Source of the DNA: Pseudomonadota bacterium
Lineage (GTDB): Bacteria > Pseudomonadota > Gammaproteobacteria > Steroidobacterales > Steroidobacteraceae
Length of the DNA stretch: 42,916 nt
Direction of reading: 5' to 3'
Assembly: GCA_025360865.1 (NCBI GenBank)
Contig: JANYBG010000224.1
Location: forward strand, 1 to 42,916
This document shows, one piece after another, positions 1-42,916 of the stretch (within the stretch, counting starts at the first letter, position 1; every line of letters begins with the position of its first letter). The notes under the pieces are model-generated. The model made no database searches. It saw only the letters and a program-made list of their open reading frames with translations, and had not been told where the DNA came from. Position numbers and translations under genes: made by a program.

Positions 1-1
1 C

Positions 2-457
2 AAGCGACGCGTGGTCGAAGACTTGCGTCCGACGCTGCTGGATAACCTCGGGCTGCTCCCCGCGCTTCGCTGGCAGGTCGCTGACTCGTGCGGACGAGGC
101 GGGATCACGTGTATTGAGCGGTATCCCGCCGAGGATCTGAATCTGATTCCGGAAGCTTCGATCGCCATATTCCGCATCGTGCAGGAATCGATGACGAACA
201 TTCTCAAGCACGCGAACGCCCACAACGTCGAGGTGTCCATCGATACAGTGGGAGAGTGGCTCGTGATTAGAGTGAAGGACGATGGCGTGGGACTGGCCTC
301 TGACCGCCGCCGGACGCTGCGATCGCATGGCCTTGCCGCCATGCGTCACCGTGCCATTGGACTCGGGGGCGAATGGCGGATCGTGCGGGCGGAACGAGGC
401 ACGGAGATTGAGGTGCGATTGCCGCTGGCGAGGATAGTCGTGTCGCAGGCGGCCTGA
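2..457 (+). CDS. Sensor histidine kinase, C-terminal part (5' truncated by window edge)
   Basis: The reading frame is open from base 2, so the gene starts outside the window; only the last 151 residues are visible. They begin in the segment after the phospho-acceptor helix of HisKA_3 kinases (VEDLRPTLLDNLGLLPAL) and continue into a HATPase_c domain. The N box is at QESMTNILKHANA, the G1 box at VKDDGVGL and a G2-like segment at HGLAAMRHRAIGLGGE. This pattern is typical of NarX/DegS/UhpB-type kinases, which phosphorylate LuxR/NarL regulators. Such a regulator lies about 600 bp downstream on the other strand and is the likely partner. The sensor input domain and any membrane segments cannot be seen. 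Family assignment is firm; the signal is unknown. Confidence 0.9.
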   Translation, partial: KRRVVEDLRPTLLDNLGLLPALRWQVADSCGRGGITCIERYPAEDLNLIPEASIAIFRIVQESMTNILKHANAHNVEVSIDTVGEWLVIRVKDDGVGLASDRRRTLRSHGLAAMRHRAIGLGGEWRIVRAERGTEIEVRLPLARIVVSQAA

Positions 458-470
458 GCGCGCGTGGCCC

Positions 471-878
471 TCAGTGAGTTTCGGGGTCGCTGCGTTCCTT
501 GGCGAAGTCCCGGAGCAATGCCGGTAACCTGAAGTAGTCCCTCGACTTATCCAGGAACGCCTCGACGCCGTAGGTTTCCGCTTCCCGGCGGTATTCGGGC
601 AGGCCAAAATTCGTCAGGATGACGATCTTCGGGCGCAGCGTCGGGCGCTCCCGGGCAAGCGAGCGCAGCACTCCGAAGCCTGAGCCGGTTCGCAAGTGAA
701 GATCGAGAATCAACACGTCCGGCAACGCCGCGCTGATGCGTGCGAGGGCCTCAGCCTCTGTCTGCACGACATCGATGAGGTCAACGTCGGGTAACCGACG
801 AATCAATTCGCTCAGTCGCGCGGCGAGGATGGAGGAATCCTCCACCAGTAAGACCCGCAAGTTGGGATTAGCCGGCAT
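471..878 (-). CDS. Single-domain response regulator (CheY-like receiver)
   Basis: A stand-alone receiver domain with no output domain. Counting from the chosen ATG at 878, the acidic pocket is ED in LLVEDSS (about residues 13-14). The phospho-acceptor Asp lies in VLILDLHL (about residue 59), the conserved Thr in IVILTN and the conserved Lys in AFLDKS. An in-frame ATG at 920 would add 14 residues; I prefer 878 because the receiver fold then starts at the usual distance, but neither start has a convincing ribosome site. The gene converges on the kinase gene (14 bp apart). It may act in a phosphorelay or as a phosphate sink for the kinase; that is inference. Confidence 0.85.
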   Translation of the reverse strand: MPANPNLRVLLVEDSSILAARLSELIRRLPDVDLIDVVQTEAEALARISAALPDVLILDLHLRTGSGFGVLRSLARERPTLRPKIVILTNFGLPEYRREAETYGVEAFLDKSRDYFRLPALLRDFAKERSDPETH

Positions 879-1032
879 AACGAAGCGTTCCAGCGGAATC
901 GAGGGGGATCCATTGAGCATCTTGACGTGTGGTTTCGCGAATCTGACTCACATGCTATCCCGGCGCACGGTTTGAGGCCGCCGGCGGGGAGCCTCGATGG
1001 CGGTCAGAACTCACCGACCGGAGGGGGGCTCG

Positions 1033-1665
1033 CTATTGAACGAGGCCATTGCGCAGGGCGTAGGTGGTGAGATCCGCGTTGGTGTCGAGGTTCATCTTCT
1101 CCAGCACACGGGCCCGGTACGTGCTGACCGTCTTCACGCTGATGAACAGCTCCTGGGCGATTTCCGAGACGGAGCGCCCGACCGCGAGCTTGCACAGGAT
1201 CTGGAATTCGCGCTGGGAAAGCGCCGCGTGCAGCGGCTGGTCGGTTGGTTCGTCCAGCGCGCTTACGAGCATCTCGCTCAAGGTAGCGCTTACGAAGCGC
1301 CGGCCCGCCAGAACGGTATGCACGGCGCGGATGAATTCCTCCGGTGCCTGGTCCTTGGCGAGATACCCCGAGGCGCCCGCCCGCAGCACGTTGATCGCGT
1401 ATTGTTTCTCCGCGAAGCCGCTGATCACCAGTACCTTGGTGTTCGGATGGCCGGACCGTATATGCCGCAGGATGTCGATCCCGCTGCGGTCCGGCATGTT
1501 GATGTCCAGGATAACCAGGTCCCAGTGACCGTCGCGCAGGCGCTGCAGCGTTTCAGCCCCGGTCGCCGTCTCTCCGATCGTATCCACCGAGCGGTCGAGC
1601 TCCAGGTAGTGCCGCAGTCCGGTACGGACCATGGCGTGGTCATCCGCTATAAGCACACTTGGCAT
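1033..1665 (-). CDS. LuxR/NarL-family response regulator
   Basis: 210 residues, the standard length for NarL/FixJ/UvrY-type regulators. The N-terminal receiver has DD at residues 8-9, phospho-acceptor Asp54 in LVILDINMPD, and Lys in GYLAKDQAPEE. A LuxR-type helix-turn-helix occupies about 145-205 (LSQREFQIL, then GRSVSEIAQELFISVKTVST). It is most like UvrY/GacA-type regulators. It probably receives phosphate from the kinase at the left edge and controls transcription of neighbouring stress genes; GTAGG-N6-CCTAC elements lie upstream of it and of csbD. The partner assignment is from proximity only. Confidence 0.92.
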   Translation of the reverse strand: MPSVLIADDHAMVRTGLRHYLELDRSVDTIGETATGAETLQRLRDGHWDLVILDINMPDRSGIDILRHIRSGHPNTKVLVISGFAEKQYAINVLRAGASGYLAKDQAPEEFIRAVHTVLAGRRFVSATLSEMLVSALDEPTDQPLHAALSQREFQILCKLAVGRSVSEIAQELFISVKTVSTYRARVLEKMNLDTNADLTTYALRNGLVQ

Positions 1666-2000
1666 TCAACCTCCGGTAAAGCGCTGGCGATTGGGGGGAG
1701 AATTCACCCCGGCGACAGTACTAGCTTGGCCGTGGGTGAAGCGTACGCCATCCGCCAGACCCTATGTAGGTCTGCTCTGACAATTGCCTACGCGGAGGTC
1801 ACCGTAGGGGGTAAGTGCGGGGACCAAGAACCCGCCGGCGGACACCCCCAGGTTGGGCCAGCCGGCGGAGGCCCGCGCAACCGAATGAGCTTGCGGTAGG
1901 GCCTAGCCTACTGGTTGTGAGGGTGACCGGGGCTTATATCGAGCGGGCGGTCAATGACAGCATCAGCGGTCGACGATTTGCATCAATCAGGAGCGGATTC
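1666..2000. other. Intergenic region between response regulator and csbD (335 bp)
   Basis: No coding sequence is convincing here: long open frames exist on the plus strand, but they lack a ribosome site and family similarity. The stretch lies upstream of both the minus-strand response regulator and plus-strand csbD, so it should hold two divergent promoters. It contains several GTAGG/CCTAC half-sites, listed separately. Confidence 0.6.
1766..1911. promoter_or_regulatory. Cluster of GTAGG/CCTAC half-sites, probable operators
   Basis: GTAGG occurs at 1766-1770 and 1804-1808, and CCTAC at 1787-1791. A compact dyad GTAGG-N6-CCTAC lies at 1896-1911, about 90 bp upstream of the csbD start. The last has the same geometry as the TGTAAG-N6-CTTACA box of UvrY/GacA-type regulators, and the adjacent regulator gene is of that type. 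Binding is inferred, not shown. Confidence 0.45.
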
Positions 2001-2186
2001 ATGAACGAGGATCAGGTAAAAGGACGAATGGACGAGGTGGCGGGCAAGGCCAAGAAGGTTGTCGGCAAGTTCACTCACGATGAGTCTCTCCAGCAGAAGG
2101 GTCGCATGCAGGACATGGCCGGCAAGGCGCGGGCCACCTACGGTGATGTGAAGGAGGAGTGGAAGAAAGACGATAAGCGGGCGTGA
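2001..2186 (+). CDS. CsbD-family stress-response protein
   Basis: A 61-residue, Lys/Asp-rich, hydrophilic protein with the CsbD signature NEDQVKGRMDEVAGKAKKVVGK and a second half-repeat QQKGRMQDMAGKARATYGDVKE. The ATG at 2001 is preceded by GGAG (about 1990-1993), which fixes the start. CsbD proteins are general-stress proteins of unknown biochemical role, often induced by sigma-B/RpoS-type or osmotic stress. The gene is followed within 50 bp by a BON-domain protein, a common pairing in stress loci. Confidence 0.9.
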   Translation: MNEDQVKGRMDEVAGKAKKVVGKFTHDESLQQKGRMQDMAGKARATYGDVKEEWKKDDKRA

Positions 2187-2230
2187 TCTGCGTGGATGCC
2201 AAGTGTGACGAATCTGAAGGAGTGGTTACG

Positions 2231-2566
2231 GTGAACAAGAAAGCAATTGGCGCTGGCGTCATCGCCGCGGCGCTGGCGGGGCCCGTTTTGGTACTGGCCG
2301 CGGATCCCACGGTCGCGGACAGCTCGCACACGCCGCACTACGTGAAGGACTCACCCATCACCTCGGCGGTGAAGACAAAGCTGGCGGCGGATCATCTCAG
2401 TAGTCTGGCCAGGATCAAGGTCGACACGGATCGGAATGGCATCGTATGGCTAAGCGGCACGACCGACACACAGGAAGCGGCTGACCGTGCCGTCGACATC
2501 GCTCGCAACACCGCTGGCGTGGCGCAGGTGAAGAGCAATATCGTGGTCACTCCCGAGCCGCAGTGA
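2231..2566 (+). CDS. BON-domain envelope protein
   Basis: 111 residues. A hydrophobic N terminus (NKKAIGAGVIAAALAGPVLV) looks like a signal peptide or membrane anchor, ending near VLAADP. A single BON domain follows: SAVKTKLAADHLSSLARIKV, then GIVWLSGTTDTQEAADRAV and GVAQVKSNIVV. This resembles one repeat of OsmY, so a periplasmic, envelope-stress role is likely. The GTG at 2231 is chosen because GAAGGAG lies 8 bp upstream; an upstream ATG at 2183, overlapping the csbD stop, would disrupt the signal peptide. Probably co-transcribed with csbD. Confidence 0.88.
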   Translation: MNKKAIGAGVIAAALAGPVLVLAADPTVADSSHTPHYVKDSPITSAVKTKLAADHLSSLARIKVDTDRNGIVWLSGTTDTQEAADRAVDIARNTAGVAQVKSNIVVTPEPQ

Positions 2567-2595
2567 CGCGTACGGGCGGCGGCGGCGGCGGCTCG

Positions 2596-2631
2596 CGCTA
2601 CCCGAGGTAGCGGGTGCGGGGAACTATTCCC
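2596..2631. terminator. Two adjacent hairpins between convergent genes
   Basis: CGCTACC (2596-2602) pairs with GGTAGCG (2606-2612) around a 3-base loop. GGGAA (2619-2623) pairs with TTCCC (2627-2631), also around a 3-base loop. They sit between the convergent BON and flavoprotein genes, so a bidirectional terminator is plausible. There is no T-run, so intrinsic function is uncertain. Confidence 0.5.
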
Positions 2632-2643
2632 GCGGACTGCTGC

Positions 2644-4071
2644 TCAGGCGGGCGCCAGAGGCTCATCCAGGGCAAGCGCGGCGATCCGAATCGCGTCAGA
2701 CTGTGAAGGGTAGATGTGGATCACCTTCGCTAGCGCGCGCAACCCGATCCCGGTACTCATCGCGACGCACACCTCGTTGATCATCTCGCTGGCGCGGGAC
2801 GCCACGATCGTGGCCCCCAGGATAGTGTCGCTGCCGCCGGCCACGTGCAGCTTCACGAAGCCGACGTCCTGACGATCAATAATCGCCCGATCAATGTCCT
2901 GCATCATCACGGTGAACGTGCGGATGGGGATGTTCTTCTTTCGCGCCTCCCACGCCTGCAGCCCCACGTGCGCGATCTCGGGCGCACAGAATGTGCACCA
3001 GGGTATCGTGAGGTTGGTGTGGGACTGCCGCGCCCCTTCGCCGAGCAAGTTTCCTACCGCCATGCGCGCGGTCCTCTCGGCGACGTGCGTGTACCGGTAG
3101 GGCAGGCAGACATCGCCGGCGGCATAGACCCGCGGGTTCGTGGTGCGCAGGAACTTGTCGACCACGATCCCCTGTGCCGCGTCCATGCGAATACCGGCGG
3201 CGTCAAGCCCCAGCCCCTGGGTGGCGGGCGTGCGTCCGACGCTGACCAGCACAAGATCCGCGCGTGCCTCGGCGTTATGCTGATTATTCTGTGTTTCCAG
3301 GACGACCGCGTTTGGTTCCCTGCGGGCGCTCACCACGGAGGTGTTCAGGCGAATCGTGACTCCGTCGCGCGCCATGGATTGCGCGAGGATCTGCGCCGCA
3401 TCGCGCTCCTCCCCTGGGAGGAACCGCGGTTCATCCTGGAAGATCGTGACGCGGGAACCTAGCCGCCGGAAGGCTTGGGCGAGTTCGCAGCCGAGTGCGC
3501 CGCCGCCGATCACCGCCAGCTCGCGCGGCAGGTGTTCGAGTGAGAATAGCGTGTCGCTGGTCACGTAAGATCCCTCGACCAAGCCGGGGATGGAAGGCGG
3601 CGTGGCGCGCGCGCCGGTTGTCACGAGCGCGTTCCTGAAGTTCAGGCGGCGCGATCCGGCGACCAGTGTTCGCTCCCCGACAAAGCGGGCCACCCCGAAA
3701 TGAACCTCGACACCCGCGCGCCGCAGGCGCTCGGCGGAGTGGAAGCTTCCGACTCGGTGCTCAATGGCGCGAAGTCGCGCGGCCACACGCTGGAAGTTCG
3801 CGACGGGTTCGTCTCCATCGGGATGTCGCAGGTGGGATGCTTCGCGCATCGCCGCGAACAGCGTACCCAGGCGAATCAACGCCTTTGAAGGAACGGTCCC
3901 GGTGTTCACTGAGGTCCCCCCGAGCCGGTCCCGCTCGATCAGCGCCACGCGGGCTCCCAATCGCGCGGCAAGCTCCGCGGCCGCCAAGCCCGCCGGGCCG
4001 GCGCCGACGATGACGAGGTCGTGGCTCTTCATTCTGGAGGCGGTGGGGGACGTGCGAGCGCGAGCTGTCAC
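2644..4071 (-). CDS. FAD-dependent pyridine nucleotide oxidoreductase, SthA/MerA-like, lacking the redox disulfide
   Basis: About 475 residues, the standard length of the dihydrolipoamide dehydrogenase/mercuric reductase/transhydrogenase family. The FAD-binding Rossmann motif is VIVGAGPAGLAAAE near residue 20, the second dinucleotide site is AVIGGGALGCELA, and the FAD-ribityl motif is VYAAGDV. The family active site GGTCVNxGCVPSK reads GGTSVNTGTVPSK here, with Ser54 and Thr59 in place of both cysteines. The C-terminal His-Pro-Thr-Glu element is also altered (HIYPSQSD). It is therefore not a disulfide reductase; an electron transfer between NAD(P)H and another acceptor, as in SthA, is possible. 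The GTG at 4071 overlaps the stop of the upstream glycoamylase gene (GTGA), suggesting coupling; ATG at 4032 is the alternative start. Confidence 0.82.
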   Translation of the reverse strand: MTARARTSPTASRMKSHDLVIVGAGPAGLAAAELAARLGARVALIERDRLGGTSVNTGTVPSKALIRLGTLFAAMREASHLRHPDGDEPVANFQRVAARLRAIEHRVGSFHSAERLRRAGVEVHFGVARFVGERTLVAGSRRLNFRNALVTTGARATPPSIPGLVEGSYVTSDTLFSLEHLPRELAVIGGGALGCELAQAFRRLGSRVTIFQDEPRFLPGEERDAAQILAQSMARDGVTIRLNTSVVSARREPNAVVLETQNNQHNAEARADLVLVSVGRTPATQGLGLDAAGIRMDAAQGIVVDKFLRTTNPRVYAAGDVCLPYRYTHVAERTARMAVGNLLGEGARQSHTNLTIPWCTFCAPEIAHVGLQAWEARKKNIPIRTFTVMMQDIDRAIIDRQDVGFVKLHVAGGSDTILGATIVASRASEMINEVCVAMSTGIGLRALAKVIHIYPSQSDAIRIAALALDEPLAPA

Positions 4072-5417
4072 GACAGCCAGCCGCCACGAAACCCGGCTCG
4101 TATGAGCCCGCGCCTGATGTGCGTTGACCCGCGTAGCAGCGACCAGATCAGCTGGGTGCGCGCGTTCTCAATCGACATCACCAGTAAGCCCTGGTCTAGC
4201 CCATACCAGCCCTCGGAGAGCCATCCGCCGCTTTCCGGGTCGACCGTGGGGTTGATCCCACTGGCGAATCGGTCCTCAAGGCATGCCTGCGGGTATTCCG
4301 CGAGCAGCGCCCGGGTGCCAGATAGCGCGGCCTCCGGGGTGAACGGTAGCGTCACCATCATCGCCCACGGGCACAAGGTGCCATCATCGGGACCGAAGGG
4401 CGCCCCGCGCGCCATGTAGCCGAAGTGGCGCTGGTCAGAGGGGCACTCGCCAGATGCCCGCATGGTGGGGCCGTCGCCGGCGCTGAGGCCCCAGATATCA
4501 CGGCCGTAGCCGAGGAAGCCTCGCGGATTGCGCTCACAGTACTCGCGCTGCAACTCAACGGTGCGACAGGTGTTCCGGAAGTAGTCGCTGCGCTTCTCGC
4601 GCATGAACGCATCGCGGATTTCGCGAAGATCGATCCAGGCCTGAGGGAACAGGTGGGTGAACAGCGGCCCGGAATACAACACATCCTGGCCGAGCAGCCG
4701 CTCCCACTGGTAGGTCAGGGTCCAGGTGGTGAAGCTGCGCGGGGACAGCGGCGAGGTCGGGGAGCCTAAGCCTAGGAGGTAGATAAGGAGAGCCTCGTCG
4801 TATCCCTCCCAGCCGTAGTGCAGGAACCCGTAGTCGGGGTGCCATCCTTGTGAAAGGGTTGGGGAGTCATTCTGTGCCCACACCCAGTCGACTCGACGGT
4901 AGAGTGATTCGGCAAGTTGCCGAATTCGTCGCTCAACGGGCCTTTCACGGACGAAGTACTGCCCGACGCTCAGGACACCGGCGATCAGCAGCGCCGTGTC
5001 AATCAGGGACAGTTCGCAGTCCCAGACGCGCTGGCCGGACTTCATGTCGAGAAAATGGTAAAAGAAGCCCTTATTGCCGGTGGCGTTCGCGCCGCCGCCT
5101 TGCGGGCTATCCCAGAAGAACTCCAGCGTCGTCAGCACCGCGCGGGCGGCTTCCTCACGTGAGCACCAGCCACGCTCGACAGCCACGGCCTGGCACGAGA
5201 GCGCGAAGCCGACGACGGCGATGCTGCAGGGCGATCCCGCCCTGGACGTGTCAGCCACAAGGCCGTTAAGTGGGTTCGTGTAAGCGCGGAAGTAGCCGAA
5301 CGCGCCGCGCTGGAGGCGATTGGTCAGCGCCACGTCGGACTCGACACGTGAAGGCCGTCGCGGTGAGCGCCGTGCGCCGCTGGTACGTGACTTCAAGCGG
5401 GCAGTTGTTACGACCAA
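4068..5417 (-). CDS. Stand-alone glycoamylase-domain (glucoamylase-like) protein
   Basis: About 449 residues from a TTG at 5417. The body matches the glycoamylase-like family: LTNRLQRGAFGYFRAYTNP near the start, AVAVERGWCSREEAARAVL, GFFYHFLDM, ELSLIDTALLIAGVLSVGQYF, then DYGFLHYGWEGYDEALLIYLL, and finally ESGGWLSEGWYGLDQGLLVMSIEN. A domain of the same family sits in the middle of NdvB, encoded divergently 330 bp away. A hydrolytic role on the glucan product is a reasonable inference. I see no clear signal peptide from this start. The start rests on AAGGAG five bases upstream of the TTG; GTG at 5333 is an alternative. Longer extension to 5696 gives non-homologous low-quality sequence. The stop overlaps the flavoprotein start. 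Confidence 0.82.
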   Translation of the reverse strand: MVVTTARLKSRTSGARRSPRRPSRVESDVALTNRLQRGAFGYFRAYTNPLNGLVADTSRAGSPCSIAVVGFALSCQAVAVERGWCSREEAARAVLTTLEFFWDSPQGGGANATGNKGFFYHFLDMKSGQRVWDCELSLIDTALLIAGVLSVGQYFVRERPVERRIRQLAESLYRRVDWVWAQNDSPTLSQGWHPDYGFLHYGWEGYDEALLIYLLGLGSPTSPLSPRSFTTWTLTYQWERLLGQDVLYSGPLFTHLFPQAWIDLREIRDAFMREKRSDYFRNTCRTVELQREYCERNPRGFLGYGRDIWGLSAGDGPTMRASGECPSDQRHFGYMARGAPFGPDDGTLCPWAMMVTLPFTPEAALSGTRALLAEYPQACLEDRFASGINPTVDPESGGWLSEGWYGLDQGLLVMSIENARTQLIWSLLRGSTHIRRGLIRAGFRGGWLS

Positions 5418-5422
5418 GCGCG

Positions 5423-5429
5423 CTCCTTC
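5423..5429 (-). promoter_or_regulatory. Ribosome binding site deciding a TTG start
   Basis: On the minus strand this reads AAGGAGC, with five to six bases before TTG at 5417. It supports a rare TTG start for the glycoamylase gene, which has no suitable ATG near the start of the conserved domain. Confidence 0.55.
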
Positions 5430-5456
5430 GTGGTACAAGTATTCGTGGTACAAGTA
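5427..5456. repeat. Perfect 15-bp tandem duplication
   Basis: TTCGTGGTACAAGTA occurs at 5427-5441 and again at 5442-5456 with no gap. It lies immediately upstream of the TTG start and overlaps the ribosome site of the glycoamylase gene. It may be a recent slippage event in the leader. Confidence 0.85.
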
Positions 5457-5749
5457 GAAGTTAAGAGTAGCCGGGAAGGCCGTAACGCCTCTGTAAGCCG
5501 GTAACCCCGACGTCGACTCCCTGTTCCGCGGCCGCCTCGCGCAAGCGCTTGGCGTCGGTTTTCGACCGGCATAATCCGGCGGCGAAGTCCTACAAGCTAA
5601 CCACAGACGCAAGCCTAAACTCCACCGCAGATGCAGAACCGTGACCGACAAGGGCCTCGCTTGGATCTCGCCTTGGGTCACATCTCCGCTCGCCACGCCG
5701 CGGAGCGCGCACGGCGAAAACTCGGCTTCGCTGCCTGAGTCGACCAGAG

Positions 5750-8700
5750 ATGGTCGCCATTGAGCCGCGGTTCAGGCGCGACAAGCGCTGGTTAGCGTTC
5801 GACTCGTCGCGCGCGGCACCCGAGCCTGCGCCCATTCGGGCGGAGCTGCTAAGCACCGAGAGGCTTGAGGAATTCGCGGCTACGCTCGCGAAGTCGCAGC
5901 CTTTGCTGCCCTCCGCGCGCCATGGTCGAGCGTTACTGAAGCGCTCTCGCCAAAACGCCCGCGTCCTTCGCAGCCATTACGACAGCATCGCCAATACCAC
6001 TTCAAGCCGGCGCAGCGTGACTCCGGCCGCGGAGTGGTTCGTCGACAACTACCACGTGGTCGAGCGACAGCTGCAACTCATCCGTGACGACCTGCCGTCC
6101 GGGTATTACCGACAGCTGCCGAAGCTTGCCGACGGCGAACTGGCGGGTCTGCCGCGGATCACCGGCATCGCCTGGTCGTTCGTCGCGCATACCGATAGCC
6201 ATCTGGATATCTCGACCCTGGTGCGCTTCGTGAGCGCGTACCAGCAGGTTGAATCCCTGACCATCGGCGAGCTCTGGGCGATCGCCAGCATGCTGCGTGT
6301 GGTGCTGATCGAGAACCTTCGGCGCTGCGCCGACCGAATCGTGATCGGCCGGGCCCAGCGCGAGGAGGCGGACAGGCTCGCGGACCGACTCCTGGGTTCT
6401 GCGTCCCGTCCGCCGGAGCCGGTTGAACGGGTACTGGCCGAGTACGCCTCCACCGCGTTGCCGCGGACGCTGGCGGTGCAGTTGGTGCAGCGGTTGCGCG
6501 ACTGCGATCCGCGGGTCACCCCGGCCCTGCAACGGGTCGAGGAACTCCTGCGCGCCGAGGGCCTCAATGCCGAGGCTGTGGTTCGCGATGAGCTGCAGCG
6601 CCAGGGCGCGGCCAACGTGACGGTGCGCAATATCGTCACCAGCCTGGTCCAGCTTTCGGCGCTTGATTGGTCTGACATCGTCGAGCAGCTGAGCGCGGTG
6701 GATACACTGTTGGGCCTTGAGTGCGACTTCTACGCCCTCGATTTCGCGACGCGCAACAGTTATCGCAGCGCGATCGAGGACGTGGCGCGACACTCTGGTC
6801 GACGCGAAACCCAGATCGCGCAGCTCGTCATCGACACCGCGCGCGACAACGACGCGAGAACCGTCGGCGCTGCCGATCCGGGTTTCTATCTGATTGGACC
6901 CGGTCGAGCGCGCATCGAGGTCGCGGTCGGATATCGCCGGCCGTGGCGGCAAGCGCTGCCGCGCGCCCTTAAGGCCGCGGGGGTTGGCGGCTATCTCCTA
7001 CCGATACTGGTAGCGTGCCTGGGGCTGCTCCTCACGGCCGGTTGGCTGCTGCCCCCGCAGCCGCGCTGGCGCACCGTTCTGGGGCTGGCCCTGTTGTTGT
7101 TACCGGTGAGCGATGCGGTCATAGCGATCTTCAATAGTGCGATCACGCGTGTGATCAAGCCCAAGGCGCTACCGGCGCTGGATCTCGGTGGGCTCGTTCC
7201 GGACGAGCATCGAACTCTGGTGGCCGTGCCGGTATTGCTCAGTACCCGCGCGGATGTCGAGGAGATGCTCGCCAACCTCGAGAGTCAGTACCTTTCGGGA
7301 GCGCGCGGCGAGCTTTATTTCGCTCTGCTCGTCGATGGGCGGGACGCCGACACGGCCGAGACGGATGCGGACGGGGAGCTTATCGCGGCTGGGCGGGAGG
7401 GAATCGGCAGGCTCAACGAGCGTTACGGCCCGGCCAGCGCCGGCGCGCGCTTTCTGTGGCTGCACCGCTCGCGGCAGTGGAACGCGGCGCAGGGGCGCTG
7501 GATGGGCTGGGAGCGCAAACGCGGGAAATTGCACGAACTGAACCGGCTTCTGCGTGGCGCGGATGACACCAGCTTCCAGCTCACAGCCGCGGAGCGCCAA
7601 AAGCTGCCGCCGGCGGTGCGCTATGTGTTCGTGCTGGATGCCGACACCCAATTGCCGCACGGAGCCGCGGAAAAGCTTATCGCAAAGATGGCGCACCCGC
7701 TCAATCAACCGCACTTCGACGCCGCGACCCGCAGGGTCACCCAAGGCTACGGGATTCTTCAGCCGCGGGTAACGCCCTCGTTGCCTGGCGCCGAGGGGGC
7801 GTCGCTGGTTCAGACCGTGCTCTCCGGCACGCCCGGTCTGGATCCCTACGCATTCGCTGTTTCCGATCTCTATCAGGATCTGTTCGCGGAAGGCTCGTTC
7901 ACCGGCAAGGGCCTGTACGACATAGATGCCTTCGAGAAGTCGTTGGCGGGGCGCATCAGCGAGAACTCGGTCCTCAGCCACGACCTGCTCGAGGGACTAT
8001 TCGCGCGCGCCGCGGTGGTGTGCGACGTCGCCGTCGTGGAACCCGCCCCAGATCGTTACGACGTGGTGTCCTCGCGTGAGCACCGTTGGGCACGCGGTGA
8101 CTGGCAGCTTCTGCCCTGGCTGCGCCCGCGTCTCGGGCGCGGAAAGGAGCCGCGACGGGTCGCCGCGGTTTCCGCGCTGGGGCGCTGGAAGCTGCTGGAT
8201 AATCTGCGCCGCACGCTGGTGCCGGTGGCAACGCTCCTTGCGCTGCTGTTCGGATGGCTGCTGTCCGCACAGGCGGCGCTGTGGTGGACCGCCGCGATTC
8301 TTCTCGCGCTCGCGGTGCCACCGTTGCTGCCGATACTAATCGCCGTCCGTGACCGTCCGCGGCACCTGAAGCGGGAGAGCGAACGCCAGGCATTGCGCCA
8401 CGACCTGCGAGCCGCGCTGCTGCGCTGGACCCTGAGTCTCGCGTTGCTGGCGGATCGCGCCTGGCTGATGGGCGATGCGATCGTTCGCACCTTGGCGCGA
8501 CTTGCCGTCACGCATCGCCACCTGCTGGACTGGACCACCGCGGCGCAGGCCCGCAGCGATAGCCGCCTGAGCCTGCGCAGCTTCTTGGTGCGTATGCGCG
8601 GTGGCGTACTGCTCGCCGTCCTGGGCGCATGCGCGGTGCTCTTCTTCGCACCGGAGAATTTCTGGCTGGCGGCGCCTTGGCTGTTTTTGTGGATCACCGC

Positions 8701-11700
8701 CCCGGTATTGGCGCGCCAGATCAGCCTGCCGCACGCGGAAGACGCCGTCCCGGAACTGTCCGCGGACGATGCGACCTATCTGCGGCTCATCGCGCGTCGT
8801 ACCTGGCGCTATTTCGAGGAGTTCGTGACCGCCGAGGACCACTTCCTGCCGCCGGATAATTTTCAGGAGACCCCGCTGCCGATTCTGGCGCAGCGCACCT
8901 CGCCGACCAACATCGGCATGTACCTGCTGTCCTCGGCGTGCGCCGTCGATTTCGGCTGGCTTGGAATGCATGACTGGGTGGAACGCCTCGAGGCCACCAT
9001 GGAGTCGCTCGGCGGGCTGGAGAAATTCCGCGGGCATTTCCTCAACTGGTACGACACGCGGACGACTCAACCATTGCTGCCGAGCTATGTGTCGACCGTC
9101 GACAGTGGCAACCTCGCCGGCCACCTGCTTACCCTGGCCAATGCGATCGAGTCGGTGATCCGACGACCCCTCTGGGGGCCTGAGCGAGTGTCCGGCGTCC
9201 GGGATGCGTTGCGGCTGGCGCCGGCGGGCTCAGCGCGTGAGTTGCTTGAACACGCCGCGGCGGGGCCGCCGACGGTCCCCGGGGATGTCGGCGCGCGCAT
9301 CCGCGCTGTCGCGCGCGTCGCAAGGGCGGCGCCACCCGTTGCGACCGCGGCGGCCTCCCTCGCCACAGACCCGGACTGGATCGCCGTCGCCGCCCGATGT
9401 GCGTTCAGCCATCTGCGTGATCTTGAGCAGCTGGCGAGCCCACCGCTCCCCGCCCTCGTGAACGGCGCGGAGCCTTCCGGCGAGGTCGTGTCGTTGTGGG
9501 ATCTGGCTCAGACCGAGTCCGCCACGGCCCCGCGTGCCCTACTGGCGCGGCTGACCGTCGTGGCCGGTATGGCGCGAAGGCTTGCTAACGAGATGGACTT
9601 CGCCTTCCTCCTCAAGCCACATCGAATGCTGCTTTCGATCGGCTTCAACGTCGCCGAGGGGCGGTTGGACTCCAGTGACTACGACCTGCTGGCTTCGGAG
9701 GCGCGTCTGGCGAGCTTCATCGCCATCGCCAAGCGCGACGTGCCAGCGCGTCACTGGTTCCGCCTCGACCGGCGCTCGGTGGCGTTGGGTGAGTTGACCG
9801 CGCTCTTGTCCTGGTCCGGTTCGATGTTTGAGTACCTGATGCCGACCTTGGTGATGCGCGCGCCGGCCGGTAGCCTGCTGGACAGGGCCGTGAAGGTGGC
9901 CGTGCGGGCGCAGCGGGACTACGCCCGCGGGCGGGAGATTCCCTGGGGCATCTCCGAGTCCGCCTTCAACACCCGGGACCTGGACCATACCTACCAGTAC
10001 TCACCCTTCGGGGTGCCCGCGCTGGGCCTCAAGCGCGGGCTGGCCAACGACCTTGTCGTCGCTCCCTACGCGACGGGCCTTGCGACCATGGTCGATCCCA
10101 CCGCGGCCGCCGCGAACTTTCGCATCCTCGCCGAAAGTGGCGGGCTCGGATACTTCGGGTTTTACGAGGCCCTGGATTTCACCCCCGAACGCCTCGCGGA
10201 TGGAGAGACGGTGGCTGTCGTGCGCGCCTACATGTCACACCACCAGGGTATGACCATCGTCGGGATCGCCAACGCGCTGACGGGCGGTGCCGCGCAGGGC
10301 TACTTCCACGCCGAGGCGGTCGCGCGCGCGAGCGAACTGCTCCTGCAGGAGAAGCCGCCGCGCTCGGTGGAGGATGCCCCTCAGGGACTGGAGTCAGAGG
10401 CGCGCGAAGCGCGCTTCCCGGTCTGGGCCGGGCGGCGGCGCCTGCAGACCTGGCGGCCGCGCACGCCGCATACCCAATTGATCGGCAACGGCCGCTACGC
10501 GGTCATGGTCAGTGCCTCCGGCGCCGGATTCAGCCGCTGTGGGAACCTCGCCGTGACTCGCTGGAGCGAGGATGCCACGCGCGACCAGAGCGGCCAGGCC
10601 GTATTCCTGCGCGACTGCGACAGCGGCGAGGTGTGGTCAGGGGGCTTCGCGCCCGCAGGCGTTAAGCCCGATTCGTATCGCATCTCCTTCGCCGAGGACC
10701 GCGTGGAGATCGCGAGGCGCGATGGTCCCTGGGCGACGCGCCTGCAGGTGCTGGTGTCCGCTGAACATGATGCCGAGGCCCGGCGTCTCTCGATATCCAA
10801 CCAGGGAGATGTCACGCGCGAGATCGAGGTCACCTCGTACGCCGAGGTGCTCCTGACCACCACCAGCGCCGATCGCGCGCACCGGGCATTCTCGAATATG
10901 TTCGTGCAGACCGAGTTTGAGCCGGGGCGGCAGGCATTGCTGGCGGGCCGGCGGCCGCGGGCGGAGGGCGATGCGCCGGTCTGGGCCGCGCACGTGGCGG
11001 TACTGGAAACCGAATCAGTGGGTGCCTGCGAATACGAGACTGATCGCGCGCGGTTCCTGGGGCGCGACCAGAATATCAGCCTTCCGCATGCGCTTAGTGA
11101 GGCCGCGCCGCTCAGTGGCTCGACCGGCACGGTGCTCGATCCGGTATTCAGCCTGCGATACCGGTTGCGGGTGGCGCCCGGTGAAACCGCGCGTATCACC
11201 TTCTGGACTATTGTCGCCGGCTCGCGGACGGACGTGCTGCGTATCACCGATATCTGCCGCGACGCCGCGGCGTTCGATCGTGCGTCCACTCTCGCCTGGA
11301 CCAGCGCTCGGGTGCAGTTGCATCACCTGGGTCTCGATCCTGACGAGGCGAGTCTGTTCCAACGCCTGGCGGCGCACCTCTTCTATATCAATCCGGCGTT
11401 GCGCGGCGGCGCCGACACGCTGCGTCGCAACCGCGCCGGGCCGGACGCCCTGTGGGCGCACGGGATATCCGGGGACCGTCCGATCATGATGGTCGACATC
11501 GACGAAGCGACCGATATCGCGCTGGTGCGGCAACTGCTGCGCGCTCACGGCTACTTCATTCTCAAGAACTTTCCGGTCGATCTGGTGATCGTCAACGGCG
11601 CTTCGACCTCCTATCTGCAGGACCTGCAGTCCCAGATCGAGTCGCTGGCGCGCGCCGGCCAGCAGCGCATTCTGCAGGCGGCCCAGGCGGGCGGTGGCAG

Positions 11701-14311
11701 CGTCTTCGCGCTGCGCGCCGAGGTCATGTCGGGTGAATCGCGCGGGGCGCTGCTATCCGCGGCGCGCGTGGCGCTGATCGCGCGGCGTGGAACCCTCGCT
11801 GAGCAGCTGGACCGTCTCGAGGAGCCTTCAGCGGAGACCGCCGTGGTGAGCGCGCGCCGCGGCGCCGTCGCGGTGCGCGCGGGGGAACCGCCCGACACCC
11901 AGCTTGAGTTCGACAATGGCACCGGAGGCTTCGGCGCCGACGGTCGCGAATACGTGGTGGAGTTGAAGGCGGGAGTCGCGACTCCCATGCCCTGGATCAA
12001 CGTCATCGCCCAGCCGGACTTCGGGTTCCAGGTCTCCGCGTCCGGCGCGGGTTTCACCTGGTCGCGCAACAGCCGCGAGAACGCGCTCACCGTGTGGTCT
12101 AACGATGCGGTGGCGGATCCGCCGTCCGAGGCGTTTTATGTCAGGGATGATGAGACCGGGGAGATCTGGTCCCCGACCGCGGCACCCATCCGTGATCGCG
12201 ATGGCGCCTACCGTGCAAGCCACGGGCAGGGCTACTCGCGCTTCGAGTACTCAAGTCGCGGCATCGCGCTTGAGCTGCTCCAGTTCGTGCCGCGCGGGCT
12301 CTCGGTCAAGGTCTCGCGGCTGCGGATTCGTAACGAGGGGAGCAGGGCGCGCCGCTTGAGTGTGTGCGCGTACGCGGAGTGGTCGCTGGGGCCCTCGCGC
12401 GTGGCCAGCGCGCCCTTCATTATCACTGAGCGCTGCGAACAGACCGGGGCGCTGCTGGCGCGCAATCCCTGGAATGCGCAGTTCGGCGCGCGCGCCGCCT
12501 ACCTCGATATGGCCGATGCGCAGACGGAGGGAACGTGCGACCGCCGCGAATTTCTAGGTCTGGACGGAAGCATGGAGGCACCCGCGGCGCTGCGCGCCGC
12601 GCTGCCGCTGTCCGGGCGCACCGGCGCTGGCCTTGATCCATGCGCGGCCCTGCTGGTCGCGCTGGACATGGCGGCCGGGACCTCCCGAGACGTCGTGACA
12701 TTCCTCGGGCAGGCCGAGGACGCAGCCGGCGCCGCGACTGAAATCCAGGCCGCGCGGAACCTGCACCTCGAGCAGGCGTTCGCTGAGGTCACTGCTGGCT
12801 GGAACCAGCTGCTTGGCAGGGTGCAGGTCAAGACCCCAGATCGCGCGCTCGATCTGCTGCTGAATCGCTGGCTTCCCTACCAGACGCTGTCTTGCCGGGT
12901 ATGGGCGCGCACCGCGTTCTACCAGTCCAGCGGCGCCTATGGCTTCCGCGACCAGCTGCAGGACTGCATGGCGCTGACCACGCTCGCGCCGGCCATCGCG
13001 CGGGAGCACCTGCTGCGCGCGGCCGGCCGCCAATTCCCGGAGGGGGATGTCCAGCACTGGTGGATGCCGGAAACCGGCAAGGGGATACGCACCCATATCA
13101 GCGACGACCGGGCGTGGCTTGCGTACTGCGCGGCGCACTACGTGAACGCCACGGGCGACCTTGCGGTCCTGGACGAGAAGGTGCCCTACCTCATCGGTGA
13201 ACCTATCCCGGAGGGTGCGAGCGACAAGTACTTTGAACCACAAGTCTCCGCTCGAACCGACTCGGTCTATGAACATTGCGTTAACGCCCTCGACGCGAGC
13301 CTCGCGGTCGGGGCGCACGGCTTGCCCCTGATGGGGGGCGGGGACTGGAACGATGGCATGAATCTGGTGGGTGCAGCAGGGCGGGGCGAGAGCGTGTGGC
13401 TCGGCTGGTTCCTGTGCGCGGCGCTGGATGAGTTTGGCGTGCTCGCGCGGGCGCGGGGAGACAGCGAACGCGCCGATCGCTGGCAAGCGCATCGTGAGTC
13501 GCTGCGGCTCGCGCTTGAGAGCGCCGGCTGGGATGGAGACTGGTACCGGCGCGGCTACTTCGATGACGGCGCGCCACTGGGCGCCGCGGGCAACCGGGAA
13601 TGCCGGATCGACTCGATAGCGCAGTCATGGGCGGTGCTCTCCGGCATCGCCAATCCGGCGCGCGCTGCGCACGCGATGGCCGCGGTGAGCGAACACCTGG
13701 TCCGCCGCGAGGAGAAGCAGGTCCTGCTCTTCACGCCCCCGTTCGTTGACTCCGAGCCGAACCCGGGCTACATACGCGCTTATCCGGCGGGGATCCGCGA
13801 GAACGGTGGCCAGTACACGCATGGCTCCATCTGGTCGCTCATGGCATTCGCGAAGCTCGGCGATGGCGATCGCGCGAAGCAACTGTTCGACTTCCTCAGT
13901 CCCATAGGTCACACGCGTGACCCGGTGGAGGTCGAGCGCTACAAGCTCGAGCCCTACGCGGTGGCGGCTGACATCTACGCGGCACCCGGGCCGGCTGCCC
14001 GGGGAGGGTGGTCCTGGTACACCGGTGCCGCGGGTTGGCTCTACCGGGCCGGTCTCGAGTCGATCCTCGGGCTGTGCGTCGAGGGAAACGAGCTTGTGAT
14101 CCAGCCCTGCATTCCGCGCGACTGGCGACGCTACGACATCACCTATCGACATGGCGACACGGTGTACGACATCACGGTCACCAATCCCTTTGGAGCCACG
14201 AATGGGATCAGCCACGTGGAACTGGACCATCTGACGATACTGCGGCCGCCAATCCGGATCCCGCTGGTGGATGACCGCGCGACCCATTCCGTCCGCGTGG
14301 TCATGGGTTAG
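5750..14311 (+). CDS. ndvB: Cyclic beta-1,2-glucan synthase (NdvB/ChvB/Cgs family)
   Basis: 2853 residues, close to the usual 2800-2870. NdvB proteins initiate, elongate, trim and cyclise beta-1,2-glucan from UDP-glucose at the inner membrane; the product is periplasmic osmoprotectant glucan. Visible in order: an N-terminal domain with TPAAEWFVDNYHVVE and GIAWSFVAHTDSHLD; membrane segments at about 410-455; a glycosyltransferase domain with the Asp motif VLDADTQLP (Asp630, Asp632) and HRWARGDWQLLPWL; further membrane segments at about 820-865 and 945-990. These are followed by a glycoamylase-like domain (about 1000-1510, including SAFNTRDLDHTYQYSPFG and YMSHHQGM), two GH94-type beta-sandwich regions, and a GH94 phosphorylase-like catalytic domain (about 2340-2770) with GGGDWNDGM (Asp2532, Asp2535). 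No frameshift is seen. The ATG at 5750 has only a weak ribosome site but begins at the expected distance from the conserved region. Confidence 0.95.
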   Translation: MVAIEPRFRRDKRWLAFDSSRAAPEPAPIRAELLSTERLEEFAATLAKSQPLLPSARHGRALLKRSRQNARVLRSHYDSIANTTSSRRSVTPAAEWFVDNYHVVERQLQLIRDDLPSGYYRQLPKLADGELAGLPRITGIAWSFVAHTDSHLDISTLVRFVSAYQQVESLTIGELWAIASMLRVVLIENLRRCADRIVIGRAQREEADRLADRLLGSASRPPEPVERVLAEYASTALPRTLAVQLVQRLRDCDPRVTPALQRVEELLRAEGLNAEAVVRDELQRQGAANVTVRNIVTSLVQLSALDWSDIVEQLSAVDTLLGLECDFYALDFATRNSYRSAIEDVARHSGRRETQIAQLVIDTARDNDARTVGAADPGFYLIGPGRARIEVAVGYRRPWRQALPRALKAAGVGGYLLPILVACLGLLLTAGWLLPPQPRWRTVLGLALLLLPVSDAVIAIFNSAITRVIKPKALPALDLGGLVPDEHRTLVAVPVLLSTRADVEEMLANLESQYLSGARGELYFALLVDGRDADTAETDADGELIAAGREGIGRLNERYGPASAGARFLWLHRSRQWNAAQGRWMGWERKRGKLHELNRLLRGADDTSFQLTAAERQKLPPAVRYVFVLDADTQLPHGAAEKLIAKMAHPLNQPHFDAATRRVTQGYGILQPRVTPSLPGAEGASLVQTVLSGTPGLDPYAFAVSDLYQDLFAEGSFTGKGLYDIDAFEKSLAGRISENSVLSHDLLEGLFARAAVVCDVAVVEPAPDRYDVVSSREHRWARGDWQLLPWLRPRLGRGKEPRRVAAVSALGRWKLLDNLRRTLVPVATLLALLFGWLLSAQAALWWTAAILLALAVPPLLPILIAVRDRPRHLKRESERQALRHDLRAALLRWTLSLALLADRAWLMGDAIVRTLARLAVTHRHLLDWTTAAQARSDSRLSLRSFLVRMRGGVLLAVLGACAVLFFAPENFWLAAPWLFLWITAPVLARQISLPHAEDAVPELSADDATYLRLIARRTWRYFEEFVTAEDHFLPPDNFQETPLPILAQRTSPTNIGMYLLSSACAVDFGWLGMHDWVERLEATMESLGGLEKFRGHFLNWYDTRTTQPLLPSYVSTVDSGNLAGHLLTLANAIESVIRRPLWGPERVSGVRDALRLAPAGSARELLEHAAAGPPTVPGDVGARIRAVARVARAAPPVATAAASLATDPDWIAVAARCAFSHLRDLEQLASPPLPALVNGAEPSGEVVSLWDLAQTESATAPRALLARLTVVAGMARRLANEMDFAFLLKPHRMLLSIGFNVAEGRLDSSDYDLLASEARLASFIAIAKRDVPARHWFRLDRRSVALGELTALLSWSGSMFEYLMPTLVMRAPAGSLLDRAVKVAVRAQRDYARGREIPWGISESAFNTRDLDHTYQYSPFGVPALGLKRGLANDLVVAPYATGLATMVDPTAAAANFRILAESGGLGYFGFYEALDFTPERLADGETVAVVRAYMSHHQGMTIVGIANALTGGAAQGYFHAEAVARASELLLQEKPPRSVEDAPQGLESEAREARFPVWAGRRRLQTWRPRTPHTQLIGNGRYAVMVSASGAGFSRCGNLAVTRWSEDATRDQSGQAVFLRDCDSGEVWSGGFAPAGVKPDSYRISFAEDRVEIARRDGPWATRLQVLVSAEHDAEARRLSISNQGDVTREIEVTSYAEVLLTTTSADRAHRAFSNMFVQTEFEPGRQALLAGRRPRAEGDAPVWAAHVAVLETESVGACEYETDRARFLGRDQNISLPHALSEAAPLSGSTGTVLDPVFSLRYRLRVAPGETARITFWTIVAGSRTDVLRITDICRDAAAFDRASTLAWTSARVQLHHLGLDPDEASLFQRLAAHLFYINPALRGGADTLRRNRAGPDALWAHGISGDRPIMMVDIDEATDIALVRQLLRAHGYFILKNFPVDLVIVNGASTSYLQDLQSQIESLARAGQQRILQAAQAGGGSVFALRAEVMSGESRGALLSAARVALIARRGTLAEQLDRLEEPSAETAVVSARRGAVAVRAGEPPDTQLEFDNGTGGFGADGREYVVELKAGVATPMPWINVIAQPDFGFQVSASGAGFTWSRNSRENALTVWSNDAVADPPSEAFYVRDDETGEIWSPTAAPIRDRDGAYRASHGQGYSRFEYSSRGIALELLQFVPRGLSVKVSRLRIRNEGSRARRLSVCAYAEWSLGPSRVASAPFIITERCEQTGALLARNPWNAQFGARAAYLDMADAQTEGTCDRREFLGLDGSMEAPAALRAALPLSGRTGAGLDPCAALLVALDMAAGTSRDVVTFLGQAEDAAGAATEIQAARNLHLEQAFAEVTAGWNQLLGRVQVKTPDRALDLLLNRWLPYQTLSCRVWARTAFYQSSGAYGFRDQLQDCMALTTLAPAIAREHLLRAAGRQFPEGDVQHWWMPETGKGIRTHISDDRAWLAYCAAHYVNATGDLAVLDEKVPYLIGEPIPEGASDKYFEPQVSARTDSVYEHCVNALDASLAVGAHGLPLMGGGDWNDGMNLVGAAGRGESVWLGWFLCAALDEFGVLARARGDSERADRWQAHRESLRLALESAGWDGDWYRRGYFDDGAPLGAAGNRECRIDSIAQSWAVLSGIANPARAAHAMAAVSEHLVRREEKQVLLFTPPFVDSEPNPGYIRAYPAGIRENGGQYTHGSIWSLMAFAKLGDGDRAKQLFDFLSPIGHTRDPVEVERYKLEPYAVAADIYAAPGPAARGGWSWYTGAAGWLYRAGLESILGLCVEGNELVIQPCIPRDWRRYDITYRHGDTVYDITVTNPFGATNGISHVELDHLTILRPPIRIPLVDDRATHSVRVVMG

Positions 14312-14436
14312 CGCCGCTGTAGGCGCGCGCCGACAATTTGGTGGCATCGGACGCCGATACCGATCGGCGCGGCCTCCGCGCATCATTGGCGCTTGCGCGG
14401 AGAGTAATCGCCAAGCCCGATTAAGGAGACGGTCCG

Positions 14437-14679
14437 ATGGATATGCCATGTGTCAGGGTGCGCCGCACCGGTGAGCGCTGGGGCGTCACCCAGAAGGGAA
14501 CCGACTGGTTCCTGGCGGAATTCACGGTCTGGCAGGATGCGATCGACTATGCCCGAGGCGTGGCCGTGACCGCCGAGAATGCGATCGTCGAGGGTGAGGA
14601 CTTCCAGGGGCGAGTCGCGCTTCGGCAGATGTTCTCCCGGGATGCGAAGGGAATCGTGCGCGTGAGTTCGCTCGGCTGA
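14437..14679 (+). CDS. Small hypothetical protein (80 aa)
   Basis: A short soluble protein with a strong ribosome site, AAGGAGA at 14423-14429, seven bases before the ATG. The centre (RWGVTQKGTDWFLAEFTVWQDAIDYAR) reminds me of DUF2188-type small proteins, in which a Trp-containing strand is followed by a helix, but I cannot confirm this. No membrane segment or metal motif is visible. It lies 125 bp after ndvB in the same direction, so read-through expression is possible. The function is unknown. Confidence 0.7.
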   Translation: MDMPCVRVRRTGERWGVTQKGTDWFLAEFTVWQDAIDYARGVAVTAENAIVEGEDFQGRVALRQMFSRDAKGIVRVSSLG

Positions 14680-15165
14680 ATCCCCGGCGAGCGTGTCTGG
14701 CGCGCCGCGCCCAAGGTATGCCCTTAGCCCAGATGCCCTTAGAGGAAAACGGCGCGTAGCCCGTTGGTAGCGCCGGATGAGCCATTCCCGAATTTCCCCT
14801 GAGTTCCCCGGGGTGGAGCGCGCCGCAGTCGCGCGACTTCGGGTCCTGCCTGAACTCAGGCTCGCGTCGTACCGGCGTTCCCGCGGCTCGTCCACGAGAA
14901 GACGCTGGTGGGCCACCTTCTCGCGCGCGCCCCCTGATTCGATGAATCAGTGACGTGGTTGCGGCTTATCCACCCGGACACGAAGCCTTTCCCGGCGCCC
15001 GCCGCCGCGAGAATGAGGCAGGTGCGATATTCGTTTGATCTATTTGTTTTATACATCGCCTCGATCCCATCGCTGCTTGCGGGGAATCTTGCCGAGCAAT
15101 GTCCCCTGGTCGCAGCCAGCGCGCGGGGCTTGGCAGCGTGGGAGTCGTCTGACGCGACCGCGAGC
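14680..15165. other. Non-coding gap (486 bp) with small repeats
   Basis: No gene is supported; a plus-strand open frame starting at 14950 is the antisense of the EamA gene and has no family similarity. The gap holds a 10-bp direct repeat (ATGCCCTTAG at 14718-14727 and 14733-14742) and a 9-bp inverted repeat, listed separately. A short AT-rich patch lies at about 15028-15056. No tRNA-like cloverleaf was recognised. Confidence 0.55.
14798..14860. repeat. Inverted repeat, 9-bp arms, 45-bp loop
   Basis: CCTGAGTTC at 14798-14806 is the exact complement of GAACTCAGG at 14852-14860. The loop is GC-rich. It could fold into a large hairpin between ndvB's small downstream gene and the EamA gene. No function is assigned. 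Confidence 0.6.
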
Positions 15166-16146
15166 TTAGGGGCGAGCCGACCCCCGGGTCATCGGTTCGG
15201 CGGGGCTGGGCACCGCGCTGCCGCGCGGGAGGAGGCGCAGGTTTCCCACCAGGAACACGCCTACGAATACGATCGCCGATCCCAGCAGTTGCGCGCCATC
15301 CAGCCCCTCGTTGAGCAGCAACCAGCCGGTGAAAACGGCCACGATTGGATTGACGTACGCATAGGTGCCGATGCGCGAGGGCGGTTCATGGCGCAGCAGG
15401 TAGGCGTAGGAGACAAAGCCGAAGGTGGAACTGACTATCGCGAGAAACCCGATGGCGAGGAGCCCCGTGGACGACCAGGCCCAGGCGGCCGCATCTCCGT
15501 GCGCAAGCCCGATGCAGGTCATGAGGGTCCCGCCGATCAGGAGGTAGCAGGCGGTGAAGGCGAGCGGGTCCGACTGCGAGTGGGATTCGCGGATGACCAT
15601 GCTGGCCAGCGCCCAGCACAACGCGCTCACCAGAATGGTCAGCTGCCAGCCGACGTTGGACCGTTCGTCGAAGCCATGCGCCGAGACCAGTACGGCGACC
15701 CCCACGAATCCCAGCGCGAGCCCGACCCAGGTGCGAGGGCTGACACGGCTCGCGCGCCGGCCGTACATGCCGAGCCAGGCGATCCAGAACGCGGCGCTCG
15801 CGCTGATGAGCGCCGCCTGGTTCGAGGCGATGTGCCGCAGTGACAGGACGCTCAGGCCGTTGCTCACCACGATTCCGAGCACCGCGGCAGCCACGAGGAA
15901 CAGCCAGTCGCGGCGGCCGCGGGGCAGCGCCAGCTTTCGCCAGCGCGCGAATGCCAGGAGAAAGCCGGCGGCCAGCAGGAAGCGTGCGCCCGCGGCCAGC
16001 AGCGGCGGCAGTGCCAGCGCCATGATGCGGTTCACCGCATAGCTGACGCCCCACGCGATGTAGATCGTGATGAAGGCGAGCCGGGTCTTCTGGCGCGTGC
16101 GGGTGAGCAGCAGCGAGCCGCCGGAGGCCTCGGCATCCACGCTCAC
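15166..16146 (-). CDS. EamA-family (DMT superfamily) permease
   Basis: 326 residues with about ten hydrophobic segments arranged as two EamA repeats. The first starts at LAFITIYIAWGVSYAVNRIM; the second contains WQLTILVSALCWALASMVIRE and ends with TYAYVNPIVAVFTGWLLLNE, a typical EamA signature. These inner-membrane proteins export metabolites or amino acids. The start is the GTG at 16146, which overlaps the stop of the decarboxylase gene aruI (GTGA), so the two are translationally coupled. That suggests a substrate linked to AruI chemistry, for example an arginine-derived metabolite. The substrate is inference. Confidence 0.87.
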   Translation of the reverse strand: MSVDAEASGGSLLLTRTRQKTRLAFITIYIAWGVSYAVNRIMALALPPLLAAGARFLLAAGFLLAFARWRKLALPRGRRDWLFLVAAAVLGIVVSNGLSVLSLRHIASNQAALISASAAFWIAWLGMYGRRASRVSPRTWVGLALGFVGVAVLVSAHGFDERSNVGWQLTILVSALCWALASMVIRESHSQSDPLAFTACYLLIGGTLMTCIGLAHGDAAAWAWSSTGLLAIGFLAIVSSTFGFVSYAYLLRHEPPSRIGTYAYVNPIVAVFTGWLLLNEGLDGAQLLGSAIVFVGVFLVGNLRLLPRGSAVPSPAEPMTRGSARP

Positions 16147-17750
16147 GAAGGGCGGAAATCCGCGGCGACGGCTTCCACCAGGGTCGGCCCGGAGCGGGTG
16201 AGGGCGGCCCGCGTCGCCTGACTCAGAGCCTCGGCGCCGCGCACGCGTACCCCGGTCGCCCCGCATGCGGCCGCGAGTGCCACGAAGTCGGGGTTGCGCC
16301 CCTTGACCCCGATGGGAGCGATCCCCGCGGCCTGCATGTCGTCGCGGATCTGACCGAGCGCCTCGTTGTTCCAGACGATCACAGGGATCGTCAGATCCAG
16401 TTCCACCGCGGTCATGAGTTCCTGCAGCGTGAACTGCACGCCGAAGTCCCCGGCGAGCGCGACGACCGCCCGCTGCGGCTGCGCGATCTTGGCGCCGATC
16501 GCAGCGGGCAGCGCGTAGCCGAGCGCGCCATAGCCGCTGGGGTGGAACCATTGTCCCGGCCGCTCCGTGCCAAACGCGTAGTTACCGAGGTACGCGATCT
16601 GGGTCATGTCACTGAAGACAACGGCGTCAGCCGGTAATGCGGCGCGCAGTGCGAGGAGGGCGCGCAGGCGCACGCGCGTTCCGACATCGAACTGCGCCTC
16701 CAGGCGGCGCCGGTGCACGGCCGCATCGCCGGCCGCGGAGCGCCAGCCGGCGCGCCTGGGCGTGGTGGCGGCTAGATCCGCGAGGATTGGCGCCGCATCG
16801 CCCCGCAGGCGCACCGCGGCGCTGAAGTGGTCGGCGAGCTTGCCCTCGTCCACGTCGATGCGTATCAGCGGGCCGCCCAGCGGCAAGCGCGTCGTGGTGT
16901 AGACGTCGGTCTCCGACAGCTCGGTTCCCGCGGCGACGATGACATCGGCCTGCGCGGCAAGCTCCTGGATGACCGCATACGGCAGGCTCGCGCCGAGGTT
17001 GGCCGGATGGCTCTCCGCGACCACGCCCTTGCCCGCGGCGGTCGTGGCCAGGTAGCCGTCGAGGGCCTCCACGAGGCCGCGTACGGCCGCGCCGGCTCCG
17101 CGCGCACCGCCGCCGCAGATGATGAGCGGGCGCTTCGCGCCGACGAGTAGCTGCCGCGCCTGTGCGAGCGCGTCGCTATCAGGGACCGGCGGCGCGCTGT
17201 CCCTGTCGAATCGCTCGGGACGCAGCGCCGTGGCCTGCCCCAGCAGGTCCAGTGGAATATCGAGGTAAGCCGGTCGCGGACGCGGAGCGCGCAATGTCGC
17301 GAACGCGCGGCGCAGGTGCTCGCGCGCCTCCTCGTCGGTTCGCGCGCTGGCGGCGAAGCCGCAGGTCGCTCGCGCGAGCGCGCACTGATCACCCAGTTCA
17401 TGCAGCACTCCCCAGTTCGAGCCGAGCGATGCGCGCATCGGGGCGCTGGCGATGACGAGGACAGGGACCGAGTCCGAGTAGGCCTGGGCGAGGGCGGTGA
17501 GAATGTTGGTGAGGCCGGGACCTGAGATGACGAAGGCCGCCGCCGGGCGACCCGTCACGCGCGCGTAGCCATCGGCGGCGAAGCCCGCGTTCTGCTCGTG
17601 GCGCGCCAACACGTGGCGCAGACGCGCCAATTCAAGACCGCGATACAGCTCGAGGTTGTGGACGCCGGGAATGCCAAAAACCGTGTCGATTCCATTGGCG
17701 GCAATGGTCTCGACCACGTAGCGTCCGACCGTCCAGGGAACCGCGCTCAT
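16143..17750 (-). CDS. aruI: Thiamine diphosphate-dependent decarboxylase, AruI-like (5-guanidino-2-oxopentanoate decarboxylase)
   Basis: 535 residues with the three-domain fold of acetolactate synthase-type enzymes. The cofactor-activating Glu is Glu52 in RHEQNAGFAADGYAR, and the diphosphate motif runs from GDFGVQFTLQELM to VIVWNN. Glycine-rich GPGLTNILTALAQAY lies between. AruI decarboxylates 2-ketoarginine to 4-guanidinobutyraldehyde in the arginine transaminase pathway; the assignment is strengthened by the divergent AruH-like gene 39-bp away, since aruH and aruI are neighbours in Pseudomonas. Other ThDP enzymes of this family (for example acetolactate synthase paralogs) cannot be excluded from sequence alone. 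Start is the ATG at 17750. Confidence 0.8.
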   Translation of the reverse strand: MSAVPWTVGRYVVETIAANGIDTVFGIPGVHNLELYRGLELARLRHVLARHEQNAGFAADGYARVTGRPAAAFVISGPGLTNILTALAQAYSDSVPVLVIASAPMRASLGSNWGVLHELGDQCALARATCGFAASARTDEEAREHLRRAFATLRAPRPRPAYLDIPLDLLGQATALRPERFDRDSAPPVPDSDALAQARQLLVGAKRPLIICGGGARGAGAAVRGLVEALDGYLATTAAGKGVVAESHPANLGASLPYAVIQELAAQADVIVAAGTELSETDVYTTTRLPLGGPLIRIDVDEGKLADHFSAAVRLRGDAAPILADLAATTPRRAGWRSAAGDAAVHRRRLEAQFDVGTRVRLRALLALRAALPADAVVFSDMTQIAYLGNYAFGTERPGQWFHPSGYGALGYALPAAIGAKIAQPQRAVVALAGDFGVQFTLQELMTAVELDLTIPVIVWNNEALGQIRDDMQAAGIAPIGVKGRNPDFVALAAACGATGVRVRGAEALSQATRAALTRSGPTLVEAVAADFRPS

Positions 17751-17789
17751 GTGCTTGAAATGTTAACACCACCAACGCACAGTAAGAAC

Positions 17790-18977
17790 GTGAAGTTCTC
17801 CCCCCTGGTCAAACGCCTCGGTGGCGACGGCGCGGATGCGTGGGTTACGCACTACGCCGCGCTCGCGGCGCGCGAGCGCGGGGAGGATGTCATCATCCTG
17901 AGCGTCGGTGATCCCGACCTGGACACGCCCCCCGCTGTGGTTGAGCGGGCCGTGGCGGCGTTACGTGCCGGTGACACCCACTATTCGCCCGCGGCGGGTC
18001 GCCTTCCGCTGCGCGCGGCGATCGCGCGTAGCCACAGCGCGCGCTGCGGCCAGCCGTGCTCGGGGGACAATGTGGTGCACTTCTCCGGCGCCCAGAACGC
18101 GCTGTTCGTCGCCTCCATGTGCGTGGCCGGGCCGGGGGATGAGGTCGTGACATTCGACCCGATGTACCCGACCTACCCTGCCACCATCGAGGTCTCAGGG
18201 GCGAAGCTGGTGCGCGTGCCCGCGATCGGTGGTTTCCGGCCGGACCTCACGGCGTTGACCCGGCTCGTCACCCCGCGCACGCGCGCGATCGTGTGGGCAA
18301 GCCCGAACAATCCCAGCGGGGTGGTGCTGAACGAGGCGGAACTCACCGCCATCGGCGAACTCGCGCGACGTCACGATCTGTGGCTCATCGCGGACGAGGT
18401 CTACGTGGGGCTCGCCCCGGGCGGCCGCGTGCCGAGCCTTGCCTCGCGCATGCCGGAACGCGTGGTGACACTGGGCAGCCTCTCTAAATCGCACGCTATG
18501 ACCGGATGGCGGGCCGGCTGGTTGGTGGGATCGGAGGAATTCGTCACGCACGCCATCGAGCTTGCGATGTGTATGCTATTCGGGTTGCCTGGCTTCATCC
18601 AGGAAGCCGCCATCACCGCGCTGTCGATGGCCCCCGAGGCGGAGGCGCGCATCCGCGCCTTCTGTGCGGCACGCCTGGCGCGCTTCGCCGCGGGCATCGC
18701 CGGGATCCCCGGTGTGCGGCCGCTGCCCCCGGAGGCGGGGATGTTCATGCTGCTCGACGTCACCGCGACGGGGCTTACCGGCGCGCGGTTCATGCGCGAG
18801 CTGTTCCGCTCGCAGCGCGTGTCGGTCATGGATGGGGCGGCGTTCGGCGCGGCCACCGCCGGGTGCGTACGGGTGTGCTTCGCGAGTGAGGAGGCGACTC
18901 TGGATGCGGCGTGCGCGCGTATCCGGCGTTTCTGCGCCGAGGAGGCGCCGGGCCTCGCGGCAGCCGCGAGTGGGTAG
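17790..18977 (+). CDS. aruH: PLP-dependent aminotransferase, AruH-like (arginine:pyruvate transaminase)
   Basis: 395 residues, class I/II aminotransferase fold. Key segments are ILSVGDPDLDTPPAVVE, GAQNALFVASMCV, SPNNPSGVVLNEAEL, DEVYVGL and SLSKSHAMTGWRAGW, with the PLP Lys at residue 233. The sequence follows Pseudomonas AruH closely in my recollection, including the ending of the N terminus: GTG at 17790 aligns with its Met, so I chose it over the ATG at 17760. AruH moves the amino group of arginine to pyruvate, giving 2-ketoarginine for AruI. The gene is divergent from aruI, with a very short shared promoter space. Substrate could differ for another basic amino acid. Confidence 0.82.
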   Translation: MKFSPLVKRLGGDGADAWVTHYAALAARERGEDVIILSVGDPDLDTPPAVVERAVAALRAGDTHYSPAAGRLPLRAAIARSHSARCGQPCSGDNVVHFSGAQNALFVASMCVAGPGDEVVTFDPMYPTYPATIEVSGAKLVRVPAIGGFRPDLTALTRLVTPRTRAIVWASPNNPSGVVLNEAELTAIGELARRHDLWLIADEVYVGLAPGGRVPSLASRMPERVVTLGSLSKSHAMTGWRAGWLVGSEEFVTHAIELAMCMLFGLPGFIQEAAITALSMAPEAEARIRAFCAARLARFAAGIAGIPGVRPLPPEAGMFMLLDVTATGLTGARFMRELFRSQRVSVMDGAAFGAATAGCVRVCFASEEATLDAACARIRRFCAEEAPGLAAAASG

Positions 18978-19220
18978 AGCTACCCCTGAGGCGACGTCAC
19001 CGGGATCAACATCGGACCGGTCAGCTCCGTCTCAGAGACCTCGCAGGTCACGGTCGCGGAAACCGCGCGATCGCGATGAACTGGAAGCCTGGTTGAGCCC
19101 CGTTAGACGCGCGGAACCCCGACCCCGATCGCCGCGGCGCGCCGCCGGCCGGTCCGGCGCCGAACCCGCCGGTTAACGCCAGACTCGCGGTCGCGCGCGG
19201 CTGGCGCGCGCATGGCGCAT

Positions 19221-19556
19221 CTAGGCGGTCGTCGTGGGCACCTTGCCGCCCGGGGTGAGGTGATCAATGGCTGCCGGCAGGTGCTGCGAGACCTTCGCCG
19301 CCAGCTCCTGCGGTGTCATGCCCAGCTTCGTCGCGAGGGTCGTGATCGCCCCGCCGAATACCTGGTGTACCTGATCCGGGGAGATCGGCTGGTTGGGGCC
19401 CGTGCCCACCCACGATTTCACGGTGTTCCCCAGTCCCTGCTGCTCAAGCTGCGTGATGATCCCCTGCACGCCGCCGTGTTGCTGGATCAGCGAGCTCAGC
19501 GCGGTGACCGCCGTGGCGCCGATGGCGCCACCCAACAATCCGTCCAGTAAGCCCAT
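19221..19556 (-). CDS. YidB-like protein (DUF937-type)
   Basis: 111 residues with the YidB signature: MGLLDGLLGGAIG, then QHGGVQGIITQLEQQGLGNTVKSWVGTG, ISPDQVHQVFGG and AAKVSQHLPAAIDHLTPGGKVP. The start at 19556 has AAGGA a few bases upstream. The family is widespread in proteobacteria and has no settled function. It stands alone between the aruH and carnitine blocks. The 243 bp between aruH and this gene hold no supported feature. Confidence 0.85.
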   Translation of the reverse strand: MGLLDGLLGGAIGATAVTALSSLIQQHGGVQGIITQLEQQGLGNTVKSWVGTGPNQPISPDQVHQVFGGAITTLATKLGMTPQELAAKVSQHLPAAIDHLTPGGKVPTTTA

Positions 19557-19690
19557 TCTTGTTCCTTAGGTGATGGTTGGAGATTTCCCTGCCCGGACAT
19601 TGTCCCGCAAATCCGCCATTTCGCTCAAGGTAAATACCGCCCCGGGAGTCAGAACGGGGGCGAGCGTCGCTCCGTGCGCGGCGCGGGGAT

Positions 19691-19706
19691 CTATTATATT
19701 ATTACG
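19691..19706. promoter_or_regulatory. AT-rich promoter/operator candidate upstream of carnitine dehydrogenase
   Basis: CTATTATATTATTACG stands out in GC-rich surroundings about 70 bp before the start at 19772. It shares TTATATTATT (19694-19703) exactly with the minus strand of the other carnitine promoter at 27402-27411. It may be a -10 region, an operator, or both. Confidence 0.45.
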
Positions 19707-19771
19707 GCGACATTAAAAAGATTCGCCCGGCCGGTGCGCTCCGCCGGGCCTCGACGCAACGGTGAGCCAGC

Positions 19772-21274
19772 ATGCGACAGGTGAGGACACTCGGTCTCTT
19801 GGGAACAGGGGTCATCGGCGGCGGCTGGGCGGCGCGCGCCCTGCATTTCGGCATCGACGTGGTCGCCGCGGACGTCAAGCCGGAAATGGAGCAGTGGATC
19901 CGTGGCGCCGTGGCCAACGCCGAGGGCGCGCTGTCCAAACTGACCTTCGCCCCATTGCCCCCCAAAGGCAAACTCAGCTTCACCACCGACCTGCGGGCGA
20001 TGGCGGCCCAGGTGGATCTCATCCAGGAGAACATTCCCGAGCAGCTTGAGCTCAAGCAGCGGGTGCTGGCCGATGTCAGCCGCGTGGCCCCGGCCGATGT
20101 CCTCATCGCCTCCAGCACCTCAGGCCTGATGCCGAGCGACCTGCAAAAGGACATGGTCGCGCCGCAGCGCTTCCTGGTGGCTCACCCGTTCAACCCGGTG
20201 TACCTGCTGCCGCTGGTCGAGCTGGTCGGGGGCAAGCAGACCTCCCCGGCGGCGCTCGATGCGGCCGCGCGCTTCTTCACGTACATCGGCATGCACGCCC
20301 TGAAAGTGCGCCGCGAAGTCCCGGGGCACCTCACCGATCGGCTGCAGGAGGCGATCTGGCGCGAGATCCTCCACATGGTCAACGAAGACGTCGCCACCAC
20401 CGGTGAGCTGGACGACTCAATCATCTACGGACCCGGGCTGCGCTGGGCGGCGATGGGCACGAACCTGATCTACCACCTGGCCGGTGGCGAGACCGGCATG
20501 CGCCACATGCTCAAGCAGTTTGGGCCGTGCCTGAAGTGGCCTTGGACCAAGCTCGAGGCGCCCGAGCTCACCGAATCTCTGGTCGACAAGATGGTCGAAG
20601 GAACGCAGGCACAGGCAGGTGGCCGCTCGATCCGCGAGATCGAGCGCCAGCGCGACGCGTACCTGGTGGCGATCCAGCAGGTGCTGAAGCAGCAAGACAT
20701 CGGCGCCGGTTCCACGCTGCGCGCGCTCGAGCAGCGTCTGTACACGGATGCCGGCAAGGGTGCCCAGGGCAAGATCGCCGCCGCTGTGAGCGCGGGCGCC
20801 CAGGCCGGCGCTCTTGAGCTCATGGAGCTCGAGGTGCGCCCCGAGTGGATTGACTACAACGGTCACATGACCGATTCGCGCTACCTGCAGGTCTTTGGCG
20901 ATGCCACCGATGCGGTCTTCCGCTACGCCGGGATCGATGACGAGTACCGCAAGGCCGGCCACGGCCTCTACACGGTCGAGACGCACATGACCCACCAGGC
21001 GGAGGCGAAGGAGAACGAGCAATTGTTCATCGCCTCGCGCGTGCTCGAGGTCGACGAGAAGCGCGTGCGGCTGTTCCACACACTCAGCCGGCGCGTCGAT
21101 GGCGCGCAGCTGGGGACGTGCGAGCAGGTCTACCTGCATGTGGACACCGCCGCGGGCAAGGTCGCGCCGATGAACGCGGCGATCCGCGCGAAGCTCGCCG
21201 GCATCCAGTCTTCCCAGTCCGGCGTCCCCGTGCCGGCCGAGGCGGGCCGCATGCGTGGCAAGCCCGCCCGCTAA
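19772..21274 (+). CDS. cdhA: L-carnitine dehydrogenase fused to betainyl-CoA thioesterase
   Basis: 500 residues in two parts. Residues 1 to about 330 are a 3-hydroxyacyl-CoA dehydrogenase-like L-carnitine 3-dehydrogenase: NAD-binding GLLGTGVIGGGWAARAL near the start, IQENIPEQLELKQ, and catalytic His138 in AHPFNPVYLLPLVELVGG. From about 350 a hotdog thioesterase follows, with PEWIDYNGHMTDSRY (Trp359, Asp361, His365). The dehydrogenase forms 3-dehydrocarnitine; the thioesterase is expected to release glycine betaine from betainyl-CoA. Such fusions are known in proteobacterial carnitine loci. It is the first gene of an operon with a TetR regulator and an acyl-CoA dehydrogenase. A second free thioesterase is encoded at 25961-26452. 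Confidence 0.9.
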   Translation: MRQVRTLGLLGTGVIGGGWAARALHFGIDVVAADVKPEMEQWIRGAVANAEGALSKLTFAPLPPKGKLSFTTDLRAMAAQVDLIQENIPEQLELKQRVLADVSRVAPADVLIASSTSGLMPSDLQKDMVAPQRFLVAHPFNPVYLLPLVELVGGKQTSPAALDAAARFFTYIGMHALKVRREVPGHLTDRLQEAIWREILHMVNEDVATTGELDDSIIYGPGLRWAAMGTNLIYHLAGGETGMRHMLKQFGPCLKWPWTKLEAPELTESLVDKMVEGTQAQAGGRSIREIERQRDAYLVAIQQVLKQQDIGAGSTLRALEQRLYTDAGKGAQGKIAAAVSAGAQAGALELMELEVRPEWIDYNGHMTDSRYLQVFGDATDAVFRYAGIDDEYRKAGHGLYTVETHMTHQAEAKENEQLFIASRVLEVDEKRVRLFHTLSRRVDGAQLGTCEQVYLHVDTAAGKVAPMNAAIRAKLAGIQSSQSGVPVPAEAGRMRGKPAR

Positions 21275-21289
21275 GGCGAGGGAGCGTCC

Positions 21290-21931
21290 ATGCCCAAGAT
21301 CGTCGACCACGAGCAGCGCCGCAACGAAATCGCGCTGGTGGCCTGCCGCGTCGTCGCGCAGCACGGCTTCGACCAGGCGACGATCGTGCGCATCGCGCGG
21401 GAGGCCGGCTACACGACCGGCATGGTGGCGCATTACTTCGATACCAAGCAGGACATCGTCACCGCGGCGCTGCGGCTGATCCTGCGGCGCATCGAGGAGC
21501 GCCTGACCCCCAGTGGCGTCGAGGAGCAGCCGGGGCTGCTCGCGTTGCTCACCGAGGCTTTGCCCGTGGACGAGACGCGCTACATCGAATGCGCGTTCTG
21601 GATCGCCTTCTGGGGCCAGGTGCCCGCGGACCGGCGCCTGAAGCGCATCAATACCTGGCTCCACCGCGAGTACCTGCGCCTGTTCGAGCGCTGCCTGGAG
21701 CGCGGCTGGACTCAGTGGGGCAGCTGGCCCGCGTCCACGCAGGAGCAGGTGCTGCGCTCGGTGATCACCTTCATCAACGGCATCACGGCGAGCACCGTCG
21801 CCAGTCGCGGCGACTGGCCCGCCGAGCGCCAGGTCGGGCAGCTGCGGCTGCAGCTGGAGCTGCTGCATGGCTGGGCCATGGGTAGTGCGACTTCCACGGT
21901 GTCCAGGAAAAGCGGCAAGGCCTCCGCCTGA
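21290..21931 (+). CDS. TetR/BetI-type transcriptional regulator
   Basis: 213 residues. The N-terminal helix-turn-helix is at about 10-55 (RRNEIALVACRVVAQHGF, then TIVRIAREAGYTTGMVAHYF). The C-terminal part carries the BetI-like segment CAFWIAFWGQVPADRR. BetI-type regulators respond to choline-like compounds, so this is the probable local regulator of carnitine use, with a carnitine-derived or CoA-derived ligand. It is between cdhA and the acyl-CoA dehydrogenase in one operon: 15 bp after the first, with GAGGGAG before its ATG. The AT-rich sites at 19691 and 27386 are candidate operators. Confidence 0.88.
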   Translation: MPKIVDHEQRRNEIALVACRVVAQHGFDQATIVRIAREAGYTTGMVAHYFDTKQDIVTAALRLILRRIEERLTPSGVEEQPGLLALLTEALPVDETRYIECAFWIAFWGQVPADRRLKRINTWLHREYLRLFERCLERGWTQWGSWPASTQEQVLRSVITFINGITASTVASRGDWPAERQVGQLRLQLELLHGWAMGSATSTVSRKSGKASA

Positions 21932-21942
21932 GGAGATTCACG

Positions 21943-23106
21943 ATGGATTTCTCCCTTTCTGAAGAACAGCAGCTGATCATCTCCTCGACGCGCGAATTCG
22001 TGCGCGCGGAACTGGCGCCGCACGAGCGCGAGGTCGAGGAGACCGGCCTCCTGCGCCCCGAGCTGATGCGCGAGTTGAAGCAGAAGGCCATCGAGGCGGG
22101 CCTGTACGCGGCCAACATGCCCACCGAGGTCGGGGGCGCGGGCCTGGACGCGGTCAGCTGGATCCTCTACGAGAAGGAGCTGGGCTGGACCGGCTATGCG
22201 CTCCAGTACTGCTGCGTCGGACGCCCGTCGAACATCCTCCTCGCCTGCGTCGGCGAGCAGCGCGAGCGTTACCTACTGCCGAGCGTGCGCGGCGAGCGGG
22301 TCGATTGCCTGGCGATGACGGAACCCGGAGCGGGCTCGGACGTTCGCGGAATGAAGTGCTCCGCCGTCGAGAGGGGCGGTGACTTCGTCATCAACGGCAC
22401 GAAGCACTTCATCAGCCATGCGGACCACGCCGACTTCGTCATCCTGTTCGCCGCCAGCGGCGAGGAGGATTCCCCGCGCGGCAAGCGCAAGCTCATCACC
22501 GCATTCCTGGTGGACAAGGGCATCCCTGGCTTCCAGGTGCGTCCGGGCTACAGCAACGTCTCACACCGGGGCTACACCAACAGCATCCTCGAGTTCACCG
22601 ATTGCAGGATCCCGAAGTCCGCGGTGCTGGGTACGGTGCATCGGGGCTTCGAGGTCGCCAACACCTGGCTCGGCGCCACGCGCCTGCAGGTGGCCGCGAC
22701 CTGCTTAGGCCGCGCGGAACGCGCGCTCGAGAGCGCCAAGCAGTGGGCGGTGGACCGCGAGCAGTTCGGTCAGCAGATCGGCAAGTTTCAGGGAGTCGCC
22801 TTCAAGCTCGCCGACATGGCGGTGGAGCTGCGCGCCGCGGAGCTGCTGACGCTTGAGGCGGCGTGGAAGCTCGAGAACAAGATCGCAACGGACACCGACA
22901 TGGCCATCGCGAAGCTGAAAGCGAGCGAGATGCTTGCGATGGTCGCCGATGAGGCGCTGCAGATCCACGGTGGCATGGGGCTCATGACCGAGCTGCCGCT
23001 GGAGCGCATCTGGCGCGATGCGCGTATCGAGCGCATCTGGGACGGCACCAGCGAGGTGCAGCGCCACATCATCTCGCGCGCGCTGCTGCGACCCCTGGGA
23101 GGCTAG
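21943..23106 (+). CDS. Acyl-CoA dehydrogenase, putative gamma-butyrobetainyl-CoA/crotonobetainyl-CoA dehydrogenase
   Basis: 387 residues with the full acyl-CoA dehydrogenase fold. Segments seen are DCLAMTEPGAGSDVRGMKC, the NGTKHFISHADHADFVI flavin loop, REQFGQQIGKFQGVAFKLADM and LQIHGGMGLMTELPLERIWRDARI. At the position of the usual catalytic Glu of MCAD-type enzymes there is Asp367 (IWDGTSEVQRH); I believe relatives share this, but it should be noted. In context it should desaturate gamma-butyrobetainyl-CoA to crotonobetainyl-CoA, as CaiA-type proteins interconvert these. GAGGAGA precedes the ATG by a few bases. It is the last gene of the operon and converges on caiD with 22 bp between. Confidence 0.87.
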   Translation: MDFSLSEEQQLIISSTREFVRAELAPHEREVEETGLLRPELMRELKQKAIEAGLYAANMPTEVGGAGLDAVSWILYEKELGWTGYALQYCCVGRPSNILLACVGEQRERYLLPSVRGERVDCLAMTEPGAGSDVRGMKCSAVERGGDFVINGTKHFISHADHADFVILFAASGEEDSPRGKRKLITAFLVDKGIPGFQVRPGYSNVSHRGYTNSILEFTDCRIPKSAVLGTVHRGFEVANTWLGATRLQVAATCLGRAERALESAKQWAVDREQFGQQIGKFQGVAFKLADMAVELRAAELLTLEAAWKLENKIATDTDMAIAKLKASEMLAMVADEALQIHGGMGLMTELPLERIWRDARIERIWDGTSEVQRHIISRALLRPLGG

Positions 23107-23128
23107 CCGGGCGCGGCACCTGCCCGCG

Positions 23129-23905
23129 CTATCTGCCCGTCCACCGCGGCGGGCGCTTCTCGGAGAAGGCACGCGCGCCTTCCTTCAGGTCGTCTGAGCG
23201 CACGACCTTCTGCACCGCTTCCAAACTGTCGTGCAGCTCGAACGCCGGTCCCTCCGCCACCGTCTCGGTGTGCCGCATCAGCTGCTTGATGGCCGGGAAC
23301 AGCAACGGCGGCCCCGCAGCCAGTTGCCGCGCGATCTCGCGCGCCTTGCTCAGCGCTTGTCCCCTGGGCACGATGTGGTTGGCAAGCCCCCAGTGCTTGG
23401 CCTCGGTCGCATCCATCCAGCGACCGGTCATCAGGAACTCGACCGCCACGTGGTAGGGGATGCGGCGGCGCAGCTTGATGGTCCCCGCGTCGGCCAGTAC
23501 GCCGACATTGATCTCTGGAAGCGCGAAGCGCGCGTGCTCCTCCATCACGATGATATCCGTTCCCAGCACGATCTCGAAGCCGCCACCGCAGGCGATGCCG
23601 TTGACCGCGGAGATGATCGGCTTGTTGAGGTTGCGTGGGTAGTTGAGTCCCCCGAAGCCACCGACCCCCCAGTCCGAGTCCGACTCCTCGCCGGCGGCCG
23701 CGGCCTTGAGGTCCCAGCCCGGGGAGAAGAAGCGCTCGCCGGCGCCGGTGATGATCGCGACACGCAGCTTCGGGTCATCGCGGAAGCTTGAAAACACATC
23801 ATTCAGGCGGCGGCTGGCCGCGAGGTTGATGGCGTTGGCCTTGGGCCGATCAATGGTGATCTCCAGGACCGCGCCGTTGATGAGGGTATTGATACCATCG
23901 GTCAT
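23129..23905 (-). CDS. caiD: Enoyl-CoA hydratase, CaiD-like (carnitinyl-CoA dehydratase)
   Basis: 258 residues, crotonase fold. The sequence follows E. coli CaiD closely, including LEITIDRPKANAI, RDDPKLRVAIITGAGERFFS, GWDLKAAAAGEE and a C terminus ending FSEKRPPRWTGR. Both catalytic acids are present: Glu111 in GGGFE and Glu131 in FALPEINVGV. The oxyanion loop SPGWDLKAAA is intact. CaiD adds water to crotonobetainyl-CoA to make L-carnitinyl-CoA. It ends the minus-strand operon, starting directly after the ligase stop (TGACATG), with AGGAG upstream. The reaction direction here is probably towards carnitine, because the neighbours degrade carnitine aerobically. Confidence 0.9.
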   Translation of the reverse strand: MTDGINTLINGAVLEITIDRPKANAINLAASRRLNDVFSSFRDDPKLRVAIITGAGERFFSPGWDLKAAAAGEESDSDWGVGGFGGLNYPRNLNKPIISAVNGIACGGGFEIVLGTDIIVMEEHARFALPEINVGVLADAGTIKLRRRIPYHVAVEFLMTGRWMDATEAKHWGLANHIVPRGQALSKAREIARQLAAGPPLLFPAIKQLMRHTETVAEGPAFELHDSLEAVQKVVRSDDLKEGARAFSEKRPPRWTGR

Positions 23906-23906
23906 G

Positions 23907-25964
23907 TCAGCGCTCCTGTGCCACGCGGATCAACGCATCGACTGCCACGACGCCGCGGCCCTGGGGGCGCACGATCACCGGGTTAAGGTCCAGTTCGGTC
24001 AGGCGCTCAAGGTTCGCCGCGGCGTAGCGCGCGCAGGCGAGTATGGCGGCCACAAGCGCGGGGATGTCACCGGGCGGGCGTCCGCGGAATCCGCCCAGCA
24101 GCTTCGCCACGCGCAGTTTCCCGAGGCACGCGGTGATGGAGCCTACGGTGAACGGCGGCAGCAGGTTGACGCTGTCACGCAGCAGCTCCGTGAGCACGCC
24201 TCCCGCGCCCAGCACCAGCATCTGGCCGAACTGCGCATCGATACTGATGCCGACCAGGATCTCGGCCACCCCGTCGGTGACCATCTCCTCGACCAGGAGC
24301 GTGTCGGAAAGCTTCCCCAGGAGAAGCGCGGCGGATTCGGCCTCCTGCGCGCCGCGCACGTTCAGGACCACACCACCGGACTCGGACTTGTGCTCAAGCG
24401 TCGCCGCGGCGGCCTTGATGACGACCGGGAAACCCAGGGACATCGCCGCGGCCGCGGCGCCTCTGGCGGGCACGATGAGGCCTCGCGGCACCGGCACGCC
24501 AAAAGCCGCAAGCGCCGCCTTGCCTTCCGGCTCACTCAGCGCCTGGGCGTTGGTGCCCGCGGCGCGTGGAATGCGCAGCTCGACCCGCGAGCCCGCCGCC
24601 CAGGTCTCACCCATCGTACCGGCAAGGTCGAGGGCCTCGAGCGCCTCGCGCTGCCCCTGCAGGGGAGCGATGCCCGCGGCCTGGCACAGTTCGCGGGTGG
24701 CGGCGGACATGGACTCGGGCAGAGATGAGATGAGCACGGCGCGGGTGGATGCCCCAGGCAGTGCCGCGGCGAATTGCTCGACGACCCTGACGTAAGCGCT
24801 GTCATTCCCCGGCGGCGGGGGGCAGTCGAGCATGAAGCCGACCGCGTCATAGCCAGAACGCAGTACCACATCGAACATGGCGCGCTGCTTGGGAGGGTCG
24901 AACCAGATGTGGGTGTGGAAGTCGAACGGGTTGGCGATGTGCACCTTGTCGGTGAGGATTTCGCGCAGGCGGGCGCGACTCCGCGCGGGGATGGGCGCGA
25001 ACTCCAGCGTGAGATCGCGCGCCGCGTCGGCCGTCATGGCCATGTCGCCGCCCGAGGCGCCCATGGTGAGCACGCGTCGGCCGCGCAGGGGGCCGCCGCA
25101 GTCGAAGATCTTCAGCGTCTCGCACAGCGTGGCGAGGGATTCGCAACGAGCGATCCCGGCCTGGGCGCAGAACGCATCGAAGGCGCCGTCCGCGCCGGCG
25201 AGCGCGCCGGTGTGCGTGCGCACCGTGGCGCTCGCCGCCTCGGTGCGGCCGGCCTTGATGAGGGCAATGGGCTTGCCCGCGGCGCGGGCGCGGGCGGCGA
25301 CGGCGGCGAAGCGCCTCGCATCGCGGAGGCCCTCGAGATAAAGCCCGAAGCCGGTCACGCGCTCATCTTCGGTCAGCAATTCGATCAGGTCCTCCGCGGC
25401 GAGCCGCGTCTGGTTGCCCACCGTGAGCACCATGCCGATCGGCACCGAGCGGTCATTGAAGAGCAGGTTCAGCGCGATCGTGCCGCTCTGGCAGATCAGA
25501 GCCACACCGCGCTCGCGGCGCTTGCCGACCACCTGGTCAGGCCACAGCGCGACGCCATCGAAGAAGTTGACGAAGCCGTAGCAGTTGGGACCGAAGTAGG
25601 GCAGCTCGCCGGCGCTTTCGATGAGCTCGCGCGTGAGGTGGTCGCCTTCCGCGGTGGCAAGCTCGGAGAAACCCGCGGCGAAGCACACGAAGCCCCCCGC
25701 GCCGCGTCGCCTGAGCGCCGCGGCGATGGCTGGCACCTCGTGGTTCGGGGCCGCGATAAACGTGGCGTCGGGCGCCCCCGGAAGCTCCTCCACGCCGCGG
25801 TAGTAGCGCTGCGCATCCGTCGACGGTCGCTTGGGGTGGATGCGCCACAGCTCTCCGGCGTAGCCGATGACCCCGCACGCCGCGCATACCGCATCCGCCC
25901 AGGCGCCGCCGACCAGCGCGATGCTGCGCGGTGCCAGCAGCCGGCGCAGCCCGCCTGCGCTCAT
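23907..25964 (-). CDS. NDP-forming acyl-CoA synthetase (CoA ligase for a carnitine/butyrobetaine-type acid)
   Basis: 685 residues in the single-chain ADP-forming acetyl-CoA synthetase arrangement. A CoA-binding domain lies at about 5-130, then two succinyl-CoA-synthetase-like domains with the phospho-His region at His251 (RTHTGALAG). A C-terminal ATP-grasp domain (about 460-680) has FPVVIKAAAATLEHKSESGGV, LVEEMV and ELDLNPVIV. ATG at 25964 overlaps the thioesterase stop (ATGA), so translation is coupled. In the cluster it would activate gamma-butyrobetaine or carnitine to its CoA ester, replacing the AMP-forming CaiC or the CaiB transferase. The substrate is inferred from context alone. Confidence 0.88.
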   Translation of the reverse strand: MSAGGLRRLLAPRSIALVGGAWADAVCAACGVIGYAGELWRIHPKRPSTDAQRYYRGVEELPGAPDATFIAAPNHEVPAIAAALRRRGAGGFVCFAAGFSELATAEGDHLTRELIESAGELPYFGPNCYGFVNFFDGVALWPDQVVGKRRERGVALICQSGTIALNLLFNDRSVPIGMVLTVGNQTRLAAEDLIELLTEDERVTGFGLYLEGLRDARRFAAVAARARAAGKPIALIKAGRTEAASATVRTHTGALAGADGAFDAFCAQAGIARCESLATLCETLKIFDCGGPLRGRRVLTMGASGGDMAMTADAARDLTLEFAPIPARSRARLREILTDKVHIANPFDFHTHIWFDPPKQRAMFDVVLRSGYDAVGFMLDCPPPPGNDSAYVRVVEQFAAALPGASTRAVLISSLPESMSAATRELCQAAGIAPLQGQREALEALDLAGTMGETWAAGSRVELRIPRAAGTNAQALSEPEGKAALAAFGVPVPRGLIVPARGAAAAAMSLGFPVVIKAAAATLEHKSESGGVVLNVRGAQEAESAALLLGKLSDTLLVEEMVTDGVAEILVGISIDAQFGQMLVLGAGGVLTELLRDSVNLLPPFTVGSITACLGKLRVAKLLGGFRGRPPGDIPALVAAILACARYAAANLERLTELDLNPVIVRPQGRGVVAVDALIRVAQER

Positions 25965-26452
25965 GAGGGTGGCGCGGCGGCGCGCATCTCCATGCGGCGC
26001 GATCCGGCGGCATCGGCCGCGAGCGTCGAGCTCTCGGCCCGCAGTTGGGCCAGCTCCGCGGCGATTTCGGCCGGCAACGGCGCGGTGGAAACGCCGCCCT
26101 CGTGCTGGCGCACGTGCAGCAGCATGACCTCCGCGCTCGCCGCGACCCCGGGCTTGCCCTCGCACATGAGCTCCAGGGCGACGTGGATGCGCTTGGCATC
26201 CAGGCCCAGGATCCGCAGCAGCACCTCGGTGGTGTCCCCCACCTTCACCTCCCGCAGGTAGTGCAGGTGCATCTCGAGCGTGTACAAGGTGCAGCCAGTG
26301 CGCGCGCGGTAGGCCGCGTCCAGCCCGATGCGGTCCATGAGCGCATCCGTGGACTGGCTGAAGATCAGCCCGTAGTACGCATCGCGCAGGTGGCCGTTGT
26401 AGTCGATCCACTCCGGCAGGACCGGGCTGGCGAAGACGGGTATCCCGGCCAC
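25961..26452 (-). CDS. cdhB: Betainyl-CoA thioesterase, hotdog fold
   Basis: 163 residues. LPEWIDYNGHLRDAYYGLIF near the N terminus is the same motif as in the C-terminal half of the carnitine dehydrogenase fusion (WIDYNGHMTDSRY), and both continue with a matching LYTLEMHL/LYTVETHM strand. It should hydrolyse betainyl-CoA, or a related ester, to free acid and CoA. GTG at 26452 is the start, two bases after the BKACE stop. The C-terminal 30 residues are Ala/Arg-rich and outside the fold. Having both a fused and a free thioesterase in one cluster is redundant and suggests different substrates. Confidence 0.85.
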   Translation of the reverse strand: MAGIPVFASPVLPEWIDYNGHLRDAYYGLIFSQSTDALMDRIGLDAAYRARTGCTLYTLEMHLHYLREVKVGDTTEVLLRILGLDAKRIHVALELMCEGKPGVAASAEVMLLHVRQHEGGVSTAPLPAEIAAELAQLRAESSTLAADAAGSRRMEMRAAAPPS

Positions 26453-26453
26453 G

Positions 26454-27353
26454 TCAGTTCAGCTGCAGCCGCTCGCGGGCCTGCTGCGGGCCGACCACGC
26501 GGGCGCCCATCGCCTCGATAATAGTGCGTGCCTTCTCGACCAGCTGGGCGTTGCTCGCGTAGACGCCCTTGCTCAGGTACAGGTTGTCCTCGAGGCCGAC
26601 GCGCACGTTGCCACCGAGCAGGATCGACTGGGCGACCCAGGGCATCTGCATGCGGCTGATGGCGAAGGAACTCCACACGCTGTTCTCCGGCAGTGTGTTC
26701 ACCATCGCCAGCAGGTGACCGGTATCGGCCGGCACCCCATAGGGGATGCCCGTGCACAGCTGGATCATGGCAGGTCCTGGTACCAGGCCTTCCTTGACCA
26801 TCTGCTTCACAAACCAGAGGTTACCGGTGTCGAACACCTCCATTTCGACCTTCACATTGAGGTCGCGCAGGATCGCCGCGCCCTCGCGGCAGTAGTCCGG
26901 TGTCGAGATGTAGGCGCGGTTGCCGTCGCCGAAGTTAAGCGTGCCACAATCGAGGGTGGCGATGTCGGGCCGGTACAGGCCTTCCGCGCACAGCTCGATG
27001 ACGTGCCGCATGCGCTCCTTCTGGGTGACGAAGTCGGAACCGGCCGCCGGGGTGTCCTTGAGGCCTTCCTTGCCGATGCAGATGTAACCGCCCATGCCGC
27101 AGGTGAGGTTGACCAAGACGTCGACCTGGCTCTCGCGGATGATCTTGACGACCTCGCGGTAGTGCTTCGTGGCCATGCTGAAAGCGCCCGTGTCCGGATC
27201 GCGCACGTGGATGTGTACGATGGCGGCCCCGGCCCGCGCGGCCTCGATGGCGGAATTGGCGATGCCCGCGGGGGTGATCGGGCAGTGCGGGCTCTTGGTG
27301 ACCTTGGTGTCGTCGCCAGTGATCGCGCAGGTGATGATGACGTCAGAGTTCAT
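26454..27353 (-). CDS. cdhC: BKACE-family beta-keto acid cleavage enzyme, dehydrocarnitine-specific
   Basis: 299 residues, DUF849/BKACE family (relatives of Kce). The metal site His47 and His49 is in IVHIHVRDPDTG, the second part is VRVGLEDNLY, and TLDCGTLNFGDGN is conserved. The enzyme is expected to transfer the trimethylammonium-acetyl part of 3-dehydrocarnitine to CoA from acetyl-CoA, giving betainyl-CoA and acetoacetate. Where Kce has Glu14 in its ITGAE motif this protein has Asp (ITGDD), consistent with a different cation at the substrate end, but that is inference. It is the first gene of a four-gene operon; a GAGG ribosome site lies before the ATG. It is divergent from patD over a 119-bp AT-containing promoter region. 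Confidence 0.9.
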   Translation of the reverse strand: MNSDVIITCAITGDDTKVTKSPHCPITPAGIANSAIEAARAGAAIVHIHVRDPDTGAFSMATKHYREVVKIIRESQVDVLVNLTCGMGGYICIGKEGLKDTPAAGSDFVTQKERMRHVIELCAEGLYRPDIATLDCGTLNFGDGNRAYISTPDYCREGAAILRDLNVKVEMEVFDTGNLWFVKQMVKEGLVPGPAMIQLCTGIPYGVPADTGHLLAMVNTLPENSVWSSFAISRMQMPWVAQSILLGGNVRVGLEDNLYLSKGVYASNAQLVEKARTIIEAMGARVVGPQQARERLQLN

Positions 27354-27385
27354 TAAGGGGCCTCACCGAACGTTCGCTGGGGGTG

Positions 27386-27411
27386 TTAATATTATGGGGA
27401 CAATAATATAA
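27386..27411. promoter_or_regulatory. AT-rich inverted repeat in the divergent cdhC/patD promoter
   Basis: ATATTAT (27389-27395) and ATAATAT (27403-27409) are exact complements separated by 7 bp. The minus-strand sequence TTATATTATT at 27402-27411 is the same as at 19694-19703. It lies 33-58 bp from the cdhC start and 62-87 bp from the patD start, a suitable place for a repressor such as the nearby TetR. Confidence 0.5.
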
Positions 27412-27472
27412 CGGGGCGACGCGATGCGGCAAGCTAAGACCGCGCCGCGTGGTTCTAAGAAGGAGGCCGAGC

Positions 27473-28897
27473 GTGCAGACCAAGATGTTGATCGCGGGCC
27501 GGCTGGTCGCCGGCGACGGTGCGGGTGAGTCGATCCTGGATTCGGCGACGGGCAAGCTGATCGCCACGGTGCCGGCGGCGACGCCTGCGCAGGTGGAGGC
27601 GGCCGTCGCCGCCGCGGAGGCCGCCTTCCCGGCCTGGGCGCGGACGCCGCCGAAGGAGCGCGGCACTTTCCTGCTGCGCATCGCCGACCGTATCGAGGCC
27701 GAGGCGGCGGCGTATGCCGCGCTCGAGTCGGGCAACACCGGCAAGCCCCTGGCGGCGATGCTCGCCGATGAGATGCCCTCGATCGCCGACATCTTCCGCT
27801 ACTTCGCCGGAGTCTGTCGCGCGCCCCAGGGACTGGCGGCCGGGGAGTACCTCGCCGGCCACACGAGCATGATCCGCCGCGATCCGGTCGGGGTCGTCGC
27901 CTCGATCGCCCCATGGAACTACCCTTTGATGATGGCCGTGTGGAAGATCGCTCCCGCGATCGCCGCCGGCAACACGCTCATCCTCAAGCCCTCCGAGCAG
28001 ACCCCGCTCACGACGCTCAAGCTCGCCGAGCTGTTCGCGGAAATCCTGCCGCCCGGTGTGGTGAACGTCGTCTGCGGGCGCGGCGAGCCGGTCGGGCGCC
28101 TGCTCACGAGCCACCCGCGCGTGCGCATGGTCTCCCTCACCGGTTCCATCGGCACGGGACAGAAGATCCTGGCCGGCGCGGCCGACAACATGAAGCGCAC
28201 GCACATGGAACTCGGCGGTAAGGCTCCGGTCATCGTGTTCGACGACGCGGACATCGCCGAGGTGGTAGCGGGCGTGCGCACCTTCGGCTACTACAACGCC
28301 GGCCAGGACTGCACGGCGGCCTGCCGCATGTACGTGGGCAAGGGCATTTATGAGAAGGTCGTGGCGGAGCTGACGACCGCGGTGCGCTCGATCAAGCTCG
28401 GCACGCAGCAGGAGGAGGGGGTGGAACTCGGACCGCTGATCTCGGCGGCGCAGCGCGAGCGGGTCGCCGAGATGGTCGACCGCGCGGCCGCATCCAAGCA
28501 CGTGCAGATAACCACGGGCGGCAAGCCGCGTGCCGGTGGGGGCTTCTTCTACGAGCCGACCGTCATCGCCGGCGCCCGCCAGCACGATGAGATCGTGCAG
28601 CGCGAGGTTTTCGGTCCGGTTGTGTCTCTCACGCCTTTCAGCGATACCGACGAGGCGGTCCGCTGGGCGAATGACTCCGAGTATGGTCTGGCCTCATCGA
28701 TCTGGACCCGCGACATCGCGAAGGCGATGAACGTGGCGTCGCAGCTGCAGTACGGGGTCACCTGGATCAACACGCACTTCGCCACTGTCAACGAGATGCC
28801 CCACGGCGGCTTCAAACGCTCCGGTTACGGCAAGGACCTCTCGGTGTACGCGCTGGAGGACTACACCGTTACGCGCCATGTGATGGTGAAGCTCTGA
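27473..28897 (+). CDS. patD: Aldehyde dehydrogenase, PatD-like (4-aminobutyraldehyde or 4-trimethylaminobutyraldehyde dehydrogenase)
   Basis: 474 residues, the same length as E. coli PatD, and similar throughout: [55 protein letters not shown] and [14 protein letters not shown]. The catalytic Cys is residue 280, the general base Glu246. It oxidises a C4 amino-aldehyde with NAD(P). In PatD the product is GABA; the mammalian relative TMABADH makes gamma-butyrobetaine from 4-trimethylaminobutyraldehyde. Here it shares a promoter with carnitine genes and precedes a Pot-type binding protein, so either substrate fits. AAGGAGG at 27460-27466, six bases before the GTG, fixes the start; the ATG at 27485 is too late. 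Confidence 0.9.
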
Positions 28898-28899
28898 GC

Positions 28900-30033
28900 G
28901 TGCTGCCCGGTTCGCGCGCCCAAGCGCTGCTGCGCGCCCTTGAGGTGGGTGCGTTGCTTGCGCTGGCCGCGTGCGGCGGCGGCGCGCGCCCGGGCGCGCC
29001 GGCCGAGGAGGCCAAGGAGCTGCACGTCTACAACTGGGCGGACTACATCGGCAAGGACACGATCGCCGAGTTCGAGAGGCGCACCGGTATCAAGGTGATC
29101 TACGACACCTACGACGCGGATGAGACGCTGGAGGCGAAGATGATGGCCGGGGACTCCGGCTACGACGTGGTCAGCACCTCGACCGATTATTTCGCCCGGC
29201 AGATCAAGGCGGGCATCTACCAGCCCCTCGACCGGACGCTCCTGCCGAACTGGAAGAACCTGGACCCGCACGTGCTGGCGCTCGAGGCGGCGGCGGACCC
29301 GGGCAACGCCCACGCGATGCCCTACCTGCGGCACGTGAACGGGTTCGCCTACAACGTCGACATGATCCGCATCCGCATGCCAAATGCTCCCGTGGACAGC
29401 CTGGATATGATCTTCAAGCCCGAGATCCTCGAGCGCTTCGCCGACTGCGGCGTCACCTTCCTCGACTCCCCCGAGGACGTGCTGCAGCTGGCGCTGAATT
29501 ACCTGCGCCTGGACCCCAACACGACCCGCCCCGAGGATTACGCGCAGGCCGAGAAATTGCTGCTCAAGGTCCGTCCCTACATCCGCGCATTCGACTCCAG
29601 CGAATACATGAACGGGCTCGCCACCGGGGACTTCTGCATCTCAATGTCCTGGTCGGGGGACTATGCGACCTCGCGGGCGCGCGCCAAGGCCGCCGGAGTC
29701 GATGTGAACCTCGCCTTCACCGTGCCCAAGGAGGGCGCCAACGGCTCGTTCGACGCGCTGCTGATTCCCGCCGACGCGCCGCATCGCCTGGCAGCCCACA
29801 AATTCCTCGACTTCATACTGGAGCCCGAAGTGATCGCGCAGATCACCAACGAGATCCACTACGGTAACGACAACATCGCCGCCAACCCCTTCGTGAAGCC
29901 GGCCATCCTCCACGACCCGACGATCTATCCGACGCCTGCGATCGAGACGCGGCTGTATATGGCCACGGAAGCATCGCCCACGCTCGAACGCCTGCGCACG
30001 CGCACCTGGACGCGCATAAAGACCGACCTTTAG
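28900..30033 (+). CDS. potF: PotF-like polyamine-binding protein, predicted lipoprotein
   Basis: 377 residues, ABC-transporter periplasmic binding protein of the PotD/PotF family. Family segments are LHVYNWADYIGKDTIAEFER, VIYDTYDADETLEAKMMAG, QPLDRTLLPNWKNLDP, GVTFLDSPEDVLQLALNYL and MSWSGDYATSRA. The N terminus has a short hydrophobic stretch ending LALAAC, a lipobox with Cys25, so it may be anchored by lipid rather than free. The NWSDY of PotF is NWADY here (Ser to Ala in the ligand pocket) while the SWSGD aromatic-Asp element is kept; ligand range may differ. GTG at 28900 lies three bases after the patD stop. Permeases PotH/PotI are convergent next to it. Confidence 0.88.
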   Translation: MLPGSRAQALLRALEVGALLALAACGGGARPGAPAEEAKELHVYNWADYIGKDTIAEFERRTGIKVIYDTYDADETLEAKMMAGDSGYDVVSTSTDYFARQIKAGIYQPLDRTLLPNWKNLDPHVLALEAAADPGNAHAMPYLRHVNGFAYNVDMIRIRMPNAPVDSLDMIFKPEILERFADCGVTFLDSPEDVLQLALNYLRLDPNTTRPEDYAQAEKLLLKVRPYIRAFDSSEYMNGLATGDFCISMSWSGDYATSRARAKAAGVDVNLAFTVPKEGANGSFDALLIPADAPHRLAAHKFLDFILEPEVIAQITNEIHYGNDNIAANPFVKPAILHDPTIYPTPAIETRLYMATEASPTLERLRTRTWTRIKTDL

Positions 30034-30051
30034 TGGAGTGAGCGGCCGGCT

Positions 30052-30882
30052 TCAGCTGCCGGCCAGACGGATATCGGCGGCCCGCCTGCGGTCGCCGCGA
30101 ACCATGAGATAGCCCGCGGTGACCACGCACGCCCCCACGGCGCAGACGATAATGCTCGCCAGCGCGTTGATGTCCGGGCTCACCCCAAGCTTCACCTTCG
30201 AGTAGATGACCATCGGCAGCGTGCTTGCCCCGGGGCCCGCCACGAAGCTCGAGATCACAAGGTCATCCAGGGAGAGGGTGAACGACAGGAGCCAGCTCGA
30301 TATCAGCGCGGGCGCGATGATCGGCAGGGTGATCTCCATGAACGCCCGCAGCGGGCTCGCACCCAGATCCATCGCGGCCTCCTCCAGCGCCCGGTCCGCG
30401 GCCTGCAGGCGTGACTGCACGGTGATCGTGACGTAGGCGGAGCAGAAGGTGACGTGCGAGAGCACGATGGTCGTGAACCCACGGTGCGGCCAGGCGAATA
30501 GCTGCAGCATGGACACGAACAACAGGAGCTGGGTGATGCCGGTGATGATCTCGGGCATCACCAGCGGCGCGTTCACCATCCCGGTGAGCAGCAGCCGGCC
30601 GCGGAAACGCGTGAAGCGCACCAGCGCGATGGCCGCCAGCGTGCCCAGGATGAGCGCGCCGGTGGAGGCGGCGATCGCCACTTCCAGTGACAGGAGCGCG
30701 GCCTGCAGCAGCTGCCGGTTATGCATCAGTTCGCCGTACCAGGCCGTGGAGAACCCGCCCCAGACATTCACCAGCGGAGAGGCGTTGAAGGAGTAGCCGA
30801 TCAGCACCAGAATCGGCAGGTACAAAATCGAGATGCCGGCGAACAGCATCGTGTTGAGGAATGCCGAAGAGCGTCGGTCCAC
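30052..30882 (-). CDS. potI: Polyamine-type ABC transporter permease, PotI-like
   Basis: 276 residues with about six membrane segments; the first is NTMLFAGISILYLPILVLIGYSF. The coupling helix (EAA loop) that contacts the ATPase reads EEAAMDLGASPLRAFMEITLPIIAPAL. It pairs with PotH to form the transmembrane channel of a putrescine- or spermidine-type importer. The start is GTG at 30882, sharing one base with the potH stop, so the two are translationally coupled. It converges on potF with an 18-bp gap. The ATPase is not adjacent but lies at 40490-41635. Confidence 0.9.
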   Translation of the reverse strand: MDRRSSAFLNTMLFAGISILYLPILVLIGYSFNASPLVNVWGGFSTAWYGELMHNRQLLQAALLSLEVAIAASTGALILGTLAAIALVRFTRFRGRLLLTGMVNAPLVMPEIITGITQLLLFVSMLQLFAWPHRGFTTIVLSHVTFCSAYVTITVQSRLQAADRALEEAAMDLGASPLRAFMEITLPIIAPALISSWLLSFTLSLDDLVISSFVAGPGASTLPMVIYSKVKLGVSPDINALASIIVCAVGACVVTAGYLMVRGDRRRAADIRLAGS

Positions 30883-31772
30883 TAGGCCTCGATCTGCCGC
30901 ACGTTGTAATACTGGTAGATCGCGATCGGACCGGCGAGCAGCAGCAGGAAGGCGATCGCCACGGCCGACGCCACCGGCCAGTCGTGGTTGCCGAAGAACT
31001 CATCCCAAAGCACCCGGCCGATCATGAGGTTGTTCGGGCCACCCAGGAGCGAGGGGATGACGAACTCGCCCACCGCGGGGATGAACACCAGCATCGCCCC
31101 GGCGATGACCCCGGGAATCGACAGCGGCAGCGTCACGTCAAGGAAAGCCCGCCGCGGCGTGCTGCCGAGGTCGCTCGCCGCCTCGAGCAGCGTCGGGTCG
31201 AGCTTCTCAAGCGTCGCGAACAGCGGCAGCACCATGAACGGCAGGTAGGAGTAAATGATGCCGATGTAGACCGCGACGCCGGTGTGCATGATGTGGAATG
31301 GCTGGTGGATCAGGCCCAGCCGCAGCAGCATCGTGTTAAGGAATCCGTTGTCACGGATGATTCCCTCCAGCGCGTACACGCGCAGGAGGAAAGAGGTCCA
31401 GAACGGCAGCATCAGCACCAACAGCAGTAGGTTCTGCGTGGACTTCGGCGCGCGCGCGATGGCATAGGCCATCGGATAGCCGAGCAGAAGACAGATGAGC
31501 GTTGAGAAGAACGCCGTGCGCAGCGAGTAAAGGTACGCGACGCCGTAAACCTGGTCGGTGAGCAGGTAGCGGTAGTTGCCCAGCGTGACCCGCAGCTGCA
31601 GGTGGTGATCGGCCGTCCACGAGATCACGTCCGTGAACGGGGGCACGCGCGGGGCGGCCTCGGCGAAGCTGATCTTGAAGGCGAAGGCAAACGGGATCAG
31701 GAAGAAGACAAACAGGAATATGAGCGGCGGCAGGATGATCAGCCAGCGGCCCGGGCGCCAGGGGTTTTTCAT
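30882..31772 (-). CDS. potH: Polyamine-type ABC transporter permease, PotH-like
   Basis: 296 residues from ATG 31772 (E. coli PotH is slightly longer). It begins KNPWRPGRWLIILPPLIFLFVFFLIPFAFAF, a typical first helix. The EAA loop is LEAASDLGSTPRRAFLDVTLPLSIPGV. The final helix ends near PIAIYQYYNVRQIEA. Longer N-terminal extension to 31862 adds a charged, non-homologous sequence and was not used. The gene is divergent from the TetR-Rieske regulator at 31883, with about 110 bp between, so that regulator may control it. First gene of the potHI pair. Confidence 0.88.
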   Translation of the reverse strand: MKNPWRPGRWLIILPPLIFLFVFFLIPFAFAFKISFAEAAPRVPPFTDVISWTADHHLQLRVTLGNYRYLLTDQVYGVAYLYSLRTAFFSTLICLLLGYPMAYAIARAPKSTQNLLLLVLMLPFWTSFLLRVYALEGIIRDNGFLNTMLLRLGLIHQPFHIMHTGVAVYIGIIYSYLPFMVLPLFATLEKLDPTLLEAASDLGSTPRRAFLDVTLPLSIPGVIAGAMLVFIPAVGEFVIPSLLGGPNNLMIGRVLWDEFFGNHDWPVASAVAIAFLLLLAGPIAIYQYYNVRQIEA

Positions 31773-31882
31773 GTTGTGCGATTTGCTCGTGCCTGCGCGC
31801 ATTGTGCGGGATAATCTCGCCGCCGGTGCAACAATTGCCTGAAGGGCGCGAACTCTTGCCAAGGCCGCGGGTGTAGCAACAA

Positions 31883-33451
31883 GTGTCTGGCCCCAGAACT
31901 TCCACGACGATCCCCGGAGCGTCCGCCGGCAACGGCAACACGCGCATCCGCCAGCGTCGGCGCCTGATCGACGCCTGCATTTCCGCGCTGCACATCTACG
32001 GGCCCTCGCGTACCACCGTGGAGAAAGTCGTGGCGCTGGCGGATCTGTCCCCCGGGATCGTGCGTTTCTATTTCGATTCCAAGGCGGCGATGCTGGTCGC
32101 CTCTCTGGAGTACCTGGCCGCGGAATTCGAGCACCGCGTCATGGCCCCGGTCGCGCAACTGAAGGATACCCCGGTCGCGGCGCTGCGGCTGCTCGTGGAC
32201 CTGTACCTGGACGCGGACATCGCCAGTCCTCGCAAGGTCTCGGTCTGGTACTCATTCTGGGGCGAGGCCAGCTCGCGCCAGGAGTACTACGACATCTGCG
32301 GCAAGAAGGACGATGACTTCGCGGCACTGGTGCGCGAACTCATCCAGCGCCTGATCGCCGCAAGCGGCGCGAAGCACCTGGATGCCGATGGGGTAGCCCT
32401 GGGCCTGATCGGGGTACTCGAGATCCTGTGGCAGGGCTTCGCCTTCCAGAGCGAGGCCAACATCAATCGCGCCGAGGCGGTGGGCCGCTCGCTGGCGTTC
32501 CTGCGGTCGGTATTTCCTGGGGAGTTCGCCGCCGAACCGGCCGCGCCGCCGCGGCCGGTGAGCACCGCCGCCGGCGCGCGCCTGCCGGCAAGCGCTTACG
32601 CCGATGCCAAGCTCCTGCGCGCCGAGCGCGAACAACTTCTGCGCACCGCGTGGCAGGTGCTCGGACACGAGGCCGAGTTGCGCATGGCGGGGGATTTCCT
32701 GACCGGGGACCTCGCCGGTGAGCGGGTGCTGGTGGTGCGCGCCGAGCGCGACCGCCTGCATGGCTTCCGCAATACCTGCCGGCGCAGTCCGCACGCGCTG
32801 GTGGCCGAGCGGCGCGGACACCTGCAAAGCGCCATCCGCTGCGCGACCCACGCGCTCACCTATACATTCGATGGGCAGCTGGTCGAGGGCAACACCCCGG
32901 GCGATCTCACCCCGCTGGAGATCACCACGCGCGGCCGGCTGGTGCTGGCCCGGGGCGCCGCGCCGCAGGTCGAATCGCGCGCGAGCGCCAGTCTCTGGGA
33001 TGCCTGCGGAGAACCGGTCGCCGGCGGCTTCGCCGAGCGCGACGTCGCGGCCGACTGGAAGGTGCTGGTGGAGCAGTGGCTGGAAAACCCGCAGCCGACC
33101 CAGCACTACCTGTTCCCGAACCAGCTGGTGGACGTGCGCCCCGCCGGGGCGGTGATCCTGCAGGTGACGCCAGGTTTCCCGGGCTACGCGCGCCTGCGCC
33201 GCTTCGATTTCAGCAACGAAGCGGCCGGAAAACGCGGCAGCCGCGCGGCGCGCGATGTCTGGCGGCGCGAAACCGACGCCTGGGTCGGCGAGCAGGTTCA
33301 GCTGGCCGAGTCCACCCAGTCCGGCCTTCTGGAAGCGGGCAACGAGCCAGGTGACGCGGGACCTGTGGCGCCCGCGCTGGCGGAGTTCCGCGACGCCATC
33401 ACCCGCCTGCTGGAGATGCTACCCGCTAGGCAAAGCGAGCGGGGGCGCTAG
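31883..33451 (+). CDS. BetI/TetR-type regulator fused to a degenerate Rieske oxygenase-like domain
   Basis: 522 residues, about 300 more than a normal TetR protein. Residues 24-70 form the helix-turn-helix (RRRLIDACISALHIYG, TTVEKVVALADLSPGIVRFYF), and 70-212 a BetI-like ligand domain with KVSVWYSFWGEAS. After an Ala/Pro-rich linker, 250-360 resemble a Rieske domain: TAWQVLGHEAELRMAGDFL, VLVVRAERDRLHGFRN. Cluster ligands are only partly kept: Cys299 is followed by Arg-Arg where Cys-x-His is needed, while Cys320 and His323 match CxxH. Residues 390-515 match the oxygenase C-terminal region (DWKVLVEQWLENPQPTQHYL, FPNQLVDVRP, GNEPGDAGPVAPALAEFRD), but about 80-90 residues carrying iron ligands are missing. 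Catalysis is unlikely; a sensor role is inferred. GTG start, no clear ribosome site. The 3' end overlaps the opposing Rieske gene by 26 bp. Confidence 0.82.
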   Translation: MSGPRTSTTIPGASAGNGNTRIRQRRRLIDACISALHIYGPSRTTVEKVVALADLSPGIVRFYFDSKAAMLVASLEYLAAEFEHRVMAPVAQLKDTPVAALRLLVDLYLDADIASPRKVSVWYSFWGEASSRQEYYDICGKKDDDFAALVRELIQRLIAASGAKHLDADGVALGLIGVLEILWQGFAFQSEANINRAEAVGRSLAFLRSVFPGEFAAEPAAPPRPVSTAAGARLPASAYADAKLLRAEREQLLRTAWQVLGHEAELRMAGDFLTGDLAGERVLVVRAERDRLHGFRNTCRRSPHALVAERRGHLQSAIRCATHALTYTFDGQLVEGNTPGDLTPLEITTRGRLVLARGAAPQVESRASASLWDACGEPVAGGFAERDVAADWKVLVEQWLENPQPTQHYLFPNQLVDVRPAGAVILQVTPGFPGYARLRRFDFSNEAAGKRGSRAARDVWRRETDAWVGEQVQLAESTQSGLLEAGNEPGDAGPVAPALAEFRDAITRLLEMLPARQSERGR

Positions 33452-34589
33452 CCAGCCGCGCCTCCGGTATCCGCGCTCGCAGTATCTCGTGGAACTCGAG
33501 CATCCAGCCTTCGATGCTGGACAGGGGGCCGGGCTCGTAGCTGGGTGAGGCCAGCCCCTGCTGCACGCGTGTGCACAGGAACTCATCCTCGCGCTGCACC
33601 TGGCGATTGATGCGGGCATTGAGGTAACGCACGATTTTCATCTCGCGCCGCTCGTCAGGCAGCCCGAAGACCTGGCCACGGATGGTGCACCTGCCCGGTC
33701 CGCGCGGCAGCACCTGGAAGAAATCCATCTGGTCGGGGAACACGTCGATTCCCAGGTTCGGCAGCATGCTGTAGAAGCTCCAGCGCCTGCGGTCCACCTC
33801 GGGCAGGTGCGTCGATACCGGGCCGATCATCTTCTGGTACATGCGCTCGGTCCACTTACTGGAGGGGCGCTCGCGCAGCCAGCTAGCCCCGCGGGCGACC
33901 CCGCTGTCGGTGCTCGACTGGTCGTCGAAGTCCGGGGTCAACATGCGAAACAGGCCCGGATGACCGATCGGCACGTGGTAAGACTCAAGGTAGTTGTCCA
34001 TCGCGACCTTCCAGTCGCATTCCCAGTGCTCGAGGTAAAGCGGCGCCAGGGGGCGCATACGCTCGAAATGATGGGCGACGAACTCGGCGCCGATGTCTCC
34101 CCAGATCCGCTCGAGCGAGGGCATATCGCCGTCGAGGCACACGAACACGAATCCTGAGAACACCTGCAGGCGCACCGGCTTCAACCCCAGCTGCGCGCGG
34201 TCCAGCGGCGGGAAAGTCTCGCGGTTGGGCATGCCGAGAAGTGCACCGGTCAACTTGTACGACCACCCGTGATAGGGGCAGGTGATCGCACCCGGGCAAT
34301 TGCCCTCGCCCTGGAGGATGCGGGCGCCGCGATGACGGCACACGTTGTGGAACGCCTGGATCTCACCCTGCGTGCTCTTGACCACCATGATGCTCTCAAG
34401 GCCGATCTCGATGGCCATGTAGTCGCCCGCATTGGCGAGCGAACTGACGTGGCACACCAGCTGCCAGCTCGGTCGCAGTATCCGCTCGTACTCGAGACGG
34501 CTCATTTCCGGATGGTTGTAGACCCAGGCGGGCAGGGCGCGCTTTAGGGTCGGGGGCGTCGCTTCAACCGGGCGGGCGTTCGCGTTCAT
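33426..34589 (-). CDS. Rieske-type non-heme iron oxygenase, large subunit
   Basis: 387 residues, intact. The Rieske ligands are Cys84, His86, Cys104 and His107 (FHNVCRHRGARI, TCPYHGWSYKL). The mononuclear iron site has His205 and His210 in ESYHVPIGHPGLF with bridging Glu202; the third carboxylate is probably Asp286 or Asp289. It resembles glycine-betaine, carnitine and stachydrine N-demethylating or C-N cleaving oxygenases (GbcA, CntA families), so a quaternary amine is a likely substrate. No reductase subunit is encoded in the window, so electrons must come from elsewhere or downstream. The start, ATG at 34589, faces the operator-like repeats at 34611-34656. Confidence 0.88.
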   Translation of the reverse strand: MNANARPVEATPPTLKRALPAWVYNHPEMSRLEYERILRPSWQLVCHVSSLANAGDYMAIEIGLESIMVVKSTQGEIQAFHNVCRHRGARILQGEGNCPGAITCPYHGWSYKLTGALLGMPNRETFPPLDRAQLGLKPVRLQVFSGFVFVCLDGDMPSLERIWGDIGAEFVAHHFERMRPLAPLYLEHWECDWKVAMDNYLESYHVPIGHPGLFRMLTPDFDDQSSTDSGVARGASWLRERPSSKWTERMYQKMIGPVSTHLPEVDRRRWSFYSMLPNLGIDVFPDQMDFFQVLPRGPGRCTIRGQVFGLPDERREMKIVRYLNARINRQVQREDEFLCTRVQQGLASPSYEPGPLSSIEGWMLEFHEILRARIPEARLASAPARFA

Positions 34590-34610
34590 GGGGGTGCGTC
34601 CGGTGAGAAG

Positions 34611-34656
34611 TATATGGTTATATAATTCTAGCCCAGAAAACTATACGATCATATAG
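34611..34656. promoter_or_regulatory. Two 14-bp AT-rich operator-like palindromes
   Basis: TATATGGTTATATA at 34611-34624 and TATACGATCATATA at 34642-34655 agree at 11 of 14 positions, consensus TATAYGRTYATATA. The second sits in a 16-bp near-palindrome CTATACGATCATATAG, with one mismatched pair. Their centres are 31 bp apart, about three helical turns, so both face the same side of DNA. They lie between the divergent Rieske and aminotransferase genes. The TetR-Rieske fusion protein is the obvious candidate regulator. Binding is inferred. Confidence 0.6.
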
Positions 34657-34731
34657 ACGGCATGTCTCCCGGATGGTAACTTGCCGTGATACCTGCGATT
34701 TTTAGTCCAACCGATCAGCGAGAGCACCGCC

Positions 34732-36081
34732 ATGGCCAGAACGATGACCAGGAACAATGAGCATTACCGGCGGGCTCTGACGAAGTTGCCGCTGGGCGTC
34801 GCCTCGAACTTCCGCTTCTGGGGGGAGGACCGCACGATCTACGTCAAGGAAGGACGCGGCGCGCGCGTCACCGACCTCGACGACAACGTCTACGTCGACT
34901 ACCGCATGGGATATGGCCCTGCGATCCTCGGCTACGCGGATCCGCGGGTGGATGCGGCCGCGCGCGAAGGTATGAAGCTCGGCGGCGTGTTCGCGCTGTC
35001 CACCGAGCGTGAGTACAAGGTGGCCGAGCGCATCTCGAGCATGGTGCCGGCCGCGGAACTGGTGCGCTTCTCGAACTCGGGCACCGAGGCGGTGATGGCG
35101 GCGCTGCGACTGGCGCGCGCCTTCACCAAGAAAGACAACTATGTGATTCTCGAGGGCAGCTACCACGGCCTCTTCGACGCGGCCATGTGGTACACGCCGA
35201 TGGAGAAGTGGGCCGAGGTCGGCGACCCGGTCGTGCACCCCTACAGCGAGGGTGTGCCGCTCGCGACCCGCAATTTCGCGCACTTCGTGCAGGCGAACGA
35301 TGCCAACCAGCTCGAGGATGTCCTCAAGCGCCACGGCGGCTCCATCGCTTGCCTCCTTATCGAGCCGATCATGGGCAACTGCCTGGGCATCGCCGCGGAT
35401 CCGGCCTACATGCGCGCCGCCCGTGAGCTGTGCGATCGCCACGGTGTGGTCCTGATCATCGATGAGGTGAAGACCGGCTTCCGCGTCGCCAAGGGCGGCG
35501 CGCAGGAACTGTACGGGATCCGCGCGGACCTGTGCACCTTCGCCAAGGCGGTCGCCAACGGCTATCCGATCTCCGTTCTCGCTGGCCGCGAGGACATCAT
35601 GCGCAAGGTGGGCAAGGGCGTCGCACACGGTGGCACTTACACCGCGCACCCGGTCTCGCTAGCCGCCGCGGAAAAGACCCTGGAGATTCTCGCCGAGACC
35701 GACGCGCTCGAGAAGCTCGCCAACTACGGCACCCGCCTGCGCAACGGCAAGAGCGCGATCCTCAAGGCGCGCGGCATCGCGCACAGTTTCGTGGGTCACC
35801 CGTCCATGAGTGGCCTGTACTTCGCCGCGCAGCCACCGCGCACCTACCGCGACTGGAAGGGCAGCGACTACACTTTCTACGACGCGGTCGCCAAAGTGCT
35901 GCACGATGAACTCGTCCTGTGCGAGCCGGACTCCCGCGAGCCATGGTTCATGTCCGCGGCGCATGATGAGTCGTGCCTGAAGGACACGCTCAGAGGATTC
36001 GAGGTCGCGATCGACGCCACCCTCAATTCGCCCGCGAGCACGCAAGGGGCTGGCCGGACGCCGGCCAGCGCCGGCCAGTAG
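34732..36081 (+). CDS. Class III PLP-dependent aminotransferase (glutamate-1-semialdehyde aminomutase-like)
   Basis: 449 residues. Class III elements seen: SNSGTEAVMAALRLARAFT at 114-132, the PLP-ring Asp244 in LIIDEVKTGFR, and the PLP Lys272 in TFAKAVANGYPISVLAG. Among class III enzymes it is closest to the HemL-like branch, but a haem role is unlikely given its place. It is the first gene of an operon with two flavoproteins, a GcvT-like protein and PotG. The likely role is removal of an amino group from an imported amine or amino acid. The Ala/Gly-rich last 15 residues lie outside the fold. GAGAG lies upstream of the ATG. Confidence 0.88.
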   Translation: MARTMTRNNEHYRRALTKLPLGVASNFRFWGEDRTIYVKEGRGARVTDLDDNVYVDYRMGYGPAILGYADPRVDAAAREGMKLGGVFALSTEREYKVAERISSMVPAAELVRFSNSGTEAVMAALRLARAFTKKDNYVILEGSYHGLFDAAMWYTPMEKWAEVGDPVVHPYSEGVPLATRNFAHFVQANDANQLEDVLKRHGGSIACLLIEPIMGNCLGIAADPAYMRAARELCDRHGVVLIIDEVKTGFRVAKGGAQELYGIRADLCTFAKAVANGYPISVLAGREDIMRKVGKGVAHGGTYTAHPVSLAAAEKTLEILAETDALEKLANYGTRLRNGKSAILKARGIAHSFVGHPSMSGLYFAAQPPRTYRDWKGSDYTFYDAVAKVLHDELVLCEPDSREPWFMSAAHDESCLKDTLRGFEVAIDATLNSPASTQGAGRTPASAGQ

Positions 36082-36088
36082 CGTGGGT

Positions 36089-37687
36089 ATGGGAGTGACC
36101 AATCGCTACGATGCGATCATCGTTGGCGCAGGACACAACGGGCTGGTGAACGCCTGCTATCTGGCGCGCGCGGGACTCAAGGTCCTCGTGCTCGAGCGCA
36201 ATCCCTTCGTGGGTGGCGCCGCGGTCAGTCGCAGCCTGTACGACGGGTTCACATACTCCAACTGCTCGTACGTCTGCAGCCTGCTTCGCACTGAGATCAT
36301 CCGCGCGCTGGCTCTGCCTCAGCATGGCCTGCAGATCATCCCCTACGAGGGCGGCTGCACGATGATGCGCGACGGCGGCCATCTGGCCGTATACGACAAC
36401 CATGACGCGCTGCGCCGTGAGATCGCGCGCCACTCCCCGCACGACGCCGAGGCGTACGAGCGCTACGTGCGCGACATGCTGCGTCACTGCCGCTTCATCA
36501 AGCCGCTGCTGCTGCGCGAGCCACCGGACCCGACCTCGTTCCGGCCGCGCGACATCCACGAGCTGATGTTCCTCGGCAAGCACTTCCACAACCTCGGCGA
36601 GGCGCGCATGTACGACACGCTGCGCTTCTGGACGATGAGCTGCGCGGACATGCTCGAGGAGTACTTCGAGAGCGAGATCGTCAAGGCGCACATGGCCGGC
36701 AGCTCCATCATCGGCACGGCCCTGGGGCCGCGCTCCGCGGGCACCGCCTACGTTCTACTGCATCACTACATGGGCAGCATCGATGGCGCCGTGGGCGCAT
36801 GGGGCTTCGCGCGCGGCGGCATGGGCGCGATCACCCAGGCGCTGGCCTCCTCGTTCAAGGCCAGTGGCGGGGAGGTGCGGGTCAGCGCCCCGGTGGAGCA
36901 GATACGGGTGCGCGGCGGGCGCGCCACCGGCGTGGTGCTGGATGACGGCGAGGAGATCTCAGCCCCGGTCGTGGTCTCCAACATGGACGTGAAGCGCACA
37001 TTCCTGAAGACCGTGGCTGCCGAGCACCTGCCGGCGGAGTTCATCGACCAGGTGCGCAAGTTCAAGATCCGAGGCTCCTCGGGCAAGCTCAACATCGCCC
37101 TCGACGGGCTGCCGAGCTTTCCGGCGATCCCGCAGGGTTCGCCCGCCATGCGGGGCGACCTGCACATCACCGACACCATCGAGATGCTCGAGCGCGGCTA
37201 CGACGACTGGAAAGAGGGGCGCTGGTCGCGCGCGCCTTACGTCGACATGCTGATTCCGACGCAGATCGACCCGACCATGACACCCGACGGCAAGCACTAC
37301 ATGTCGGTATTCGTGCAGTACTGTCCCTACCAGCTCGCCGACGGGGACTGGACGGACGCGAAGCGCCAGGCCTTCGGCAAGACCGTCATCGATGCGATCG
37401 GCGCGCACAGCCCGGACTTCAAGGACCTCATTCTGCACGCGGAGATCCGCACTCCGAAGGACATCGAGAACGAGGTGGGGCTCACCGAGGGCAACATCTT
37501 CCAGGGTGAACTCACCTTCGACCAGCTGCTGTTCAACCGCCCGGTGCCCGGCTACGCGCAATACCGCGCGCCCGTGCGCGGCATGTACATGTGCGGCTCG
37601 AGCACGCACCCTGGCGGGGGCGTCATGGGCGCGCCGGGGGCGAACTCCGCGGCCGCGATCCTGCGTGACCTGGGGCGCAAAGTATGA
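36089..37687 (+). CDS. FAD-dependent oxidoreductase, PYROXD2/phytoene-desaturase-like (copy 1)
   Basis: About 532 residues. The Rossmann fingerprint is AIIVGAGHNGLVNACYLARA near residue 10, followed by VLVLERNPFVGGAAVSR. The C-terminal FAD motif is YMCGSSTHPGGGVMGAPGANSA, typical of the phytoene desaturase/PYROXD2 group. Such enzymes oxidise C-C or C-N bonds with flavin. The neighbouring gene encodes a second member with the same architecture, so the two may act as a heterodimer or on consecutive steps. No carotenoid genes are near, so a carotenoid role is unlikely. ATG at 36089 or GTG at 36083 are both possible; both fall within 10 bases of the aminotransferase stop. Confidence 0.86.
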   Translation: MGVTNRYDAIIVGAGHNGLVNACYLARAGLKVLVLERNPFVGGAAVSRSLYDGFTYSNCSYVCSLLRTEIIRALALPQHGLQIIPYEGGCTMMRDGGHLAVYDNHDALRREIARHSPHDAEAYERYVRDMLRHCRFIKPLLLREPPDPTSFRPRDIHELMFLGKHFHNLGEARMYDTLRFWTMSCADMLEEYFESEIVKAHMAGSSIIGTALGPRSAGTAYVLLHHYMGSIDGAVGAWGFARGGMGAITQALASSFKASGGEVRVSAPVEQIRVRGGRATGVVLDDGEEISAPVVVSNMDVKRTFLKTVAAEHLPAEFIDQVRKFKIRGSSGKLNIALDGLPSFPAIPQGSPAMRGDLHITDTIEMLERGYDDWKEGRWSRAPYVDMLIPTQIDPTMTPDGKHYMSVFVQYCPYQLADGDWTDAKRQAFGKTVIDAIGAHSPDFKDLILHAEIRTPKDIENEVGLTEGNIFQGELTFDQLLFNRPVPGYAQYRAPVRGMYMCGSSTHPGGGVMGAPGANSAAAILRDLGRKV

Positions 37688-39252
37688 CCACCCCGGCGCG
37701 CGCGCGGTACGACGCGGTCATCGTCGGGGGTGGCCACAATGGCCTGGTCTGTGCGACCTATCTTGCCCGCGCGGGCCGGTCGGTCCTGGTGCTCGAGGCC
37801 GCCGACCGCGTAGGGGGCGCCGCTGTGACGCGTGAGTTCGCCCCCGGGTTCCAGGTTTCCGCAGGCGCGCATCTGCTGCATCTGATGCCGCCGGCGCTGC
37901 TCAACGACCTGGACCTCGGGGCGCATGGGCTCAAGTTCGCCGCGCATAACCTGCCCACTGTCGCCCTGTCCGCTGACGGACAGCACCTGTCGATGCAGGC
38001 CGGCGGTGGCTCGGGCGCGCGGCTTTCAGCCGCCGACGCCCGCGCCTACACCGAGTGGCGGCGACTGATGCGACAGATCTCCGGGGCGCTGCACCCGCTG
38101 CTCAATGGGGCGCCGCCACGGCTCGGCACTGATGCCTGGAGTGACCGCAAGTCACTCATGCGGCTGGGCTGGCGCATCCGCAGGCTCGGTCGGCGCGACA
38201 TGCGCGAGCTGCTGCGCATCGGTCTCATGAACGTGCACGACCTGCTCGAGGATCGCTTCGAGAGTCCGCAGCTCAAGGGCGCGCTGGCGCTGGATGCGGT
38301 TCTGGGCACCAACTACGGGCCCCGTTCGCCCGGCAGCGTGCTGTCGCTGCTGTATCGCCTCGCCGCCACCGGCGGCACCGAGGTCCTGTCGCAGCCGCAA
38401 GGGGGCCTGGGGGCGTTATCCGCGGCCCTCGGCCGCGCCGCCACTGCCGCAGGCGCCGAGATTCATACGGCGGCCCCGGTGGAGCGCATCCTGGTGAAGG
38501 ATGACCGCGCGAGCGGGGTGGCGCTGGCCTCCGGACAACAGGTCCTCGCGCCCGTGGTCGTTTCCAACGCCGACCCGAAGACCACCTTCCTGGGACTTCT
38601 GGGGGCTGAATTCCTCGATGCGGGATTCGTCAGGCGCATCACCCACCTGCGCACCCGGGGCTTCACCGGTAAAGTGCACCTGGCGCTCGATCGGCTGCCG
38701 AAGTTCCCAGGCCTCGACCCCGAATCGCTGCGGGGTCGCTTACTGGTGGCCCCGGACGCGGACTACATCGAGCGCGCCTACAACCATGCCAAGTACAACG
38801 AGTACTCGGCCGTCCCCATGCTGGAAGTCACGGTGCCGAGTCTTTCGGATCCCTCCCTCGCGCCGGCCGGGAGCCATGTGGTCTCGATCGTGGTGCAGTA
38901 CGCCCCTTACGAGCTAAACGAAGGCTGGGCCACCGGGCGCCAGCGCTTCACCGACATCGTGATCGACACCCTGGGCGCGTATGCGCCGGGGCTGCGCGAG
39001 TGCGTGCGCGCGAGCGAGCTGCTGACGCCCGCGGACATCGAGCGCGAGTTCCGCATCCATGGCGGTCACTGGCATCACGCCGAGATCGCGTTCGACCAGT
39101 TCTTCATGGTACGCCCCGTCCCCGGGGCCACCCAGTACGAGACCCCGCTGCCGGGGCTGTTCCTGTGTGGCGCGGGTTGCCATCCGGGTGGCGGCGTCAT
39201 GGGACTCGCCGGCCGCAACGCGGCGCGCCAGGTCATGAACCGGGCCGCCTGA
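37684..39252 (+). CDS. FAD-dependent oxidoreductase, PYROXD2/phytoene-desaturase-like (copy 2)
   Basis: 522 residues. The N-terminal motif is AVIVGGGHNGLVCATYLARAG, and the C-terminal motif is FLCGAGCHPGGGVMGLAGRNAA. Throughout, the order of elements matches copy 1, such as VVVSNADPKTTFL/VVVSNMDVKRTFL and LRTRGFTGKVHLALD/KIRGSSGKLNIALD, showing a tandem duplication that has diverged substantially. Its ATG overlaps the stop of copy 1 (ATGA), so expression is coupled and roughly equal, as expected for subunits of one complex. The substrate is unknown; the context suggests an amine intermediate. Confidence 0.86.
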   Translation: MTTPARARYDAVIVGGGHNGLVCATYLARAGRSVLVLEAADRVGGAAVTREFAPGFQVSAGAHLLHLMPPALLNDLDLGAHGLKFAAHNLPTVALSADGQHLSMQAGGGSGARLSAADARAYTEWRRLMRQISGALHPLLNGAPPRLGTDAWSDRKSLMRLGWRIRRLGRRDMRELLRIGLMNVHDLLEDRFESPQLKGALALDAVLGTNYGPRSPGSVLSLLYRLAATGGTEVLSQPQGGLGALSAALGRAATAAGAEIHTAAPVERILVKDDRASGVALASGQQVLAPVVVSNADPKTTFLGLLGAEFLDAGFVRRITHLRTRGFTGKVHLALDRLPKFPGLDPESLRGRLLVAPDADYIERAYNHAKYNEYSAVPMLEVTVPSLSDPSLAPAGSHVVSIVVQYAPYELNEGWATGRQRFTDIVIDTLGAYAPGLRECVRASELLTPADIEREFRIHGGHWHHAEIAFDQFFMVRPVPGATQYETPLPGLFLCGAGCHPGGGVMGLAGRNAARQVMNRAA

Positions 39253-40466
39253 TGAGTACGCCGACCGAACCGCACTATCGGCAGCCGCTGCTGAAGACCC
39301 CGTTCCACGAGCGGGCGCGAGCGCTGAGCCAGATCGACAGATTCATCCCATGGGCCGGGTACACCACCGTCGATGTGTTCACCAGCGCCGAGCAGGAATA
39401 CTTCTCCGTCAGGAACGCGAGTTCGCTCTTCGACCTCACCCCGATGGTGAAGTACCGGGTCGCGGGGGCGGACGCGCTGCGCTTCCTCAACCGCCTCATG
39501 ACCCGCGACCTCGCCAAGCTCAAGCCGGGCAAGGTGGCCTATGTCGTGTGGTGCGACGACGCGGGCATGATCATCGATGACGGCACGGTGTTCTGCACCG
39601 GCCCGAACGAATACCGAATCTGCACCGCCGAGCGGCAGATGGACTGGTTCACCGCTTCCGCCATCGGCTTCGACGTCCGCATCAGCGAGGTCACCGAGGA
39701 GGTCGCCGCGCTCGCGGTGCAGGGGCCCACCTCGTACTCGCTCCTGCGCGCCGTGGGACTCGCCGGGCTCGAGCGCCTCAAGCCCTTCGAGCACGGCCAG
39801 TTCTCGATGCCAGGCGCGAGCGCTCCCATCACGATGATGGTCTCGCGCACCGGCTTCACCGGGGATCTGGGTTACGAGCTGTGGATGGAGCCGGCCGATG
39901 CCGGGGTCGTGTGGGATACCCTCATGCGGCACGGCGGCACGCGTGGCGTACGCCCGATCGGCTCGCAGGCGCTGAACATGGTGCGCATCGAGGCCGGCTT
40001 CGTCCTGCCGAACCTGGATTTCGTCTCCGCGGCGCACACGCTGCGCATCGGTACCGAGCGCTCCCCGATCGAGCTGGGCCTGGGCTGGCTGGTCGACTTC
40101 AAGAAGGGTCACTTCACAGGCCGCCGGGCCCTGCTGGCCGAGCAGACGCGTGGGCCCAGGCGCCAGCTGGTGGGCCTGGACATCGAGGGCACCAAGCCGG
40201 CACACAACTCGCTCCTTTATACGCAGCGCTCCGGCCGGACGGAGGCGGGCAGCATCACCTCCGCCACCTGGTCGCCGACCTGCAAGCGCAATCTGGCGCT
40301 GGCGATGGTTGACGCGCCCTATATAGCCACAGGGTCGGTCCTGTGGGTGGAGATCTACCTCAACCGCGAACTCGTGTGGGAGCGCCGCATGGTGCGGGCG
40401 CGGGTGGTGGAACGTCCCTTCTTCGCGCCGGCCCGGCGCCGCGCAACCCCACCAGCGGAGTTCTGA
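39252..40466 (+). CDS. GcvT-like aminomethyltransferase/tetrahydrofolate-dependent demethylase
   Basis: 404 residues. The fold follows GcvT/DmdA-type proteins: SSLFDLTPMVKYRVAGADALRFLNRL, YRICTAERQMDWF, ALAVQGPTSYSLL, SRTGFTGDLGYELWM and GSQALNMVRIEAGFVL. A GcvT proper has RDxLR in the last segment; here it is NMVR, which points away from glycine cleavage and towards a methyl or methylene transfer from another amine to tetrahydrofolate. Start ATG at 39252 overlaps the flavoprotein stop (TGATG). It could capture one-carbon units released by N-demethylation in this operon. That role is inference. Confidence 0.85.
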   Translation: MSTPTEPHYRQPLLKTPFHERARALSQIDRFIPWAGYTTVDVFTSAEQEYFSVRNASSLFDLTPMVKYRVAGADALRFLNRLMTRDLAKLKPGKVAYVVWCDDAGMIIDDGTVFCTGPNEYRICTAERQMDWFTASAIGFDVRISEVTEEVAALAVQGPTSYSLLRAVGLAGLERLKPFEHGQFSMPGASAPITMMVSRTGFTGDLGYELWMEPADAGVVWDTLMRHGGTRGVRPIGSQALNMVRIEAGFVLPNLDFVSAAHTLRIGTERSPIELGLGWLVDFKKGHFTGRRALLAEQTRGPRRQLVGLDIEGTKPAHNSLLYTQRSGRTEAGSITSATWSPTCKRNLALAMVDAPYIATGSVLWVEIYLNRELVWERRMVRARVVERPFFAPARRRATPPAEF

Positions 40467-40489
40467 GCGGTACATTAACCTTACAAGCC

Positions 40490-41635
40490 ATGATCACCGC
40501 ACAGTCAAAACCCCTCGCTGACCGGCCCTGGCTTGACCCGAAGGCGATCCCGCAGATCCGCATCGACTCGCTGACCAAGGCCTACACGGCGCACACCGCG
40601 GTCGACAACGTCAGCCTCGACATCTTCAAGGGCGAGATGTTCGCGCTGGTGGGCGCCTCCGGCTGTGGCAAGACCACGCTGCTGCGCATGCTGGCGGGGT
40701 TCGCGCTGCCCACCAGCGGCCGGATCTTCATCGACGGGACCGAGATGGGGATAGTGCCCCCGCACGAGCGCCCGGTGAACATGATGTTCCAGTCCTACGC
40801 GCTGTTCCCGCACATGAGCGTGGAGAGTAACGTCGGCTATGGGCTGCGCCGCCTGCCGCTGGATGATGCGACCCGGAAGCAACGCACCCAGGAGGCCCTG
40901 GACATGGTGCAGCTGGGGGGGCTCGGCAAGCGCAAGCCGCACCAGCTCTCCGGAGGCCAGCGCCAGCGAGTGGCGCTCGCCCGCGCGCTGATCCGGCGCC
41001 CGAAGGTGCTGCTTCTGGACGAGCCGCTTTCCGCGCTGGATAAGAAACTGCGCGAGCAGACCCAGTTCGAACTCATGGACCTGCAGTACAAGCTCGGCAT
41101 CACTTTCATCGTGGTGACGCACGACCAGGACGAGGCGATGGCGCTCGCCTCGCGCATCGCGGTCATGGACAAGGGCCAGGTCGTCCAGGTCGGCACTCCG
41201 GCTGAGATCTACGAATTCCCGCGCAGCCGCTTCGTGGCCGACTTCGTCGGCACCGCCAACCTGTTTGAAGGCACGGTGTGCGCCTGTGAGCCGGGGCGGG
41301 TGCGGGTGAATTGCCCGGAGACAGGCGGGGAACTAGTGGTTGATGACGCGGGGTCTTTCGCGCTCGGGCAGCAGGTCTGGGTCGCGCTACGCCCCGAAAA
41401 GGCGCGTCTGGCCAAGGAGCCCTCGACAGCCGCCCGGGTGAACCAGCTGAGTGGCACCGTCTGGGAATTGGGCTATCTGGGCAACCGATCGACCTATCGG
41501 ATTAAGACATCCAGTGGCAAGCTTGTCACCGTCGTGGCGCAGAACGAGCGGCGTACCGCGCAGGCCGCGATCGACTGGAGCGACGAGGTGTTCGTGAGCT
41601 GGAGTGCGGATGCGGCGGTAGTGCTACAGTCGTAA
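40490..41635 (+). CDS. potG: Polyamine-type ABC transporter ATP-binding protein, PotG-like
   Basis: 381 residues (E. coli PotG is 377). Walker A is GASGCGKTTLLRMLAGF, the signature LSGGQRQRVALARAL, Walker B VLLLDEPLSALDKKL, and the switch His is in VTHDQDEAM. A C-terminal TOBE-like domain ends with VSWSADAAVVLQS. It follows PotG closely, including PPHERPVNMMFQSYALFPHMSVE, so it most likely powers PotH/PotI encoded 9 kb away. Its placement in the oxidoreductase operon ties import to that metabolism. The ATG at 40490 gives the right N terminus; 23 bp separate it from the GcvT-like stop. Confidence 0.9.
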   Translation: MITAQSKPLADRPWLDPKAIPQIRIDSLTKAYTAHTAVDNVSLDIFKGEMFALVGASGCGKTTLLRMLAGFALPTSGRIFIDGTEMGIVPPHERPVNMMFQSYALFPHMSVESNVGYGLRRLPLDDATRKQRTQEALDMVQLGGLGKRKPHQLSGGQRQRVALARALIRRPKVLLLDEPLSALDKKLREQTQFELMDLQYKLGITFIVVTHDQDEAMALASRIAVMDKGQVVQVGTPAEIYEFPRSRFVADFVGTANLFEGTVCACEPGRVRVNCPETGGELVVDDAGSFALGQQVWVALRPEKARLAKEPSTAARVNQLSGTVWELGYLGNRSTYRIKTSSGKLVTVVAQNERRTAQAAIDWSDEVFVSWSADAAVVLQS

Positions 41636-41677
41636 GATGATTTCCAAGAATCAGGAATTCTGGTTAAAGGTGAGCAA

Positions 41678-42916
41678 ATGCAGAACTCGAATCGTGTAGC
41701 GGTCAACACGGCCTTGGCGCTGCTGGGAGCGCTGTCCATCATGGTCACCGGACCCGCGGCGCGCGCCGCCGACGCCGACGCCACCGGCACAGGCGCACAG
41801 GGACTGCAGGAAGTCACCGTGACGGCGACACGCCACGAGGAAGCGCTGAGCCGCGTGCCCATCAGCGTCACCGCGCTCACCCAGGAGACGATGGATAACC
41901 TTGGCATCAAGGACTTCCAGGACGTCGCCCGCTTCACCCCCGGGGTCACCATCGACAACTCCGGGACGAACGCGATCTCGATCCGCGGCATTTCCTCCTC
42001 CGGCGGCGCGGGTACCACGGGCATTTACATCGATGACACACCGATCCAGATGCGCTCGGTCGGCTTCAACCCGGACGATACGCTGCCCAAGACCTTCGAC
42101 TTGCAGCGCGTCGAGGTGCTGCGCGGACCACAGGGCACGCTCTTCGGTGCCGGCGCCGAGGGCGGCGCGGTGCGCTATATCCTCAACCAGCCGAGCCTCA
42201 CGCAGACCGACACGCACATCCGCAGCGAACTGTCCTTCACCGAATACGGCCAGCCGAACGCGGAGTTCGGCATCGCGCACGGGCAGCCGATCATCGATGG
42301 CACCCTGGGCATACGCGCGAGCCTCTGGTATCGCTACGACGGCGGCTGGATCAACCGCGTAGACCCGGACACCGGACAGACCATCACCAACAAGGTCAAT
42401 TACTCGCACTCGCTGATGGGCCGGGTCGCCGCGATATGGGCGCCTGGCGCCAACCTCACCGTCACGCCGAGCTTCCTTTACCAGCGCCAGGACAAGCATG
42501 ACGACTCGACCTACTGGACCGCGTACTCCAACGTCTCCCGCGGTTACTTCAACACCGCCACGCCTGAGCGCGACGGCGGGCCAGACGACTACTACCTGCC
42601 GTCGTTGAAGGTCCAGTACGACCTGCGGAGCAGCTCGATCATCGCCAACGTGTCCTACTTTGGCCGCAAGCAGCTGACGGCCTACCAGGGCACCGTCTAT
42701 GACCTGAGCTACTGGAACACGATCCCAGGGAGCCTAGGGGGACCTGGTGAATCGCCCCAGCCGCCCAAGTGCTCCGCCCCGGATGATGCGACCAGCTGCT
42801 CATGGTTCCCGCTGATCGACGCCACTGGCATTCATCTGCCGGCCGCGCTGCGCGGGACGCAGACGCCGAACACCATGACCAACCGCCAGAAGAGCTGGGT
42901 GGGGGAACTGCGCTGG
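41678..42916 (+). CDS. TonB-dependent outer-membrane receptor (3' truncated by window edge)
   Basis: 413 residues are visible and the frame is open to the last base. A signal peptide ends near ARA-ADADA. The TonB box is likely LQEVTVTATRHEE; the plug domain follows, with SRVPISVTALTQETMDNLG, DVARFTPGV, ISIRGIS, YIDDTPI and VEVLRGPQGTLFGAGAEGGAVRYI. The beta-barrel begins after about residue 190. AAAGGTGAG precedes the ATG. It lies 42 bp after potG in the same direction and may take up the substrate of the operon across the outer membrane. The barrel is unfinished so ligand cannot be guessed. Confidence 0.9.
   Translation, partial: MQNSNRVAVNTALALLGALSIMVTGPAARAADADATGTGAQGLQEVTVTATRHEEALSRVPISVTALTQETMDNLGIKDFQDVARFTPGVTIDNSGTNAISIRGISSSGGAGTTGIYIDDTPIQMRSVGFNPDDTLPKTFDLQRVEVLRGPQGTLFGAGAEGGAVRYILNQPSLTQTDTHIRSELSFTEYGQPNAEFGIAHGQPIIDGTLGIRASLWYRYDGGWINRVDPDTGQTITNKVNYSHSLMGRVAAIWAPGANLTVTPSFLYQRQDKHDDSTYWTAYSNVSRGYFNTATPERDGGPDDYYLPSLKVQYDLRSSSIIANVSYFGRKQLTAYQGTVYDLSYWNTIPGSLGGPGESPQPPKCSAPDDATSCSWFPLIDATGIHLPAALRGTQTPNTMTNRQKSWVGELRW

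Follow-up and report, generated by a model that had tools for sequence, protein, structure and literature searches.

A BetI-type TetR repressor fused to a shortened, catalytically dead Rieske-oxygenase fold with a conserved, putative metal site

Enzyme folds joined to DNA-binding domains are represented by PutA, in which the enzyme is active, and by regulators of the MocR/PdxR type, in which it serves as a sensor only; both differ in folds and DNA-binding families from the fusion described here, which occurs in intact-looking and in dead states. BetI/TetR repressors (TIGR03384, PF13977), the closest relatives of its front part, equally combine TetR_N and TetR_C_6 and are likewise associated with palindromes in the promoter of a divergent amine-oxidation operon. 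ThnY of Sphingopyxis granuli is described as resembling dioxygenase reductases and having taken up a role as redox regulator of dioxygenase genes, and ThnA3/ThnY, in the same account, set a precedent for oxygenase electron flow feeding back on transcription (PMC4814904). While a type of dioxygenase component would have turned into a regulator of dioxygenase genes in both cases, in ThnY via its redox state, ThnY is portrayed there as reductase-like, unfused and working with a LysR activator, and the protein discussed here is a terminal oxygenase fused to TetR (PMC4814904). The repressor RsrR, the DNA binding of which is controlled by the redox state of a [2Fe-2S] cluster, is a possible analogue, but is presented as a member of the Rrf2 family with no relation to oxygenases (PMC5015018). 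Judged by titles, no paper about a TetR-Rieske-oxygenase fusion was found in the literature searched. Enzymes turned regulators are known, but the presence of intact fused, dead and lost states together among relatives is rare, and allows a TetR-oxygenase with full active site, a dead form with a selectively kept site and a tail-less repressor to be compared.

The window, the 42,916-nucleotide stretch of DNA that was analysed, contains at 31883-33451 (+) a single frame, open from a GTG start, which encodes a protein of 522 aa (P0001). The initial annotation had read this frame as a fusion of a BetI-like TetR protein, a Rieske-like domain and an oxygenase tail, and the Pfam profiles agree: the TetR_N DNA-binding domain (residues 30-73; 31970-32101, +) scores 21.8 bits, slightly below the cut-off of 24, and the BetI-type TetR_C_6 ligand-binding/dimerisation domain (residues 97-202; 32171-32488, +) 48.2 bits, above the cut-off of 27. 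Within residues 250-515, for which an oxygenase origin had been proposed, the Rieske profile PF00355 (residues 257-340; 32651-32902, +; domain also recognized in the AlphaFold2 model and by Foldseek) reaches 34.8 bits, above its cut-off of 20.3, and Ring_hydroxyl_A (residues 409-510) 22.5 bits, slightly below 24.9, the latter in what remains of the catalytic domain of the oxygenase (residues 386-512; 33038-33418, +). Equivalog models fit neither half: the front scores 68 bits against BetI TIGR03384, far below the cut-off of 201.3, and the Rieske part 56.5 bits against NCBIfam GbcA, again far below cut-off. TetR_N is the best-conserved part of the family, with a mean top-residue frequency of 0.92 over residues 25-75 (31 full-length rows of 42), and what sets the protein further apart from BetI repressors is its additional oxygenase fold of 300 residues.

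AlphaFold2 predicted the whole protein with a pLDDT of 85.8 and a pTM of 0.60 (family alignment of 35 sequences) and residues 227-522 alone with a pLDDT of 90.7 and a pTM of 0.89 (30 sequences). Searched with this tail model, Foldseek returned Rieske-oxygenase chains as the best 50 matches, as judged by their titles, with CntA (6y8j, E 5.5e-17) and stachydrine demethylase (3vca, TM 0.80 by query length) at the top, so that a folded domain of oxygenase type is predicted for the tail, as opposed to an accident of the reading frame. The predicted fold of residues 227-522 as well as Cys1, Cys2 and His2 are shared with the Rieske alpha subunits CntA, stachydrine demethylase and GbcA; on the other hand, the tail is without the iron site, has the His at C+2 replaced, is approximately 90 residues shorter and is fused to a repressor. 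The motif pairs which had been pointed out between tail and neighbouring oxygenase recur in BLASTP alignments (E 1e-18 for the Rieske part; E 9e-5 for residues 410-506 against 275-370 of the neighbour). Equally, the iron site YH-x4-H is absent, as had been noticed, its columns being deleted or altered, with 21 residues between the DWK and PN motifs compared with 85 in the neighbour, and the column of the iron-site Asp holds Gln. By sequence and model, the tail is a shortened, catalytically dead Rieske-oxygenase fold.

Divergent from the fusion gene lies a PotH/PotB-like polyamine permease gene (30882-31862, -; true start probably further in), accompanied by those for a PotI/PotC-like permease (30052-30882, -; family by Pfam and position alone), a PotF/PotD-like binding protein (28900-30033, +) and an aldehyde dehydrogenase of the aminobutyraldehyde dehydrogenase subfamily (27449-28897, +; NF010000, above cut-off); the ABC importer is of the putrescine type. 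An intact Rieske oxygenase (33426-34589, -), of quaternary-amine type by its best solved relatives, is encoded convergently and overlaps the fusion gene by 26 bases. A class-III aminotransferase gene (34732-36081, +; best NCBIfam model GntE/GSAM-like, below cut-off) probably opens the target operon, with those for CrtI/CrtO-like FAD oxidoreductases 1 (36083-37687, +) and 2 (37684-39252, +) in the same direction. This order of divergent Pot permeases, fusion, opposite-strand oxygenase, aminotransferase and two FAD oxidoreductases is stable among relatives, and no electron-donor gene was found among the window genes scanned. The inducer of the system is likely an amine or betaine, as far as gene content tells. 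The CrtO/CrtI-like pair (36083-39252) stands in tandem inside a cluster of polyamine type.

A palindrome pair is located in the interval between oxygenase and aminotransferase genes, where the initial annotation had placed a candidate operator (34611-34656): palindrome 1 (34611-34624) deviates by one mismatch from TATAYGNNCRTATA, and palindrome 2 (34642-34655), 31 bp from it, matches exactly. Allowing one mismatch, 42 scanned loci yielded 40 sites, 39 of them within this interval, and of 28 loci whose interval can be delimited, 26 contain the palindrome (it is absent from L021 and L047), the consensus having been drawn from the same intervals in which it was counted. Such conservation across loci supports that proposal, and the pair at 34611-34655 is likely the operator. 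Co-conservation, synteny and a nearly invariant TetR_N lead us to infer that the dead fusion binds the pair, and regulation of the neighbouring oxygenase operon by the fusion is plausible. An operator in the permease/fusion interval was also considered, but palindromes listed for 59 upstream regions, short of a systematic motif search, revealed no obvious shared element. The genome of the window holds two further places within one mismatch of TATAYGNNCRTATA (on contigs C216 and C213), and exact matches elsewhere in the 18 genomes searched have differing contexts. The C216 site (G000:C216:82295-82308; positions 6296-6309 of L172; also L173) is an exact palindrome between a GcvT-like gene and one that, by eye, is ispG; it may belong to another TetR protein, and a similar palindrome occupies the same place in genome G008.

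The fusion is carried by a group of bacteria from soil and water. In the family to which the window belongs, 75 of 217 genomes (own included), from 8 of 25 genera, match at E <= 1e-40; five of the 75 (G126, G155, G156, G157 and G159) have the intact type introduced below. A profile search across the order found a match at 1e-30 in 143 of 396 genomes, and outside the family, among the matches listed, these are TetR-only with the single exception of a fusion in G286. From a scan of a species-genome collection, 42 of 78 pattern-matched stretches are relatives, and plasmids gave one match, a TetR-only protein with 34% identity. Altogether 58 further distinct fusion proteins of the dead type were collected (59 rows with that of the window); a count of homologs had been called for by the initial annotation. 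Relatives share 60-87% identity with the window protein in the TetR half and 23-73% in the tail (29 tails).

Nine relatives (L102-L105, L112-L114, L125 and L129) are TetR-oxygenase fusions of approximately 600-640 residues in which the catalytic residues missing from the window protein are in place, all nine having the full CxH/CxxH Rieske and YH-x4-H...D iron-site residues. The six that were scanned exceed the cut-offs for all four Pfam domains, TetR_N included, with 104.9-133.4 bits for Ring_hydroxyl_A, and the oxygenase part of L102-L105 is 41-43% identical to the free oxygenase of the window. An AT-rich palindrome (e.g. TTAAATGATCATTTAA in L103) directly precedes the intact fusion in six of eight loci (none in L104 and L105); these palindromes are partly alike, with no single consensus. 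As TATAYGNNCRTATA has no exact match in five intact-fusion genomes (G155, G126, G286, G780 and G560), their upstream palindromes differ from it. L102 and L103 adjoin an aldehyde dehydrogenase gene (PuuC being the best hit for that of L103) and a gene resembling glutamine synthetase, for which gamma-glutamylputrescine synthetase is the best model, below cut-off. In L112 and L113 (L126, L127) the intact fusion lies directly beside a free Rieske oxygenase, and the pair may act together.

The initial annotation derived the tail from a duplication of the neighbouring oxygenase, an origin that the phylogeny disfavours. In the oxygenase tree (64 of 127 rows: 29 of 59 dead, nine of nine intact and 26 of 59 free), 29 dead tails and eight intact fusions are set apart, with 96/97 support, from 26 free enzymes and L114; in the AU test, joining dead tails with window-type free oxygenases gave p 0.074, which is no firm rejection, and joining them with the second type of oxygenase p 0.004. 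In the own genome, the Rieske part of P0001 is 36% and 33% identical to other oxygenases versus 30% to the neighbour (single segments). The TetR tree, which carries a long-branch warning, splits 27 fused from 18 unfused TetRs (mostly the best TetR-only hits of the order-wide and a further search) by a 100/99 branch, with p 0.33 for a clade without L114. Since both trees favour a shared origin, the tail would be a decayed fused enzyme and not a copy of the neighbour; we favour, on these phylogenies, one fusion origin for eight intact fusions and the dead form, followed by decay in one branch. Uniting every fusion, L114 too, in a single clade is rejected (AU p 0.0016), the two halves of L114 disagreeing on its placement, so that it may represent a second fusion, a domain swap or a misplaced row. 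In this protein (L114/L128, genome G653), the TetR half goes with other fusions and the oxygenase half with a free enzyme, and Ser occupies C+5.

The decay is not uniform. In 46 C-terminally complete dead tails, neither iron-His column holds a His, and the Asp is kept in nine. In the Rieske loops, the window protein departs from the canonical C-x-H ... C-x2-H set: loop 1 (Cys299-Arg-Arg301-Ser-Pro303-His304; 32777-32794, +) reads C-x4-H, with Arg301 at C+2 and His304 at C+5, and is followed by Cys320-x-x-His323 in loop 2 (32840-32851, +). The initial annotation had concluded from Arg301, next to retained Cys299, Cys320 and His323, that the cluster is partial and lacks one ligand. Its reading of the residues is correct, but the site may be complete, for among 51 dead tails with a readable loop (eight of the 59 rows were set aside) Cys1, Pro at C+4, His at C+5 and Cys2 are each found in 51 and the second Rieske His in 50; L190 has the same loop pattern. 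A His at C+2 remains in only seven of the 51, which keep both His, and is R, Q, E, V, A, N, I or K in the others, with five changes by parsimony on a tree of 51 dead and eight intact rows built without the loop columns concerned. In free oxygenases, all 58 rows (two of which, L113 and L118, represent a single gene) have a His at C+2 and none has one at C+5; in intact fusions the figures are 9/9 and 8/9. Of 374 aligned columns, 17 reach 95% in the dead tails, seven of these within residues 297-323, and Pro303, fixed there, is mostly Gly in free enzymes. Across 48 of the 59 dead sequences (the other 11 being truncated, tail-less or frame-broken), eight of the nine intact ones (L114 excluded) and 58 of the 59 free ones, 33 columns are nearly invariant among free oxygenases; in dead tails 25 of them have lost this fixation, and the eight still fixed include Cys1, Cys2 and His2. 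One ligand lost and a substitute frozen three residues further on is the pattern expected of ligand relocation, and the alignment suggests that the ligand moved from C+2 to C+5 and a metal site, possibly a [2Fe-2S] cluster, was retained. Active CntA has, in the alignment, a His at C+5 beside the canonical CxH, and the C+5 His therefore need not be a ligand. A study by Kimura (2005) deals, by its title, with the tolerance of Rieske proteins to mutation of His ligands.

The reading we prefer, with a probability of about 0.42, is that the repressor descends from a fused repressor-enzyme, the dead tail of which, with a metal centre, tunes the response at the palindrome pair. The ancestor would have been a BetI-type TetR repressor joined to a complete Rieske oxygenase, as in the nine relatives, most loci of which show a palindrome upstream, as expected for an autoregulated gene. 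In the window lineage, the oxygenase half would have lost the non-heme iron site together with approximately 64 surrounding residues, the separate oxygenase (33426-34589) encoding the intact active site, while the tail would have kept the oxygenase fold and a Cys2His2 site of Cys299, His304, Cys320 and His323. The TetR half would bind the pair at 34611-34655, repress the divergent oxygenase and aminotransferase/FAD genes and respond, via its own BetI-type pocket, to an amine or betaine. We infer that a metal is bound in the tail, most likely as a [2Fe-2S] cluster of modified Rieske type, the presence or redox state of which would tune that response; for example, the tail might be a dummy electron acceptor which reports whether the oxygenase turns over substrate. 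That a Rieske-type cluster with shifted ligand (C-x4-H ... C-x2-H), inherited from a fused oxygenase, makes this TetR protein a reporter of redox state or electron flow in the oxygenase pathway under its control, the intact fusions being self-regulating enzyme-repressors, is possible, if doubtful. Were the shifted His a ligand, the coordination would be an unusual one of the Rieske type and a possible redox input for TetR proteins. As likely operator, target genes and key residues are specified, the question can be tested directly.

Alternatively, and somewhat unlikely in our estimation, the tail is the dying half of an enzyme, structural or oligomerising at most, with TetR alone regulating and the Cys/His pattern due to slow decay of the folding core. 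The tail is lost outright and TetR kept in eight genomes (L178-L184 and L188), where the protein ends 0-22 residues past the TetR core; rechecking the sequence 3' of the repressor in these eight revealed no tail (292 and 378 bases visible in L179 and L188). L185-L187 and L136 retain TetR with motif-less tail remnants of 67-103 residues, and the tail-less L040 and L042 keep both palindromes. Because tail-less relatives keep the repressor, two of them with both palindromes, the tail is not essential and, judged by these genomes, dispensable. Furthermore, in all 16 dead pairs with both values estimable, tail dN/dS exceeds that of the TetR half, and single dead fusions have lost loop 1 (L023) or the second His (L046). 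Yet dN/dS of the tail ranges from 0.13 to 0.53 among 17 dead pairs, well below 1, by a simple Nei-Gojobori estimate on GC-rich, partly saturated sequences, and 0.10 and 0.11 in two intact-fusion pairs, there not above the TetR half; the dead tail is, on these estimates, under relaxed but real constraint. The decay of a mere relic is also hard to reconcile with the confident tail model and with four loop residues kept in 51 of 51 tails and His2 in 50 while 25 of 33 columns fixed in free enzymes loosened; apart from L046, proteins without the site have the loop or the greater part of the domain missing. The gene order is rearranged in the tail-less group L181-L184 and L188, where the repressor gene is followed by what reads as a permease gene of the same orientation and preceded by oxygenase-like sequence. 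The dead fusion L046, from an Elstera sp. MAG, adjoins a window-type oxygenase and may reflect transfer of the cluster.

Less probable than decay is a metal-free sensor, the main idea of the initial annotation, in which what is left of the oxygenase pocket would bind the substrate of the pathway and relay the signal to TetR, as might be suspected from the match of the predicted fold to quaternary-ammonium oxygenases and from a position among amine uptake and oxidation genes. The approximately 64 residues around YH-x4-H are the stretch that was lost, however, the cluster loops contain seven of the tail's 17 best-conserved columns, TetR_C_6 by itself already offers a ligand pocket, and tail-less homologs exist. 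Still more improbable is that the Cys2His2 residues bind zinc, merely stabilising a small loop domain. Zinc sites tolerate this kind of spacing, and two Cys and two His are present in all but one of the 51 tails, but the canonical Rieske residues of intact relatives argue that the inherited cofactor is an iron-sulfur cluster, and seven dead tails keep the canonical His in addition. That two genes were joined by an assembly or annotation artefact, for which one could cite the 42 scan hits being MAG records and the broken frames of L028 and L134/L189, is refuted by 50 further distinct proteins from other genomes with the same join and a readable cluster loop, 34 aligned homologs being 40-79% identical to the window protein, the frame of which is open throughout.

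A second, distant Rieske oxygenase with approximately 25-30% identity to the query oxygenases is encoded in eight loci (L022, L026, L027, L028, L030, L035, L044 and L049), where it is positioned between the aldehyde dehydrogenase and the window-type oxygenase.
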